Shown one piece after another: positions 1 to 64,000 of a stretch of 64,000 nt of DNA. Position 1 is the first letter of the stretch, and each line of letters opens with the position of its first letter. Origin of the DNA: Geobacter sp. (GTDB lineage Bacteria; Desulfobacterota; Desulfuromonadia; Geobacterales; Pseudopelobacteraceae); NCBI GenBank assembly GCA_009885845.1, contig VFJW01000037.1:1-64000 (forward strand), given 5' to 3'. Under the pieces are notes generated by a model. That model saw only the letters and a program-made list of their open reading frames with translations. It was not told the DNA's origin and did not search any database. The position numbers were made by a program, and so were the translations under genes.

Positions 1-2
1 AG

Positions 3-344
3 GTGAGTTGTGCCGAGTGTCATGAGGATCAGCAAAAGGGAACCATGAAGGCGTTTGATGCCTTCAGCCACACACCATCGTTTGTCAAAAGCCATCGTTT
101 CTACGCGGCATCAGATGATCGGCTCTGCTCCACCTGTCACAGAGGCTCTTTCTGTACTGACTGCCATACCAACAAGGTTGAAACAAAACCGTCCACCATG
201 TACGGTAACCGGCCCGACCGGGAGATGCCGCACCGCGGGAACTTCATGACCATGCACAAGATCGAAGGCAAACTTGACCCGGCCAGTTGTTATCGCTGCC
301 ACGGCAGGACCAACAATGACCGCTGCGTGGCGTGTCACAGATAG
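3..344 (+). CDS. multiheme c-type cytochrome, 3' part only
   Basis: The frame runs in from the left edge of the window, so the GTG at base 3 is probably not the real start. The visible 113 residues hold five CxxCH haem-binding motifs (CAECH, CSTCH, CTDCH, CYRCH, CVACH), and additional His residues are available as distal ligands. It is therefore the C-terminal part of a periplasmic or secreted multiheme cytochrome. It ends 11 bases before the start codon of a second, larger cytochrome on the same strand, so the two are probably co-transcribed. The family cannot be named from this fragment. Confidence 0.85.
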   Translation: MSCAECHEDQQKGTMKAFDAFSHTPSFVKSHRFYAASDDRLCSTCHRGSFCTDCHTNKVETKPSTMYGNRPDREMPHRGNFMTMHKIEGKLDPASCYRCHGRTNNDRCVACHR

Positions 345-355
345 GGGAGAAAGTT

Positions 356-3091
356 ATGATTCTAGTGAGAAACGGCATAATTCTGCTCATGATCATTAAT
401 CTGTGGGGATGCAGCAAAGCAAATGAAAGTACAGTTACGCTCGATGCAACGGGAAAGCATCCCGCAGGATGGGCGGTCGCCACAACCGGCGGTCTGCATC
501 CGGCGGCGTATCAGACCAATAAAAGCGCCTGTATTGAATGCCACGGCAGTGCTCTGGACCCTCAATCAACAGGCGGTGTCAGCGGCATCAGTTGTTTTAG
601 TGCATCCCGCAGCGGAATCGAGTGTCATCCTGGTGGTCCATCCAGCCATCCGGTCGGCTGGAGTTCCCCTGACAGTCACGGCAGCGCTGCTAAAGCTGAT
701 GCACCCGGCCTGAACTATTGTACACAATGTCATGGCACTAATTTTACGGGTGGTACCGGAAAATCCTGTATGACATGCCATACCACAGCACCACATCCGA
801 CGACCCCATGGAGAGGAACAACTGCGACAGGAACGACCCACACAACGACTGCTACCGCTAACGCATCCGAATGTGCCCGGTGTCACCTTAACAACCTGCG
901 ACTTACCGTCCCCCAAACAGTCCCGGCCGGTTCGACACCCGACTGTTTTAACAGTACAATGTGCCATGGGGTGAGAAGCGGTCATCCTGCCGGGTGGCTT
1001 GCCGCCGGCAGTCACGGCAGTGCCGCCAAAACGACGCCATCCGCATCACAAGGGTTTACGTACTGCACACAATGTCATGGGACCGCTTTTGCCGGCGGTA
1101 TTGGCCTTTCATGTATGACGGCGACGTGCCACACTCCCGCTCCTCACCCGGTGGCTGCAAATTGGCGTTCGATCGGCACGGTCACTCATACGAACACCGA
1201 CGTGAATAATGCCGGAGTATGCACCCAATGTCATAATGCCACCCTGAAGAACCTGGCACAGCCATATCTGGCACGATTTGTTCCTGCCGGATCTTTCGTA
1301 GCGGGAACAGCCGGATGTTTCAACGGCACGCTCTGCCATGCCAACATAATTGCATTGAACAACTGCACCGTCTGTCACGGACCTCTTTCCACCACCGTTT
1401 TTAACTCACTGGCCGGGGTTACCGCACCAAGTGACTCTAAAGTTGGTACCCATATAAAACACTTGAACGCATCAATTCAAGCGACCGCCTATTCGTCCAA
1501 CATTGCCTGTTTGGAGTGCCATACGGTACCCGGCTCATCGACAATCTCCGGATCACACAGAAACGGTGTGAATGACATCGTTTTCGGCACACTGGCAAAA
1601 ACCGGCTCCTTGACGCCCACATATACTGCAGCAACCGGTGTGTGTGCAAACACCTACTGCCACGGGACGACACTGACCGGCGGTGGCTCCAACAAAGCTC
1701 CTGTCTGGAACCAGGCAAATTATCTGGCCACCGGATGCGCCACCTGTCATGGCTTCCCCCCGACGACGGCCAGCAACGGAGCAGCCGTGCATCCGGCAGA
1801 CAATGCCTGTTCAGGATGCCATACCCATGTTAATGCAACCAACAATGGCTTTACGACGCCCGTTCTGCACATTGACGGCAAAGTTGATGTGGCCGCCGGT
1901 GGCGGCAGCTGTATCACGTGCCATGCCTCAATTCAAACCGGAACTCACGGCACACCTCGTGATGCTGTTACCACTGAATTCGGCCTTGCGTGGGGTCACA
2001 AGAAGGCTGGACGCGGTGCAGTAACAGATGCTGATTGCATTGTCTGCCATCTTGAGGGTGATTTTGCATCCCAGGCTCCATCGGCAAAACATAGAGACGG
2101 TAACATCGACCTCCGTGACCCGGATGGCGCCGGTGAGACACCCATTACCACTATTTCCGGCGGCGTATTTACCTTTACCAAATTTGCAACATCGTATGCT
2201 GCCGGAAGCAGGACTTCTACCGGTCATACATCCAATACTGACATAGCAAACGTCATCAGCCAGAAGTTCTGCCTGGCCTGCCACGATGGTACCGGGGCCA
2301 CTAACACAACTGCCCGTTCCAACAATGGTGGCACAGGTACCGCAGCTATGCCCTGGGGTGGCATAGCGCTTGGTGCCGGTTACGTGGCTGTTGCCGACGC
2401 CATCGGCACCCAGGGCCTGGTCGACGTCAGGAAGCAATTCACCACCACAAACTCGTCGGTCCATCCGGTCACGGGGCCGCGTAACAAGGACTTTCCAACT
2501 GCTGCAAGGATGGCTGATCCCTACAAGCCCACCGGATCGAGAGGGACGTCGGGAATAAAATCTGACAGTGTGGTCATGAATTGCTTTGACTGTCACAACG
2601 TGTCCGGTGCAAGCCCGCTCACAACTCGTACAACAGCGGCGCACGGCAATGCGGTAACCGTACGCGGAACTACCTATGCGGCTAATCCGACGCTCTGCCT
2701 TGCGTGTCATTTGACGTATAATGTGACTAATACTCAGTTTCACGGTGCTGGATCAGCGTGGTCAGCAACAGGATCAAGCCACGGTACGGGCGTCGTAGGA
2801 AATTGTCATTACTGTCATGGAAGCAATACCAATGCGACAAAACCGGCGCGGCCCAGACCCGCCCAGGATTACCATGGCAGCAATTCACTGTATGGCGGCG
2901 GCATGTGGCCTACTGTCGGTTCACGGCCCTATGCCTTTATCAGAGGTTGGAGCGGAACCGCTTATCACAGGCCGTTCAGGTCTTCTGAATTCACTGCCGG
3001 CAGTGCTACCTGCGGTACCGGAGCCTGTCCAGGTGGTGGTCAGGTAGGTGATGGCAGTACCCGGACCTACACGCCCGGCGGCTCGTTTTAA
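356..3091 (+). CDS. large multiheme cytochrome c lipoprotein with mixed CxxCH, Cx4CH and Cx5CH sites
   Basis: A 911-residue protein. The ATG at 356 is preferred over the track start at 332 because AGGGGAGA lies just upstream and the product then begins with a lipoprotein signal ending LWGC. I count 16 CxxCH motifs plus two Cx4CH (CMTATCH, CANTYCH), two Cx5CH (CFNSTMCH, CFNGTLCH) and one possible Cx9CH, giving up to 21 haems. The pairing of a CxxxxCHG with a later W and CxxCHGxPP resembles the Geobacter CxxxxCH/CxxCH domain (TIGR01904 type). It is probably an outer-surface or periplasmic electron-transfer lipoprotein. It follows another cytochrome and precedes a repeat element and a hairpin terminator. 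Confidence 0.88.
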   Translation: MILVRNGIILLMIINLWGCSKANESTVTLDATGKHPAGWAVATTGGLHPAAYQTNKSACIECHGSALDPQSTGGVSGISCFSASRSGIECHPGGPSSHPVGWSSPDSHGSAAKADAPGLNYCTQCHGTNFTGGTGKSCMTCHTTAPHPTTPWRGTTATGTTHTTTATANASECARCHLNNLRLTVPQTVPAGSTPDCFNSTMCHGVRSGHPAGWLAAGSHGSAAKTTPSASQGFTYCTQCHGTAFAGGIGLSCMTATCHTPAPHPVAANWRSIGTVTHTNTDVNNAGVCTQCHNATLKNLAQPYLARFVPAGSFVAGTAGCFNGTLCHANIIALNNCTVCHGPLSTTVFNSLAGVTAPSDSKVGTHIKHLNASIQATAYSSNIACLECHTVPGSSTISGSHRNGVNDIVFGTLAKTGSLTPTYTAATGVCANTYCHGTTLTGGGSNKAPVWNQANYLATGCATCHGFPPTTASNGAAVHPADNACSGCHTHVNATNNGFTTPVLHIDGKVDVAAGGGSCITCHASIQTGTHGTPRDAVTTEFGLAWGHKKAGRGAVTDADCIVCHLEGDFASQAPSAKHRDGNIDLRDPDGAGETPITTISGGVFTFTKFATSYAAGSRTSTGHTSNTDIANVISQKFCLACHDGTGATNTTARSNNGGTGTAAMPWGGIALGAGYVAVADAIGTQGLVDVRKQFTTTNSSVHPVTGPRNKDFPTAARMADPYKPTGSRGTSGIKSDSVVMNCFDCHNVSGASPLTTRTTAAHGNAVTVRGTTYAANPTLCLACHLTYNVTNTQFHGAGSAWSATGSSHGTGVVGNCHYCHGSNTNATKPARPRPAQDYHGSNSLYGGGMWPTVGSRPYAFIRGWSGTAYHRPFRSSEFTAGSATCGTGACPGGGQVGDGSTRTYTPGGSF

Positions 3092-3094
3092 GTA

Positions 3095-3277
3095 GATAGT
3101 TTCCATCCGGAAACTCCGAATGAGAAACTGTTGGTTTCTGTTTCGGAGCGGAGGAATTTTTCGTTCTGGCAAGGAAATCGAGGAATTGCGCGGAGGCGTA
3201 CGCCAGTACGCCGCACAAGCAAGGCCGAAGATTGACTCCGCCAGAGCGGAAAAGAACCCGTTCCGGACAGAAACTAG
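3095..3277. repeat. dispersed repeat with inverted ends (MITE/REP-like)
   Basis: This non-coding stretch of about 180 bp starts with TAGTTTCCATCCGGAA and ends with TTCCGGACAGAAACTA, which are imperfect inverted copies of each other (about 14 of 16). Inside are further short inverted pairs, such as GAAACTGTTGGTTTC and GGCGTACGCCAGTACGCC. It sits between the stop of the large cytochrome and a hairpin terminator. From memory, closely similar sequence is multicopy in Geobacter genomes; only one copy lies in this window. Confidence 0.6.
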
Positions 3278-3300
3278 ATAGCGGTGATGAAGTGATTTCT

Positions 3301-3331
3301 GGCCCTGCCTGAGAAGGCAGGGCCAGTTTTG
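3301..3331 (+). terminator. rho-independent terminator after the multiheme cytochrome genes
   Basis: GGCCCTGCCT and AGGCAGGGCC form a perfect 10-bp stem with a GAGA loop, followed by AGTTTTGTT. It closes the transcript of the upstream cytochromes. The truncated SLBB gene starts directly after it, so the break that removed that gene's 5' part lies at or next to this terminator. Confidence 0.8.
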
Positions 3332-4437
3332 TTAATAGCAGATGAGGCTATAGTGCCGACTCACTCAGCGCGGCCGGGGGTTTATACCATTTCCTCACTG
3401 TCAACGGTCATCAATGCTCTCTTTGAAAGCGGCGGACCGTCAAAAACCGGTTCGATGCGCACCATCCAGATCAAGAGGCAAGGCAAAACAGTCGTCACGT
3501 TTGATCTCTATGATTTCTTGCTGCAGGGGGACAAAACCAGGGATCTTCGGCTCATGCCTGAGGATGTCATTTTCATTCCTCCGGTAGGGGCACTTGTGGG
3601 AATTGCGGGAAATGTACGGACACCCGCGATTTTTGAACTGACGGAGGAGACCAGACTCCTCGATCTTATCCGGATGTCAGGTGGTCTTACCGTCACGCAG
3701 GAAGGGCCGAAGACCGAGATGTTCCACATCGACCTCGCCAAAGCGGCGGCGGGTGACCTTCAGCACAATGTGATACTCCGGATGAACGATTATCTGCTGG
3801 TGCGGGCCGTCCCGAATGGAATCTGTACCGGACCGTTTCGCTTGCCGGCGAAGTCAGATACCCCGGAACCTACACCTTCAAGCTGGGAGAGACGCTTTCG
3901 TCTCTTATTGAACGGGCCGGCGGTTTTACCGCGCGGGCATACCTGCGCGGCACCATATTTACCCGCGAGAGAGTCCGGGAGCAGCAGCAGCGGCAGATAC
4001 TGGAAATGGCGGAACGGCTTGAGCGGGAACTGAACGCTTCCGGCTCAGCCCAGATTGCCACATCGTCAGGTCCGGACGATGCCCGGATGATCCAGTTGGA
4101 GCTGGAGCAGAAAAGGCAGTTTATCGGGCAGCTCAGGTCAGCCAGGGCCAAGGGGCGGATCGCTCTCAACGTCATGGAGCTGGCCGCTTTTCGAGGCAGC
4201 GCCTATGATATTGATCTGGAACAGGGTGATGTCATTACCGTGCCGTCAGACCCGAAAACCGTCCAGGTAATCGGATCGGTCTACAATCAGAGCGCCTTTG
4301 TGTCCGAGCAGGGAAAAACACATGACTACTATGTGAATCTTGCCGGCGGCTACACCACACATGCGGACAGGGACAACTCCTTCATTCTGCTGGCAAACGG
4401 CACCGCCGTCAACCTGGACCCCGCGAGACGCCGCCAG
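3329..4437 (+). pseudogene. polysaccharide export (SLBB, Wza-like) gene, truncated and frameshifted
   Basis: The protein pieces read like the SLBB part of an outer-membrane polysaccharide export protein (GxVxxPGxY-type blocks: RPGVYTISS, GNVRTPAIFEL, GEVRYPGTYTF). The signal peptide and the Poly_export domain are missing: the frame opens inside the first SLBB repeat, right after a terminator. Near 3811 the frame changes: LLVRAVP continues as EWNLYRTVSLAGEVRYPG in the next frame. Adding one C to the CCC run at 3811-3813 would restore it. The second frame (start listed at 4006) continues to NLDP near 4420 and then runs into unrelated sequence. This is a decayed gene, not a functional CDS. Confidence 0.8.
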
Positions 4438-4762
4438 AGGATGGTATTCCGTCGCGTCGTCCAGAGACGGTGGCAGGTTGATTGCGGCTGATTGCGCCGG
4501 GGGGATTTACACCTCTTCCGATTTCGGCATCACGTGGGCCACCGGACTTTCAGTCAGCGGCTGGGTCTCTGTTGCCTCGACCGGAGACGGGACCGGATTG
4601 TTCGCTCTTGCAGACAGCGGCGCCCGGTATCTATCCGCTGATTCCGGAGCAACCTGGACCGCAGACGGGTCAGACATCAGCTGGACATCCGTCGCTTCAT
4701 CGGCAGACGGCTCGCGACTGGTCGCCGCTGCAGATGGCAACAGGGTTTACACGCTGCAGTAA
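4436..4762 (+). pseudogene. C-terminal remnant of a BNR/Asp-box repeat protein
   Basis: In the frame listed from 4340, the sequence turns at about 4436 into repeats of the form W-x-SVASS-x-DG, each followed by an Asp-box (SSDFGITW, SADSGATW), which is typical of BNR beta-propeller surface or secreted proteins. The part listed before 4436 is an out-of-frame reading of the SLBB remnant. So the last roughly 108 residues of a propeller protein have been joined to the broken SLBB gene. There is no start codon or ribosome site of its own. Confidence 0.7.
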
Positions 4763-4908
4763 TACCAATAAGTTGCAGGGTAATTTCAGAGGTGCGGAGA
4801 ACCTAAAGGTGGGACAAACGGGAAGTCGATGTATGGTCACCCTGAGTTACATCTTTTACATCAGCAACAATACCTCAAATCAAAGATTAATTACGGGGAT
4901 AACCCTGT

Positions 4909-4953
4909 AAATAGGGGTAGACACCAATTTAAAATCAGTGCCTGCCCCTATTT
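4909..4953. repeat. REP-like inverted repeat
   Basis: AAATAGGGGTAGACAC and GTGCCTGCCCCTATTT are inverted copies (14 of 16) around a 13-base spacer. The palindrome lies in a gene-free stretch between the BNR remnant and the DUF5666 lipoprotein. It could be an extragenic palindrome of the kind mobilised by Y1-type transposases, or a terminator for the minus-strand lipoprotein gene whose stop lies about 50 bases away. Confidence 0.55.
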
Positions 4954-5006
4954 CCGATTGTTATTGCGACGCAGAAATCATTTAATACTGAATATCGTGA
5001 GTGTTT

Positions 5007-5990
5007 TTAGGTCGGCTTGATCTTTGTCGCCATCAGAACACCACCGCTCAGCGTCCCTTCCACCTCAATCCGAACGTTGTTTGCAACACCGGCAAGAGAA
5101 AGTGTCCCCGTATTCACTGGTTGACCGTTGAGTGTAAAGGTATTGCTGCCAGCTGTAAAACCTTTGACATATCCTTCCAGTGACAAACTGCTCCCCTCTG
5201 CACCACTCGGATTTTCTGTGGCACCTTCGACCTTGGCCGCAGTAAAGGTGGGGTTGGCGCCTGGGGTGTAATTTGCGCCGTTACCGTTCAGTTCAACAAA
5301 AAGATTGTTTGCGATACCGCCGACTGGCAAGTCGGACAGCGAGGCAGTACTGTAATTTACTGTCAGGGCACCAATGGTAAAGGTCTTTGCTGTGGTATTG
5401 AGTCCCGTTATGGTGCCCTTCATTTCGATGCTGCTGCTTGCCAGAGGCGCACTCTTCAGTTCGATGTAACTTGCCTGGATGACACCATTTGCGTCAGGAA
5501 GCCCGCTCACCTCTATCACCGACCCGGACGTCAACCGGGTGAGAGATGTAAAGTTGCTGAAGACTGTCTTGCCAGCAGCGACCGTGGCTGCAGTAGTATT
5601 GACGGCAATGGTCTGGCCAAAGGCCTGAAACTGGCTGCTGCCGGCTGTTGGCGTTACATCGACCGGCCCTTCCAGATTGTCCTTATATTCGACTTCTGTT
5701 GCCGAGCCGTGTATGTCATCACTTTTCGACCCCTTAACGGTCACAACTTTGCCGACCTTTAAGTCAGATTCGAGGCCGGAGTTTTTCTCCACTTTGACGT
5801 TTGATCCTGTGACGTTGTATTCTACGCCATTGACAAAGATGCTTCCAAGAGCGGTTATGACACCTTTATTGATGCCGCTTGTTCCGGTAGAAGTGCTGAC
5901 GCTGCCGCTGTCGCCGCTACTACTGCAGCCGGCAACAGTGAACGCGATAATCGTCATCAGTAACATCGCAATGCTGCAATTCGTTTTCAT
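5007..5990 (-). CDS. DUF5666-type lipoprotein
   Basis: A 327-residue protein beginning with a lipoprotein signal (TVAGCSSSG). A Ser/Gly/Thr linker follows, then several beta-rich repeats of the type GxITALGSIFVNGVEYN, VGKVVTVKG and YVKGF-x-AGSNTFTLNGQ. This pattern fits the DUF5666 family of predicted surface or periplasmic lipoproteins, which have no known activity. AAGGAG precedes the ATG at a normal distance. It appears intact although it lies between two gene remnants (BNR/SLBB and glycosyltransferase), so it may be the only surviving member of an older surface locus. Confidence 0.75.
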   Translation of the reverse strand: MKTNCSIAMLLMTIIAFTVAGCSSSGDSGSVSTSTGTSGINKGVITALGSIFVNGVEYNVTGSNVKVEKNSGLESDLKVGKVVTVKGSKSDDIHGSATEVEYKDNLEGPVDVTPTAGSSQFQAFGQTIAVNTTAATVAAGKTVFSNFTSLTRLTSGSVIEVSGLPDANGVIQASYIELKSAPLASSSIEMKGTITGLNTTAKTFTIGALTVNYSTASLSDLPVGGIANNLFVELNGNGANYTPGANPTFTAAKVEGATENPSGAEGSSLSLEGYVKGFTAGSNTFTLNGQPVNTGTLSLAGVANNVRIEVEGTLSGGVLMATKIKPT

Positions 5991-6040
5991 AATTCAGATC
6001 TCCTTTTTTTGTAATGGTTGTTGTTCTTTTGGGAAACTGC

Positions 6041-6080
6041 TTTCCTCACCCCATTTGTGCTTTCCTCACCTCCTTTGTGC
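6041..6080. repeat. 20-bp imperfect tandem duplication
   Basis: TTTCCTCACCCCATTTGTGC is followed directly by TTTCCTCACCTCCTTTGTGC, with two differences in 20 bases. It sits exactly where the glycosyltransferase remnant loses its frame, so it may mark the deletion junction. Confidence 0.6.
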
Positions 6081-6200
6081 CGTGTAGACGGTGACCTCAA
6101 CCCCCTGCTGTACCAGTCTGACCGACAGTTCCTCCGCAAACGTTTCAAAACCGCCGTACTGCGCCGGTATACCACGTGATCCAAGTAGCGCGAGTTTCAT
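6066..6200 (-). pseudogene. N-terminal remnant of a DUF1972-type glycosyltransferase
   Basis: Starting from the ATG at 6200, with GGAGGATGGT just upstream, the product is MKLALLGSRGIPAQYGGFET and continues to about 44 residues before a stop. The motif GSRGIPAxYGGFET is the characteristic N-terminus of GT4/DUF1972 glycosyltransferases, which assemble surface polysaccharides and are normally about 360-400 residues long. Everything after the first beta-alpha-beta unit is missing. The track start at 6311 is in frame but has no ribosome site. Together with the SLBB remnant it points to a lost polysaccharide cluster. Confidence 0.75.
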
Positions 6201-6385
6201 ACCATCCTCCCTGACCGCCGTTTGTGCAACAAACGCAGCGGTGAGCCATGGAACGATGGTAGCAAATAATTCAGTTGGGTAAGATTGGCGGATGTCCGTA
6301 TTTACGGTCATAATTTCAGACGGGGATTGCTAGGATGTTCATGAGGGGGTGATGCGATGTTGTCCTATACGCTGGCAGTCAGAGA

Positions 6386-7531
6386 TCAAAGGGTGAAATA
6401 AAAGGTCGCCCCCACCCCTTTTTCCGCTTCGGCCCAGATCCTGCCGCCGTGGCGATTGACGATCCGGTATGACGTAGCCAGGCCGATGCCGAATCCTTCT
6501 ATCCCCCCGTCGCTCTGCAGACGATGAAACGGGGCAAACAGCTTTTTCGCCTCATTCTCATCGAAGCCGGCGCCATTATCGCGGACATAATACACGAAAT
6601 CCTCCTGCGTGCTCATTGTGCCGAACTCGATGCGGACCTGGTCCTTCGCAGATGAGTATTTCCAGGCATTCCCGAGCAGATTTTCCATGATTATCCGGAT
6701 CAGATCCGGGTCGCAGTACCCGTGTACTCCTTCTTCAATACAGAACGTCACCCGGCGCTGCGGTTCTTGGCCGGCAAGATTCCTGCTGATTTCATGAACC
6801 ATGGCACTCAGATCAGTCTTGCGTTTCTCCGGATATTTTCTTGCCCGGACGGATAACCTGAGCAGTGCCTCGGCAAGACTGTTCACCCTGACGGCTTCCC
6901 GGTGGATCGTCTCAAGACACTCTGTGCCGATGCTGTCCAGTTTATCGGCATGATGGTCGAGCACTCTCCGGGAGACGTCGCGGATGATGATCATGGGGGA
7001 GCGCAGGTCATGGGCGACGGTATAATCGTACGTCTCAAGCTCTTTGTTGGCCAGTTCCAGTTCTTTTGATCGGTCGGCAAGCTCAACATTCAGCTGCCGG
7101 ATCAGGTTGTTTTGCCGGATGGCTTCCCGCGCCGACCGGATCTGGGCGACGGTCTTGTCAACGACTTTAAAAAACGAATCAACGTCAATCGGTTTCAGGA
7201 CATAATGGCTGATGCCGATCTCGATAGCCTGGAGGAGATACAATGTATCGCTGTACGCGGTCAGGGCGATAATTTCTACAGACGGATCCGTAGCTTTAAT
7301 TTCAGTGGCCATCTCGATACCGTTGGAAACGGGCATATTGATATCGGTGATAACAATATCCGGCCGGTACCGTTTGAATGAGGAGAGCCCCTTCGTACCA
7401 TTCTCTGCGACAAAAAACCTCACATCCGGATAACGGAAGCGGATAATCTCGCTCATCATCTCCCGTGCTTCCTTCTCGTCTTCGACATAGAGCAGGGAGA
7501 GTAAATGATCGTCCGGTTCAACGTTCGGCAC
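6386..7531 (-). CDS. receiver-histidine kinase hybrid (REC-HisKA-HATPase)
   Basis: A 381-residue signalling protein. Residues about 11-130 form a receiver domain with the phospho-acceptor Asp63 in IVITDINMP and a conserved KP near 113. After a coiled-coil linker comes the HisKA dimerisation helix with His174 (TVAHDLRSP). An ATPase domain follows (MENLLGNAWKYSS, VRDNGAGF, GFGIGLA). There is no membrane segment, so it acts in the cytosol. Its GTG start overlaps the end of the upstream kinase gene by 14 bases and is preceded by GAGGTGAACA, which implies translational coupling. The receiver precedes the kinase, so it may be switched by phosphate from the upstream kinase. Confidence 0.9.
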   Translation of the reverse strand: MPNVEPDDHLLSLLYVEDEKEAREMMSEIIRFRYPDVRFFVAENGTKGLSSFKRYRPDIVITDINMPVSNGIEMATEIKATDPSVEIIALTAYSDTLYLLQAIEIGISHYVLKPIDVDSFFKVVDKTVAQIRSAREAIRQNNLIRQLNVELADRSKELELANKELETYDYTVAHDLRSPMIIIRDVSRRVLDHHADKLDSIGTECLETIHREAVRVNSLAEALLRLSVRARKYPEKRKTDLSAMVHEISRNLAGQEPQRRVTFCIEEGVHGYCDPDLIRIIMENLLGNAWKYSSAKDQVRIEFGTMSTQEDFVYYVRDNGAGFDENEAKKLFAPFHRLQSDGGIEGFGIGLATSYRIVNRHGGRIWAEAEKGVGATFYFTL

Positions 7532-9761
7532 TGTTCACCTCGATTCTGAACTCTGCACCGTTTCCGGAATTGCGAACGGTCAGGCTGCCTGACATGTTTT
7601 TTTCTATAATTGTCTTCGACATAAACAGTCCGATTCCCGATCCCTTGTCCGGCCCCCTGGTGGTAAAGTAGGGATCAAACAGTTTATCGATGATCTGCTC
7701 GTCGATTCCGCCGGCATTATCAGTGACCGTGACAACGGAACTGTTCCCTTCCTGAAATACACGGATTGAAATCAGACCATCATCAACTGCGCGCTCAACC
7801 AGTTCGTTGCGGGCATTCGACAGAATATTCACGAGTACCTGAGCGTATTCGTTTTGATAGCCGGTGACCAGTACGTCACCTTCCGCCTCGATAGTAATGG
7901 TAATGTTCAGGTTCCGGATGCCCGGTTCAACGAGTGCGGCCGCATGTTCAATCAACTTTCTGACATTGAAGGTCGTGATCTCCTTGTCGATACTGAAAAA
8001 ATTCCTGAAGTCATCTATTGTTCTCGACATGTGTTGAATCAACTCCATGGCTTTACCGGTATTCTCCAGTAAAAACTCCCTGTTGAATCTCGGTGAGTCA
8101 TAAAAAAGCGGTAATTGCTGGATGGCAACTGCGAGCGTGTTTAACGGCTGACGCCACTGGTGGGCAATGTTGTTGACCATTTCACCCATGGCGGCAAGCC
8201 GGTTCTGCTGTATGAGCTGTTTTTCTTTCTCACGCAGCGCATCGACAACTTTTAAACGCTCATCCACCTCTACGCGGAGAAATTCCTCTGCCGTTTCCCG
8301 CACGTCGATCTCTTCCAGCAGGGCATTGACCGTGCCGGCCAGTTCGGTCGTCCGATCCGCGACACGCAGTTCCAGATCGGCCTGGGCTTTTTTCAAATTC
8401 TGAACATTCTGCGTCCGCTCAAGAGCTATGGCGATCTGATTGGACAACGCCTTCATGAAAGATAAATTTTCGGCGGAAAAACGACTCTTGTCGCTGAGAA
8501 AGGAGAGTGAGCCGAGAACCTTTCTGTCATGTGTCATCAGCGGATAGCAGGCGCTGGCAATTATGCCGTAGGATCGTGCCAGTTCAAGCTGCGGCGGGTC
8601 GAGGGCAGCAGGATTGTTACGGATGTCATTGCGGAGTGCACACTCGGAAACGGCTGTGCAGCTGTCGAGCCATTCCATCCTGCGCTGATCTTCCTCCGGG
8701 ATACCGGCGCAGGCGTTCAAGCGGAGGCGTCCGCTTTCTCCGTCGATCAGATAATTGAAGAAGGTGTGGCAGTCGAGAACGTCCATCGCTTTCATACAGA
8801 GCATGCCGATGATATCCTGAGGCGCTTCGGAAGAGAGCAGATGACTTGCCGTCTCGGTCAGCAGGTACAGTTGATTTTCGGCCCATCTGCGCTCGGTGAT
8901 ATCGAGCAGGTAAATGCGCGCAACCTGAAGGCGGGGACTCAGGTAGATGGTTGCATTGAAGCTCATTTCCTGGATTTCAATCGTGCAGTGAAATGTTTCT
9001 TCGCGAACCTTGTCCCACTCTTCGACAAGCTCTTTCAGATTCGCAGGTAGGAATAACCTCATATCAGACTCATCCATCCCGAGGTTCTGCAGTATGTTCA
9101 GTGAGGCCGGATTATGGTAGATGATCCGGCCGGCCAGATCGGTCTCCAGGACCGGGTTCGGGTTCAGCTGCGGAAACGAGGAGAGATGCACCGTCTGCTT
9201 CTCCAGCCGTTTGCGTTCGGAAATATCCATGAAGGCAACGCGGCATTCAGTGCCGTCACCGAACGCATCTGCTTCGACCTGTACAAAAAGCGGCATATTT
9301 CCCCGTGTCACGAGTTCAACTTCACACGTATTCTTGCCTTTGTTCTCAAGTACCTCCTCTAAAAAACCGGTAAAAAAAGAGCGGGCATCGGAAGCGACAA
9401 ACAGCCCGAAGCGGCACCCGAACAGGCGGGACCGCTCGGTTCCGAGCAGGCCGGCAATCGTGAAGTTGGCGGAAATTATAATACCGCTGCGATCGAGAGT
9501 GACATAGCCGATCGGGGCAAAATCGTAGAGTCCGGTATACTTCTCCAGAGTCGCCTCCATTTCACCCCTGGACCGATGGAGTTCTTCGTTCTGCATCTCC
9601 AGTTCGATCTGATGGACCTGCAGTTCGTGAAGGAGTCGCCTGGTTTCTTCCAGGGTTTGGGGCAGCGGCGGTTCTGCCGCGGCCGCGGGCAGCCGTTCTA
9701 CCGCCGCGCGGCGCAGATCCGCTGCCGCCTGTAGCCGTTTTTTGTCGTCGGTGTGTGCCAT
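7518..9761 (-). CDS. PAS-PAS-GAF sensor histidine kinase
   Basis: A 747-residue soluble kinase. An Ala-rich and coiled-coil start (to about 75) is followed by one PAS domain (LYDFAPIGYVTLD, ending FMDISERKRL), a second PAS-like domain, a GAF domain around 305-455, and another coiled coil. The kinase core has a phospho-acceptor His in NNIAHQWRQPLN and an ATPase with NILSNARNEL, VTDNAGGID and GSGIGLFMS. The HQWRQPLN type of H-box is common in delta-proteobacterial kinases. The start follows GGGGAGTAACGGCTGACA, and the upstream CheB-CheR gene stops 2 bases earlier, so the three genes form one operon. The sensed signal is unknown. Confidence 0.92.
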   Translation of the reverse strand: MAHTDDKKRLQAAADLRRAAVERLPAAAAEPPLPQTLEETRRLLHELQVHQIELEMQNEELHRSRGEMEATLEKYTGLYDFAPIGYVTLDRSGIIISANFTIAGLLGTERSRLFGCRFGLFVASDARSFFTGFLEEVLENKGKNTCEVELVTRGNMPLFVQVEADAFGDGTECRVAFMDISERKRLEKQTVHLSSFPQLNPNPVLETDLAGRIIYHNPASLNILQNLGMDESDMRLFLPANLKELVEEWDKVREETFHCTIEIQEMSFNATIYLSPRLQVARIYLLDITERRWAENQLYLLTETASHLLSSEAPQDIIGMLCMKAMDVLDCHTFFNYLIDGESGRLRLNACAGIPEEDQRRMEWLDSCTAVSECALRNDIRNNPAALDPPQLELARSYGIIASACYPLMTHDRKVLGSLSFLSDKSRFSAENLSFMKALSNQIAIALERTQNVQNLKKAQADLELRVADRTTELAGTVNALLEEIDVRETAEEFLRVEVDERLKVVDALREKEKQLIQQNRLAAMGEMVNNIAHQWRQPLNTLAVAIQQLPLFYDSPRFNREFLLENTGKAMELIQHMSRTIDDFRNFFSIDKEITTFNVRKLIEHAAALVEPGIRNLNITITIEAEGDVLVTGYQNEYAQVLVNILSNARNELVERAVDDGLISIRVFQEGNSSVVTVTDNAGGIDEQIIDKLFDPYFTTRGPDKGSGIGLFMSKTIIEKNMSGSLTVRNSGNGAEFRIEVNSAER

Positions 9762-9763
9762 TG

Positions 9764-12502
9764 TCAGCCGTTACTCCCCTGCTGACCTTCAAATTGTGCG
9801 ATCTTCCCGCGCAATTCCGCCTCCACTTTCTTGGCTTCGGTGATGTTCGCAAAGGTGATCACCACCCCGCCGATGACGTCATTACCGGTGCGGTAGGGCA
9901 TGATGCGCACCGAAAACCATCTTCCGTCGTTGGCGACAATCTGTTTTTCCGAATAGACCAGTGTCCGCAGCACCTCGCGCGCCTCATCGGCCATTTCGGG
10001 ATAGAGCAGGTCGGTTACGATATCGGACAGCGGACGCCCCACGTCACCCGGAATGACCTTGAAGAGCTTGTCGGCGCCGGTGGTGAAACGCCTGATATGG
10101 AGCTTGTTGTCGAGGAACACCGTGACTATTTCCGTGCTGTTGAGCAGGTTCCGCATGTCGTCGTTCACGCGGGCAAGATCTTCCATTTTTGACTGCTGCT
10201 CGGCGTTCACCGTCTGCAGCTCCTCATTCAGGGACTGCATCTCCTCCCGCGAGGTGGTCAGTTCCTCGTTGGTTGACTGAAGCTCTTCATTGGTGGACTG
10301 CAGCTCTTCATTGGTGGATTTAAGCTCTTCGTGTGAGGACTGCATCTCTTCGCGGGTTGTGAGAAGCTCTTCGCGGAAACTCTGGAGTTCCTCCTCCAGC
10401 TCGATAACTTTAGCGGTTTCGACCGGAACCTTCGCGGAGCGGCCCGATGCTTTCGCTGTTACCGGCGTCGCCACGTCGGTAAAGACGATCATCACCGTTC
10501 CCCGCAGCATCTCCGGCTCTTCAAGCGCCTGAACCGTGACATCAACGGTCTGTGTGCCGCCGTTCGTCCCGATTTTGATCCCTTTGAGCGTAACCGCCTC
10601 TTTCTGGCGCAACGCCTTTTGAAAGGCGTTGTTCAGATCCAGGCGGAGTCCGTCGCGGGCCATGACAAAAATGTTCATGTTGGCCTTGCCGGCCGCCGGT
10701 TCCAGATATTTACCGGTCCGGCCACTGATGTTGAGGATGTCACCAGTCGTATTGGTCAGCACGGCAGCGGGGGAAAACCGCTGAAGCAGCAGTTGCTCGG
10801 CGAGCGACTGAAGGTTGGCAGCAGGGTGCGCCATCGATACCTCCTTGAAAATTCCTGGCAGAGTGGGAACATACGGTGCTGATAACGAAAGCGGATCACC
10901 GGTCTGGAGCGAATCGCGCCGCCGGAAGAGTCGCGACTTGCTGTTGAGCGGTTCGAAAAAATCGGTGAAGGTAGTGATGCTTTCCGCACTGCCTAAAAAC
11001 AGGATGCCGGCCGGATTCAGGCTGTAATGGAACAGGGGTATGAGTTTTTTCTGCATTTCTGTTGTCAGATAAATCAGCAGGTTGCGGCAGATCAGGATAT
11101 CAAGCTTGGTAAAGGGGGGGTGCATGATGACATTCTGAGTGGCAAAGGTGACCATCTCCCGGATCTCCTTGCAGACCCGGTAGCCGCTCCCTTCCGGGAC
11201 AAAAAAACGCTGCAGCCGCTCCGGCGACAGGTTCGCCGCAATTGTTGCCGGATAGATCCCGCGACGGGCCTTGTCGATGGCGTCCTGATCAAGATCGGTG
11301 GCGAAAATCTGCAGCGAGAAACTGCTCGTGGTCCCTGCCTGCTCCAGCGCCTCCTTGAAGGCAATGGCCAGTGAGTATGGCTCTTCCCCGGTTGAGCAGC
11401 CGGTCGACCAGGCCCGCAAACTGCCGCCGGACGGCCGGGCTGCCAGAAGTTCAGGTATCGCCTCACGCTGCAGACATTCCCATGATTCCGGATCGCGGAA
11501 AAAATTGGTCACGCCGATGAGCAGTTCCTTGAAGAGGAGTTCCACCTCCTGCTTGTTCTCCTGCAGGTAGCGGACATATGAGGCGATCCTGTCGATCTGA
11601 TGGACAGACATGCGGCGCTCTATGCGGCGGTACACGGTGTTTTTCTTGTACATGGTGAAATCATGGCCGGTCGTGGCCCGCAGCAGGATGAATACTTTTT
11701 CCAGAGCGCTCTGATCCTTCTCTTCCAGGGTGACCTCACTCCTGGTGATGGCGATGGTGTGCCGGAGGTAGTCGATGATCTTTCCGGGCAGTTCTTCAAC
11801 CGGGGCAACAATATCAACCACTCCGGCGGCGATGGCGCTCCGGGGCATGCTGTCGAATTTGGCGGATGCCGGCTCCTGGGCCAGCGCCACTCCCCCCTTT
11901 TCCTTGATAGCGCGCAGGCCCATCGTGCCGTCCGAGCCCATTCCGGAGAGGATGACGCCAATGCTACCCTGCAGGCAGTCTTCGGCCAGAGAGCAGAGAA
12001 AGAAATCGATCGGAAGACGCAGGCCGCGGGCGGCGGTCGGCTCGAACAGATGCAGCACGCCGTGCAGAATGGACATGTCCCTGTTGGGGGGAATGACATA
12101 GACACAGTCGGGCTTGATCCGCATCCGGTCCTTGACCTGCAGAACCTCCATACCGGTGACCCGGTGAAGCAGTTCGGCCATGATCCCGATATGGGTCGGA
12201 TCGAGGTGCTGCACGATGACAAATGCCATGCCGCACTTATCCGGCACATGCCGCAGGAAGATCTCCAGCGCCTCCAGCCCGCCGGCAGAAGCGCCGATGC
12301 CGACTATCGGAAAGGGGGCGGTCTCCGGTGGCGTTGAAGAACCTTTTGAGGAAGACGGCTCTTGAGCATTTCCACTGTTCAACTTATTTATTTGCTTTTT
12401 CATCATGAGAGAATAACTGTTTTTCCATAAAATTCCATATAAAATTTTGCCAGATAAAATACCGTTCAGATGCATACAGCTTATAGTTTTACGTAAATGC
12501 AT
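9764..12502 (-). CDS. CheB-CheR-coiled coil-PAS fusion protein
   Basis: The N-terminal third is a CheB methylesterase domain (GIGASAGG, QHLDP, SGMGSDGTMG; the receiver domain of classical CheB is absent). The middle is a CheR methyltransferase domain with the SAM-binding STGCSTGEEPYSLAI. Next comes a long coiled coil of repeated (E/S)TNEELQ heptads, and then a C-terminal PAS domain (IVTVFLDNKLHIRRF). The same polypeptide can thus add and remove methyl groups, yet no chemoreceptor or CheA lies in the window. The true start is uncertain: the first 32 codons look unlike coding sequence, and MMKKQINK at 12406 is more likely. It is the first gene of the operon with the two kinases. Confidence 0.9.
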   Translation of the reverse strand: MHLRKTISCMHLNGILSGKILYGILWKNSYSLMMKKQINKLNSGNAQEPSSSKGSSTPPETAPFPIVGIGASAGGLEALEIFLRHVPDKCGMAFVIVQHLDPTHIGIMAELLHRVTGMEVLQVKDRMRIKPDCVYVIPPNRDMSILHGVLHLFEPTAARGLRLPIDFFLCSLAEDCLQGSIGVILSGMGSDGTMGLRAIKEKGGVALAQEPASAKFDSMPRSAIAAGVVDIVAPVEELPGKIIDYLRHTIAITRSEVTLEEKDQSALEKVFILLRATTGHDFTMYKKNTVYRRIERRMSVHQIDRIASYVRYLQENKQEVELLFKELLIGVTNFFRDPESWECLQREAIPELLAARPSGGSLRAWSTGCSTGEEPYSLAIAFKEALEQAGTTSSFSLQIFATDLDQDAIDKARRGIYPATIAANLSPERLQRFFVPEGSGYRVCKEIREMVTFATQNVIMHPPFTKLDILICRNLLIYLTTEMQKKLIPLFHYSLNPAGILFLGSAESITTFTDFFEPLNSKSRLFRRRDSLQTGDPLSLSAPYVPTLPGIFKEVSMAHPAANLQSLAEQLLLQRFSPAAVLTNTTGDILNISGRTGKYLEPAAGKANMNIFVMARDGLRLDLNNAFQKALRQKEAVTLKGIKIGTNGGTQTVDVTVQALEEPEMLRGTVMIVFTDVATPVTAKASGRSAKVPVETAKVIELEEELQSFREELLTTREEMQSSHEELKSTNEELQSTNEELQSTNEELTTSREEMQSLNEELQTVNAEQQSKMEDLARVNDDMRNLLNSTEIVTVFLDNKLHIRRFTTGADKLFKVIPGDVGRPLSDIVTDLLYPEMADEAREVLRTLVYSEKQIVANDGRWFSVRIMPYRTGNDVIGGVVITFANITEAKKVEAELRGKIAQFEGQQGSNG

Positions 12503-12607
12503 CTGAAAGCAACGAAAAAACCACAGGTTTGCTTATTGGTATGTGCCTGATTATAGCACAAATGGCGTCGTTTTGATGAATCGTAGCCAAATCGTAGCCA
12601 AAATCAA

Positions 12608-12638
12608 AAAAGGCACTCACGATTTAACGTAAGTGCCT
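12608..12638 (-). terminator. rho-independent terminator of the tRNA-Lys gene
   Basis: On the minus strand AGGCACT and AGTGCCT form a stem with additional pairing inside, followed by TTTTTTGATTTT. It lies 9 bases beyond the tRNA 3' end and matches its direction of transcription. Confidence 0.75.
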
Positions 12639-12646
12639 GTAATGTT

Positions 12647-12722
12647 TGGTGAGCCGCGTTGGGGTCGAACCAACGACCACCTGATTAAAAGTCAGGTGCT
12701 CTACCGACTGAGCTAGCGGCTC
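12647..12722 (-). tRNA. tRNA-Lys (anticodon TTT), CCA encoded
   Basis: On the minus strand the cloverleaf reads from GAGCCGC (acceptor) through the D arm GCTCAGTCGGTAGAGC and the anticodon stem-loop CTGACTTTTAATCAG. The T arm is GTTGGTTCGACCCCAAC, and GCGGCTC, the discriminator A and an encoded CCA complete it. All stems pair. The loop CTTTTAA gives anticodon TTT, which reads Lys codons. Confidence 0.97.
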
Positions 12723-12924
12723 AAAAAGAAGAGATTAGATACCTTATTATTGAAATAGTGTCAATGTTTATTTTATAAAATGCGCCATCTTGATACTCTT
12801 CCCTCTCAGATAACGGGCTAAAACGCGATCAGAGCGCTCGATGGCTAAGCACTTTAAATTTTTCCTGTTTGTGATATTGTGATGAAGACTTCGACCATTC
12901 CGTATTTTTTCTTACTACAATTCA

Positions 12925-14079
12925 ATGAGGACTTTTGTGGAAATTGTTTCCATTACGACATCTGAAGGATATGAACTTACACGCCTCCGGCACTCCGTGG
13001 TTAAACTTCTTGAGCCACTTGGCGGCATTGCTGCCTTTATTAGCCCTGGGGATCGGGTATTACTCAAGCCGAATATGCTGGCGGCAAAAGATCCGGATAA
13101 AGCTGTCACAACACACCCGGCACTGGTACAGATAGTTGCCGAACTGGTAAAGGAGGCCGGTGGTATTGTATCAATTGGAGACAGCCCCGGAATCGGTGGT
13201 TTTTCGAGAGTTGCAGATAAATGCGGATTTTCCCAAGCCGCCCGTAAAAGCGGCGCGGCGCTTGTTGAATTCAAAGACGGGGTCGAACTGCAGGGGAGTG
13301 GCACGTTTCGCTCAATTCGTTTGGCCCGCCCCTATTACGAAGCCGATAAGATTATTAATCTTCCCAAGCTGAAAACGCATGAAATGATGACGATGACCTG
13401 CGCGGTTAAAAATCTGTTCGGAGCGGTCATCGGGGCTGAAAAAGCAGCCTGGCATATGAAGGCCGGAAGTTCGCGGGAACTGTTTGCCAAGCTTCTGCTT
13501 GAAATATATCAGCTAAAAAAACCGACACTGAATATTGTCGACGCAATCATTGCAATGGAAGGGAACGGACCTGGCAGCGGTGATCCGATTAAACTCGGCC
13601 TATTGATTGCCGGTGCAAATCCGGTAGCGGTAGATGTTATCGCTGGGGCGCTGAGCGGAATTCCAACTAACCTGCTGTATATCGAGCATGAGGCAGTCAG
13701 GATGGGCATTCGGGGAGCCGTTATAGAGGACATTCAACTCTGCGGCACCCCTATAGAAACGATTTCTAAGGCACGTTTTAAACTGCCTTCCGGCCTTGAT
13801 GTCCAATTCGGGATGCCGGCGTTTCTCGCTAAAGCACTAAAAAGCCATCTTACCTCGTATCCAAAAGCCGATCCCGATACTTGCATAGTATGCGGCATCT
13901 GCCGCGATGCCTGTCCACCCGGCGCTATTACCATACAAAACAGCGCGCTGTCAGTTGACAATGCGCGCTGTATTCGCTGCTGGTGCTGTCGTGAGTTATG
14001 CCCGCATGATGCAATGTTGACAACAAGGAGCCTGCTGCTCAAAGTTTTGATGCTTTTATCCGGAAGAAATACTTCCTAG
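12925..14079 (+). CDS. DUF362 protein with C-terminal 2x[4Fe-4S] ferredoxin domain
   Basis: A 384-residue protein. Residues up to about 290 match the DUF362 fold (LLKPNML, HPALV, IGDSPGIGGFSRV, INLPKLKTHEMMTMTCAVKNLFG). The C-terminal part has two ferredoxin motifs, CIVCGICRDACPP and CIRCWCCRELCPH. The precise reaction is unknown; members are predicted cytosolic redox proteins. The ATG at 12925 lacks a ribosome site, whereas GTG at 12937 follows TGAGGACTTTT at good spacing, so the mature protein may begin four codons later. Its stop overlaps the stop of the convergent DksA-like gene by 4 bases. Confidence 0.85.
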   Translation: MRTFVEIVSITTSEGYELTRLRHSVVKLLEPLGGIAAFISPGDRVLLKPNMLAAKDPDKAVTTHPALVQIVAELVKEAGGIVSIGDSPGIGGFSRVADKCGFSQAARKSGAALVEFKDGVELQGSGTFRSIRLARPYYEADKIINLPKLKTHEMMTMTCAVKNLFGAVIGAEKAAWHMKAGSSRELFAKLLLEIYQLKKPTLNIVDAIIAMEGNGPGSGDPIKLGLLIAGANPVAVDVIAGALSGIPTNLLYIEHEAVRMGIRGAVIEDIQLCGTPIETISKARFKLPSGLDVQFGMPAFLAKALKSHLTSYPKADPDTCIVCGICRDACPPGAITIQNSALSVDNARCIRCWCCRELCPHDAMLTTRSLLLKVLMLLSGRNTS

Positions 14080-14819
14080 GATTCATCCTCTTCGGAGCCT
14101 AGCGGGATTTCACGGTAGGCGCGTTCCTCCTCCACCCGTTTTGTTTGGGCCTGAAGCTTTTCAAGATCAGACTTGCATTTTACACAGTGGCGGGTAAACG
14201 GCATGGCTTTAAGCCTTCCAAGTGGAATGTCTTCATCACATTCTTCACAAATGCCATATTCTCCTTCATCAATACGCAGCAATGACTCATCGATGCTATG
14301 AATTTTTTCCCGTTCCCGGTCACCAAGCAGCAATCCCAGTTCACGGTCACGCTCTGAAGACGCCTGATCGTAGATGTCCCCACCCGGTTCAATTGCTGCA
14401 ACTGCTTCAGTACCGTTTTTGACAGATTTGCGGATCTCGCGAAGAGTATCTTCTTTCAGTTTTTCAAGAATCAGCCGTATTTCCTGCCACTTTTGATCCT
14501 GAACTGCAACGCCCAAGGCCGGAGGAATAACCGGCTCAGCAACCGTTTCTTCTTTTGGAAGCGTCTGTTTGGCCGGCGTTTCAGACGATTTTGGAACTAT
14601 TTCCCCCAGCGGTTCGGTCGAAACGGCTTCAGACTTTGATTTTTGCTTGGCTTTTGAAACTACCTTATCGGGTTTAGGAGCTTCAACCGGCGGAGGGTCA
14701 AGATGAGTTGCGACATCTTTCTTTATCTTTGCGCCCTTTTTCTCTGGTGCTGTCACAGGTAAGATTTTAACAGGGTCTTTCAACACAGATTCTTTCGTTG
14801 CTTTTGTTTTTGTTGCCAT
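14076..14819 (-). CDS. DksA/TraR-family zinc-finger protein with long basic N-terminus
   Basis: The C-terminal 130 residues contain the DksA-type coiled coil and a four-cysteine zinc finger (GICEECDEDIPLGRLKA ... CVKC). Proteins of this family bind the secondary channel of RNA polymerase and tune transcription with ppGpp. At 247 residues it is much longer than the about 150 of classical DksA. The first roughly 115 residues are Lys/Pro/Glu-rich and low in complexity, suggesting a disordered tail. It has its own transcription unit between the DUF362 gene and the tol-pal genes. Whether it is the cell's main DksA cannot be told from this window. Confidence 0.85.
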   Translation of the reverse strand: MATKTKATKESVLKDPVKILPVTAPEKKGAKIKKDVATHLDPPPVEAPKPDKVVSKAKQKSKSEAVSTEPLGEIVPKSSETPAKQTLPKEETVAEPVIPPALGVAVQDQKWQEIRLILEKLKEDTLREIRKSVKNGTEAVAAIEPGGDIYDQASSERDRELGLLLGDREREKIHSIDESLLRIDEGEYGICEECDEDIPLGRLKAMPFTRHCVKCKSDLEKLQAQTKRVEEERAYREIPLGSEEDES

Positions 14820-15009
14820 AGTTGAATTATCTCCGGGCGCAGGAAAGTACGTAGCATAGTCTTAAAAAACGGCGGCAAACTATCACAAAAATCAGAGGTT
14901 TTGTCAAGCTCTCTGTGTACAGTCTGTCATCAGTTAAGCCATCGACAAATGCAGCGCAAAGCCTAATTGGTACATTATTCATCTGAATTTACCAGAAATC
15001 CAAAAATAA

Positions 15010-15050
15010 GACCCCACCGGAAGCCATATACTGGCACAACCGGTGGGGTC
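15010..15050 (-). terminator. terminator of the tol-pal operon
   Basis: GACCCCACCGG and CCGGTGGGGTC form a perfect 11-bp stem. On the minus strand a T-rich run (TTATTTTTG) follows. It lies 25 bases beyond the pal stop codon. Confidence 0.75.
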
Positions 15051-15074
15051 TGAATAACGGAAATATATTGTTTC

Positions 15075-15686
15075 TTATTTAATTATAGCAAGTTCAGCTC
15101 GTCTGTTTTTTGCCCAGGCAGCTTCATCATCGCCCTTAACAGCAGGTTTCTCTTTGCCATAACTGATAACAGAAAGCTTTTCAGCGTTGACACCAATAGT
15201 AGTTAAATACTTCTGTACTGACTTGGCACGTTTTTCACCCAATGCCATATTGTACTCAGCAGATCCACGATCATCACAGTGTCCTGCAACCTGAATATTA
15301 CCAACGGACGTAGATTTAAGAATTAGGTCAGCATTTTTGGAGAGAACGTCACGAGCATCCTGACGAATATCTGATTTGTCAAAATCAAAGTAGACAGCTT
15401 CGAATTTGTTTTCAGTAGTAGCGTTTTTTGCATTTTGAAGTGCGACTTTTTTATCCGCTTCAGCCTGAGCCACTTTAGCGCTTTCAACCACTTTAGCTGT
15501 TTCAGCCGCTTTAGCTGTTTCAGCCGCTTTAGCCACTTCACTCGGGCTGGCTGGCACGACTTTTTCTGCCGTGACCGCAGGAACAACAGGCTCCTCATTT
15601 TTTACGGCTTCCTTACTTGTAAAACAACCAGAAAGCAATACGGCCATACTGATACCGGTCAAGGATGCTACGATACTCTTTCTCAT
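15075..15686 (-). CDS. pal: peptidoglycan-associated lipoprotein Pal
   Basis: A 203-residue lipoprotein (signal ending LLSGC). A low-complexity Ala/Lys/Glu linker with near-perfect AKAAET repeats follows, then an OmpA-type peptidoglycan-binding domain from about residue 92 (VYFDFDKSDIR, VAGHCDDRGSAEYNMALGEKRA, VISYGKEKP). Pal ties the outer membrane to the cell wall and works with TolB during division. It is the last gene of the tolQRAB-pal set and is followed by a strong terminator. CpoB (YbgF), which often follows pal, is not present here. Confidence 0.96.
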   Translation of the reverse strand: MRKSIVASLTGISMAVLLSGCFTSKEAVKNEEPVVPAVTAEKVVPASPSEVAKAAETAKAAETAKVVESAKVAQAEADKKVALQNAKNATTENKFEAVYFDFDKSDIRQDARDVLSKNADLILKSTSVGNIQVAGHCDDRGSAEYNMALGEKRAKSVQKYLTTIGVNAEKLSVISYGKEKPAVKGDDEAAWAKNRRAELAIIK

Positions 15687-15815
15687 ACTTAGCTCCTGTT
15701 CTGCATAAATGAGGCATAATGCCTTGAAAATTCAAATGTGGGGTCATTATACATAACAGCGTTAGTTTTGCAACAGCAAATATAGAAATTCAGGTAAATC
15801 GTCCCTGAATACGGC

Positions 15816-17099
15816 TCAATGTGCTGACCAAACCGGCTGAAAAAACAGCCCCTTCCCTTGTGATACCTTCACCTGTCCGGTTCCGTCGGCGCGCATTACG
15901 TACACCCCGTCGTTACCGCCCCGCTTTGAGCTGAAACAGATGAAGCGACTGTCGGCAGACCAGGAGGGATTTTCGTTATTGCCGTCCGTGGTAAGTTGAG
16001 AGTCTGAAGTGCCGTCCAGAGCAATGGAAAACAAGTTGAAACTTCCATTGACCATCCTCGAATATGCTATTTTGTCCCCCTTTGGAGACCAGCGCGGATT
16101 GACGTTATAACTGCCCGACGTTGTCAGTCGCCTGACATCGCCGCCATCGGCATTCATAACAAATATCTGCGGTTTTCCCAGACGATCAGATACAAAAGCG
16201 ATCTGCTTTCCATCCGGTGACCAGGCCGGGTAGAGATCGAGTGCCGGATTAATCGTCAAGCGGGTTGGATGTCTGCCATCCTTGTCCAGGGTATATATCT
16301 CGGCATCACCATCCTTGCTGAGCGCAAGAGCAATTTTATTTCCATCCGGCGACCAGGTGCCGGTGATATTAAGCCCGGTGCGATTGGAGAGAACGATTTC
16401 TGCCGTGCTGGAGAGGGATCGACGATACAGGTCCGGATTGCCTCGTTTGTATGACGTGAAAATTATCTCCCGGCCATCAGGAGAAAAATCGGGATTCAGA
16501 TTAATAGAACCGTTTTTTGTCAGAGGCAGCGGATTGTGGCCATCCCAATCCATTACATAAATTTCCTTATTCCCCGTCTGAGTTGATACGTAGGCAATCC
16601 TGGTAGTGAACACACCTTTTTCGCTGGTAATAGCTCGAAGTATTTCATCGGAAAACGAGTGGGTGAAACGACGAAGATCCTTTGCTGTGCCGAGATAGCG
16701 TTTTGCAATAATCAGTTTACGGTTAATAACATCAAAGAGTCGAAACTCGATAGTCAGCCGTTCTTCGGAAATGGTGTATTCACCCCGAACCAGCAGATCG
16801 AACCCGGCATTCTGCCACAGAACAAAATCGGCATCGGAAGGTGCTGCCTTTTTAGCGTTCGGCTGCGGTGGGAGGCTTTCTGCAGTAACAACACCGGACA
16901 TATTCATATCAAAGGCGATTACACCTGAGACCGGCTTGACAAATTCCAGATTTACCGGAGGGGAATCGAGGGAAAGCGGCGTCTCGACTGCCAGCTTCAG
17001 GAGACGGCTTCCGGGGGCGTTGACTTCGATATAGCCCGATTGGGCATTCAAAAGAGCCGGTGAAACAGTGAAAAACAGTAGTAACAGGAATATTTTCAT
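15816..17099 (-). CDS. tolB: TolB periplasmic beta-propeller protein
   Basis: A 427-residue protein with a Sec signal (LLLLFFTVSPALLNA). Its N-terminal alpha/beta domain is followed by a six-blade propeller whose blades repeat the motif WSPDGxxIAFxSxRxGxxxIYxM. TolB is the periplasmic partner of Pal in the Tol-Pal system. It starts 15 bases after the tolA stop and ends 130 bases before pal. Length and layout are normal for the family. Confidence 0.96.
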   Translation of the reverse strand: MKIFLLLLFFTVSPALLNAQSGYIEVNAPGSRLLKLAVETPLSLDSPPVNLEFVKPVSGVIAFDMNMSGVVTAESLPPQPNAKKAAPSDADFVLWQNAGFDLLVRGEYTISEERLTIEFRLFDVINRKLIIAKRYLGTAKDLRRFTHSFSDEILRAITSEKGVFTTRIAYVSTQTGNKEIYVMDWDGHNPLPLTKNGSINLNPDFSPDGREIIFTSYKRGNPDLYRRSLSSTAEIVLSNRTGLNITGTWSPDGNKIALALSKDGDAEIYTLDKDGRHPTRLTINPALDLYPAWSPDGKQIAFVSDRLGKPQIFVMNADGGDVRRLTTSGSYNVNPRWSPKGDKIAYSRMVNGSFNLFSIALDGTSDSQLTTDGNNENPSWSADSRFICFSSKRGGNDGVYVMRADGTGQVKVSQGKGLFFQPVWSAH

Positions 17100-17114
17100 T
17101 GTGAATCCAGCATG

Positions 17115-17879
17115 TTATCGTGAGGTCCCATTAGAGATGCCTTTTGGTTTAAATACAAAACCGTTTTCAAAAATGGATTGGTTAGGTGGTGCGGTAAACT
17201 TTTCACTTGCCAGATCAATAGCCCGCCTGACAGCGAGTTCGAATGCGGCATCACCGCTGCTGCGCTCGATCTTCATCCGTGAAAGCCGGCCATCCGCCGA
17301 AATAGTCAATATCACGGATACTTCCGGGTTTTTGGTAGTGTAACTACTCGTTATTTTCAAAGCATCTTCCAACCGTGATTTAATGTAATTTGCATAGTTA
17401 CTCCCTGCTTCGACGCCGGAAGCTGCTAACTTAGCAGTTTTTTGGCTGCTAACGGCCTTCATCTTGCTCCGCAGTTTTTCAAGAACAGATTCTTCATGCC
17501 GCGCTTCACTGTTCCGCTCTAACCGGGCCATGCGTTCTTCAAAAGCGGATTCAGTCTCGGCAGCTTCTTGGCGAGATGTCTTCGCAACAACTTTTGAAGC
17601 GGCTCCAGGGGGTGACGGGACCACCATCGCGGGCATCGGATCACGTGAAATCATTGCAGTTGCTTCGGGCGGTTTAAGTGAGGAACTGCCGGAACGAGGA
17701 TTAACCGTTGGCAAATTAACTACATCGACAAAATACGTTTCCTGAATTGTTATCTGTGGCGGGAGCAGTCGACCCCACCATACCAAAAATAAAAAAACCG
17801 CCAGGTGAATGACGGCTGAAGTGATAAAGCTGGCACAGGCAAAGGTACCAGTGTCTATTTTTGCAACTCGGGTGTTCAT
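17115..17879 (-). CDS. tolA: TolA-like protein with TonB C-terminal domain
   Basis: A 254-residue inner-membrane protein with one N-terminal membrane helix (AVIHLAVFLFLVWWG), a Pro-rich stretch, a short charged helix and a TonB/TolA C-terminal domain (EVSVILTISADGRLSRMKIERSSG ... DLASEKFTAPP). It couples the TolQR motor to the periplasmic partners. It lacks the very long Ala-rich helix of enteric TolA. Its ATG overlaps the tolR stop codon, showing translational coupling. Confidence 0.92.
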   Translation of the reverse strand: MNTRVAKIDTGTFACASFITSAVIHLAVFLFLVWWGRLLPPQITIQETYFVDVVNLPTVNPRSGSSSLKPPEATAMISRDPMPAMVVPSPPGAASKVVAKTSRQEAAETESAFEERMARLERNSEARHEESVLEKLRSKMKAVSSQKTAKLAASGVEAGSNYANYIKSRLEDALKITSSYTTKNPEVSVILTISADGRLSRMKIERSSGDAAFELAVRRAIDLASEKFTAPPNQSIFENGFVFKPKGISNGTSR

Positions 17880-18292
17880 TATTTTACCGCCGGTTCCGTT
17901 ACCATGCCGAGGCGCTCAATTCCGGCTCCCTTAATATCAGCCATGGTTCGTACAACCTCGCCATAAGGCACTCCGGCGTCTGCTTTCAAAAAAACCTCTT
18001 TTTTAGCTCTGGAGACAAACATGGCTGACAGGCGTTTGCGCAGGTCTGCGGCCGGGACCTCATCTTTGTCAATAAAGACTTTACCGCTTTTGTCGACGGA
18101 GACAACAACTGACTCCTCGACGGGAGTCATTGCTTTGGTATCAGCTTTCGGAAGATTGACCTGAACTCCCTGCTGCATCATTGGAGCGGTTACCATAAAA
18201 ATCACAAGCAGCACAAGCATGACATCCACGAGTGGAGTAACATTTATCTCTGCCATAATGGAGCGGTTGTTGTTTTGTCCTCCCATTGCCAT
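17879..18292 (-). CDS. tolR: TolR/ExbD biopolymer transport protein
   Basis: A 137-residue protein with one membrane helix and the signature MAEINVTPLVDVMLVLLVIFMVTAP, which includes the proton-path Asp of ExbD/TolR. The periplasmic part follows the usual length. It lies 3 bases after tolQ and overlaps tolA. Position in a complete tolQRAB-pal set supports TolR rather than ExbD. Confidence 0.95.
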   Translation of the reverse strand: MAMGGQNNNRSIMAEINVTPLVDVMLVLLVIFMVTAPMMQQGVQVNLPKADTKAMTPVEESVVVSVDKSGKVFIDKDEVPAADLRKRLSAMFVSRAKKEVFLKADAGVPYGEVVRTMADIKGAGIERLGMVTEPAVK

Positions 18293-18295
18293 GAT

Positions 18296-18967
18296 CTATT
18301 TCCCCGCAATATTACGCTGCACGATATTGAGAAACTCAGTTGAGAAGCTGTCCATTTCATTAATCAGCACGCGAATTTTATGCTGGAAGTGGTTGTAGGC
18401 CATGACAGCCGGAATAGCAGCCACCAGACCAATGGCGGTGGCTATCAGTGCTTCTGCAATGCCGGGGGCAACAACCGCCAGCGAGGCGGAACCGGTCTTT
18501 CCGATACCTTCAAAAGCGGTCATTATACCCCACACTGTTCCAAACAGACCGATGAACGGCGATGTAGAGCCGGTTGTGGCGAGAAATGTCAAGTATTTTT
18601 CCAGCCGGGTAATCTCGGAATTCGTTGCACGGCGGAGGGCACGGGAGACGTTTTCAACACCGCCAAGATCTGTACTAAGGGCACTTCCGTCACTCTTGCT
18701 GTCCGGTTCAACAACTTTTTTCAGTTCGCTGTACCCCTCATTGAATAGAACAGTCAGTGGCGAATTGGCAAATCGGTCCACCTGCGATGCAATAGCATCA
18801 AAGCGCTTGGACTTCCAGAAAAAGTCCATGAAGCGTTCTGAGTCTCTCTTTGCACGCTGCACCTGGAAAAATTTGAAGAGGATGATGGCCCAGGAAACAA
18901 CCGAAAATGAAAGCAATAACAGCAGAACAAGCTTAACAATAATGCCGGCACCGAGGATTATGGCCAC
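18296..18967 (-). CDS. tolQ: TolQ/ExbB proton channel protein
   Basis: A 223-residue membrane protein with three predicted helices. The family block is LEKYLTFLATTGSTSPFIGLFGTVWGIMTAFEGIG, followed by PGIAEALIATAIGLVAAIPAVMAYN. It forms the stator-like motor with TolR that drives TolA. The GTG start is preceded by GGAGG at about 10 bases. It is the first gene of the tol-pal operon. Confidence 0.95.
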   Translation of the reverse strand: MAIILGAGIIVKLVLLLLLSFSVVSWAIILFKFFQVQRAKRDSERFMDFFWKSKRFDAIASQVDRFANSPLTVLFNEGYSELKKVVEPDSKSDGSALSTDLGGVENVSRALRRATNSEITRLEKYLTFLATTGSTSPFIGLFGTVWGIMTAFEGIGKTGSASLAVVAPGIAEALIATAIGLVAAIPAVMAYNHFQHKIRVLINEMDSFSTEFLNIVQRNIAGK

Positions 18968-19065
18968 GGATGAATACCTCCAAAAAGTTAGAAACCAAAA
19001 AAAACTAGTACTTTCAAACCATCAAGTCAAGACAAAACAGACGGCGCGCATCGGTTCTTAATCTG

Positions 19066-20268
19066 TCAGGGCAGGTGAGTAATGATGTAGTCAAGAATTG
19101 TTCCGGCCAGTTGATCCTTGGACATCAACCCGCAGTCACTGCTGCTGCCGTCTCTGAAAAACAGCAACGCACGATTGGTATCTACATTGAAACCGGAATC
19201 AACCTGACTGACATCGTTGGCAACAATCATATCGAGATTCTTCTCTTTCAGCTTCTTTGACGCGTTTTCAACCAAAGCATCTGTCTCGGCGGCAAATCCG
19301 ACCAGAAACGGTCGCCGCTTTATCCCGGTATTGATTGCTCCGAGTTCGGCAAGAATGTCCGGATTTTTGACTAGTTCAATCGTAGTTGAATCCGCTTTTT
19401 TCTTGATCTTTGTACTGCTCCTCATCTTCGGGCGATAGTCAGCAACCGCAGCAGCCTTAATGATTACATCACAGCCATCAAGCCTTGTCATGACCTCATT
19501 CTGCATCTCAACCGCACTGGTAACGTTAACAACCCGTACTCCATCAGGCTTGGGCAGTGCTGTCGGACCGCTGATCAAAAGCACTTCTGCACCGCGCAGC
19601 TGCGCTGCCCGCGCCAGGGCATACCCCATCTTACCGGAGGAATAGTTGCTGATAAAGCGTACCGGATCGATCTCTTCACGGGTCGGACCAGCGGTGATCA
19701 TAATTTTACGACCAATCAGATCCCGGGGGCTCAGCGCTGACACGGCCGCTTCGAAGATGGCTTCCGGCGGTGCCAGCTTGCCCTTGCCTTCCCATCCACA
19801 GGCCAGACTGCCGCTGACCGGCGCAACGAACCGGCAGCCGAACCGGCGCAGTTTATCTTCATTCTCCTGATAGATCGGATTGGTATACATGTTGACATTC
19901 ATTGCCGGAGCAAACAACACCGGAGCTTTCGTTGCCATAACGGTAGTGGTGAGCATATCGTCAGCTATGCCTGCTGCAATTTTTCCAATACAGTTGGCCG
20001 TGGCCGGAGCAATGATGCAGAGATCGGCACGATCAGCCAAAGAAATATGGCCAATCTCGCGTTCGGCAATGAGATTGAAAAGTTCGGTATGTACCGGATT
20101 GCCTGAGAGGGTCTGGAAGGTGAGCGGTGTGACAAACTCCTGCGCGGCTCGCGTCATAATGACATGTACGTCCGCTCCTGCCTTGGAGAGAAGCCGCAAC
20201 AGTTCAATCGCCTTGTAAACCGCAATTCCGCCGCAGACTCCCAAAATTATTTTTTTATTTCTCAGCAT
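19066..20268 (-). CDS. coaBC: CoaBC, phosphopantothenoylcysteine decarboxylase/synthetase
   Basis: A bifunctional enzyme making 4'-phosphopantetheine in coenzyme A synthesis. The N-terminal half is the FMN-dependent decarboxylase (KKIILGVCGGIAVYKA, APATANCIGKIAAGIADDMLT, FAPAMNVNMY). The C-terminal half is the CTP-dependent synthetase (ITAGPTREEIDPVRFISNYSSGKMG, KAAAVADYRP, VANDV). I moved the start from 20334 to the ATG at 20268: AAGGGGTACGGCC lies directly upstream and MLRNKKIILGV is the normal N-terminus, giving 400 residues. It lies 13 bases after an MBL hydrolase gene. Confidence 0.96.
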   Translation of the reverse strand: MLRNKKIILGVCGGIAVYKAIELLRLLSKAGADVHVIMTRAAQEFVTPLTFQTLSGNPVHTELFNLIAEREIGHISLADRADLCIIAPATANCIGKIAAGIADDMLTTTVMATKAPVLFAPAMNVNMYTNPIYQENEDKLRRFGCRFVAPVSGSLACGWEGKGKLAPPEAIFEAAVSALSPRDLIGRKIMITAGPTREEIDPVRFISNYSSGKMGYALARAAQLRGAEVLLISGPTALPKPDGVRVVNVTSAVEMQNEVMTRLDGCDVIIKAAAVADYRPKMRSSTKIKKKADSTTIELVKNPDILAELGAINTGIKRRPFLVGFAAETDALVENASKKLKEKNLDMIVANDVSQVDSGFNVDTNRALLFFRDGSSSDCGLMSKDQLAGTILDYIITHLP

Positions 20269-20281
20269 GGCCGTACCCCTT

Positions 20282-20905
20282 TTAGAAATAGGGATTACAT
20301 TTTTTTTCATGCCCGATGGTGGTAAGCGGGCCATGTCCAGGATAGGCGGTCACATCATCCGGAAGAGTAAACAGCTTGGTCCGAATTGAGTCCAGCAACT
20401 GTTGGTGCGACCCGCCCGGCAGGTCTGTACGTCCGATGGAATCGGCGAACAGTGTATCCCCGGTTATAACCTTATTCTCGCTTTTTATGTACAGGCAACA
20501 ACCACCCTGCGTGTGTCCCGGTGTGTGCAGCACTTCAACGATATAATCACCGAAAGGTATCTCCATACCATCGTACAGAAATTCATCCGGTTCCGGTGAA
20601 TTTTCTCCGACCATGCCGTACATGCCGGCAACTTCAGCTACTTTACCAAGCAAGTACGCGTCGGACTGGTGTATAAGAAGACGTGCGCCAAAGGATGCTG
20701 CCGCCCGGCGGTTACCGCCGATATGATCAAAGTGACCGTGGGTATTAATGATGGTGCGGATTTTCAGCCCCTGCTTACGGACCTCCCGTTCTATCAATTC
20801 TACATCGCCGCCCGGGTCTACAACAATCCCGTCGAGACTTCTTTCACATCCAAGTACAAAACAGTTGACCGAAAGCGGCCCAACTGCTATTTCCTCAAAA
20901 ATCAT
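20282..20905 (-). CDS. MBL-fold metallo-hydrolase (glyoxalase II-like)
   Basis: A 207-residue protein with the metal-binding THGHFDHIGG motif, the later His in LHTPGHTQGG, the Asp in TGDTLF and a final His in YPGHGP, all as in glyoxalase II-like hydrolases. The substrate cannot be given; thioesters, persulfides or nucleotide-like compounds are possible in this family. The ATG at 20905 follows AGGAGATATCTCT and begins MIFEEIAVGP, so the first nine codons of the track ORF are not needed. It probably shares a transcript with coaBC. Confidence 0.88.
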   Translation of the reverse strand: MIFEEIAVGPLSVNCFVLGCERSLDGIVVDPGGDVELIEREVRKQGLKIRTIINTHGHFDHIGGNRRAAASFGARLLIHQSDAYLLGKVAEVAGMYGMVGENSPEPDEFLYDGMEIPFGDYIVEVLHTPGHTQGGCCLYIKSENKVITGDTLFADSIGRTDLPGGSHQQLLDSIRTKLFTLPDDVTAYPGHGPLTTIGHEKKCNPYF

Positions 20906-20981
20906 AGAGATATCTCCTGTTATTGACTTCAATTCCGAAACTGCTACAATGGCCTGATAGATATTCAGGGAGGAAATACCT

Positions 20982-21170
20982 GTGAATAAAAAAGTGATGG
21001 TAGATCAGGATAATTGTATCAGTTGCGGTCTTTGTGTTTCAACCTGTCCCACCGTATTCCGCTTTAACAGTTCCGGAAAATCCGAAGTGTATAATCCTTC
21101 CGGTGCATCAGAAAGTGATATACAACAGGCAATTGACGGTTGTCCCGTTCAGTGCATCAGCTGGCAATAA
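20982..21170 (+). CDS. small [4Fe-4S] ferredoxin
   Basis: A 62-residue ferredoxin with one cluster: CISCGLCVSTCP near the start and the fourth partner Cys in DGCPVQC near the end. It carries electrons in the cytosol. The GTG start is preceded by GGGAGGAAATACCT. It lies 26 bases before a rubredoxin gene on the same strand, so the two small electron carriers are probably co-expressed. Confidence 0.92.
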   Translation: MNKKVMVDQDNCISCGLCVSTCPTVFRFNSSGKSEVYNPSGASESDIQQAIDGCPVQCISWQ

Positions 21171-21196
21171 CACACCACACAGAAAAGGAGTAACAC

Positions 21197-21355
21197 ATGG
21201 AACGCTGGATCTGCACTATCTGTCAGTATGTTTACGACCCTGCCCTTGGCGATCCCGATCGAGGAATTGCGCCGGGCACATCTTTTGAGGCACTGCCGGA
21301 TGACTGGTGCTGTCCGTTATGCGGAGCAGGCAAAGATGTTTTCGAGATGGAGTAA
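21197..21355 (+). CDS. rubredoxin (missing from the ORF track)
   Basis: A 52-residue protein, too short for the supplied track. It begins [15 protein letters not shown] and has the two iron-binding pairs CTIC and CPLC with the usual spacing, plus the aromatic and Gly positions of rubredoxins ([18 protein letters not shown]). AAAAGGAG precedes the ATG. Rubredoxins carry single electrons, often to oxygen- or peroxide-reducing enzymes. It follows a ferredoxin gene and is followed by a terminator. Confidence 0.95.
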
Positions 21356-21396
21356 TTAAACCACCACGTCACACCGCAAAAATTTGCTGATGCAGA

Positions 21397-21432
21397 CATG
21401 AAGCCTTCCAGACAGAAGGCTTCATGCTTTTC
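21397..21432 (+). terminator. terminator after ferredoxin-rubredoxin
   Basis: CATGAAGCCTTC and GAAGGCTTCATG form a perfect 12-bp stem with a 6-base loop, followed by CTTTTC. It separates the rubredoxin gene from the convergent aminotransferase gene and may work for both. Confidence 0.8.
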
Positions 21433-21444
21433 AGGCCGGTGCGT

Positions 21445-22518
21445 TCAGGCTAACTCAGGCATTATGGTGATAATAGCACAGAAAAGTTCGTCAAGATCGG
21501 TTCTGGTCATGTCCCCCATATGCGCAATTCTGAAAGTTTCCCCCTTTATTTTCCCGTAGCCGTCATCAAAAGCGAACCCGGCTTCACCAAGTTTCTTCTT
21601 GAGAACCGCCAGATCAATACTACGGCTGTTTTGGCTGCAAGTAAGGGTCTGCGAGCAGTAACGCAGTTCCGGAAAAAGTTCGAAGCCACGACCGGTGACC
21701 CATCCTCGAACGTAATCGGCAAGATCGGCGTGACGGGCCCAGCGTTTTTCCAATCCCTCGGCAAAGATTCTCTCCAACTGTGTATCCATGGCATAGATTA
21801 ATGATATGCAGGGTGTTGAAGGGGTGTTGTCCTTGTCGTCATTAGCGGCAAACTCCATAAAATCAAAGTAATATCCACGTCCTTCCATACCGGCGGCCCG
21901 ATGTAACGCTTTTTCGCTGGCGGTAAAAACCGTCAGTCCGGGAGGGAGGGCAAAGGCCTTCTGCACTCCGAAAATACAGCTGTCAATACCAAGATCATCG
22001 ACGGGAATCTTAAGTGCGCTCATCGATGAGACGGTATCTACAATAAACATTACTTCAGGGAATTTTCGCATTACTTCAGCTATCTCTTTTAAAGGTGACA
22101 TGACTCCGGTTGAGGTTTCGTTATGAATCATCGTCATGCTGTCGTATTTTCCGGTAGAAAGCGCCTGTTCTACCGCTTGGGGGGTAACCGGTTTACCCCA
22201 GTCAAAGCGGATTGCATCGGCCTGCTTACCGCAACGCAGAGTAACTTCATGCCACTTGTCAGAAAATGCACCGTTACAGAAATTGGCGCATCGCTTTCCG
22301 ACGAGGTTGCGAATTGCTCCTTCCATGACGCCAAAAGCGCTGGACGTTGCCAAAAACACCCGATCGTTCGTGAACATCAGTTTTTTCAGACCTGTGGTAA
22401 CGCGACCATGCAATTCGGCATATTCCTTCATGCGATGGCCGATCATTGGTGCACTCATCGCCGTTAAAACGGATTGGTGAACTTCAACAGGTCCGGGAAT
22501 GAACAGCTTTTTATGCAT
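21445..22518 (-). CDS. class V PLP aminotransferase (alanine-glyoxylate/serine-pyruvate type)
   Basis: The protein matches the small-subunit aminotransferase family: FIPGPVEV at the N-terminus, HNETSTGVMSP, VDTVSSMSAL with the PLP-binding Asp, and FGVQKAFALPPGL with the likely Schiff-base Lys. Members use alanine, serine or phosphoserine with glyoxylate or pyruvate; the substrate here is not defined. The track start at 22527 would be a TTG directly on the GGAG; the ATG at 22518 has GGAG 8 bases upstream and is better. It is convergent with the rubredoxin gene. Confidence 0.9.
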   Translation of the reverse strand: MHKKLFIPGPVEVHQSVLTAMSAPMIGHRMKEYAELHGRVTTGLKKLMFTNDRVFLATSSAFGVMEGAIRNLVGKRCANFCNGAFSDKWHEVTLRCGKQADAIRFDWGKPVTPQAVEQALSTGKYDSMTMIHNETSTGVMSPLKEIAEVMRKFPEVMFIVDTVSSMSALKIPVDDLGIDSCIFGVQKAFALPPGLTVFTASEKALHRAAGMEGRGYYFDFMEFAANDDKDNTPSTPCISLIYAMDTQLERIFAEGLEKRWARHADLADYVRGWVTGRGFELFPELRYCSQTLTCSQNSRSIDLAVLKKKLGEAGFAFDDGYGKIKGETFRIAHMGDMTRTDLDELFCAIITIMPELA

Positions 22519-22613
22519 GTGAGACAACTCCGCTAGTAGTGTGTATGACTTTACATGAATGAGTGGTTAAGCTATCAAATGAAATTTACAAAGTCAAGAT
22601 TGCGTAAAAGCGT

Positions 22614-22650
22614 AGAAAAAAACAGGGCGACAGAGATGCCTGTCGCCCTG
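22614..22650 (-). terminator. terminator of the cytochrome/FeS/NrfD operon
   Basis: On the minus strand CAGGGCGACAG, a 6-base loop and CTGTCGCCCTG (perfect 11-bp stem) are followed by TTTTTTTC. It lies 25 bases after the stop of the last NrfD gene and closes the six-gene respiratory transcript. Confidence 0.88.
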
Positions 22651-22674
22651 AGTGCAAAAAGCTGGAAGTTGCGG

Positions 22675-23970
22675 TCAGTGAGTAGATTCCTCTTTAAGAA
22701 AGGCAGGAATGAACATGTTGATGAAATAGAATAGCACGAACGGGGTTGCAATGACGGTGAGAGCACCGAAGAGCCCTTCTTTGAAGGTCTCAAGGTCATG
22801 CGGAATAATCGGCAGATGATAGTCCATGAAGCCTGAGAAGCTCAGAGAGAACGCCTGGCCGCCGATAACAACATTATAACGCATCATAAATACACCAAAC
22901 AGAACAAGCACGCAGGCGACGGTGGTACGCCGAACCGTACGCCCCGGCAGTGACATCATGATAAAGGGGAGTACATTACCGATGCCATACTGCAGAATGA
23001 ATATTTTGGTAAAGTCCCGCTCCATAATTACTTCACGGAGGATGTCCCATGATTTAACCTGGGTGTAGCCGCGGAAGATCAGGTCAAGTATTTCCAGTGT
23101 CATTGCGGCAATCATGAAATAGAGCAGGTAGTTGGAGGAGATCATCACCTCTGTATGTTTGGTTGCCTCCAGCTCTTCAGCATTCGGGGCGTCTGTGTCC
23201 GTCGCCCAGCGAGCCATTTTGCTTCTGGCCATATACTTACGGATTTCCTGAACGATTACATAGGTCAGGATACAGAGAGCAACTCCGGAAACTACTGCCG
23301 AACAGATGAAGATTACCGGCATAAGCGGAGTCATCCAGAGCGCATTGGCCTTGACTGACCCAAAAATGAACCCCGCATATCCGTGCAGGAAGCAGGCGAC
23401 GGGGATTCCTATTCCGGCCATGATTGTGCAGGCCTTGTGATCCTTTTCTACCGCCTCGGGGCTGATATCCCACGCGCCAAGAGTCATTGCCTGAAAGATC
23501 ATCATGCGTCCGTTGTCAATCATGCTGCGATTCTCCATCGCCATCAAACCCTGTGCCGTCTCGACGAAATATTTGCGGTACACCAGCCATATTTCGGTCG
23601 CAACAATCGCAGCGTACGTCAGAAAGACAATGCCGAAAGCCGAAATCGCGGAGGTAAAATGCGGCGTCATCAGGACATGGATACCTCGAAAAGGTTGCTG
23701 CAGATGCAGCATCAGGGGCATCATGGCTACCGGGAGCAGGGCGAACGAGAACACCAGGGAAAATCGGGCGATCTCCTTCAACTTTTCAATGCCAAAAACG
23801 TGGTAGAGAGATGAGAGTACAAAGGCACCGGCCACAAGACCGGTCATGAATGGATACATGACGATCTGGATCGACCAGTAGATGTACTCATTCGGCAATG
23901 TGAATAATTCCTTGATCGTCCATGCTTCGCCGTGAACTATCATAGCTTGTTGTGCGATTTGCTCTACCAT
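22675..23970 (-). CDS. NrfD/PsrC-type quinone-interacting membrane subunit (module B)
   Basis: A 431-residue integral membrane protein with about eight to ten hydrophobic helices and the NrfD-family start (EYIYWSIQIVMYPFMTGLVAGAFVLSSLYHVFG). NrfD subunits bind menaquinone/menaquinol and exchange electrons with an FeS partner. It begins 2 bases after the FeS gene and is the last gene of the module, as in Cbc-type menaquinol:cytochrome complexes of Geobacter. It is a paralogue by role and length of the gene at 25368-26660, though the two sequences clearly differ. Confidence 0.9.
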   Translation of the reverse strand: MVEQIAQQAMIVHGEAWTIKELFTLPNEYIYWSIQIVMYPFMTGLVAGAFVLSSLYHVFGIEKLKEIARFSLVFSFALLPVAMMPLMLHLQQPFRGIHVLMTPHFTSAISAFGIVFLTYAAIVATEIWLVYRKYFVETAQGLMAMENRSMIDNGRMMIFQAMTLGAWDISPEAVEKDHKACTIMAGIGIPVACFLHGYAGFIFGSVKANALWMTPLMPVIFICSAVVSGVALCILTYVIVQEIRKYMARSKMARWATDTDAPNAEELEATKHTEVMISSNYLLYFMIAAMTLEILDLIFRGYTQVKSWDILREVIMERDFTKIFILQYGIGNVLPFIMMSLPGRTVRRTTVACVLVLFGVFMMRYNVVIGGQAFSLSFSGFMDYHLPIIPHDLETFKEGLFGALTVIATPFVLFYFINMFIPAFLKEESTH

Positions 23971-23972
23971 GA

Positions 23973-24746
23973 CTAACGCACCTCCTGGGCAAGCCCGATA
24001 TAAAAGGCCTGGGGCTTGGTTCCGAATTCATCCTTCAATACACCGACCCGCTCATTCATGATGATCTTGGTGATTGGATCTTCCGGATCATGAATATTTC
24101 CCATTTTCCGGGCACCGAACGGGCAGGCATTGACACAGGCCGAATCCAGCCCCTTGCTGAGGCGGTGATAGCAGAAGGTACATTTGTCTACAACTTTGGC
24201 AATCGGGTGAAAAAAACGGGCTCCATATGGACATGCCATGATGCAATAGCCACAACCGATGCACCAGCTCCGGTCGACCAGAACAACCCCGTCGTCTGTT
24301 TTATAGGTAGCACCAACGGGGCAGACCTGCGTACAGGCCGGGGATGAACATTGATTGCACAGCTTGGGAACAAAAAATGCTTTCCCGACGTTTTTCGGAT
24401 CAATCTCCTTGAATTCACCACGTCCGAGATCGATGCGGGAATCTATGTATCCATAAAGCGCCGCTTTTGGACTGTCCACATACCGTTTGTCATCTTTCGT
24501 GTACACATATCGTTCTACCCAGGTACGCGAAACGTTGGCCTCGAACGGGATATCGTTTTCCGTCTTGCAAGCCTTGACGCAGAAGCCGCAGCCTACACAC
24601 TTGTTGGTATCAACCAGAAATGCCCACTGGATGTCCGGATTGGCGGCCAGCACCTTTTTCGGGTCGATCAGCGTCAAAGCTGAAACAGGCACAGAAGCAC
24701 CGGCTACAACCAGAATACATTTTTTCAGAAATTCTCGCCTCTCCAT
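23973..24746 (-). CDS. four-cluster ferredoxin-type FeS subunit (module B)
   Basis: A 257-residue protein with a Tat-like N-terminus (ERREFLKKC followed by a hydrophobic stretch), so it is probably exported folded to the periplasmic face. Cysteine groups for four [4Fe-4S] clusters are visible: CVGCGFCVKAC, CNQCSSPACTQVCPV, CIGCGYCIMACPYGAR and CTFC...CVNACPFGAR. It would link the NrfD subunit and the cytochrome. Its ATG overlaps the cytochrome stop (TAATG), so translation is coupled. Confidence 0.92.
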   Translation of the reverse strand: MERREFLKKCILVVAGASVPVSALTLIDPKKVLAANPDIQWAFLVDTNKCVGCGFCVKACKTENDIPFEANVSRTWVERYVYTKDDKRYVDSPKAALYGYIDSRIDLGRGEFKEIDPKNVGKAFFVPKLCNQCSSPACTQVCPVGATYKTDDGVVLVDRSWCIGCGYCIMACPYGARFFHPIAKVVDKCTFCYHRLSKGLDSACVNACPFGARKMGNIHDPEDPITKIIMNERVGVLKDEFGTKPQAFYIGLAQEVR

Positions 24747-25237
24747 TATTTCATTCCCTCCATACTGGGATTATGCGGATTGTGGCATTTAACGCATTCC
24801 ACACCGGTATTGTGTGTTTTAGGATTGATGCCCGGGATACGATGCCGCTCGCTTGTTGTATAGGGGAGGTTCGTGTGACAGCGCAGGCAAAGCTCACGAC
24901 TGCGGTCAATGGTCAGTTTCTCCGGATTTTCGGGATGGTTCATCACCGGGCCATGACAATCTTCACACGGTATTATTCCGTGAAGCTTTTCAGTACGAAC
25001 CTTGACAACGGCACCATGGCATGCGCTGCAGTATTCATGCATTCTCTCACGGCCTGAAGTTCCGTATTTTGCCGGTTGATTCTTCCATTCCATTTCGTTT
25101 GACTTTCGGTGGTACGAGTACATGAAACCCCTTTTCCCCGAACCAAAGTCGTTAGGAACATAGAAGAAGCGAAACAACAGTAACGCTGCTACACAAGCAA
25201 TGACCACGTACAGTGGTCGCCAGACATGACTTTTCAC
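24746..25237 (-). CDS. membrane-anchored tetraheme cytochrome c (module B)
   Basis: A 163-residue protein with one N-terminal membrane helix (PLYVVIACVAALLLFRFFY) and four haem motifs: CSACH, CEDCH, CLRCH and CVKCH. It is probably the electron outlet (or inlet) of the complex formed with the FeS and NrfD proteins encoded directly downstream. The same c-FeS-NrfD gene order is known from the Geobacter Cbc complexes (CbcSTU type); I infer the same role here. The upstream NrfD gene of module A ends 131 bases earlier. Confidence 0.9.
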   Translation of the reverse strand: MKSHVWRPLYVVIACVAALLLFRFFYVPNDFGSGKRGFMYSYHRKSNEMEWKNQPAKYGTSGRERMHEYCSACHGAVVKVRTEKLHGIIPCEDCHGPVMNHPENPEKLTIDRSRELCLRCHTNLPYTTSERHRIPGINPKTHNTGVECVKCHNPHNPSMEGMK

Positions 25238-25367
25238 TCTCTCTCCCTCTTGCCATCATATTCAGTGGCTGCTGAAATTGCCTAAAATGAACCCTGATAA
25301 AAACTGCGGTGAAAAATAGAACGAGATTTGTATTTTTGTCAACAACTAATCCACATGCAGTCTCAAA

Positions 25368-26660
25368 TTACTTCGCCGGTTCGGATTCAGAGTTGATTGT
25401 ATCGGGTTGCTGAACCAGGAACAGCTGGTCGCCAATATAGGAAGTAACACCGTCATCGGCAACATGGAAATCTCCATTCATGATCGGTATGGCAACCCGT
25501 AGCAGCATGGTGAACACAAACAGTCCGGTGGCCCAGATGCCCATCGAGAGGAGCAGTTCGATACCAGATGGCGCGTATTCGTAAATCTCGTGCAGGACAT
25601 CAGGAATGAAGCCGGGAATTACCAGCCCCATTCCCTTCTCGATATACACTCCGATGAAAACCAGGATGCACCCCATTACCAGAGTAACATTGTTCCTGCG
25701 TGTAGCAGGATTCAGGAAGAGAACAAAAGCGATGACATTGAAGATCATTGCCGTCCAGATCCAGGGGACCAGTGCTGAATGGCCATGCAGGCCCTGGAAA
25801 AGATACTGCACAGGAGCAAGATGAACCGACCCGGTGTAATATTCCTTGAACAGTTCTGCGCCGAGCAGGAGCAGGTTGATGAAAATAGCGTACGCGATTA
25901 TTTCAGCTACCTTCTGAATAGCCTCATCCTCGATTTTGAATTTTGTGTATTTGCGCACCAGAAAGAAGATCAGGATCATGAAGGCCGGCCCGGAACAAAA
26001 TGCTGAAGCCAGAAAACGCGGTACCAGGATTGAAGAGTTCCAAAACGGGCGGGCTCCAAGTCCGTTGTAGAGAAAGGCCGTAATCGTGTGGATCGATATC
26101 GCCGAAGGAATCGAAAGCAGCAGCAGCGGTGTGGTGAATTTTTTGTTCGGTTCGCGCTTGTAGTATTTGTTGTAGAGAATAAACACCGCAACCGTGAGGT
26201 TTATCATCAAATAGGTATTAAGCACCACCACATCCCATGCCAGCAGCGACTGAGGAAAGTTGAGCAGACCTATTTTTGGAATCAGGTGCCAGAAACGCTC
26301 CGGCCTGCCGATGTCCACCGTAACAAACATGAGGCACATGACGATTGCCGACACTGCCAGCAACTCCCCAAGTACCGCTATCTCCTTGATCGGCTTCCAG
26401 TGGTAGACGTAGGCCGGTATTACCAGCAGAACTGCCGCCGCAGCGACCCCGACCAGGAATGTGAAGTTGGAGATGTAAAAGCCCCATGAGACCTGATCCC
26501 GCATAGAAGTGACGATAAGGCCTTCATTCAACTGCTGCACATACGCATATGCACCTATAGCCATCAAACTAAGCAGGAAAAGAACCCAGCAGTAGTAGGC
26601 CTTGCTCCCCTTGGAAATCAGAACCAGCGTGCCCATATAAAAGTGCCAGATGTTTTTCAT
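25368..26660 (-). CDS. NrfD/PsrC-type quinone-interacting membrane subunit (module A)
   Basis: A 430-residue integral membrane protein with about nine to ten helices and the NrfD pattern (VSWGFYISNFTFLVGVAAAAVLLVIPAYVYHW). It probably exchanges electrons with menaquinol. It has a good ribosome site (CAGGGAGCAACC). It follows the FeS gene of its own module by 98 bases and is followed by the cytochrome gene of module B. Confidence 0.9.
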   Translation of the reverse strand: MKNIWHFYMGTLVLISKGSKAYYCWVLFLLSLMAIGAYAYVQQLNEGLIVTSMRDQVSWGFYISNFTFLVGVAAAAVLLVIPAYVYHWKPIKEIAVLGELLAVSAIVMCLMFVTVDIGRPERFWHLIPKIGLLNFPQSLLAWDVVVLNTYLMINLTVAVFILYNKYYKREPNKKFTTPLLLLSIPSAISIHTITAFLYNGLGARPFWNSSILVPRFLASAFCSGPAFMILIFFLVRKYTKFKIEDEAIQKVAEIIAYAIFINLLLLGAELFKEYYTGSVHLAPVQYLFQGLHGHSALVPWIWTAMIFNVIAFVLFLNPATRRNNVTLVMGCILVFIGVYIEKGMGLVIPGFIPDVLHEIYEYAPSGIELLLSMGIWATGLFVFTMLLRVAIPIMNGDFHVADDGVTSYIGDQLFLVQQPDTINSESEPAK

Positions 26661-26758
26661 GGTTGCTCCCTGAATGCGAATTAGTAAGTTAGAAATTATT
26701 TTCTGTGGTTCTCTGGCAGAGAATAATTTAGTTAACGCACTTATCCAGTTTATCTGGG

Positions 26759-27685
26759 CTAGGTTGCGTAAAAATAGTAAAATTTAGGTTGCGTGTTAAG
26801 GTCTTCCTTGAAGATAAAAACCCGTTTGTTCTCGATCAGGTAGCGGATCTCGCTTTCCGGATCGAGCAGATTGCCGAACTTGCGGGCGCCGACCGGGCAG
26901 ACCTCTGCACAGGCGGGATAACGGCCCGGTTGTTCACGGGTTCGCTGAATGCAGAAGGTACATTTCTCCACAACCCCTTTCGGGCGGGGACGATTGCCGA
27001 GATAATGGGTGTTTGGATTAACCTCTTTGGCGGCAATCACCGGTTTGGCCCAGTTAAAGTGCCGTGCACCGTACGGACAGGCCGCCATGCAGTATCGGCA
27101 GCCGATACACCAGTTGTAATCGACAACGACAATTCCGTCGTTTTCTTTCCAGGTGGCCTGAACCGGACAGACTTTGGTGCAGGGAGGTTTCTCGCACTGC
27201 TGGCACTGAACGGGCATATAAAAATGCCCTTTTTCCGGAACGGTTGCCGGATTGTAGTAATGCTCCGCATGTGACAGGTCAATACCCTTTTCCTTATCAA
27301 GCTGCATGACGCGAATCCATTGAACTTGCGGAGTACGTGACTGGTTATTCTCCGTAACACAGGCATACACGCAACGACGACACCCGATACATCGCGACAG
27401 GTCAAGACCGTAGCCGTAGCGGACTCCTTCAATCGGCGGGGTTGTCTTGACGGTAATCTTTTTGTCGTACCGTGTGCTGTATTCCTTTTCCAGACGGGCG
27501 ATGACACCTTTGAGTTCATCCTTTGAAAGTTCACGAAAATGCTTCTGGAAAAACTCCTCCCAGACGGAAGCTGATGCGTCTCTGCCAGGCATCGCAATGA
27601 GGCCAATGCCAGCCGCCAGGCCTTTCAACATCTTACGACGAGACTTATGCAGAACGTGATCATCACATTTTTTTATATCTGACAT
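26759..27685 (-). CDS. four-cluster ferredoxin-type FeS subunit (module A)
   Basis: A 308-residue protein with a twin-arginine signal (KSRRKMLKGLAAGIGLIAM), indicating Tat export. An extra segment of about 50 residues precedes the clusters compared with the module B protein. Four cluster motifs follow: CIGCRRCVYAC, CQQCEKPPCTKVCPV, CIGCRYCMAACPYGAR and CTFC...CAEVCPVGAR. It should connect the tetraheme cytochrome and the NrfD protein. It starts 36 bases after the cytochrome stop. Confidence 0.92.
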   Translation of the reverse strand: MSDIKKCDDHVLHKSRRKMLKGLAAGIGLIAMPGRDASASVWEEFFQKHFRELSKDELKGVIARLEKEYSTRYDKKITVKTTPPIEGVRYGYGLDLSRCIGCRRCVYACVTENNQSRTPQVQWIRVMQLDKEKGIDLSHAEHYYNPATVPEKGHFYMPVQCQQCEKPPCTKVCPVQATWKENDGIVVVDYNWCIGCRYCMAACPYGARHFNWAKPVIAAKEVNPNTHYLGNRPRPKGVVEKCTFCIQRTREQPGRYPACAEVCPVGARKFGNLLDPESEIRYLIENKRVFIFKEDLNTQPKFYYFYAT

Positions 27686-27721
27686 GAATCGTGCTCCCTG
27701 TGTACGAAATAGTTATCTGGT

Positions 27722-28339
27722 TCAGTGGCCGGCTTTCCCCGGTCTGTCCGGCGGCGGCATCGGCTTCAGCGCCTTAAACTTCGGATCGTGCGGATTATGG
27801 CAATGTACGCAGAGCAGATACTGCTTGTCTCCGTTCCAGTCACCGGTTCGCCTGCCGTGAACACCTACCTTCCAGTCACGGAACTTGTCGCCGTGGCACT
27901 GGCCGCAGAGCCGGAACGATTCGGTAAAATCAACAAGTTCACCGGAGACCAGCCGCAATTTGTCGCGATTCACCAGGTTATGGCAATCAGTACACCAGCG
28001 CTGACCTTCAGCATGATGAAGCACTATCTCGGTGTGGTATTCGGTTAGTGCCCGGGGCTTCGAATTGGGCTTCATGTATTTGTGGCACTGACTACAGGGA
28101 AAGGCTCCCTCTGTAAAGGGGGGTCGAGGAACCGCAAAGGTTTTTTCCTTTTGCCGATTTTTGATATCGTACGCAGGCTGCGGCTGCAGTTCCGCTGCAG
28201 ATTTCTCGGTGGTTATCAATTGCCCGGAGCGGTCAAATTCCTTAACCTTGGCGGCAAACACCGGTCCCACAGATAAAAACACTACTGACGCCATGGTGAG
28301 TAACACTATCTCGGGACGAGCAAAATACAGAATTTTCAT
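27722..28339 (-). CDS. periplasmic tetraheme cytochrome c (module A)
   Basis: A 205-residue protein with an N-terminal signal sequence (IVLLTMASVVFLSVGPVFA) and four haem motifs: CSQCH, CTDCH, CGQCH and CVHCH. The ending CVHCHNPHDPKFKALKPMPPP resembles the last haem of the module B cytochrome (CVKCHNPHNPS), so the two are probably related. It is the first gene of the six-gene minus-strand operon and diverges from the c7 cytochrome genes across a 330-base intergenic region. Confidence 0.9.
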   Translation of the reverse strand: MKILYFARPEIVLLTMASVVFLSVGPVFAAKVKEFDRSGQLITTEKSAAELQPQPAYDIKNRQKEKTFAVPRPPFTEGAFPCSQCHKYMKPNSKPRALTEYHTEIVLHHAEGQRWCTDCHNLVNRDKLRLVSGELVDFTESFRLCGQCHGDKFRDWKVGVHGRRTGDWNGDKQYLLCVHCHNPHDPKFKALKPMPPPDRPGKAGH

Positions 28340-28670
28340 CTCAACCTCAATGTCGTGAAATAGGGTATTGTTTATCCGTTATATCGCCTTTGCATAAACT
28401 TAGTGATATGAAAGTACAGACAATTTGTCAATACAAAAACGCTTTATAAATAACATGGTTTTGACAGCAGATCTACCGATGGTAACTGCCGGCGGGCCAA
28501 GGTGTTTTGAACGCGTAATGTCAAACGACTAATTATCATTTGCATCAGTTGATTACCATTGCAAATAACCTTATATGGAGTATATGAATGATGTCATATT
28601 GACTGTTGTGGTTTAGCAGGTAAATGGATATATACTGAGGTTGGAAATATAGCTCAAAAGGAGAACGCGT
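28340..28670. promoter_or_regulatory. divergent control region between the respiratory operon and the c7 cytochromes
   Basis: This 331-base gene-free stretch must hold the promoters of both the six-gene minus-strand operon and the plus-strand c7 gene. It is AT-rich. A perfect inverted repeat, ATTTGCA at 28538-28544 and TGCAAAT at 28560-28566, is its clearest element and could bind a dimeric regulator. AATTATCATTTGCAT is weakly like a Fur half-site. I could not assign a convincing -35/-10 pair. Confidence 0.45.
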
Positions 28671-28991
28671 ATGATCAGGTTTGCAGCAGGCGTCGTTGCG
28701 GTATCAATGTTTGTTTTCCATGCAGTCCCTGTCCAGGCGATCCAACCGGGGAAAACTGTCACATGGGAAACACCCATGGGCAAAGTAGTCTTCGACGGTA
28801 AAAACCATGCAGACGCAAAGGTCGGATGCCTGGATTGTCATTCAAAAATATTCAAAATGAAGAAGGGTTCGACAAAGTTTACAATGGCGGACATAAATGC
28901 AGGGAAATTCTGCGGAAAATGCCACAACGGCACACGGGCATTTGCCACAAATGATAAGGACAATTGCGAAATCTGTCACAAAAAGAAGTAA
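28671..28991 (+). CDS. c7-type triheme cytochrome, single domain
   Basis: A 106-residue periplasmic protein with a signal sequence (VVAVSMFVFHAVPVQA) and one c7 domain with three haem motifs (CLDCH, CGKCH, CEICH). The spacing and connecting sequence (KFTMADINAGKFCGKCHNGTRAFA) match the repeat unit of the 12-haem protein encoded 211 bases downstream, so this is a one-domain relative. It probably carries electrons in the periplasm. AAAAGGAG precedes the ATG. Confidence 0.93.
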   Translation: MIRFAAGVVAVSMFVFHAVPVQAIQPGKTVTWETPMGKVVFDGKNHADAKVGCLDCHSKIFKMKKGSTKFTMADINAGKFCGKCHNGTRAFATNDKDNCEICHKKK

Positions 28992-29073
28992 AACAGTGCT
29001 CTGGTTGTATACACTTGATACAGTCATATATGCCTGCCTGACTCGCATACAAGATCAAAAGATTTACCCTCCA

Positions 29074-29102
29074 GGGCAGCTCTCGTCGAGGCTGCCTTTT
29101 TT
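29074..29102 (+). terminator. terminator after the single-domain c7 cytochrome
   Basis: GGCAGC, an inner CTCG-T-CGAG pair and GCTGCC make a stem followed by TTTTTT. It separates the one-domain c7 gene from the 12-haem gene, so the latter probably has its own promoter or depends on readthrough. Confidence 0.75.
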
Positions 29103-29202
29103 GCGTGAGACTGCAGCATCAATTTACAATTGACGATTCCAATCCCGATATGTATAGTTTCCCGCTTGTATACGTTATTTTTTTAATCGAGGAGTCGGGG
29201 CA

Positions 29203-30228
29203 ATGCGAAAAATACTGGTACTTTCATCCCTCGTGCTTTTACTTCTGTCTGCTGTTGTTTGTGGGGCGGCCGAGTATAAGGATGTCACGTTTAGCTTTAA
29301 AAATGCCGGGCCGGTCGTATTCAACCATGAATTCCATCTTAAAAAATACAATAACAACTGTAAAGTCTGTCATGACGCGATCTACAGCCTGAAAAGCAAA
29401 AAACGCTTCACCATGGCCGAGATGGAAAAGACCAAATCATGCGGCGCGTGTCATAGCGGCGTAAAAGCATTCAGCGTTGCCACGGAAAAAGATTGTTCCC
29501 GTTGTCACAGCGGCAAACCACGCGATATTACCTACCAGATTAAAGGTCTCGGCATCTCGGTATTCAGCCACGCAACACACATAGCCAAAACCGGCGGCGC
29601 CTGTAGAGGATGTCACAACGGCATCGTCGTATCTGGCAAGGAAAAATCGGTGACTATGGCAGAAATGGAAAAAGGTCGCACCTGTGGGGCGTGCCATAAC
29701 GGAAAACGGGCTTTTGCGGTAACGGCCAACTGTGATCGCTGCCACAAGGGACTGAAACCAAAAGATATCACCTTCAACCTGAAAGGAGTTGCAGCGGCGA
29801 CGTTCAGTCATGAATTCCATACTCAGGCCTACAGCTGTAAAGATTGCCATACAAAAACATTCCCCTACAAAGTCGTTGTCGGCAAAGCCACCATGGATGA
29901 CATGGTCAAAGGTAAGTCCTGCGGCATCTGTCACAACGGAAAAGACGCCTTCGCATCTTCAGGAGATTGCGCGAAATGCCATAAAGGACTGAAACCTGCA
30001 ATTGTCACGTTCAAGACCGATGGCGGTGAAGCGGCATTCAGCCACGAATTCCATCTGCAGAGCTACAAATGTGTCGATTGCCACACCGGAATCTTCCCGT
30101 ACAAGGCCGGGGCACTGAAAGCCTCGATGAGTGACATGGAATCAGGGAAATCCTGCGGTGCCTGTCATAACAAAGGCAAGGATGCCTTCCCGGTACAGGG
30201 TGATTGCGGCAAGTGTCACAAGATGTAG
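29203..30228 (+). CDS. dodecaheme cytochrome of four tandem c7 domains
   Basis: A 341-residue periplasmic protein with a signal sequence and four consecutive c7 units of about 75-80 residues, each with three CxxCH motifs, 12 in total. Each unit repeats the pattern FSHEFH ... CxxCH ... M-x-DM-x-KGKSCGxCHNGKxAF ... CxxCH. The layout matches the c7 polymer cytochromes described from Geobacter sulfurreducens (GSU1996/OmcQ type), thought to be rod-like electron conduits or capacitors in the periplasm. The fourth unit has one extra residue after its second haem (CGACHNKGKDAF). Ribosome site: GAGGAG. Confidence 0.93.
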   Translation: MRKILVLSSLVLLLLSAVVCGAAEYKDVTFSFKNAGPVVFNHEFHLKKYNNNCKVCHDAIYSLKSKKRFTMAEMEKTKSCGACHSGVKAFSVATEKDCSRCHSGKPRDITYQIKGLGISVFSHATHIAKTGGACRGCHNGIVVSGKEKSVTMAEMEKGRTCGACHNGKRAFAVTANCDRCHKGLKPKDITFNLKGVAAATFSHEFHTQAYSCKDCHTKTFPYKVVVGKATMDDMVKGKSCGICHNGKDAFASSGDCAKCHKGLKPAIVTFKTDGGEAAFSHEFHLQSYKCVDCHTGIFPYKAGALKASMSDMESGKSCGACHNKGKDAFPVQGDCGKCHKM

Positions 30229-30258
30229 ATCCAGAGGTGCGATTTTGTCATACTAACC

Positions 30259-30303
30259 CGGCAATCCGGGATGCATGTCAAGGGCGTCCGTCCCGGATTG
30301 CCG
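30259..30303. repeat. perfect 13-bp inverted repeat downstream of the 12-haem cytochrome
   Basis: CGGCAATCCGGGA and TCCCGGATTGCCG are exact inverted copies around a 19-base loop, starting 31 bases after the stop codon. A T run is lacking, so it is either a weak terminator, an mRNA-stabilising hairpin or an extragenic palindrome. Confidence 0.6.
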
Positions 30304-30650
30304 ATGACCGTGCAATAATTGCTCACCGTATTTTCGCTGAAGCCTGACATATTGACTCTGCAATTACCCTCAACCATACGCCACTTGTTTCCGCGAACAT
30401 TCCGCCCGAGCAGTATCAAAAACTGCCTCCGGTCGTCATACCGATCTTTATCCCGCCGCAAAACCTATCCTGAATCAGTCTCCGACTCTTTACCTGTTAC
30501 AATCCTGAAAACGCAGTTTTCAACGCGTACCCGCGTGCCTTGATCGGCCCGCTGCCGCCTGCTGTCTGCACTTAGTGTATATGGCACAGTAATTCTCCGG
30601 GCAGCATGTACCAATGATGATACCTCCGGGAGTTTTTTTCGGGAGCTTCG

Positions 30651-30678
30651 TAGACAACTGTTTTTCCCGTGATATACT
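30651..30678 (+). promoter_or_regulatory. sigma-70-like promoter of the PpcA-like gene
   Basis: TAGACA and TATACT are separated by 16 bases and lie about 50 bases upstream of the start codon. The rest of the roughly 350 bases between the hairpin at 30259 and here shows no convincing gene. Confidence 0.45.
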
Positions 30679-30728
30679 TTATTTACTGCACTGAATGTGC
30701 AGAAAACCACCGCAAAGGAGAGCTACAC

Positions 30729-30995
30729 ATGAAGAGAATTATCATCGCAGTATTGTCAGTAACAGTTTTTGCCGGGTCAGCACTTGCCGCTGACGTGATG
30801 GAGATGAAAAAAGGTGTGACCTTTAAACACAAAGCGCATGCCGAAGCGCTTAAGGACTGCACAAAGTGCCATGAGAAAGCCGAGGGGGGTAAAATTGAAG
30901 GTTTCGGCAAAGATCTGGCCCACAAAAAATGCAAGGATTGCCACAGTGAAATGAAAAAGGGGCCAACAAACTGTAAAGGATGCCATTCCAAGTAG
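30729..30995 (+). CDS. PpcA-family triheme periplasmic cytochrome c7
   Basis: The ATG at 30729 is preferred over 30669 because AAAGGAG lies just upstream and a signal sequence (AVLSVTVFAGSALA) follows. The mature 68 residues closely follow PpcA-E of Geobacter: VTFKHKAHAEALKDCTKCHEK, GKIEGFGKDLAHKKCKDCH, EMKKGPTNCKGCH. Three bis-His haems are expected. Such proteins shuttle electrons, and possibly protons, from inner-membrane quinol oxidases to outer-membrane conduits. Here the gene stands directly upstream of a CbcL-like quinol-oxidising cytochrome, from which it is separated by a terminator. Confidence 0.95.
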   Translation: MKRIIIAVLSVTVFAGSALAADVMEMKKGVTFKHKAHAEALKDCTKCHEKAEGGKIEGFGKDLAHKKCKDCHSEMKKGPTNCKGCHSK

Positions 30996-31060
30996 CCTGG
31001 AAATCAGCTTCAAAGTTAGTATGTTCTATGGGAAACGCAAGTTAATCTAAGGGAATCAAA

Positions 31061-31095
31061 AAAAGGCGGCAGACTTTGCCTGCCGCCTTTTTTTC
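31061..31095 (+). terminator. terminator after the PpcA-like gene
   Basis: AGGCGGCAG and CTGCCGCCT form a 9-bp stem with a 7-base loop, flanked by an A run and followed by seven T. It can stop transcription in either direction. Confidence 0.88.
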
Positions 31096-31202
31096 ATCCG
31101 GCCGGTTGTGCTTTTCCGTTTTACTGGTAGCATTGATAAAGTTAACATCACTTCAGCTGTGTATAGAATGTTGCCGGAATAAATATGCAGGGAGGATTAA
31201 TA

Positions 31203-33080
31203 ATGTACTTTCGCATCATAGTACTGTTGTTTCTGTTATCACTGTCTTCAACGCCGGTAACCGCCGAACAGGGGATGGCCATAGACCCGGCCACCTGCCT
31301 GGGATGCCACAGCAATAAATTTTCCATTCACAACTTCGCCGCATCCGTCCACGGAAAAAACGCCTGCACCAGCTGCCATGTGGACATTATCGATCTCCCG
31401 AAGCATATGAAAAAGGAGATCAAGGTTCAGAAGGTACAGTGCGAGCGCTGCCATAAAAAGCAAAACTCCGAGCACTATGCCAGTGTACATGCCGAAAAAG
31501 GTGTGACCTGCGCTCAATGCCACACCGATATCCATACTCATAATTACTGGAAAAACGACAAGCGCATCGCTGTTGCCAAATGCGTCCAATGTCATGACCA
31601 GGAAGCGGTCTACCAGAAATCCATCCACGGCAAGGCGGTTGCGGCCGGCAATAAGGATTCCGCCGCCTGCCATGACTGTCATAATCTCCACGCCATTGAA
31701 AAACTGGCTGGCGCAAATGATCATAAAGGTCGCGAATTTCACACTAAAGTCTGCATGAAGTGCCACAGCGACAGTGCGATGATGGCCAGGAACAAGGTCA
31801 CAAATGTCGCGGTTAAATCATACATGGAGAGTTATCACGGCAAGAACTACCGCCTTAACAGTCCTGAAAAAGTTGCCGGTTGTGCCGATTGCCACACGGC
31901 ACATTCGGTATTACCGAAATCTGATCCGCAATCCAGTATCAATCCGGCAAATATGGTCAAACAATGTGCTTCATGCCATCCTAATGCAACTCCACTCTTT
32001 GCAAAGTTTTATGCACACGGCGAGATGACAGACCGGCATAAATATCCGGTCCTGTACTACACGTTTATCGCAATGACCGGACTGCTCCTTTCCACGTTTG
32101 CGGTGTTCTGGATTCACACGCTGCTATGGATGTTCCGCGGTTTTGCCGAGAATCGGGAGAAAGCTGACAAACTGGCCGCTGGAACGCATCATCATGTGCA
32201 CGTTACTGATGCAGGCACACATATGCATGTCATTCCCGACGGTCACAAGCAGTATCGACGCTTCAACCGGCTACATATCTTCCTGCATATTCTGGTCATC
32301 ACCAGCTTCCTGCTGCTTTCGCTGACCGGCCTGCCGCTCAAATTCAGCGGGCAGCAGTGGGCTAACTTCATGATGCAGTTCTACGGCGGGGCTGCAAATG
32401 CCGCACTGCTGCATCGCATCGGTGCCGTAATCACCTTTATTTATTTCGGGTCTGCCATTGCAATGAGTATCCACTTTCTGTTTATTAGAAAGGATATCAA
32501 AGGCAATCCGCTGCAGCGACTGTTCGGCCCGGATTCTCTCTGTTTCAATCTGCGCGATATCAAAGATGTATTTTTTATGGTCAGATGGTTCTTCTTCAAG
32601 GGCCCAAAACCAACCTTTGAACGCTGGACCTACTGGGAAAAATTCGATTTCGTCGCGGTCTTCTGGGGTATGTTCGCCATCGGCGGATCCGGCCTGATGC
32701 TCTGGTTCCCGGAATTCTTCGGTATGTTCCTGCCCGGATGGGCGTTCAATGTCGCAACCATTGTCCATTCTGACGAAGCGCTCCTTGCTACCGGCTTCAT
32801 CTTCACCGTTCATTTCTTCAACACCCACGGACGACCGGAGAAGTTTCCGATGGATTTTGTTATCTTCAACGGGCAAATCTCCAAGGAAGAGATGATTGAT
32901 GAGCGCGGCGATCAGTGGAAACGCTACCAGGAGGAGGGAATAACCGAGCAGTTTGCCTGCAAAAAGACCAGCGGCATACTGTATGACTTCCTGTTCAAGG
33001 GTTTTGGATTTACCGCGCTTTTAATCGGACTTGGACTGATGGTGCTGATGATTCTTGCCTTTCTGAGCGGCGGACACTGA
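31203..33080 (+). CDS. cbcL: CbcL-like inner-membrane cytochrome c/b fusion
   Basis: The ATG at 31203, preceded by GGAGGATTAATA, gives 625 residues starting with a signal helix. Residues about 25-290 hold nine CxxCH motifs (CLGCH, CTSCH, CERCH, CAQCH, CVQCH, CHDCH, CMKCH, CADCH, CASCH). The rest is a cytochrome b-like membrane domain with about five helices and conserved His (RLHIFLHILVITSFLLLSLTGLPLKF, LLHRIGAVITFIYFGSAIAMSIHFL, VHSDEALLATGFIFTVHFFNTH). Nine c haems fused to a b domain is the architecture of CbcL, the quinol oxidase needed by G. sulfurreducens for low-potential extracellular acceptors. The symbol rests on architecture, not on a database match. Confidence 0.82.
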   Translation: MYFRIIVLLFLLSLSSTPVTAEQGMAIDPATCLGCHSNKFSIHNFAASVHGKNACTSCHVDIIDLPKHMKKEIKVQKVQCERCHKKQNSEHYASVHAEKGVTCAQCHTDIHTHNYWKNDKRIAVAKCVQCHDQEAVYQKSIHGKAVAAGNKDSAACHDCHNLHAIEKLAGANDHKGREFHTKVCMKCHSDSAMMARNKVTNVAVKSYMESYHGKNYRLNSPEKVAGCADCHTAHSVLPKSDPQSSINPANMVKQCASCHPNATPLFAKFYAHGEMTDRHKYPVLYYTFIAMTGLLLSTFAVFWIHTLLWMFRGFAENREKADKLAAGTHHHVHVTDAGTHMHVIPDGHKQYRRFNRLHIFLHILVITSFLLLSLTGLPLKFSGQQWANFMMQFYGGAANAALLHRIGAVITFIYFGSAIAMSIHFLFIRKDIKGNPLQRLFGPDSLCFNLRDIKDVFFMVRWFFFKGPKPTFERWTYWEKFDFVAVFWGMFAIGGSGLMLWFPEFFGMFLPGWAFNVATIVHSDEALLATGFIFTVHFFNTHGRPEKFPMDFVIFNGQISKEEMIDERGDQWKRYQEEGITEQFACKKTSGILYDFLFKGFGFTALLIGLGLMVLMILAFLSGGH

Positions 33081-33102
33081 AGAGATATCATTTCATAAAC
33101 AG

Positions 33103-33122
33103 GGGGGCTGATCAGCCCCCCC
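33103..33122. terminator. palindromic hairpin between the convergent cbcL-like and DUF2339 genes
   Basis: GGGGGGCTGATCAGCCCCCC is a perfect 20-base palindrome placed between two converging stop codons. T runs are weak, so it is a probable but not classical bidirectional terminator. Confidence 0.5.
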
Positions 33123-33152
33123 ATTATAAAAACAATGTGTCAGCCGGGGAGA

Positions 33153-34994
33153 CTATTCTTTAACGCCGGTTATCGGGCCAGCAGAGATAACTTTGCTCTG
33201 TTCGGCAGGCTGTTTCTGCCATTTACTAAGTGCAATTGACTCTGCGGCAGCTGCCAGTCCGAATGAGAAGACACTGGAAACCAGCGGCAGGCCATGTGTC
33301 GCCATGAGATCGAACATGAAAACCTTTATTCCGCCGACAATCATGACAAGTATGGCAACATTGCGAATTTCTTTGTTCTTCCTCAGAAAGGCAAACAGGA
33401 TCAAGGCAATAGCAGCGCTGTTTATAAGAACCGACTGCGCACAAACGAATGCATCGCGATGCATTGCCGCGGGAAGCAGCGTAACGACCTGAAACAGTGC
33501 GATTCGCATCATATAGAACCCGCTGATGAGACCGGTAAGGAGAAGAAGGACTGCACTCCGGTCATGCACATCAAAACGACCGAAGAACAAATACTTTTCC
33601 GATGGTGGCCACGAGCGACTCCACTGGTACTGATAAAGAATAATACCTGCCAGTAGGCCGGTTGGAAGTATGTTTACGGCATCCATCGCTGTCGGACCGG
33701 CACCCCTGAATGAAATCACCATAGCCACACAGCAGTATAGCTGGAACAGGTAGGATATTATCCTGATAGAACCACTGCCCCATGTACGGGACATAACGGC
33801 CAGAGTGATGGCTACCAGGGAAATGACCGGCAGGGAGATTACGAACATTCCGGTTGCCACCGGAAGCGCCAGCGCCAGCAGAACTCCACAGGCAAAGGCA
33901 AACGAGCCGGCGCCGGGCGCACCCTCGACGGCTTGTTTTTCCAGCCAGAAGGTCACTATAAGGTAGTATATGGCTATCAATAGCCCAATAACTGCAAGCG
34001 TCTGCTCACTTCCTCCCTGGGCACTAAACACATACATAGCTATGGAGAATGCCCAGATAATGTTGAGAGTGGGAAGAGCTAAATCAAATTTGGATATTTT
34101 TTCAGCGCCGCTTCGAAAGATGCCGAGCAGTCCGAGGATGATATATGTTGTAGCAAATGCAGCTATAACCGGAAGGAACCATGAAATTGCCAATTCCGAA
34201 GAAATTGTTCCCCCCTTGCGCAACTCAGTAACGATCTGAACTCCCCACATCTGCAGCATGACCATAGTGACGACAAGAACTACCCAGCGAAGCCACGAGC
34301 ATCGTTTTATCTTTGCGGCAAAATATCCGAGCAGATTGGCGGTCAGGAGTAACAGAGCAAGATACGGGAAGAACGGGCGTGGATAATCCATTGCAGACCC
34401 TGCGAAGCACATGCTCAGGATGCCGACTGATATAGGGGTAAGGGCGTTAAACTGGCGACTGATCAGAGCCATACCGATGCCGGTTGCCATCAAGGTCAAA
34501 TATGCAGGTACAAGTGGAAGAGAATTGAAGTGTGAGTGCGTCTCTACCACGATGGTCGACATCAGCAGTGCCCCGCTGGCGGCGAAAATTGGTGCAAGCG
34601 GACTCTGCTTATTGTATCTGTACCAGCCGACAATCATCAGGATGGCGGCATAACTCATACCGATAACCGAACCGACAAGCTTATTGATTACTCCGCTGTC
34701 GGTTATGGTACGAAGGATCAGAGCAACTACCAGCAGAAAGCAGAGTGTTGCCAGACGGGGCAGCAATGAAGTGCGGGTAGCCCAGTTAAGTACCTCTTCC
34801 GAAACATCAGTGATTTCATCAGGAGGAATGTCCTTTTCGTATGCCGGAGCTGAAGAACCGGAACCGGGCCCGGAGCCTGCGGCTTCTCCCTCACCAAGAC
34901 GGGCAGCCAGCCGCTCCATCTGCTGTTCCATCGCTTGCAGGCGGGCTGTAAGCTCTTTTTCCCGCTCTCCTGCATTTGTTTCCGGCTCTGTCAT
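33153..34994 (-). CDS. DUF2339 polytopic membrane protein
   Basis: A 613-residue protein with a cytosolic coiled-coil start (REKELTARLQAMEQQMERLAARLGE), a Gly/Ser-rich linker, the motif EVLNWATRTSLLPRLATLCFLLVVALILRTITDSG and about 16-18 further hydrophobic helices. This matches the DUF2339 family, whose function is unknown. The ATG at 34994 lies just after AGGAGGCAGG and is preferred to the listed 35027. It stands alone on the minus strand between the CbcL-like and ImcH-like genes, so its presence there may be chance. Confidence 0.82.
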   Translation of the reverse strand: MTEPETNAGEREKELTARLQAMEQQMERLAARLGEGEAAGSGPGSGSSAPAYEKDIPPDEITDVSEEVLNWATRTSLLPRLATLCFLLVVALILRTITDSGVINKLVGSVIGMSYAAILMIVGWYRYNKQSPLAPIFAASGALLMSTIVVETHSHFNSLPLVPAYLTLMATGIGMALISRQFNALTPISVGILSMCFAGSAMDYPRPFFPYLALLLLTANLLGYFAAKIKRCSWLRWVVLVVTMVMLQMWGVQIVTELRKGGTISSELAISWFLPVIAAFATTYIILGLLGIFRSGAEKISKFDLALPTLNIIWAFSIAMYVFSAQGGSEQTLAVIGLLIAIYYLIVTFWLEKQAVEGAPGAGSFAFACGVLLALALPVATGMFVISLPVISLVAITLAVMSRTWGSGSIRIISYLFQLYCCVAMVISFRGAGPTAMDAVNILPTGLLAGIILYQYQWSRSWPPSEKYLFFGRFDVHDRSAVLLLLTGLISGFYMMRIALFQVVTLLPAAMHRDAFVCAQSVLINSAAIALILFAFLRKNKEIRNVAILVMIVGGIKVFMFDLMATHGLPLVSSVFSFGLAAAAESIALSKWQKQPAEQSKVISAGPITGVKE

Positions 34995-35289
34995 CTCCTG
35001 CCTCCTGTTAATACAAGATCGCTGCAAATATAACGCTGTTTAAAATAAATGCGTCCGGCCGTTTTGTCAATATGTAGATTGGCCGAATGGCGGTAATCAA
35101 CCGATATGACGAAAGTGGCTGCAATCGAATAGCGTCCAAGATTTGAATCAGAAAATCATTTTATGTTGCTTTATTATTACCTTCATGCTAGGAAAAACTC
35201 TTTATTTATCAATGATGATTTTCGTATACATTAATTCATAAGCTGTTTGTTATCAAGTAAACCATGCTCAGTATCCGAGGAGGAATTGA

Positions 35290-36825
35290 ATGGAACCCGT
35301 AAAAAAAATAAGTGCTGAAAAATACTACATGAACATCATCAGCTTACTGGGAATGCTCCTCTCTGCAATCTCAGGAATTGTCATAGTTCTGTTCCTCGCT
35401 TTGCAGGCGTTTAGAGGGTTTGAAAACCCGTACCTGGAAATAGTGACGTTTTTTGTTTTGCCTATGGGAGTATTATCCGGCGGCGTGCTAACCTACTTTG
35501 GTGCATGGCGCACCCGGAGCAAGCATCGCAGAAACCCCAATGTTGATCTTCCTCCGCTCCCTCGTCTCGACTTCAATGATCCGGACAAACTGCGCCTTGC
35601 TGGCTTTTTTGCCCTGGTAACCGTTGTGTTTTTCGCTATTATCGGAGTTGCAACAATCAAGGGGTTCGAATTTTCCGAATCAACCGCGTTCTGCGGTGAA
35701 GTCTGTCATGTGCCTATGGAGCCGGAACACACCGCCTGGGAACAATCACCTCACGCACGCGTACGCTGCGTCGAGTGTCATGTCGGTTCAGGACTTGATT
35801 ACTACGTCAAAGCCAAAATCAACGGAACCAGGCAGCTCTATTCCGTCCTGACTGGCACGTTCCCGACACCGATTCCAACCCCGGTTCACAACCTCCGCCC
35901 GGCACGAGGTACCTGCGAGCGCTGCCACTGGCCGGAAAAATTCATCTCGGCACGCCATAAATACATTTCTCATAACGCCCCCAACGAGACAAACACTCGT
36001 CGCGATATGCAGCTGCTGATCAAAATAGGCGGGACTCCGGGGGCTCCAAACAGTTCCGGTATCCACTGGCACATCGGCAAGGAAGTTGCCTATATCGCCA
36101 CGGACGAAAAACGGATGGAAATCCCCTATATTTCGGTCAAGAGAAATGACGGCAGTATCGATGAATTCGTCAACGTAGAAAAACCGGTATCAAAAGAGGA
36201 ATTGGCGAAACATGAAAAACGTGTCATGGACTGTATCGATTGTCACAACCGGCCGGCTCACTCATATAACCCCCCAAGCGATGAGCTGGATCACGCCTTT
36301 ACTGCAGGTAAGCTTGACCCATCCCTGCCGTTTGTGAAGAAACTTGCCGTTGAACTGCTGGAGCAGCCGTACAAGAGCAAGGAGGAAGCAACTGCGGCGA
36401 TTAACAAAGGAATTAACGAATATTATGCCAAAAACTACCCCGCCCTGGTCAAAACCAAGGACGCATCGATCAAACAGGCGGTTGAAGAGATTCAGCGCAT
36501 CTACGGCAGAAACTTTTTCCCCAAGATGAAAGTCGTCTGGAGCGCCTATCCGTCACATATGGGACACTTCTACTTCCCCGGATGTTTCCGCTGTCACGAC
36601 GGAAAGCATAAGAATGCCGCCGGCAAGCTTATTTCCAAGGATTGCAACCTGTGCCACATTGTTCTCAGCCAGACACAGGAGAATATCCCCAAAGGCACCC
36701 AGGTAAAAGATTTCGTACACCCGGTTGATATTGGCAACGAACTGACGAAAATGAACTGCAGTGATTGCCACGCCCCTGGCGGCCATGATGTTACCGGCGG
36801 AGAAGACGCGAAAAAGAAACACTAA
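35290..36825 (+). CDS. imcH: ImcH-like NapC/NirT-type inner-membrane cytochrome c
   Basis: A 511-residue protein with three N-terminal membrane helices (about 17-40, 50-70 and 101-123) and seven c-type haem sites: CGEVCH, CVECH, CERCH, CIDCH, CFRCH, CNLCH and CSDCH. The block around the first two haems (STAFCGEVCHVPMEPEHTAWEQSPHARVRCVECHVG) is the NapC/NirT quinol-oxidising signature. Size, haem number and three helices fit ImcH, required by G. sulfurreducens for high-potential extracellular acceptors. The first haem site is Cx3CH rather than CxxCH. A strong ribosome site (GAGGAGG) precedes the ATG. Confidence 0.85.
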   Translation: MEPVKKISAEKYYMNIISLLGMLLSAISGIVIVLFLALQAFRGFENPYLEIVTFFVLPMGVLSGGVLTYFGAWRTRSKHRRNPNVDLPPLPRLDFNDPDKLRLAGFFALVTVVFFAIIGVATIKGFEFSESTAFCGEVCHVPMEPEHTAWEQSPHARVRCVECHVGSGLDYYVKAKINGTRQLYSVLTGTFPTPIPTPVHNLRPARGTCERCHWPEKFISARHKYISHNAPNETNTRRDMQLLIKIGGTPGAPNSSGIHWHIGKEVAYIATDEKRMEIPYISVKRNDGSIDEFVNVEKPVSKEELAKHEKRVMDCIDCHNRPAHSYNPPSDELDHAFTAGKLDPSLPFVKKLAVELLEQPYKSKEEATAAINKGINEYYAKNYPALVKTKDASIKQAVEEIQRIYGRNFFPKMKVVWSAYPSHMGHFYFPGCFRCHDGKHKNAAGKLISKDCNLCHIVLSQTQENIPKGTQVKDFVHPVDIGNELTKMNCSDCHAPGGHDVTGGEDAKKKH

Positions 36826-36846
36826 TCTGCAGACACTGCTTCAATC

Positions 36847-36894
36847 CAGTAACAGAAGGGCCCGATCAACTCTGATCGGGCCCTTCTGTTACTG
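36847..36894. terminator. 22-bp perfect hairpin after the ImcH-like gene
   Basis: CAGTAACAGAAGGGCCCGAT(CA) and its exact inverse surround the loop ACTC, giving an unusually long perfect stem of 22 bp. It lies between the converging ImcH-like and trxB-side genes and probably ends both transcripts, though the T run is short. Confidence 0.7.
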
Positions 36895-36914
36895 GGATAC
36901 AAACCATTAAATAT

Positions 36915-37094
36915 CTATAACTCCTCATAACCATCATCCGGAGTAAGGTCGTCTTCAGGTTCCTCTGCCGTTCCATCGGATTCAACTGCCTCTTCCTTCA
37001 GATGGCGAATGAACTCGACATTCTCACGGATGGTGTGCCGTACATCTGCAAGAAGTTTTTCCAATTCATCAGACTCTTTTTCGCCAACAGTCAT
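36915..37094 (-). CDS. small acidic protein downstream of trxB (not in ORF track)
   Basis: A 59-residue frame just below the track's size limit: MTVGEKESDELEKLLADVRH, then an amphipathic helix (TIRENVEFIRHLKEE) and a strongly acidic tail (EEPEDDLTPDDGYEEL). Its ATG lies 2 bases after the trxB stop (TGACCATG), so it would be translated by coupling. I do not recognise a family. The regular helix plus acidic tail and the tight spacing make it likely to be real. Confidence 0.65.
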   Translation of the reverse strand: MTVGEKESDELEKLLADVRHTIRENVEFIRHLKEEAVESDGTAEEPEDDLTPDDGYEEL

Positions 37095-37096
37095 GG

Positions 37097-39375
<2,279 letters not shown>

Positions 39376-39393
39376 TCTTCTCAAGGAGCAGGA

Positions 39394-40380
39394 ATGCAGA
39401 AGCACAATGTTGTCATCGGAATAGATATCGGCGGTACGACCACTTCGTTCGGATTTGTTGATCGCAGCGGTGCGCTGTTGTGCGAAGAAACCCTGGCCAC
39501 ACAGGGAACCCAGCCGGCATACACTCTGGTTTCCCGCCTGCATGACTCCATCGGGAAGCTCCGTTTGACTCTCCCGCCGGCAGCGAGTATTGCGGGAATC
39601 GGCATTGGAGCTCCCAATGCCAACTACCTTCGGGGAACGGTCGAACATCCAGTCAACCTCAACTGGGGAGCATCGGTCAATCTGGCAGAACTGTTTCGGC
39701 AACAGTTTAATCTGCCGGTCGCTGTCACCAATGACGCCAATGCAGCGGCAATTGGAGAAATGCTGTTCGGCGGCGCACGAGGAATGAAACATGTCATCGT
39801 CATCACTCTGGGAACCGGTCTGGGGAGCGGAATCATTGCCAATGGCGAGTTGCTGTACGGTGCCGATGGTTTCGCCGGAGAGCTCGGCCATACGACTGTT
39901 GATCCTGAAGGGCGGCGCTGTGCCTGCGGAAAACGGGGATGCCTGGAAACCTATGTGTCTGCCACCGGCCTCTGCCGGACACTGACCGAACTTCTGGAAC
40001 TGAGCCCCGACCCCAGTCTTCTGCGAGAATCTGCTATCAGTCGTCTGACTTCAAAACAGATCTATGAAGCAGCCTGTCTTGGTGATACCTATGCCCTTGC
40101 TGCGTTTGATGCAACGGCCCGGACACTCGGCATGAAGCTGGCCGATGCCGTAGCGCATACGAACCCTGAAGCTATTTTTCTTTCCGGAGGAGTTGCCGCG
40201 GCGGGGGATCTGCTGATAATACCGACCAGGCGATATATGGAGGAGTTTTTGTTTACCCCGTACAAAGGGAAGGTCCAGTTGCTCCGGTCAGAGCTTCCTG
40301 AGGGGAGCGGTGCGATTCTCGGGGCGGCAGCGCTGGCCTGGAACGAAGTTGATACGAAAACAAATGCTACACACCCCTGA
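39394..40380 (+). CDS. ROK-family sugar kinase (glucokinase-like)
   Basis: A 328-residue kinase with the ATP-binding IGIDIGGTTTSFG, the sugar-binding and catalytic region NDANAAAIGE, the GTGLGSGII loop, the GELGHTTV motif and the ROK zinc motif CACGKRGCLE. It probably phosphorylates glucose or a related sugar. The gene follows ilvA closely and may share its transcript. Its last 14 bases overlap the end of the convergent oxidoreductase gene. Confidence 0.9.
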   Translation: MQKHNVVIGIDIGGTTTSFGFVDRSGALLCEETLATQGTQPAYTLVSRLHDSIGKLRLTLPPAASIAGIGIGAPNANYLRGTVEHPVNLNWGASVNLAELFRQQFNLPVAVTNDANAAAIGEMLFGGARGMKHVIVITLGTGLGSGIIANGELLYGADGFAGELGHTTVDPEGRRCACGKRGCLETYVSATGLCRTLTELLELSPDPSLLRESAISRLTSKQIYEAACLGDTYALAAFDATARTLGMKLADAVAHTNPEAIFLSGGVAAAGDLLIIPTRRYMEEFLFTPYKGKVQLLRSELPEGSGAILGAAALAWNEVDTKTNATHP

Positions 40381-42379
40381 CTTCAACCGTTACATCATAT
40401 AAGGTACTTCCCCGTCCGCCATCGGTAAGTCGTTGTGATGTCAGGGCATTGACCCCTCGATCTCCAGGGATGAATTCTCGCCACCAGACCCCTTCAGTAA
40501 CGACAGTTCCGGGAGGAATCCGCTCCGAAATCAGCAGTGTAAAACGAACTTCTCCCCGGTCATTACCTGCAATCACGGTCTGCCCGTCGGTCAGGCCGCG
40601 TTTCCCGGCATCAACCCGATTCATCAGCAGTTCCATGCAGTGCTGCTTCAGACGCAAATCATCCTGCTCGTAAAAACTTGAATTGAGGGCGAACGGCGTG
40701 ACCGCCGGTTGCAGACGTAATGGATATCCGTCCCGCTCTGAATGAGTCGGGAGCGGGCATGGCAGCGGCTCAACCTCCCGCACATTCAGAATTTCAATTT
40801 TCCCCGAAACCGTCGACCATTCTTTTTTCAGTTCTGTTGGCGGAGTCAGCAGTACTGGATCCCCCTGCCGCAGACGCTCCGTGCCGGCGGCGCTCCGCCA
40901 GGGGTTTTCCGCAACCAGCAGCAACTCTATCAATTCATCTGCAGACAAACGGAAAAAAGATTCCTCCCATCCCATTCCCGCCGCCAGCAGGCTGAAAACC
41001 TCCCAGTTGCTTTTGGCTCCACCAACCGGAGCGATGGCAGCACCGCAGCGCTGGGCATGGTAGCTGCCGTAACAGCGGTACAGATCCGGATGTTCCAGCG
41101 AAGAGGTGGCAGGCAGTACGATATCTGCATATCGGGCGGTATCGGTCAGGAAGCGTTCATGGACTACCGTGAACAGTTCCGTCCGCTCCAACCCCCGGAT
41201 GACGGCATTCTGATCCGGAGCGATAACCGCCGGGTTGGAGTGGTACACATACAGCGACATAACCGGTGGATCGGCCAGTTCGGTCAGTGCAGCTCCCAGC
41301 TGATTCATACTGACCAGTCGCGGCACACGCTCCATGAAATCCTCCCGGGTTACACTCTGAAGAGGGAACGCTCCTCCGGTCGATGTGCCGAGGAAAATGC
41401 CGCCGCCCGGTTTTGACCAGGCGCCGACAGTGGCGGGGAGACAGCTGATTGTCCGTACCGTCATGGCGCCGTTGCCGTAGCGGGTCAGGCCGCTCCCTAA
41501 ACGGATGAAAGGAGCTTTTGCCCCGGCATACTCCCGCGCCATCCGCTCGATGACTTCGGAGGGTAGACCGCAGAGGACAGACATCTGCGCAGGAGAACAG
41601 TCCGGCAGAATCCGCGCGGTCAACTCCTCAAAGCCAAGAACATTGGCGGAGATGAACTCCCGGTCCAGCAGCCCCTCACGTGCAATAACATGCAGCAGGG
41701 CCAACGCCAGAGCGCCATCTCCGCCGGGGCGAACCAGAAACGTTTCATCGGCAGCCTCGCAGGTCGGGGTACGGTACGTGTCTATTGCCCATACCCGTGC
41801 CCCGTTTCGCCGGGCCGACTGGGCATCCCGCATGGCATGGATACTGGTGGCAGCGGCATTGATCCCCCAGAGTATGACCAGGTCGCTCACTTCAACTTCG
41901 GCAGGTTCCATGGCGGGCGTATCCCCCATAAGCGCCTTCCAGCCGGCATCCTTGGCCGGCGAACAGATTGTCCGCTCCAGACGCGATGCGCCCAGTTTGT
42001 TGAAAAAGGCGTGGCCGGCATTGCGCTGCACCAGCCCCATAGTTCCGGCGTATGAATAAGGGAGTATGGCTTCTGCTCCGTGGCTGGCGATGGTCTCCTG
42101 CCAGCGGGTGCAGATAGCTGAAATCGCTTTATCCCAGGAGATCGGTTCAAATTCTCCCGCCCCCTTCTTCCCGACCCGCCTGAGTGGTGTTGTCAACCGC
42201 CGGGGAGAGTGAACGGTCTGCTCATAATGATTCATCTTGGGACAGAGCAGGCCACGAGTGATCGGATGATCCGGATCGCCGCAGACATGAACGGCACGGC
42301 CGTTTTCGACGGTAACCAGCAGGCCGCAGGCATCGGGGCAGTCGTAGGGGCAGACGGAACGGACGGTGGTTTTAGTCAT
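40367..42379 (-). CDS. cytosolic molybdopterin (bis-MGD) oxidoreductase
   Basis: A 670-residue enzyme. It opens with a [4Fe-4S] motif (CPYDCPDACGLLV ... GLLCPKM) with no Tat signal, so it stays in the cytosol. It shows the DMSO-reductase family domains (PYSYAGTMG, YHSNPAVIAPDQ, HERFLTDTARYADIVLPATSSLEHPD) and the C-terminal dinucleotide-binding barrel (LNSSFYEQDDLRLKQHCMELLMNRVDA). The reaction is not known; no electron-transfer partner subunit lies next to it. GAGAGGATGAAAT precedes the ATG. It overlaps the ROK kinase by 14 bases, tail to tail. Confidence 0.9.
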   Translation of the reverse strand: MTKTTVRSVCPYDCPDACGLLVTVENGRAVHVCGDPDHPITRGLLCPKMNHYEQTVHSPRRLTTPLRRVGKKGAGEFEPISWDKAISAICTRWQETIASHGAEAILPYSYAGTMGLVQRNAGHAFFNKLGASRLERTICSPAKDAGWKALMGDTPAMEPAEVEVSDLVILWGINAAATSIHAMRDAQSARRNGARVWAIDTYRTPTCEAADETFLVRPGGDGALALALLHVIAREGLLDREFISANVLGFEELTARILPDCSPAQMSVLCGLPSEVIERMAREYAGAKAPFIRLGSGLTRYGNGAMTVRTISCLPATVGAWSKPGGGIFLGTSTGGAFPLQSVTREDFMERVPRLVSMNQLGAALTELADPPVMSLYVYHSNPAVIAPDQNAVIRGLERTELFTVVHERFLTDTARYADIVLPATSSLEHPDLYRCYGSYHAQRCGAAIAPVGGAKSNWEVFSLLAAGMGWEESFFRLSADELIELLLVAENPWRSAAGTERLRQGDPVLLTPPTELKKEWSTVSGKIEILNVREVEPLPCPLPTHSERDGYPLRLQPAVTPFALNSSFYEQDDLRLKQHCMELLMNRVDAGKRGLTDGQTVIAGNDRGEVRFTLLISERIPPGTVVTEGVWWREFIPGDRGVNALTSQRLTDGGRGSTLYDVTVEVRGV

Positions 42380-42398
42380 ATTTCATCCTCTCGGGGCC

Positions 42399-42555
42399 TC
42401 ATGTAGTGTAATTGACGCACCGGTGCACCAGGTCCAGCACCGCCAGCAGCAGGAGCGGCTTGTGCGGCGTTTTTTTTGGTGACCTCGGCCCAGGTCGCGC
42501 CGGGGGCGTGGTTGAGGGAGGCAAAGTGTTTGATGGCGGTAGTTAGAGAGATCAT
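42399..42555 (-). pseudogene. N-terminal remnant of an HNH-type restriction endonuclease
   Basis: From the ATG at 42555 the product reads MISLTTAIKHFASLN ... TWAEVTKK. One base change in the run of eight A (plus strand T at 42470-42477) then gives TPHKPLLLLAVLDLVHRC before a stop. The segment (A/T)PHKPLLLLAVLDL is the hallmark N-terminus of HNH endonucleases of the restriction/phosphorothioate-DNA type. Both a frameshift and loss of the catalytic part are visible, so it is a dead fragment. It lies between the molybdoenzyme and the AAA ATPase gene. Confidence 0.65.
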
Positions 42556-42628
42556 GGCCTTGACATTATTGTGACTCAGTATGGAGTTGAGACACGACCC
42601 CTATGTGCCCATCCCTATGTTGCTCCCC

Positions 42629-43831
42629 TTATCGCGGCAGAAATTGAGGGAAACTGTCCGGCTTGAGATCCAGCAGGAACTCCTCACACGGGAGGCACAA
42701 AATATCATCTATCAATAAACGCTCATTACCGCGATACAACAACCAGCGACAGCTCTCCGGAAAGTCCTCAGCGAATTTTTTCAAACCGCGCAGGTCCTCC
42801 GGTCTCACCCTGACGGAGTTCTTGACTTCCAGCGCATGAAAACCGTTTTCGCCGTACACCACGAAATCAATTTCCACCTTCGACCGCGTCTGCCAGTAAT
42901 GCAGACGATGATTGCCTCCGGAATAATCGCACCATGCCCGGAGATGCTGGGCGACAAGACCTTCCAGGGCAGCACCTTCGATCTCTGCGGGCGCATCCAG
43001 TAGTCCTGCAGGGCGATTGGCACGAAAGACTCCGGCATCAAAAAAGTAGAATTTGGGATGCACCGCCAGTTCGCGCTGTGCCCGCCTGGTGAATACCGGC
43101 ACGCGGAATGCCAGCAGCAGATCCTCCAGAATCTCCAGAAAACCTTCCACGGTTTTGCGGTTTACATGGCACTCACGGGCCACGTTCGCCAGATTGAGCA
43201 CGGCGCCATGGGAAAAGCTGATGGCTTCAAGGAAGCGGGAAAAGCTGCCGACAGAGCGCACCATCCCTTCCATCTGCACCTCCTCACGCAAATAGAGGCC
43301 ATTATAGGCGCGCAGGATTTCCTTCGGGTCCTTTGCCGCCAGCACAACCGGCAGCATCCCGAGGCGCAGGGCTTTGTCAAGCTGAAAACCGGACCCGAGT
43401 TCGGCTGCCATAAACGGATGAAGCGATTTCTGTGCGGCGCGCCCTCCAAGAAGATTCACCCCGGCTCGCCGCAATTTACGGGCGCTTGAACCGGTAAAAA
43501 TGAACTGCACGTTTCGCTTCTCTTCGATCAGAAGATGGGCAACTTCCAGCAGGTCGGGAAGTTTCTGGACTTCGTCAACAACAACCTGTCTGGTATCGGG
43601 TCTGGCGGCAAGCAGTTCACGCAGCCGTTCAGGGCGTGCAGACATCGACCGCACGGTCTCGGGATCCAGCAGGTCAATCCGGAGGGCATCAGGAAAGAGC
43701 CTTTGCGTCAGCCAGGTTTTGCCAGTGCCGCGAGGACCGAGGAGAAAAAAGTGATCAGCTGGAGGCGTGAAATATCGTGGCGTTGATTCCATAATGTGTC
43801 GCATTATGGAATCAGTGAGAGTATTTTGCAA
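42629..43831 (-). CDS. AAA ATPase with DUF4143 domain
   Basis: An ATPase of the AAA_14/DUF4143 group: Walker A in LLGPRGTGKTWL, Walker B in VVVDEVQKLPDL, the sensor-like FIFTGSSARKLRR, and a C-terminal nuclease-like DUF4143 part (YWQTRSKVEIDFVVYGENGFHALEVKNS). These proteins are common in accessory regions; their job is unsettled, with toxin-like or defence roles proposed. The start is uncertain: 43831 is a TTG without a ribosome site, and the ATGs at 43804 and 43792 lie inside a perfect inverted repeat. Full-length and apparently intact. Confidence 0.85.
   Translation of the reverse strand: MQNTLTDSIMRHIMESTPRYFTPPADHFFLLGPRGTGKTWLTQRLFPDALRIDLLDPETVRSMSARPERLRELLAARPDTRQVVVDEVQKLPDLLEVAHLLIEEKRNVQFIFTGSSARKLRRAGVNLLGGRAAQKSLHPFMAAELGSGFQLDKALRLGMLPVVLAAKDPKEILRAYNGLYLREEVQMEGMVRSVGSFSRFLEAISFSHGAVLNLANVARECHVNRKTVEGFLEILEDLLLAFRVPVFTRRAQRELAVHPKFYFFDAGVFRANRPAGLLDAPAEIEGAALEGLVAQHLRAWCDYSGGNHRLHYWQTRSKVEIDFVVYGENGFHALEVKNSVRVRPEDLRGLKKFAEDFPESCRWLLYRGNERLLIDDILCLPCEEFLLDLKPDSFPQFLPR
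43784..43814. promoter_or_regulatory. perfect inverted repeat over the start of the AAA/DUF4143 gene
   Basis: TGATTCCATAATG and CATTATGGAATCA are exact inverted copies (13 bp) separated by 5 bases. Both ATG start candidates of the ATPase gene are inside the arms. It could be a protein-binding operator or an mRNA hairpin that limits translation. Confidence 0.6.
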
Positions 43832-43895
43832 GAATTAAATGTCTGCTGAGCTGTAGTTTATGATTGCCGGGGTGATCGATGCAAGTGCGAATGTC

Positions 43896-43955
43896 AAAAA
43901 GTCAAGCCTGACCCCAAAGCCCTTCCAAAAGTCAAGCCCTTCCCAAAGCCCTTCC
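43896..43955. repeat. tandem imperfect repeat of about 30 bp
   Basis: AAAAGTCAAGCCTGACCCCA followed by AAGCCCTTCC is followed directly by AAAAGTCAAGCCCTTCCCAA and AGCCCTTCC. The GTCAAGCCTGACCCC word resembles sequences found at Y1-type transposase/REP elements. It occupies most of the gap between the ATPase gene and hipA. Confidence 0.55.
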
Positions 43956-43978
43956 TGCCATTATCTTTAATAATTACC

Positions 43979-45262
43979 CTACAGCAGGGAGTGATGTTCA
44001 AGAATCCTCTTTGTCTCGACCGGACTCACTCCGGCCTGCTCTGCAAAATCAGGCCAGGCGGCAACCGCCTCCCGAACGTGCTGTATGACTTTCTGGGCTG
44101 TGCCGATACCGAACCGGTTTGCAACCGCCAGCAGATCGTCCTGCGTAATTCCTGAAAACTTTCCATTCACAGACATCAAATGTTGCCAGGTCCATTCTCC
44201 ATCTGGATTATAGGCATAGGTCACATCATAGGCCGGTGCCAGCTCCCAGCGCCCACCCTCTTGCAGAATGAAAGAAATATTCTTGGTGTGGTCATCACAA
44301 TTGGCCGCCATGACGTTGAAAGCCATGCGCCGGAACGCCTCCTCAAGTGCGGAATAATCCAGCCCCAGACGGATAACGGTCTGCAGAAGCTGGCTATAAT
44401 CATGGCTGGCCTTCTGCTTATAGTCCAGGTGGGCCATGGCGCAGAGCGACTGCAGGTGGTGCTTGCGGTTTTCCTGCCGATCAAAGCGCAACGTCATGAA
44501 GTGTGCCCGACCATTCTCTTCCAGCAGGCGGCAGGGTGACATGGCAATGCCTGCGGCGCAGGCCATCAGGTAGTAGGCATACTCGATGCGGCCATAATCC
44601 TGCGTGCCGCCCAACTCCAGATCAGCGCCCATGCCGTCGAACTTGAGCAGCCAGTGCTCGAATCCGGGCTCAACACCGAATTGCCCCGGCCGGATTTCGT
44701 CAGTGGCTGGATTCCAGGCAATGGCCGCCTTGGCCCGTGCCCCCCCCGCCGAGGTGCCAACCTGGATGATCTGCGCAAGTGCTGCCTTGGCAAGGTGGTC
44801 CGAACCCAGTTCGCCATGAACAGCCTGACGGGCACTCTCGACCAGGCGGGAAAGCTTGATGGCCGTTCTGCTGGCAATGGCAGGCGTCCGGGCCGGCTTG
44901 AATTCCAGCGCTCCCATGCCGCGCTTCCCCATATAGGCCAGACGATCAAGCGGCGTCACCTGTTTCTTGTCGATACCCTTCCCCGCCATCCAGGCATCAA
45001 TCAGGGCATTGCCGAAATCGTCCGGCAGGGCGTCCGCCAGCATTGCCGGCAAACGTTTGAAACTCAACTCAGGAAGATCGACAAAGACGAACGGTTCGCG
45101 GGCTTCGCCCAGCGGCATGGTAAGCGGGGCCAGCTCGATGCCCGACTTGACAAATTTGCTGTCATACTCGAAGGCGTAGTACCCCAGGTTCGGCGCCAGC
45201 GCCACCGCGCCGACGGTCTTGCCCCAGATGCGCACCTCGATGGCCTGAACCGGTTTATACAT
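43979..45262 (-). CDS. hipA: HipA-family toxin kinase
   Basis: A 427-residue Ser/Thr kinase of type II toxin-antitoxin pairs. Visible are the nucleotide loop region GTSAGGARAKA, the catalytic NCDDHTKN and the metal-binding Asp in LAPAYDVTYAY, plus the N-terminal HipA domain (VRIWGKTVGAVALA, LPDDFGNALIDAW). HipA proteins phosphorylate translation factors such as tRNA synthetases and slow growth. The ATG at 45262 lies inside the last codons of the antitoxin gene (overlap of 8 bases), so translation is coupled; the track start at 45289 is less likely. No inactivating change is seen. Confidence 0.9.
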   Translation of the reverse strand: MYKPVQAIEVRIWGKTVGAVALAPNLGYYAFEYDSKFVKSGIELAPLTMPLGEAREPFVFVDLPELSFKRLPAMLADALPDDFGNALIDAWMAGKGIDKKQVTPLDRLAYMGKRGMGALEFKPARTPAIASRTAIKLSRLVESARQAVHGELGSDHLAKAALAQIIQVGTSAGGARAKAAIAWNPATDEIRPGQFGVEPGFEHWLLKFDGMGADLELGGTQDYGRIEYAYYLMACAAGIAMSPCRLLEENGRAHFMTLRFDRQENRKHHLQSLCAMAHLDYKQKASHDYSQLLQTVIRLGLDYSALEEAFRRMAFNVMAANCDDHTKNISFILQEGGRWELAPAYDVTYAYNPDGEWTWQHLMSVNGKFSGITQDDLLAVANRFGIGTAQKVIQHVREAVAAWPDFAEQAGVSPVETKRILEHHSLL

Positions 45263-45566
45263 GGGGAGTCTCTTTGCTTTTGGAAGCACGTTGTCGCGGC
45301 TGTTTGGCTTTCAGCATCTGCATCGGGCTGATGCCTACTATCGGTGCCAGGGTCTTAAGCCAGCCTGCCCGCCCCAGGGAGCGCAGAACCTTCACCAGAG
45401 AAGTCAATGTTGCCCCTCTGCCGTTTTCAAGATTTTTCACGGCATTGAGCGCAACACCGGCCTGCTCGGCAAGCTGGCGCTGGTCGATGTTCCGGCGCAG
45501 ACGCAGATCGCGCAGTTGCTGGCCGAACTCAATTTCCATCTCTTCCGGCGTTTTTGAACTTTGCAT
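45255..45566 (-). CDS. hipB: HipB-like antitoxin, HTH DNA-binding protein
   Basis: A 103-residue protein with an Xre-type helix-turn-helix (LRLRRNIDQRQLAEQAGVALNAVKNLENGRG). A family block follows (ATLTSLVKVLRSLGRAGWLKTLAP), as in HipB antitoxins, and the C-terminal tail is basic. It should neutralise the HipA kinase encoded directly downstream and repress its own operon. AAGGATTTTT precedes the ATG. An inverted repeat that could be its operator lies about 45-60 bases upstream of the start. Confidence 0.9.
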   Translation of the reverse strand: MQSSKTPEEMEIEFGQQLRDLRLRRNIDQRQLAEQAGVALNAVKNLENGRGATLTSLVKVLRSLGRAGWLKTLAPIVGISPMQMLKAKQPRQRASKSKETPHV

Positions 45567-45607
45567 AAAAATCCTTTTTAGGCCTCTTGATGCAATTACT
45601 GTAACTA

Positions 45608-45627
45608 ATAGACTTAAAATAGTCCAT
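45608..45627 (-). promoter_or_regulatory. candidate HipB operator
   Basis: ATAGACT-TAAAAT-AGTCCAT is an inverted repeat (6 of 7 positions per arm) located 42-61 bases upstream of the hipB start codon, where an autoregulated promoter is expected. Assignment to HipB is by position only. Confidence 0.5.
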
Positions 45628-45734
45628 TATTTGTTTATATCCACAGGCCGATGGCCTGGGCTATCCACGGATGCAGACGCTTGATCTCATCCCGTACCAG
45701 AATTCCGGTGACAGCTTACTTAATTCCTGGCCTC

Positions 45735-45872
45735 TCACTTCATCTTCTTTCGTCCCGGCGGCAGGAAATTCTCCCCCGTTACAAACTCCTGCCGGGTTTA
45801 TCCTCAAGATCCCGGCGGGCCTTGCGGGCGATGCCGCCGCCCTTCTTCCCCGCTGCCTTATATCCTCACTCC
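45735..45872 (-). pseudogene. C-terminal remnant resembling a BRO/DinD-type protein
   Basis: On the minus strand one frame reads GYKAAGKKGGGIARKARRDL followed by EDKPGRSL. After a one-base shift the next frame reads VTGENFLPPGRKKMK and a stop. The order GGxIAxxARxDLExxxGxxVVTxENFL recalls the C-terminal end of DNA-damage-inducible D/BRO-like proteins as I remember them. No start or N-terminal domain remains, and the frame is broken, so it is a dead fragment. The rest of 45640-46100 holds no gene that I can support. Confidence 0.45.
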
Positions 45873-46122
45873 CCATCCGTCCCAATCAACCCTTTTGCAT
45901 CGCTTCCATCAAGCTCAAGAAACGATAGCGAGCAATTAATGTCGTTAATCGTTGTGAATTGCAACTAATTTTGTCGCTAACCGTCGCGAGCAGCGTAGTG
46001 AGAGCAGTCGCGATGTATCGCATGGTGAGCACAACTGATAATCAGCTTTTCCCGCTGTTACTATCGTGATATATAGGAACTTCTCAAATTGATTGAATAT
46101 AACGCGACCCGAGAGGTTTATC

Positions 46123-46683
46123 ATGACACAACAGCCTGAAATTCTGCATTACGCCGTCACCGTGGTCGGCAAGGACCGCCCCGGTATCGTGGCCGCCATC
46201 ACCGAAGGGCTGTTCAACCTCGGCTGCAATATCGCCGATTCCAGCTGCACCATGCTGGCGGGTGAATTTGCAATGATTCTGATTGTGTCTCTGAAAAGAC
46301 CGTTCAGTAAATCACGGCTGATTGAAGAACTGAAACCGGTCTGCGACCGGATCGGGATGACACTCGGCGTGCGCACTCTTCATGCCGATGAGATCGCGCG
46401 TCAGGAAACCGACGGGGAGATCTGCATGATCTCCGTGTATGGTGCCGACCAGCCGGGTATCGTCTATCGAGTCACCCGCGAACTGGCTGCTCGCAGCATA
46501 AACATCACCGACCTCAACACCAAGCTGATCGGTACTGCCGAGGAACCGGTCTACGTATTGATGTTGGAGGTGGCTCTGCCGGAGGGCGAAACTCCTGAAG
46601 GAGTTGAACACACGCTGGCTGCACTGAAAAAAGAGCTGAACATCGAAATCGGCGTGCGGATTATCACTCCGGTGGCTTTCTAA
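46123..46683 (+). CDS. double ACT-domain protein, GcvR-like
   Basis: A 186-residue protein made of two ACT domains: HYAVTVVGKDRPGIVAAITEGLFNLGCNIADS and MISVYGADQPGIVYRVTRELAARSINITDLN. This layout is that of GcvR, the accessory regulator of glycine cleavage in enterobacteria, but the role in this group is not established. The ATG at 46123 follows CGAGAGGTTTATC and is better than the TTG at 46093. It lies 2 bases before the peptide deformylase gene, so the two are co-transcribed. Confidence 0.88.
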   Translation: MTQQPEILHYAVTVVGKDRPGIVAAITEGLFNLGCNIADSSCTMLAGEFAMILIVSLKRPFSKSRLIEELKPVCDRIGMTLGVRTLHADEIARQETDGEICMISVYGADQPGIVYRVTRELAARSINITDLNTKLIGTAEEPVYVLMLEVALPEGETPEGVEHTLAALKKELNIEIGVRIITPVAF

Positions 46684-46685
46684 CG

Positions 46686-47189
46686 ATGCCGGTTCAACCG
46701 ATTTTACGATATCCACACCCGGTCCTGAAAAAACTCTGCCATCGGGTCGAAAAAATCGACCGGAGCATCCGTGATCTGATTCAGGATCTGGTCGACACAA
46801 TGCACGAAGGACCCGGGTCGGTTGGCGTCGCCGCCTCGCAAATCGGCGTCACACTCAGGGTCTGTGTGGTGGATGTTTCCAAAAACCGTCACGGTAAAGA
46901 GAATAATCACGGCCTGCTGCTCATGATCAATCCGGAGATCACCGCGCGCAGCGGCTCTGCGACCATGCGCGAGGGGTGCATGAGTGTGCCCGACTACACC
47001 GGCGATGTCGACCGATCGACCACGATTACGCTGCAGTTCACCCTGCCGGATGGAACTTTACAAGAGATTACGTCGAGCGGCTTTGAAGCGGTTGCTATCC
47101 AGCACGAAATGGATCATCTGGATGGGATCCTGTTTCTTGACCGGGTGACCAGTATCAAGACCGGACTTTTCCGGCGGAAAAACTATTGA
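46686..47189 (+). CDS. def: peptide deformylase
   Basis: A 167-residue metalloenzyme that removes the formyl group from new proteins. All three signature motifs are present: GVAASQIGV (usually GxGLAAxQ, here slightly changed), EGCMSVP with the metal-binding Cys, and QHEMDHLDG with the two metal-binding His and catalytic Glu. It lies directly after the ACT-domain gene and before the AMMECR1 gene. Because motif 1 is altered, it could be a second, non-housekeeping copy. Confidence 0.93.
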   Translation: MPVQPILRYPHPVLKKLCHRVEKIDRSIRDLIQDLVDTMHEGPGSVGVAASQIGVTLRVCVVDVSKNRHGKENNHGLLLMINPEITARSGSATMREGCMSVPDYTGDVDRSTTITLQFTLPDGTLQEITSSGFEAVAIQHEMDHLDGILFLDRVTSIKTGLFRRKNY

Positions 47190-47208
47190 CAGATGCGGAG
47201 TAGAAACC

Positions 47209-47754
47209 ATGTCGGATCTTTTAACCAAAAAGGAACAGAAAGAACTGCTGAAGATCGCCCGGGAAACGATTGCTGCGTATGTCACCAACCGGAAGGTCCC
47301 GGCTGCGGCACCGACATCACCGGGACTGAACTTTCACTCCGGCTGTTTTGTCACTGTCAAGCAGAAGGGAGAATTGCGGGGGTGCATCGGCAATTTCGTT
47401 TCCGGCCAGCCACTGTATCAGCTGGTACAGGAGATGGCGGTCTCAGCTGCCACCCGTGATCCCCGTTTTTACCCGATGAAGGCCGAGGATCTGGCCGATT
47501 TTGCGCTGGATATTTCAGTACTCTCGCCGCTGCGAAAAGCTGCTTCGGTTGATGAGATTACGGTCGGCACTCATGGTATCTACATCGTAAAAGGAAGTTA
47601 TCGGGGGGTTCTGCTTCCACAGGTTGCGACTGAATACGGCTGGAATCGCGACCAGTTCCTGCAGCATACCTGCATCAAAGCCGGCCTGCCGCAGGATGCC
47701 TGGCAAGGGGAATGTGACCTCTACATCTTCAGCGCTCAGGTGTTCGGGGAGTAA
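47209..47754 (+). CDS. amrA: AMMECR1-domain protein (AmmeMemoRadiSam system protein A)
   Basis: A 181-residue protein with the AMMECR1 hallmark LRGCIGNF and the surrounding blocks (SGCFVTVKQKGELRGCIG, AVSAATRDPRFYPM, DISVLSPL, GVLLPQVATEYGW). In many bacteria it is encoded near a Memo protein and a radical-SAM enzyme; neither is next to it here. The function is not known. Its end overlaps the convergent pseudouridine synthase gene by 19 bases. Confidence 0.9.
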   Translation: MSDLLTKKEQKELLKIARETIAAYVTNRKVPAAAPTSPGLNFHSGCFVTVKQKGELRGCIGNFVSGQPLYQLVQEMAVSAATRDPRFYPMKAEDLADFALDISVLSPLRKAASVDEITVGTHGIYIVKGSYRGVLLPQVATEYGWNRDQFLQHTCIKAGLPQDAWQGECDLYIFSAQVFGE

Positions 47755-48623
47755 GCAATCCCGCGCGCCAGCTCTTCAAACTCACCATCAAGCGGTGCAG
47801 TGACCGTAACCTCTCCACATCTGGAACTCTGAAACGTCATCGCCGAGCAGTGCAGCATCATCCGCCCGGCTGTCTGGCCGCCATAGGTCGTGTCGCCGAG
47901 AATCGGCAGACCAACTGAGGCGAGATGCACCCGGATCTGGTGGGTACGCCCGGTCAGCGGACGTGCTTCTATCAGGGAGATGTCACCTGATGATGCAACC
48001 GTCCGGAATTCGGTTTGTGACGATTTGCCCCCTTCAACAATGCCGTAACACGCCGATGTAACCTTTCCAATCGGCGCATCTACTATCCAGCGCTCCTGCT
48101 CCGGACGGCCTGAAACCAGCGCGAGATAAAGTTTATCGACCAGACCATTCTGGAATTGCTTCGAGAGCCGGGCGGCGCCCTGCCTGCTTTTCGGAAAAAT
48201 CATCGCTCCGGACGTACCACGATCAAGGCGATGAACAACCCGGGCCGGCTCGCTGTTCCCCTGCGCCTTGAAATATTCGGCGACCCAGTATTCGAGCGTC
48301 CCCTTCAGCTGATACGGGGTGCGTTGGCTGTTGATCCCGGCCGGTTTGGTGACCGCAATCAGCTCCGCGTCCTCGTACAGTAGCGCCTCCGGCGGAAGCA
48401 GCAGTTCCTGGAACCGACCCGTTTCCATGACACCGATCTCGATGATATCTCCCGCTTTGACACTCCGTGACGCCACCCGCACCAGCGCGACGTTGACCGT
48501 GCAGCCGCCTCGGTCAATAATACGGCGTGCCTCCGATTTACTAACCCCCGCGCAGAGTGTCGCCACGGCATCATCCAGACGGAGGTTGTGCTGCTCTTTT
48601 CCAACAGTTTTTCTCAGTATCAT
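47736..48623 (-). CDS. RluA-family RNA pseudouridine synthase
   Basis: A 295-residue enzyme with an N-terminal S4-like RNA-binding region (LRLDDAVATLCAGVSKSEARRIIDRGGCTVN). The catalytic domain carries the RluA motif VVHRLDRGTSG with the catalytic Asp, and RPLTGRTHQIRVHLASVGLPILGDTTYG. It modifies uridines in rRNA or tRNA; the exact target cannot be told. It is transcribed toward amrA and diverges from the methyltransferase gene. Confidence 0.92.
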   Translation of the reverse strand: MILRKTVGKEQHNLRLDDAVATLCAGVSKSEARRIIDRGGCTVNVALVRVASRSVKAGDIIEIGVMETGRFQELLLPPEALLYEDAELIAVTKPAGINSQRTPYQLKGTLEYWVAEYFKAQGNSEPARVVHRLDRGTSGAMIFPKSRQGAARLSKQFQNGLVDKLYLALVSGRPEQERWIVDAPIGKVTSACYGIVEGGKSSQTEFRTVASSGDISLIEARPLTGRTHQIRVHLASVGLPILGDTTYGGQTAGRMMLHCSAMTFQSSRCGEVTVTAPLDGEFEELARGIAYSPNT

Positions 48624-48707
48624 GCAGTTCGTAGTACCCTTTTTAGCAACCGATTACAAACAAATCCTTTGTGGCAAAAGCCACCCGATTCTGCTAACCT
48701 CCGCATT

Positions 48708-49298
48708 ATGACAAACACCTCCTCCCCCACCATACCGGCACTGCGCGGGCCGGTGACGCTATCGCACCTGTTCTTGTGCAGTTTTATCCGTGACGGAGAT
48801 CGGGCGATTGATGCGACCTGCGGAAACGGGCATGACACCCTGCTGCTAGCCAGTCTGGTGGGCAATTATGGTCGTGTCTGGGGATTTGATATTCAGCAGC
48901 AGGCGATTACCGAAACCGTCCGCAGGGTGACTGAAGCAAATCTTTCCGGGCGGGTGACACTCCTGCATACCGGACACGAAGAGATGGCACGGCATGTCCT
49001 CTCCCCGGTTCAGGTCGTGCTGTTTAATCTTGGATACCGCCCCGGCGGGGACCGCACTATTATCACCCGTCCCGATACAACTGTCGTCGCTCTGACACTT
49101 TCGCTCTGCCTCCTGTCAACGGGTGGTATTATTATAGTTACTGTGTACCCCGGCCATGAAGGTGGTTTGGCGGAACAGTCTGCCGTCGAGAACTGGGCAG
49201 CGGGGCTTGATCCACATTCTTTTCACTGCTGGCGCATGGGACAAACCAACGTCGCCCGGAATGCCCCTTATCTGCTGTTCATCCAGAAATCGCTCTGA
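48708..49298 (+). CDS. class I SAM methyltransferase (YtqB/rRNA methylase-like)
   Basis: From the ATG at 48708 the protein has 196 residues. It has the SAM-binding motif AIDATCGNGHDTLLLASLVG, an acidic loop VWGFDIQQQAI, FNLGYRPGGDRTI in place of the usual motif IV, and a final YPGHEGG. This matches the PF06962-type putative rRNA methylases. The 40 codons before 48708 in the track ORF overlap the divergent gene and look non-coding. The substrate is not known. Confidence 0.85.
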   Translation: MTNTSSPTIPALRGPVTLSHLFLCSFIRDGDRAIDATCGNGHDTLLLASLVGNYGRVWGFDIQQQAITETVRRVTEANLSGRVTLLHTGHEEMARHVLSPVQVVLFNLGYRPGGDRTIITRPDTTVVALTLSLCLLSTGGIIIVTVYPGHEGGLAEQSAVENWAAGLDPHSFHCWRMGQTNVARNAPYLLFIQKSL

Positions 49299-49374
49299 CT
49301 TCCATCCTCTCAGCTACTTATCCTACCAAAAAACGAGAAATTTTTATTGACTTCCTACATACAAATCGCTAAAC

Positions 49375-49392
49375 GGAATGAACGTTCATTCC
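49375..49392 (+). promoter_or_regulatory. palindromic operator in front of the TetR regulator
   Basis: GGAATGAACGTTCATTCC is a perfect 18-base palindrome 24 bases upstream of the TetR start codon. TTGACT lies at 49347-49352, with a weak TAAACG 17 bases later next to the palindrome. Position and symmetry fit autoregulation by the TetR protein and control of the efflux operon. Confidence 0.7.
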
Positions 49393-49415
49393 TATTTGCA
49401 GGAGAAGATATAAAC

Positions 49416-49991
49416 ATGTCAAAACTGGACAAGCGTGATGAGATTGCTCGTGCCGCTCTGGAGCTAATTGCCGGGCATGGCTTTCACGGCGCACCGATGG
49501 CGATGATTGCCGACCGTGCCGGAGTCGGAGCCGGGACGATCTATCGCTACTTCGAGAACAAGGACGTGCTGATTAACGAGTTGTACCGCGACCTTGAAGA
49601 AAGAATCTACCCGACTATTCTTGATGGGTACGTTCCGGAGAAACCGATCCGCGAGCGGTTTCTCCACCTGGGTGCGGCACTGTTGCGCTACTTTATTGGA
49701 AACCCGCTCGACTTCCGTTATCTGGAGCAGTTTCACAACTCTCCCTATGGTGTGGAGTATCGTCGAGATAAGATTCTGGGGGAAAATGAAGGGTGCGACG
49801 TTTTTCGTGAACTCTTTGAAGAAGGAATAACGCAGCAGGTCATGAAAGAGTTCCCACTGGTCATTCTATTTGCCCTCTCCTTCGGACCGCTTCTGGCTGT
49901 AGCACGGGATCACATTCTCGGCTTCATCACGCTTGAAGAGATGCTGATCGCTCAAACCGTTGAGGCGTGCTGGGACGCGATACATAAATAA
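49416..49991 (+). CDS. TetR/AcrR-family repressor of the efflux operon
   Basis: A 191-residue regulator. The N-terminal helix-turn-helix is typical: RDEIARAALELIAGHGFHGAPMAMIADRAGVGAGTIYRYFENKDVLINELY. The C-terminal part is the ligand-binding helix bundle. The ATG at 49416 follows GGAGAAGATATAAAC, so the longer track frame is not used. It is the first gene of the locus and stands 65 bases upstream of an RND pump operon on the same strand, so pump control by a bound toxic compound is likely. Confidence 0.93.
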   Translation: MSKLDKRDEIARAALELIAGHGFHGAPMAMIADRAGVGAGTIYRYFENKDVLINELYRDLEERIYPTILDGYVPEKPIRERFLHLGAALLRYFIGNPLDFRYLEQFHNSPYGVEYRRDKILGENEGCDVFRELFEEGITQQVMKEFPLVILFALSFGPLLAVARDHILGFITLEEMLIAQTVEACWDAIHK

Positions 49992-50056
49992 CACACAGGT
50001 TCACGATACTATTTTTTACTGACATAACCAATTACTCCAACGTATCGAGGTATTAC

Positions 50057-51223
50057 ATGCATCAGTCACACAAAAAATTATTTTTTTTCATCATGGCAAC
50101 CCTGGTCGCCGGCCTGTCACTCACCGGCTGCGACAGCACGAAACCCGCTGCCCCTCCGCCAGGCGGTCCTCCGGAAGTAGGTATTATCGTGGTCAAAACG
50201 GAGACGGTTTCCCTTACTACTGAACTTTCAGGTCGAACAGTTCCCCAGATGATTGCCGAAGTGCGACCTCAAGTGAGTGGTATTATCCTGAATAGACGGT
50301 ACACGGAAGGGAGTGATGTGAAAGCGGGACAGGCTCTCTACCAGATCGACTCCGCAGTCTTTGAGGCGGCTTACGCCAGTGCGCGGGCGGCCCAGGCACG
50401 GGTTGAGGCCTCACTGGTATCACTCCGGCTCACTGAGGAGCGCTATCGCGATCTCGTAAAGATCAAGGCGGTCAGCCAGCAGGATTACGATATCGCCTTT
50501 GCAGGTCTGAAACAGGCCGAAGCAGAACTTGCTGCCGCAAAAGCTGCGGTGGCAGCCGCACAAATAAATCTGGTCTACACCAGTGTCAAGGCTCCAATTT
50601 CAGGTCGAATCGGTCGATCAAGCGTGACTACCGGGGCGCTGGTGACCGCCAGCCAACCGACGGCACTGGCTACCATCCAGCAGCTTGACACCATGTATGT
50701 GGACGTGACCCAGTCAACAGCCGAAATGCTCAAGCTGAAACAGAACCTTGCCAACGGCGTGTTGAAAAAGAGCTCCTCGGCACAGGTTAAACTGCTCCTG
50801 GAAGATGGCTCCCGGTATCCATTGACGGGACCTCTGAAATTTTCAGAGGTCTCCGTGGATCAAAGTACTGGATCTGTTACTCTTCGTGCTGTATTTCCCA
50901 ATCCCAGGAAAGAGCTTCTCCCTGGTATGTTTGTGCGTGCCATACTGGTGGAAGGGATATATGAAAACGCCATTCTCATCCCGCAACGTGGTGTGACCCG
51001 TAATCCGAAAGGCGATGCCATGGTCATGATCGTAGGAGCCGAGGAGAAGGTGGAGCCGCGTCCGATCAAGGTGGTCAGGACAGTGGGAGACAGCTGGCTG
51101 GTCAGTGACGGGCTGAAAACGGGGGATCGTGTCATTCTGGAGGGATTGCAGAAAGCGAGACCGGGAACACCGGTCAAAGCGATGCCGTTTGGCAGTGCAC
51201 CGGCAGGGCCACCAAAAAAATAG
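50057..51223 (+). CDS. RND efflux periplasmic adaptor (AcrA-like lipoprotein)
   Basis: A 388-residue lipoprotein (signal ending LSLTGC). It has the adaptor layout: beta-barrel and lipoyl halves (VRPQVSGIILNRRYTEGSDVKAGQALYQID ... VKAPISGRIGRSSVTTGALV), a helical hairpin in between, and a membrane-proximal domain. It links the inner-membrane RND pump to the outer-membrane channel. It lies between the regulator and the pump gene. GAGG precedes the ATG. Confidence 0.95.
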   Translation: MHQSHKKLFFFIMATLVAGLSLTGCDSTKPAAPPPGGPPEVGIIVVKTETVSLTTELSGRTVPQMIAEVRPQVSGIILNRRYTEGSDVKAGQALYQIDSAVFEAAYASARAAQARVEASLVSLRLTEERYRDLVKIKAVSQQDYDIAFAGLKQAEAELAAAKAAVAAAQINLVYTSVKAPISGRIGRSSVTTGALVTASQPTALATIQQLDTMYVDVTQSTAEMLKLKQNLANGVLKKSSSAQVKLLLEDGSRYPLTGPLKFSEVSVDQSTGSVTLRAVFPNPRKELLPGMFVRAILVEGIYENAILIPQRGVTRNPKGDAMVMIVGAEEKVEPRPIKVVRTVGDSWLVSDGLKTGDRVILEGLQKARPGTPVKAMPFGSAPAGPPKK

Positions 51224-51232
51224 CATTAAGTT

Positions 51233-51343
51233 CCTTCTCCCTGAGGACCCACGGGGCCTAAAGGAGAAGGTGGCCGAAGGCCGGATGAAGGGAGAACTGC
51301 ACCATTTCCCCCTCACCCTAACCCTCTCCCTCATGGAGAGGGG
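51233..51343. repeat. intergenic palindromic repeat cluster inside the efflux operon
   Basis: The stretch between adaptor and pump genes has CCTTCTCC pairing with GGAGAAGG, a GGCCGAAGGCC hairpin, and CCCTCTCC pairing with GGAGAGGG. The word CCCTCACCCTAACCCTCTCC is a widely dispersed repeat in bacterial genomes as far as I know. It may be a BIME-like insertion or an mRNA processing site. Confidence 0.5.
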
Positions 51344-51372
51344 ATTTTTACATGTAATAAAGGAGCCGCTTC

Positions 51373-54300
51373 ATGCCTAAATTTTTCATTAATCGCCCGA
51401 TTTTTGCCTGGGTGATCGCCATTATGGTCATGCTGGTCGGGCTGCTGTCGATCAAGAAACTGCCGGTCTCTCAGTATCCTGCAATTGCGCCGCCGCAAAT
51501 TGCCATCAACGCCATGTATCCGGGTGCCTCGGCCCAGACCGTGCAGGATACGGTTACCCAGATCATCGAGCAAAAGCTCAACGGCATCGACAACCTGATC
51601 TACATGTCCTCCACCAGCGACTCGGCCGGAGCAGTCACCATTACTATGACCTTCAAGGCAGGGACCGATCCCAATATTGCCCAGGTCCAGGTGCAGAACA
51701 AGTTGCAGCTGGCCGTGCCACTTCTCCCCCAGATAGTCCAGCGCTCGGGGATTCAGGTGGTCAAATCCACCAGAAACTTCCTGCTGATAGTAGGTCTTGT
51801 CTCGGAAGACGGCTCCATGGATCGCAATACTCTGACAGACTACATGGTTTCCAACCTGCAGGACATAGTCAGTCGCCTTGAAGGAGTTGGCGAACTACAG
51901 CTGTTCGGCACCCAGAATGCCATGCGCATCTGGCTGAATCCCGCCAAACTGAACAGCTACCGCCTGACCACCAATGATGTCATTTCGGCGCTGCAGTCCC
52001 AGAATGCCCAGGTATCAGCAGGACAGTTCGGCGGCACCCCCGCCAATCAGGGGCAGCAGCTCAACGCCACCATCAACGCCCGGGCCCTCCTGCAGACTAC
52101 GGAGCAGTTTGATGCCGTCGTCCTGCGCACCAATCCAGACGGCTCCACGGTCAGGCTCAAGGATGTGGCCGAAAGCAAAATCGGCACAGAGAACTACGAG
52201 ATCCAATCCTACTACAACGGCAAACCATTAGGCGGCATGGCAGTTCGACTGGCAGCCGGCGCCAATGCGCTGGAAACCGGAAACCGGGTCAAAGCCAAGA
52301 TGGCGGAACTCTCAAAATACTTCCCCGCCGGCATGAAGGTCGTCTACCCCTACGACTCCACTCCCTTCGTCAAGATTTCCATCGAAGAGGTGGTGCACAC
52401 CCTGATAGTGGCGGTCTTCCTGGTCTTTATCATCATGTTTCTCTTCCTGCAGAATATCCGCGCCACCCTGATCCCCACTATCGCTGTGCCGGTGGTGCTC
52501 CTCGGCACCATGGGGGTACTGGCGGCCAGCGGCTATTCCATCAACACCCTGACCATGTTCGCCCTGGTAATTGTCATCGGCCTGTTGGTTGACGACGCTA
52601 TCGTGGTGGTTGAGAACGTAGAACGCATCATGAGCGAGGAAGGCCTGTCCCCCAGGGAGGCCACCATCAAGTCCATGGGGCAGATAACCAGTGCCCTCTG
52701 GGGCATTGCAACCGTACTGACGGCGGTCTTCCTCCCTATGGCCTTCTTTCCCGGCTCCACCGGCGTCATTTACCGGCAGTTTTCCGTCACCATCATCTCC
52801 GCCATGATTCTTTCGGTGCTGGTGGCCATGATTCTGACCCCGGCCCTTTGTGCCACTATCCTCAAGCCGGTTGCAAAGGGGCATCATGCGGGTGAATACG
52901 GCTGGTTCAGCTGGTTCTTCCGCTACTTCAACCGGACATTTGAATTCTGCCGACACAACTACGAAGGCATCGTTGGCCGCTCCTTCGGCAAGCCGGTGCG
53001 CTACCTGGTTGTCTACGGGTGTATTGTGGCTGCCATGGCGTATGTTTTCCTGCATCTTCCCACATCATTTCTGCCGGATGAGGATCAGGGATTTATTATC
53101 TGCCAGGTACAGCTGCCGGCCGGTGCCACTCAGGAGCGGACCATCCAGGTCATACGGCAGTTGGAACAACATTTTCTTGAAAAAGAATCAAAGACTGTGG
53201 AAGGGGTCATTACCGTTGCCGGGTTCAGTTTTGCCGGTCGGGGTCAGAACATGGGTCTCGCCTTTGTCCGGCTCAAACACTGGGATCTTCGTCAGAGCAA
53301 GGATCAAAAGGCGGCGGCTATTGCCGGCCGGGCCATGGGGGCCTTTTCCAGGTTCAGGGACGGCCTTGCCTTCGCCTTCTCACCGCCGGCAGTACTTGAA
53401 CTGGGTGTGGCCAACGGCTTCGATTTCCAGTTGCAGGATCGTGGCGGTTTGGGTCATGAAAAACTGATGGAAGCGCGCAACATGCTGCTCGGCATGGCTA
53501 TGAAAAACCCCAAGCTGATCGCGGTACGACCCAACGGCCAGGATGACTCACCCCAGTTCAAGCTCGACATCGATGATGTACGGGCGGGCGCCCATGGGGT
53601 TTCACTGTCACAGATCAACGAGGTCCTTGCCACCGCCTGGGGAAGCTCCTACGTCAACGACTTCATCCAGAATGGCCGGGTCAAGAAGGTCTATCTCCAG
53701 TCAGACGCCCGCTACCGTATGGTGCCGGAGGATATCAACAGTTGGTATGTCAGCAACAAGAACGGCCAGATGGTACCGTTTTCAGCCTTTTCCAATGCCC
53801 GCTGGCAATACGGCTCGCCCCGCCTGGAGCGCTACAACGGCATCCCGTCCGTAGAGGTTCTTGGGCAGGCCGCACCGGGGGTAAGTACCGGGGAGGCAAT
53901 GGCCGAGATGGAAAAGATGGCAGCTCAGCTACCGCCGGGGTTTGGGTATGAATGGACCGGCCTCTCCTACGAAGAAAAGAATGCCGGGGCGCAGGCGCCG
54001 GCACTCTACGCCATCTCGTTGCTGGTAGTCTTTCTCTCCGTAGCGGCTCTTTACGAGAGCTGGACTATTCCCTTCGTCAACCTGCTGATGCTTCCGCTTG
54101 GTTTGGTAGGAGCGGTGGTGGCGGTAAAACTTCGCATGTTCCCCAATGATATCTATCTCCAGATCGGTCTTCTTACCACAATAGGGCTTTCCACCAAGAA
54201 CGCCATTCTGATCATCCAGTTCATCAAGGAGCAGATGCATCAGGGACATGAACTGGTAGAGGCAACTCTTTCGGCGGTGAAGATTCGGCTCCGCCCGGTT

Positions 54301-54540
54301 ATCATGACGTCGCTCGCCTTCTTTTTCGGTACCCTGCCTCTGGCCCTTACCAAAGGAGCCGGGGCCGCCGCACAAAACGCTATAGGTACTGCAGTTACCG
54401 GCGGTCTGCTCTCGGCGACATTCATCGACCTGATCTTCATCCCGTTCTTTTTTGTTCTGGTGTCGCGGCGGTTTGGAAAGAAATCGAAGAAACCGGATGC
54501 GCAACCCGTGGCTGCCGAGAATGTTTCGGAGGTACATTGA
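51373..54540 (+). CDS. RND multidrug efflux pump (AcrB/HAE1 type)
   Basis: A 1055-residue inner-membrane pump of full AcrB length. It opens [41 protein letters not shown]. The fourth membrane helix carries the proton-relay pair in [18 protein letters not shown]. Two large periplasmic loops and the second set of helices ([23 protein letters not shown]) follow. It exports hydrophobic compounds with the adaptor and the outer-membrane factor encoded on either side. AAAGGAGCCGCTTC precedes the ATG, and the channel gene starts one base after its stop. Confidence 0.96.
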
Positions 54541-54541
54541 T

Positions 54542-55963
54542 ATGACCAATAAAAATGTATGTGTTGTTTTAATGACTACTTTTGTTTTAGCCGGCTGTTC
54601 GACTATGGCTCCGAATTACTCCCAGCCTGCCGCACCAATACCGGCAGATTGGCCAGGTTCCGCGGCATCCCGGACTGAGGCGGCACAACTACAGCAAAAA
54701 ACTGCTGCAGCCATTCCGTGGCAAGAATTTTTTGTTGATACAAAATTACGTACGTTGATGGAGTTGGCACTCAAGAACAACCGTGACCTGCGAGTTGCTG
54801 CCTTGAACATAGAGCGACTTCAGGCACTGTATCAGATCAGACGCTCCGATCTGATACCGAAGTTTGAAGCCTCCGCTTCCGCCAATTTTCAGCGTATCCC
54901 GGGAGACTTATCCGCCTCGGGAAGCACCATGACTACACATCAGTATAACGTCGGACTCGGCATTATTTCATACGAACTTGACCTGTTCGGCAGGGTGAGG
55001 AGTCTAAAGGACCAGGCTCTCGAACAGTACCTCGCCTCCGAACAGGCCCAGCGGACTGTGCAAATCAGTCTTGTTTCCCAGGTCGCCGGGGCCTGGCTGG
55101 CTCTTGCCGCCGACCGCGAGCGACTGCAACGTGCCAAAGATACGTTAACCAGCCAGCAGGAATCGTACAAGCTGACCAGGAGCCGTTTTGAGGCCGGAGT
55201 TTCCAGTTCGCTTGCCCTGAATCAGGCACAAACCACTGTTGATGCAGCGCGAGTGGATATTGCCCGCTATACCACTATGGTGGCACAGGACGAGAATGCG
55301 CTCAATCTTGTGGTTGGCTCTCAGGTTTCAGCCGAGCTGTTGCCACAAGCGCTTTCCGAAACAATTACTGCCATGAAGGACATAGACCCGGGGCTGCCTT
55401 CAGAAGTGTTGTTACACCGACCCGACATTCTCCAGGCAGAAAATCAGCTCAAAAGCCTGAACGCCAATATCGGTGCGGCACGGGCTGCATTTTTCCCCAG
55501 AATCACACTGGTTTCATCAGTCGGCTTCGGCAGTACCGAGCTTTCCGGTCTTTTTAAAGGCGATGCCTTTGCCTGGAGCATTTTGCCACGAGTATCTCTG
55601 CCGATATTCGACGGTGGCGCCAATAAAGCCAACCTGAAGGTTGCGGAGGTGGATCGAGACATTGCCGTTGCCCAGTACGAAAAATCTATTCAGAACGCCT
55701 TTCGGGAAGTGGCCGATGCGCTGGCTCAGAAGGGAACTATTGATGAGTTGGTAGCCGCCCAAAAGTCGCTCACTGACGCGATTTCCGAAAGCTGCAAACT
55801 CTCCCAGGCACGTTTTGATAAAGGTGTCGACAGTTATCTGGCCGTGCTCGACTCCCAGCGTTCACTATACGGAGCCCAGCAAAACCTTATCACTGCTCGC
55901 CTGACCAGTTTGGCCAATCAGGTAACACTCTACAAAGTACTTGGTGGCGGAGGAGCAAACTGA
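54542..55963 (+). CDS. NodT/OprM-type outer-membrane factor lipoprotein
   Basis: A 473-residue TolC-family channel with a lipoprotein signal (TFVLAGC), the N-terminal block NYSQPAAPIPADWPG and WQEFFVDTKLRTLMELALKNNRDLRVAALNIE, and two repeated OEP domains. It forms the exit duct of the RND pump. The start at 54542 is one base after the pump stop; the earlier track start lies inside the pump gene. It is the last gene of the efflux operon. Confidence 0.95.
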   Translation: MTNKNVCVVLMTTFVLAGCSTMAPNYSQPAAPIPADWPGSAASRTEAAQLQQKTAAAIPWQEFFVDTKLRTLMELALKNNRDLRVAALNIERLQALYQIRRSDLIPKFEASASANFQRIPGDLSASGSTMTTHQYNVGLGIISYELDLFGRVRSLKDQALEQYLASEQAQRTVQISLVSQVAGAWLALAADRERLQRAKDTLTSQQESYKLTRSRFEAGVSSSLALNQAQTTVDAARVDIARYTTMVAQDENALNLVVGSQVSAELLPQALSETITAMKDIDPGLPSEVLLHRPDILQAENQLKSLNANIGAARAAFFPRITLVSSVGFGSTELSGLFKGDAFAWSILPRVSLPIFDGGANKANLKVAEVDRDIAVAQYEKSIQNAFREVADALAQKGTIDELVAAQKSLTDAISESCKLSQARFDKGVDSYLAVLDSQRSLYGAQQNLITARLTSLANQVTLYKVLGGGGAN

Positions 55964-56048
55964 CGGAAACGTCACCAAGTACTTGTTTGCTTTTTCAACA
56001 CGTTGATGTATAGTTTTAACTTAATCTCCTGAGTATTAAAGGATTTGC

Positions 56049-56810
56049 GTGGTACAGGCACTTGGACATACAACAATCGGAATTGTGCGCGACCTGGGAC
56101 GAGCGGGCTGGTTTCTGCTCTATTCGTTCTACATGATTGTCCGCCGACCACCCAGCCTGGTGTACATTTTAAAACAGCTCCGTTTTATCGGCACAAAATC
56201 ACTATTTGTAATTGTTCTGACCGCTGGCTTTACCGGAATGGTTCTTGGACTGCAGGGATATTACACGCTGACCAAATTTGGTTCCGAGGGGATGTTGGGA
56301 ACAGCGGTGGCACTCTCACTGATTCGTGAACTTGGTCCGGTACTTGCCGCGTTAATGGTGACCGGTCGGGCCGGAAGTGCCATTACAGCTGAGATCGGTA
56401 TCATGCGGATTACCGAACAGATTGACGCCCTGGAAACTATGGCGCTTGATCCCTTCAAATATCTGGTCACCCCGAAGTTCATCGCCGCCATGATTTCTCT
56501 TCCGCTGCTATGCGCCATCTTTGATGTCATCGGCATCTATGGCGGCTGGCTGGTCGGAGTCAAGCTACTGGGGGTAAATCCCGGTGCATATTTTTATGAA
56601 ATGGAAAAATCAGTTGTCTGGCGAGACGTCTACTCCGGCTTTTTGAAATCCTTTTCCTTCGGGGTTATCATCGCGTGGATTGGCTGCTACAAAGGTTACT
56701 ACGCCGGCCATGGAGCAGAAGGAGTTTCCAAAGCCACGACCGAATCAGTCGTATTGACCTCTGTAATTATACTCATATGGGATTATTTCCTCACTTCGGT
56801 GCTGCTCTGA
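56049..56810 (+). CDS. mlaE: MlaE-type ABC permease for lipid transport
   Basis: A 253-residue membrane protein with the MlaE family pattern: LRFIGTKSLFVIVLTAGFTGMVLGLQGYYTL, LIRELGPVLAALMVTGRAGSAITAEIGIMRITEQIDALE and MISLPLLCAIFDVIGIYGGWLVG. It is the inner-membrane permease of an MCE/Mla lipid transporter. The GTG start follows AAAGGATTTGC. The ATPase gene begins 2 bases after its stop. Confidence 0.95.
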   Translation: MVQALGHTTIGIVRDLGRAGWFLLYSFYMIVRRPPSLVYILKQLRFIGTKSLFVIVLTAGFTGMVLGLQGYYTLTKFGSEGMLGTAVALSLIRELGPVLAALMVTGRAGSAITAEIGIMRITEQIDALETMALDPFKYLVTPKFIAAMISLPLLCAIFDVIGIYGGWLVGVKLLGVNPGAYFYEMEKSVVWRDVYSGFLKSFSFGVIIAWIGCYKGYYAGHGAEGVSKATTESVVLTSVIILIWDYFLTSVLL

Positions 56811-56811
56811 T

Positions 56812-57558
56812 ATGATCACGCTAAGAAATGTGCATAAATCGTTCGGTGCCCAAAAAGTGCTTGACGGACTTGATCTTGATATTCCTGATGGTAAAATTAC
56901 GGCCATAATCGGCCCGAGCGGCGAAGGGAAAAGTGTCCTTCTGAAGCACCTGATAGGCCTTTTGCAGCCTGACAGTGGCACTGTCGAGGTTGATGGCGAA
57001 AGCATTCTGAATCTGCGCCGCTCCGATCTGAACGGTATCCGTGAAAAATTCGGCATGCTGTTCCAGAACGTTGCACTGTTTGATTCAATGAACGTATTTG
57101 AAAATGTTGCTTTTCCGCTAGAGGAAAAGACCTCCCTTTCGAAAGAAGAAATCCGGGAACGTGTTCTCTCGGCACTCGAAGATGTCGGACTGAAAAACAT
57201 TGAAAACAAGTTTCCGGATGAGCTCTCCGGAGGCATGAAAAAACGGGTCGGCCTGGCTCGTGCAGTGGTGCTTAACCCAAAAATCATCCTGTTCGACGAG
57301 CCGACCACCGGACTCGACCCGATCATTAAAAGGGCGATACACCAGCTTATTAAGGACACCCACGACAAGTTCGGCTTTACGGCTGTGATTGTGTCACACG
57401 AAATACCGGAAATTTTTGATGTGGCCCAGAACGTCGCTATGTTGTTTCGGGGCAAAATTTTGCAGCATGGCACATCGGATGAAATCAGGAACTCAGACCA
57501 TCCGGCAATCCGGCAGTTCATCAGTGGCAGCCTGGATGGTCCGATACAGATGGCGTAG
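56812..57558 (+). CDS. mlaF: MlaF-type ABC ATPase
   Basis: A 248-residue ATPase with Walker A IGPSGEGKSVLLKH, the Q-loop region MLFQNVALFDSM, the signature LSGGMKKRVGLARA, Walker B ILFDEPTTGLDP and the switch His in VIVSHE. The QNVALFDSMxVxENVAFPL block is typical of MlaF. It powers the MlaE permease. Spacing to mlaE is 1 base and to mlaD 22 bases. Confidence 0.96.
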   Translation: MITLRNVHKSFGAQKVLDGLDLDIPDGKITAIIGPSGEGKSVLLKHLIGLLQPDSGTVEVDGESILNLRRSDLNGIREKFGMLFQNVALFDSMNVFENVAFPLEEKTSLSKEEIRERVLSALEDVGLKNIENKFPDELSGGMKKRVGLARAVVLNPKIILFDEPTTGLDPIIKRAIHQLIKDTHDKFGFTAVIVSHEIPEIFDVAQNVAMLFRGKILQHGTSDEIRNSDHPAIRQFISGSLDGPIQMA

Positions 57559-57580
57559 ATTCATTACGAGGTATACGGAT

Positions 57581-58033
57581 ATGAACATGGTAAAACTGGA
57601 GATGATGGTAGGCACTTTTATGCTGATCGGAATCCTCTGTCTGGGATATGTTTCAGTTAAACTGGGCAAAATGGAATTTGGCAGCGGTGATTTTTATTCT
57701 GTTACGGCGGGTTTTGATTCGGTATCCGGGCTGAAGCCGGGGGCACGGGTCGAAGTAGCCGGAGTTGAGGTCGGCAAGGTTGACCGGATCGCGCTTGATG
57801 CAAAAAGTGGCGATCGGGCACTGGCTTATCTTAAAATCAAGTCAGGAGTAAAAATAACCGATGATGTTATTGCATCTGTGCGGACGAGCGGGATCATCGG
57901 CGATAAATTCATCAAACTCCGACCGGGGGGATCCGAGACGATGCTAAAGAACAACGATAAGATCCGCGAAACCGAGTCGGCCATTGATATTGAGGAACTG
58001 GTCAGCAAATTCATCCACGGCAAAGTTGAGTAA
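57581..58033 (+). CDS. mlaD: MlaD-type MCE-domain protein
   Basis: From the ATG at 57581, preceded by CGAGGTATACGGAT, the protein has 150 residues. It has one membrane helix (VGTFMLIGILCLGYVSVKLG) and one MCE domain (YSVTAGFDSVSGLKPGARVEVAGVEVGKV ... IRTSG-like VRTSGIIGDKFIKLRPGG). It should form the hexameric periplasmic ring that receives lipids. The longer frame listed from 57389 lies inside mlaF and is not used. It ends with a short acidic helix. Confidence 0.94.
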   Translation: MNMVKLEMMVGTFMLIGILCLGYVSVKLGKMEFGSGDFYSVTAGFDSVSGLKPGARVEVAGVEVGKVDRIALDAKSGDRALAYLKIKSGVKITDDVIASVRTSGIIGDKFIKLRPGGSETMLKNNDKIRETESAIDIEELVSKFIHGKVE

Positions 58034-58052
58034 ATTTACTAAGGAGCTGTAA

Positions 58053-58181
58053 ATGAATAACCTAGTCAAAATTGCGCTCAGTTTTAGGCCAGATTTGGCT
58101 GTGATGATTGAAGCAAACCGCAGACGTAACCAAAGTTACGTTGAGGATTTGCTGATTGAAGTGCAGACAAAGATGGCCTGA
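58053..58181 (+). CDS. possible 42-residue protein between mlaD and the TolC-like gene
   Basis: An ORF too short for the track: MNNLVKIALSFRPDLAVMIE, continuing with a basic and then helical end (ANRRRNQSYVEDLLIEVQTKM). AAGGAG stands 7 bases before the ATG and the gene fits neatly between mlaD and the TolC-like gene. No family is recognised. It could instead be non-coding leader sequence. Confidence 0.4.
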   Translation: MNNLVKIALSFRPDLAVMIEANRRRNQSYVEDLLIEVQTKMA

Positions 58182-58231
58182 AGATGAGATGCAAGATGGC
58201 CATATTATTTGTTTACATCTCCTAAAGGAAT

Positions 58232-59614
58232 ATGGCAATGAAATCACTGTTATATACCTGCATGGCTACCTTGGCGCTTGTTGCTTTCGCCGGTGCCAGT
58301 CTCGCTGACGAGAGTCCGACTTCTAAACTTGTTCTAAGTCTGGATGATTGCGTCATTATGGCATTGAAGGCAGCACCTGAACTGGGTGAAGCGCAGAGCG
58401 ATATTGCTCTGGCAACCAGCAAACTGGAAGAAGCAAAGTCATACCGTTATCCTCAGTTTGAATTAAAAGCTCTGGGCGGGCCGGCGCCGACTGCCTATAA
58501 GTCTTCTGTATCACCGGCAATAAAGACTGACGAGTCACTGTTCAGTTTCAATGCCCTTACCTGGTTCACCAGCGCTGATGCTACCTTGATCCAACCGCTG
58601 TATACTTTTGGCAAGATTTCAGAGAGCATGAAAGCCGCAACCCATGGGATCGAAGTCGATCGATCGCGCAAGCAGCAACGGGCCAACGAAGTCGTCCTTA
58701 AAGTTCACGAATACTATAACGGCCTGCTTTTGGCCCGTGAGATGAAAGAACTGGTACTTGAGGTAGAAGAAATCCTTATCAGAGCACGGTCAAAAGCCCA
58801 GAATCTCCTCGATCAGGGATCGGATACTGTTGATCAGATGGATCTCTATAAGCTTGACGCCTTTTCAGGAGTTGCTTCAAAATTTCTTGAAGAAGCCAAG
58901 AAGGGAGAAGCACTCGCTCTGGCTGCCCTGAAAGCTAGAATGGGCCTGCCGGTAGATGCGCAGTTGGAGACCGGAACCGAGCGGCTTGTAATTGTTGATG
59001 TCGAAATACTTCCTCTCAAAACATATATAGAAAATGCCCGGAGCAGGCGCCCCGAATTTCTGCAAATTGCAGAAGGTCTTAAAGCGCGTTCTGCATTGGT
59101 TGAAGCTGCCAAGGCTAACTATTACCCCGACATTTTTCTGGGGGGCCTGGTTTCCTGGGCTTATTCAGAAGGTCGTGAACGTATTTCGAATCCGTATATA
59201 ACCGACCAGTTCAACCATCTGTACGGCGGCATTGCTCTCGGCGCCCGCTGGAAAATTGATTTCGGCATCACCGGCGCCAAAGTTGCTGGCGAGCGGGCCC
59301 AGTATAACCGTTTACTCAGCACTCGTGATTTTGCTGATGCCAACGTGCCGCTGCAGGTCGAAAAGCATTATCTTGATCTTATAGAAGCGAAAAACAGTGC
59401 CACGGCGACACGCGGTGCTTATTTAAACGCAAAAAAATGGGCGGTCACCGCAATAGCCAATTTTGACTTCGGTATGGGTCCTGCCAAAGATATATTCGAA
59501 GCCCTTCAGGCCTATTCAAGTATGCGTGCGGATTTTTTCAAATCAATCTACAATTATCGTATCGCCGCTGCCAATCTGGACTATGCTACAAACGAACCTT
59601 TGCGAATCCCTTAA
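58232..59614 (+). CDS. TolC-family outer-membrane protein encoded within the mla operon
   Basis: A 460-residue protein with a Sec signal (ATLALVAFAGASLA, no lipobox). The OEP/TolC pattern consists of two repeats rich in long helices (LDDCVIMALKAAPELGEAQSDIALATSKLEEAKSYRYPQFEL ... VEAAKANYYPDIFLGG). The ATGs at 58232 and 58238 are both possible; AAAGGAAT precedes them. Classical mla operons have no TolC gene, so here the channel may be part of the lipid transporter. It is followed 17 bases later by mlaC. Confidence 0.9.
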   Translation: MAMKSLLYTCMATLALVAFAGASLADESPTSKLVLSLDDCVIMALKAAPELGEAQSDIALATSKLEEAKSYRYPQFELKALGGPAPTAYKSSVSPAIKTDESLFSFNALTWFTSADATLIQPLYTFGKISESMKAATHGIEVDRSRKQQRANEVVLKVHEYYNGLLLAREMKELVLEVEEILIRARSKAQNLLDQGSDTVDQMDLYKLDAFSGVASKFLEEAKKGEALALAALKARMGLPVDAQLETGTERLVIVDVEILPLKTYIENARSRRPEFLQIAEGLKARSALVEAAKANYYPDIFLGGLVSWAYSEGRERISNPYITDQFNHLYGGIALGARWKIDFGITGAKVAGERAQYNRLLSTRDFADANVPLQVEKHYLDLIEAKNSATATRGAYLNAKKWAVTAIANFDFGMGPAKDIFEALQAYSSMRADFFKSIYNYRIAAANLDYATNEPLRIP

Positions 59615-59631
59615 AAATCTGGAGGTAGAAC

Positions 59632-60225
59632 ATGTTGAAACGAATTTTACTCGTACTGACAACATCAGTTTTCATGATTTCTGCTGCATGGGCAAGCCCG
59701 ACCGAAGATGTTAAAAAGACAGTCGATGAAGTTGTGCGGATAGTCAGTGACAAAGATCTCAAAAAAAACGAGACGAAACGTCGGCAATCGCTTAAAAAGG
59801 CAATAAGCACCATCTTTGATTACTCTGAAATGGCAAAACGGTCGCTCGGAAAACATTGGAACGTTCGCTCGGCCGCTGAGAAAAAACAGTTTTCCGAACT
59901 TTTTGCAACGCTGCTTGAAAATTCGTACGCACAAAAGATTGAGTCATATAACAACGAGAAAATTGTCTACATAAAAGAATATCAGGAAGACAATGAGCAT
60001 GCCGTGGTAAAATCAAAAGTTGTCACCGCTGCCCGTGACGAGTTTACGCTCGATTACCACTTGTTTAAAGATAACAACAGGTGGATGGTGTACGATGTTG
60101 TTATTGAAGGCGTGAGCCTCGTTTCCAACTATCGCAGCCAGTTCAACAAAACTATCACCTCCAGCAGTTATGAAAAGCTAGTGAAAAAACTGCAGAGCAA
60201 AAATGATGAATTGAAGGCACCTTGA
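59632..60225 (+). CDS. mlaC: MlaC-type periplasmic lipid-binding protein
   Basis: A 197-residue exported protein (signal VLTTSVFMISAAWA). The family pattern includes FDYSEMAKRSLGKHW, AEKKQFSELFATLLENSYAQKIESY and DYHLFKDNNRWMVYDVVIEGVSLVSNYRSQF. MlaC shuttles phospholipids between the outer-membrane partner and the MlaD ring. AATCTGGAGGTAGAAC precedes the ATG. It is the last gene of the operon; MlaA and MlaB are not found in it. Confidence 0.94.
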   Translation: MLKRILLVLTTSVFMISAAWASPTEDVKKTVDEVVRIVSDKDLKKNETKRRQSLKKAISTIFDYSEMAKRSLGKHWNVRSAAEKKQFSELFATLLENSYAQKIESYNNEKIVYIKEYQEDNEHAVVKSKVVTAARDEFTLDYHLFKDNNRWMVYDVVIEGVSLVSNYRSQFNKTITSSSYEKLVKKLQSKNDELKAP

Positions 60226-60240
60226 TTAGTGTGAATTGTC

Positions 60241-60269
60241 TTGACACCCGCTTTACCGCTGTGATAAAC
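60241..60269 (+). promoter_or_regulatory. promoter and long leader of the cold-shock gene
   Basis: TTGACA, a 17-base spacer and ATAAAC (or GATAAA with 16) form a good sigma-70 promoter. It would give a leader of about 140 bases before the ATG at 60419. Long structured leaders are usual for cold-shock genes, which use them to control translation. Confidence 0.6.
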
Positions 60270-60418
60270 GACTCGGGCACGCAGTTTCGGAAGTTTTTGC
60301 AGAACGTTGCAAGTAGCACGTTTGACCAGGCTTTGCGCTTTTCCTGCATCAGACTCCAGAAACTTAAGCGGTAACCAAATGTTCCGGCGCAAGACCGGAC
60401 AAAAAAAGGAGGCAGGAA

Positions 60419-60619
60419 ATGGCACAGGGCAAAGTAAAATGGTTTAACGACACAAAAGGTTTCGGGTTCATTGAGCAGGAAGGTGGCGAAGACGTTTTTG
60501 TTCACTTCTCCGCAATTGGCGGCGATGGTTTCAAATCACTTGCAGAAGGCGATGCGGTAACTTTTGAAATCACTCAGGGTCCTAAAGGCCTTCAGGCTGC
60601 TAATGTAGTTAAGAAGTAA
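60419..60619 (+). CDS. cold-shock protein (CspA family)
   Basis: A 66-residue OB-fold RNA-binding protein: [30 protein letters not shown] carries both RNP motifs (KGFGFI and VFVHF). It binds single-stranded RNA and probably acts as an RNA chaperone. AAAAAAGGAGGCAGGAA precedes the ATG. It is followed by a terminator and by the convergent YgiQ gene. Confidence 0.97.
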
Positions 60620-60646
60620 TTCTGACCTGACATCACGTGATCAGCT

Positions 60647-60674
60647 AAAGCCCGCTTACTTAGCGGGCTTTTTT
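60647..60674 (+). terminator. terminator of the cold-shock gene
   Basis: AAAGCCCGC and GCGGGCTTT form a stem with a 7-base loop, followed by a T run. Its downstream half overlaps the last codons of the convergent YgiQ gene. Confidence 0.85.
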
Positions 60675-62474
60675 CGTTTTTTTATGCTCCGGTGTAACCG
60701 CTCGAATCATTCCGGGGCCGTCACCCCACAGCAGCTTAGCATCACCCTCGCGCCCCAGTTCCCTCAAAGCCTCCATCACCTTTGCACGTTCAGCCGGCTG
60801 GTGCCACAGCAGCAGCGACTTTTGCAATCCCTTGTCCCGGTCGCTGGTCGCAGTATAGACCCGCTTTCCACTCATCGGATCATATCCGCTGTAGAACATG
60901 CAGGTGGCAATAGTCCCCGGCGTCGGGGTAAAATCCTGAACCTGCTCCACCTGGATGCCCATTTTTTTAAGAATCAGCGCAAGATCCAGCATATCTGTCA
61001 GGGTACAGCCAGGATGTCCCGAGATAAGATACGGCACGATATACTGACGTTTTCCAAGGCGGGTGCATTCGGAACGAAACCGGGCAAGGAACGTTTCAAA
61101 AGATTTTCTGCCCGGTTTACGCATGATGTTTGTAACGTGATCAAGCAGATGTTCCGGGGCAATTTTGAGCAGGCCACTGACCTGATGGCCGGTCAACTCG
61201 CTGAAATAGGCAGGCTGCCGCTCTAGCAGATCATAACGCACTCCGGATGAGACCGCCGTATGCTGAACACCTTTTATGGAACGGGCGGCCTGCAGCAGTT
61301 CTGTCGCCGGTTTGTCACCGGTGCGAAGGTTTGAACAGATCGCGGGGAAAATGCAGCTTTCGCGTACACATGCTCTCATGGCATCAGGGTTGGTGCAGCC
61401 GAGTCCGAACATGTTGGCAGTCGGTCCACCGATATCGCTGACCGTTCCCCGGAACCACGATTTGCCGGTCAAGGCAGTGATTTCCGAGATGATTGAGGCG
61501 GTACTCCGTGACTGGATTGTTTTGCCCTGATGCATGGTAATAGCACAGAACGCGCACCCTCCGAAGCAGCCGCGATGGCTGGTTACAGAAGTTTTAATCT
61601 GCTCCCAGGCCGGAATTGTTTCACGGTAGGAGAGATGGGGACTCTTTTCGAACGGCAGCGCATAGATGGAGTCCATCTCAGCCTCAGTCAGGGGAAGTGC
61701 CGGTGGTCGACAGATCAGGACCCGACTGCCATGCCTCTGCACGACCGGCCTGGCAGACCAGGGATTCTGCTGCTGGTAGGCCAGGCGGAACGCTTCGGCG
61801 AATTTCTCCTTTGAGGCGGATATTTCCTCATAGGAAGGTATTTCGACGTTCACAGCAGAATCCGCAGCGCTGTTGACATACGCCGTACCCCGCACATCCC
61901 GGATCTCATCCAGTCGTTCGCCGTTCCGCATCCGGACAGATACTTCAAGAATCGCCCGCTCGGCCATGCCGTAAATCAGCAAATCTGCTTTAGCGTCAAA
62001 CAGAATCGAGCGACGTACCTTGTTTTCCCAAAAGTCATACTGGGCAAAGCGGCGCAGCGACGCTTCAATGCCGCCGATTACAACCGGTACGTCCTTGAAT
62101 GCTTCCTTCAGTCGGGAGGTGTAGACAGTTGTCGCGCGGTTGGGTCTGGCTCCGTGGCGGTTACCGGGTGTGTAGGCATCATCATGACGCAGCTTGCGGG
62201 CAGGAGTGTAGTGCGCCACCATCGAGTCCATGGCACCGGCCGAAACGGCAAAAAACAGCCGGGGACGACCGAGAGTCATAAATGGCTCCTTACTGCGCCA
62301 GTCCGGCTGGGAAATGATGCCGACCCGCAATCCGTGCGACTCGAGCCAGCGCGCCAGCAACGGAACACCGAATGCGGGGTGATCAATATAGGCATCACCG
62401 CTGACGAAGATGACATCAAGTTCTTGCCACCCCCGCATCCGTGCTTCTGCCATTGTCGTCGGGATAAATGACAT
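60660..62474 (-). CDS. YgiQ-family radical SAM protein
   Basis: A 604-residue protein with a B12-binding-like start ([30 protein letters not shown]) and the radical-SAM cluster motif CFGGCAFC in [20 protein letters not shown]. The block [16 protein letters not shown] and a short C-terminal tail follow. These UPF0313 proteins are widespread but their reaction is unknown. It is complete. The gene lies 3 bases after argC on the same strand, so it may be in the same transcript. Confidence 0.92.
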
Positions 62475-62477
62475 AGT

Positions 62478-63518
62478 TCAGGGAAAGAGAGCTAAACCTT
62501 CCAGCCCCATCGTTTCGGGGTATCCGCACACCAGATTCATGTTCTGAACCGCCTGGCCGGAAGCGCCTTTTACCAGGTTATCTATAGCCGAAATGACAAT
62601 AATTCGCCCGGTACGCGCATCAACCAGAGGAGCTATGTCACAGAAGTTGGAACCGCGGACGAAAGCGGTGGAGGGGAGACTGCCATTCTCCAGAACCCGC
62701 ACGAACGGTTCACCGGCGTAGAATTCCCGATACAACTGATTGAGTGTTTCGTTGGTAACTGATGTTTTAGGCGTCGCATAGATTGTAGAAAGGATGCCCC
62801 TGTCCATCGGCACCAGATGCGGAGTAAAGGTAATTTTCAGCTGTTCGCCCGCCAGCAGTGAGAGCTCCTGCTCGATTTCCGGGATATGTCGATGAACACC
62901 ACCAGCTCCGTATGCCTTAAAACCCTCATTCACCTCGCTGTAGAGACTGTCAACCTTTGCAGAACGGCCGGCTCCGGTTACACCGGAAGCGGAATCTGCA
63001 ATGATGCAAGACAGGTCGATCAACCCCTTTTTCAGCAGCGGAGCCAAGCCGAGGATAATGCTGGTAGGGTAACAGCCGGGGTTTGCGACAAGTTTTGCCC
63101 CTTTAATCTTTACCCGCCTGATTTCAGGCAAACCGTACACAGCCTTCTTAAGGTTGGCGGGATTAAGATGCGGCTCGTACCACTCCCCATATACCACCGG
63201 ATCGGAAAGACGGTAGTCGGCGGAAAGATCGATGACCTTTTTACCCAATTTAAGAAAAGTCGGCACAACCTCCATTGCCGCTTTATGAGGCAGTGCAGTA
63301 AAGATTATGTCCGCCTTTTCTGAAACCCGTACCGGCTCCAGATTTTCCAGCACAATGTCACACCGCCCGCGTAGTGTTGGGAACACATCGGAAATACGCT
63401 TGCCGGCACTCTGTTCGGATGTCAGACAGGTCACTGCCACCTCAGGATGGCAATGCAGGATGCGGATTAATTCCAGCCCGGTATAGCCGCTGGCCCCGAC
63501 AATAGCAACATTCAACAT
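62478..63518 (-). CDS. argC: N-acetyl-gamma-glutamyl-phosphate reductase
   Basis: A 346-residue enzyme of arginine synthesis. The NADP-binding start is [18 protein letters not shown]. The active-site Cys lies in [13 protein letters not shown], and [23 protein letters not shown] and [11 protein letters not shown] are conserved. It reduces N-acetylglutamyl phosphate to the semialdehyde with NADPH. AAAGGAGCAAGTATCT precedes the ATG. It follows rpsI, from which a terminator separates it. Confidence 0.96.
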
Positions 63519-63542
63519 AGATACTTGCTCCTTTCAAAGAAA

Positions 63543-63570
63543 AAGGGGAAACCCTTGCGGATTTCCCCTT
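63543..63570 (-). terminator. terminator after rpsI
   Basis: On the minus strand AAGGGGAAA, a 10-base loop and TTTCCCCTT are followed by TTTC. It lies 31 bases after the rpsI stop and before argC. Confidence 0.8.
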
Positions 63571-63600
63571 GTATCACACCAGTGAGTTGCAATCCAGCGA

Positions 63601-63993
63601 TTAACGCTTGGAGAACTGGAAGCGGGCACGGGCAGCTTTTCTGCCGTACTTTTTACGCTCTTTTATGCGGGAGTCGCGGGTAATGAAACCGGCTTTTTTG
63701 AGTACGCCGCGCAGTTCCGGATCGTGCAACAGCAGAGCCTTGGTGATGCCGTGTTTGATAGCGCCGGCCTGACCGGTATCGCCGCCGCCGGATACCGTTA
63801 CATACACATCAAAAATGCCTACTTTTTCCACTAGCTCAAACGGCTGACGAACAACCATCTTGGAGGTCTCACGACCAAAATATTTTTCAAGTGTCTTGTG
63901 GTTTACTGTAAACTTGCCATCACCAGGCTTAAGCCATACACGAGCAATTGAGCTCTTGCGCTTGCCTGTTCCATAATAACTGACTGCTGCCAT
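63601..63993 (-). CDS. rpsI: 30S ribosomal protein S9 (uS9)
   Basis: A 130-residue ribosomal protein: [16 protein letters not shown] at the start, [22 protein letters not shown], and the conserved basic tail [17 protein letters not shown] that reaches the ribosomal P-site. It is complete. The gene for L13, its usual partner, should lie just beyond the right edge. Confidence 0.98.
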
Positions 63994-64000
63994 ATCGTTT

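Follow-up and report, generated by a model that had tools for sequence, protein, structure and literature searches.

Two unlike cytochrome c-FeS-NrfD modules joined at a Geobacter locus, candidate quinone:cytochrome c oxidoreductases

The window analysed is a stretch of 64,000 nucleotides from Geobacter sp. (contig VFJW01000037.1), an iron-reducer-like bacterium. Its minus strand carries, from position 28339 to 22675, six genes that code twice, in the same order, for a tetraheme cytochrome, an Fe-S protein and an NrfD protein. The ORFs, Pfam matches and CXXCH counts uphold the two c-FeS-NrfD modules on one strand that a sequence-only reading of this DNA had recognized at these coordinates. Module A opens with a periplasmic tetraheme cytochrome c (27722..28339, 205 aa) with a predicted signal peptide, followed by a DsrO-like Tat-type four-cluster Fe-S protein (26759..27685, 308 aa, motif SRRKMLK) and by a DsrP-like membrane protein of the NrfD family (25368..26660) that features D116, S138 and K342. 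Module B codes for a tetraheme cytochrome c of 163 aa with an N-terminal hydrophobic segment (24746..25237), whose GTG start is kept among relatives, a Tat-type four-cluster Fe-S protein of the NrfC/TtrB/DsrO superfamily (23973..24746, 257 aa, motif ERREFLK) and an NrfD-family membrane protein (22675..23970, with H89, S107 and R364); the last two are putatively CbcT-like and CbcU-like, respectively. The cytochromes of both modules have multiheme-c domains in Pfam and 4 CXXCH motifs each. A twin-arginine motif is found near the N terminus of each Fe-S protein, and each has several 4Fe-4S domains and a cysteine pattern of four clusters. Both membrane proteins pass the gathering score of PF03916 (NrfD; 142.1 bits for module A and 118.2 for module B, gathering score 25.8). 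The N-terminal extension of ~50 residues that had been noticed in the module A Fe-S protein is a family-wide property, the median position of the first cluster cysteine being 98 in A-family and 53 in B-family Fe-S proteins.

The partners of the two modules clearly differ, as had also been remarked, with identities of 20% between the NrfD proteins, 37% between the Fe-S proteins and 27% across 85 aa of the cytochromes. NrfD A passes the cut-off of the DsrP model NF045798 (434.6 bits, cut-off 350) while NrfD B is far under it (33.6 bits). The Fe-S protein of module A approaches but does not reach the cut-off of the DsrO model NF045797 (182.3 bits, cut-off 200), and module A is thus DsrOP-like with a tetraheme cytochrome. 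Neither NrfD protein reaches the cut-off of the NrfD model TIGR03148 of NrfABCD (45.2 bits for B and 23.2 for A, cut-off 347.6) or that of the QrcD model of QrcABCD (54.1 bits for A and 26.5 for B, cut-off 570). Judged by these profile scores and identities, modules A and B belong to different NrfD subfamilies and were joined rather than copied.

Modules A and B both represent known kinds, and the novelty is confined to their pairing, of which no description was found in the literature searched, which covers few subscription journals. In cable bacteria a set composed of a tetraheme cytochrome and DsrO and DsrP homologues was named dsrOhPh-tetrahaem (PMC13047784); such loci were also termed 'candidate alternative complex III' (PMC11976967). 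Module A, likened to the cable bacteria loci by their description, would be of this type. It has in common with them the tetraheme cytochrome and the DsrO and DsrP homologues encoded away from dsrMKJ, and differs by the unlike second module directly after it and by having no TMH1 gene. The clade of NrfD A is set apart from canonical DsrP by a split with SH-aLRT of 100 (identity classes 50-100% versus 36-49%). Module A resembles DsrMKJOP in the Asp/Ser/Lys signature of its NrfD protein, which passes the DsrP cut-off. However, DsrM, DsrK and the triheme DsrJ are absent from the locus, where the neighbours are other genes, the cytochrome is tetraheme instead of triheme and the Fe-S protein is under the DsrO cut-off. 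The dsrA gene was not detected in the genome of the window. The Geobacter CbcSTU system (Cbc4) is composed of a 4-heme cytochrome, an Fe-S protein and an NrfD-type protein in this order (PMC10989804, PMC11434368), the 4-heme subunit being CbcS (PMC10989804). Module B, compared by gene order and heme count, matches it in gene content and order and is presumably of the CbcSTU type; it differs by being joined to module A. Stand-alone homologues of module B, ~63-73% identical, are found in Geobacterales and allied families. Note that Cbc6 (CbcMNOPQR), also a six-gene quinone:cytochrome c cluster of Geobacter and a first guess suggested by the number of genes, is excluded: it includes a b-type cytochrome besides cytochromes of 10 and of 5 hemes, whereas the six-gene locus has 4+4 hemes and two NrfD proteins.

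The quinone site of NrfD-type proteins is located on the periplasmic side and features a conserved Ser, an Asp/Glu/His in TMH2 and an Arg/Lys in TMH8; ActF, a quinone-inactive subunit of alternative complex III (ACIII), is devoid of the quinone-site Ser (PMC8076601). Mutants of Qrc bore out this Ser as well as a Tyr that lies between cluster cysteines in the partner Fe-S protein, and showed the Arg to be non-essential (PMC13059093). With equivalences set by motif and position rather than by structure superposition, NrfD A has the DsrP-type residues Asp116, Ser138 and Lys342, invariant in 74/74 homologues, and NrfD B the NrfD-type residues His89, Ser107 and Arg364, invariant in 111/111. The Tyr between cluster cysteines is found in 71 of 72 Fe-S proteins of the A family and in all 106 of the B family. 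AlphaFold models of the two NrfD proteins have moderate confidence (mean pLDDT 68 and 73). Their closest fold is ActC, the quinone-binding subunit of ACIII, with ActF less close. A sequence search of solved structures retrieved ACIII ActC alone for NrfD A and no match for NrfD B. Because the quinone-site residues and the Fe-S Tyr are conserved and the models are nearest to ActC, both modules should be quinone-active. The locus is similar to ACIII in encoding two NrfD subunits together, both with models nearest to ActC, and differs in its two separate Fe-S proteins and in having neither an ActB-like large subunit nor a degenerate NrfD protein. An ACIII-like split with one quinone-inactive NrfD is excluded, both proteins retaining the quinone-site Ser. 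The Asp116/Ser138/Lys342 set of module A versus the His89/Ser107/Arg364 set of module B is compatible with the proposal, made in the sequence-only reading, of two complexes with different quinone or cytochrome preferences.

The sixth gene is followed on the minus strand by an intrinsic terminator (22623..22650; 12-bp stem, then T7), whereas none was detected in the 130 bp that separate the two modules of the window, in line with the single strong terminator first described. The corresponding gap of a few relatives has isolated hairpins only. The likely main promoter is found on the minus strand upstream of module A (approximately 28380..28470), where a TTGACAA block ahead of the cytochrome gene is invariant in 11/11 aligned loci. 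A promoter-like element lies also between the modules on the same strand (25313..25342, TTGACA...CGTTCTAT / TATTTT, spacing TTGACA-18-TATTTT). In 6 of 19 genus and order loci (the window and five relatives) the gap before module B has TTGAC followed by GTTCTA with promoter-like spacing, at varying distances; the chance rate of this looser motif is 0.08 per 64 kb window. The best reading of these signals predicts one main transcript, probably from the promoter ahead of A; some species would have a further promoter for B. A promoter and separate regulation of module B had been named as a ground for refutation: the promoter-like element, present in some relatives, suggests that B can also be transcribed separately.

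The two modules have different distributions and a recurrent association. The sample of the order of the window comprises 98 genomes; most genomes in the analysis are metagenome bins. Homologues of NrfD B are found in 71 of the 98 genomes. NrfD A has relatives in 24 genomes, and those in 21 are close (at least 80% identity). Wherever both close forms are present (19 genomes) they are adjacent and in the order A-B. The complete six-gene order is found at 17 loci of this sample, counting L062 whose first gene is cut at the contig end, and at 10 further Desulfuromonadales loci (27 related loci in all). An arrangement kept in these 17 and 10 loci is not due to chance. Carriers of the A-B pair include the cultured Geobacter argillaceus ATCC BAA-1139. 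Module B without A is common (e.g., Geomonas, Citrifermentans bremense, Geobacter sp. OR-1) and stands alone in most relatives. Among 246 genomes of Nitrospirota, A is found in 40, B in 74 and both in 30; in 19 of these 30 the modules are at most 6 kb apart on one strand. The order of 17 of the 19 linked pairs is B-A (e.g., L126, L149), opposite to that of Desulfuromonadales, which speaks against an arrangement simply inherited as it stands in that group. Elsewhere the module that comes after A codes for an octaheme cytochrome and a less closely related NrfD protein (B'; L264, L266, L267, L269, L277), and at L282 a B-like module precedes A. In the A tree the linkage state switches many times, a few of the 'alone' states being contig ends. 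The linkage counts are to be read as inflated by relatedness among genomes. The recurrent pairing points to a joint function, and modules A and B probably work side by side. Distant origins without a shared function had been the other ground for refutation in the sequence-only reading; the modules do have distant origins, but their linkage, found repeatedly and in two phyla, supports a shared function. Together with the promoter-like element before B, the grounds for refutation are thus half borne out.

We hold it rather probable that the locus codes for two separate, co-located three-subunit quinone:cytochrome c oxidoreductases that join the menaquinone pool to periplasmic cytochromes. The NrfD-type protein of each module would bind menaquinone/menaquinol on the periplasmic side, the Tat-exported four-cluster Fe-S protein would accept electrons from the NrfD site, and the periplasmic tetraheme cytochrome would hand them on to soluble cytochromes. 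Both modules would feed one periplasmic cytochrome pool. In extracellular electron transfer they probably act together as a link between the menaquinone pool and the cytochromes of the periplasm, and their quinone-site chemistry and potential may differ. While gene content, subfamilies, residue conservation, linkage and module-wise inheritance are observed, the flow from menaquinol to the tetraheme cytochrome is proposed by analogy, both in its redox activity and in its direction (quinol oxidation) and physiological partner. The direction could instead be quinone reduction, as in Qrc. A reversible gate or redox loop is fairly unlikely, in which the modules would run in opposite directions or differ in potential, menaquinol being oxidized by one and menaquinone reduced by the other with incoming electrons. 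The unlike TMH2 and gate residues of A (Asp/Lys) and B (His/Arg) and the quinone reductase activity of the NrfD-type complex Qrc (PMC13059093) would agree with it; sequence gives no direction and both cytochromes are ordinary tetrahemes.

The modules are separable. Two loci (L076, L077) from two genomes (G004, G014) have A in the neighbourhood that it has in the window, with the aminotransferase next to it, but B is cleanly missing there and no copy of it occurs anywhere else in these two genomes. Both nest within the A-B clade of the tree, and B was thus lost. In the NrfD B tree the A-B Desulfuromonadales rows form one clade of 31 with no stand-alone members, so that their joining looks like a single event, which would have occurred in the ancestor of these loci; note that the large trees were built by a quick method and include some long branches. 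The phylogeny, which had been suggested as a check, yields conflicting trees of A and B within the genus. There, A of the window groups with L060, L061, L063 and L062, and B with L078, L062, L072, L073 and L075. In AU tests the A grouping forced on the B data is rejected (p 7e-5), as is the B grouping forced on the A data (p 3e-4); these p values are somewhat optimistic because the groups were picked after the first trees were seen, but the competing groupings are far apart in likelihood (by 83 and 236 units). The conflict implies that the modules were exchanged one at a time.

Conserved quinone sites, loss of B, stand-alone B and conflicting trees favour separate modules over a six-subunit complex, and disfavour the larger complex that had been offered as an option. 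That all six proteins build one complex which, like ACIII, has two NrfD subunits, but with two quinone-active sites, is unlikely. Adjacency recurs in two phyla in both orders, repeated close linkage is also expected of subunits of a single complex, and ACIII with ActC and ActF provides a precedent; yet A was retained where B was lost, B often occurs without A, the module trees conflict, the module next to A is not always the same (B or the octaheme B') and, unlike in ActF, the quinone-site Ser is present in both NrfD proteins. Quite improbable is a complex or obligatory supercomplex in which two chemically unlike quinone sites on the periplasmic side would allow menaquinol electrons to be divided between, or to pass between, two tetraheme outlets; if true, the A-B, B-A and A-B' pairings of Desulfuromonadales, Nitrospirota and other lineages would be one unrecognized class of dual-NrfD respiratory machine. 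A neighbourhood without functional link, i.e., two respiratory cassettes that drifted together once and were co-inherited, is very improbable: the seemingly single joining in Desulfuromonadales would suit it, but the modules are linked again in Nitrospirota in reverse order, and A with the octaheme B' elsewhere, while random placement predicts just ~0.2% linkage per genome in a simple model that ignores shared ancestry and whose exact P is not usable. The 'tandem duplicated' origin first assumed, a recent duplication followed by divergence, deserves hardly any credence in spite of the identical domain order, ruled out as it is by the subfamily assignment (only NrfD A groups with the DsrP profile) and the 20% NrfD identity, and by A and B families that are each broadly distributed on their own account.

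The electron routes from quinone to periplasmic cytochromes are only partly known in Geobacter-like bacteria and Nitrospirota. The repeated pairing of unlike NrfD modules, one of them known mainly from cable bacteria, provides a concrete gene set, for which the natural relatives that lost module B are ready controls and Geobacter argillaceus is a cultured carrier. The divergently oriented neighbours of the operon support a periplasmic or extracellular electron route. They include a triheme cytochrome c7 similar to PpcA (113 bits against a cut-off of 120), a cytochrome with 12 hemes in four domains, and another with 9 hemes whose carboxyl-terminal half is hydrophobic and which resembles CbcL by architecture. 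The CbcL-like 9-heme cytochrome stays beside the operon in many relatives.

Module A (tetraheme cytochrome, DsrO-like Fe-S protein and DsrP-like NrfD) is found in relatives without module B, the second cytochrome/Fe-S/NrfD set of the six-gene operon. Module B was naturally lost at two loci, L076 and L077 (genomes G004 and G014), which retain module A and the flanking synteny. At five other loci (L264, L266, L267, L269 and L277) module A is followed by a module that codes for an octaheme cytochrome and a distant relative of the module B NrfD. This octaheme-cytochrome module is a different partner of module A, of the same kind.

The gap between modules A and B carries a strong hairpin in two relatives (L067, 8436-8578; L068, 9074-9202). 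Its arms (CATTGGCC...GGCCAATG) show compensatory differences and no T tail follows.

In Nitrospirota, a recurrent trio coding for a 5-heme cytochrome (~290 aa) and two proteins of ~360 and ~136 aa lies close to module A (L244, L245, L246, L248, L251, L252, L255, L257 and L259), and a 10-11-heme cytochrome (~340 aa) adjoins module B (L245, L248, L249, L254, L257 and L259). The genome that holds the window has a third NrfD, encoded at locus L003 (G000:C7:17674-18546) and accompanied by an Fe-S gene, with only 24-28% identity to module A proteins.

Divergent from the six-gene operon, a plus-strand cluster (window 28671-33080) codes for four multiheme proteins. It includes a protein with a triheme c7 domain, a 12-heme protein containing four triheme nanowire domains and a CbcL-resembling 9-heme protein whose carboxyl-terminal half is hydrophobic. 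The PpcA-like triheme cytochrome c7 of this cluster scored 113 bits against a cut-off of 120. Further multiheme genes on the plus strand of the window code for a cytochrome that has 16 hemes and carries the Geobacter CxxxxCH domain (332-3091) and for a NapC/NrfH-type protein with six CXXCH motifs (35290-36825).
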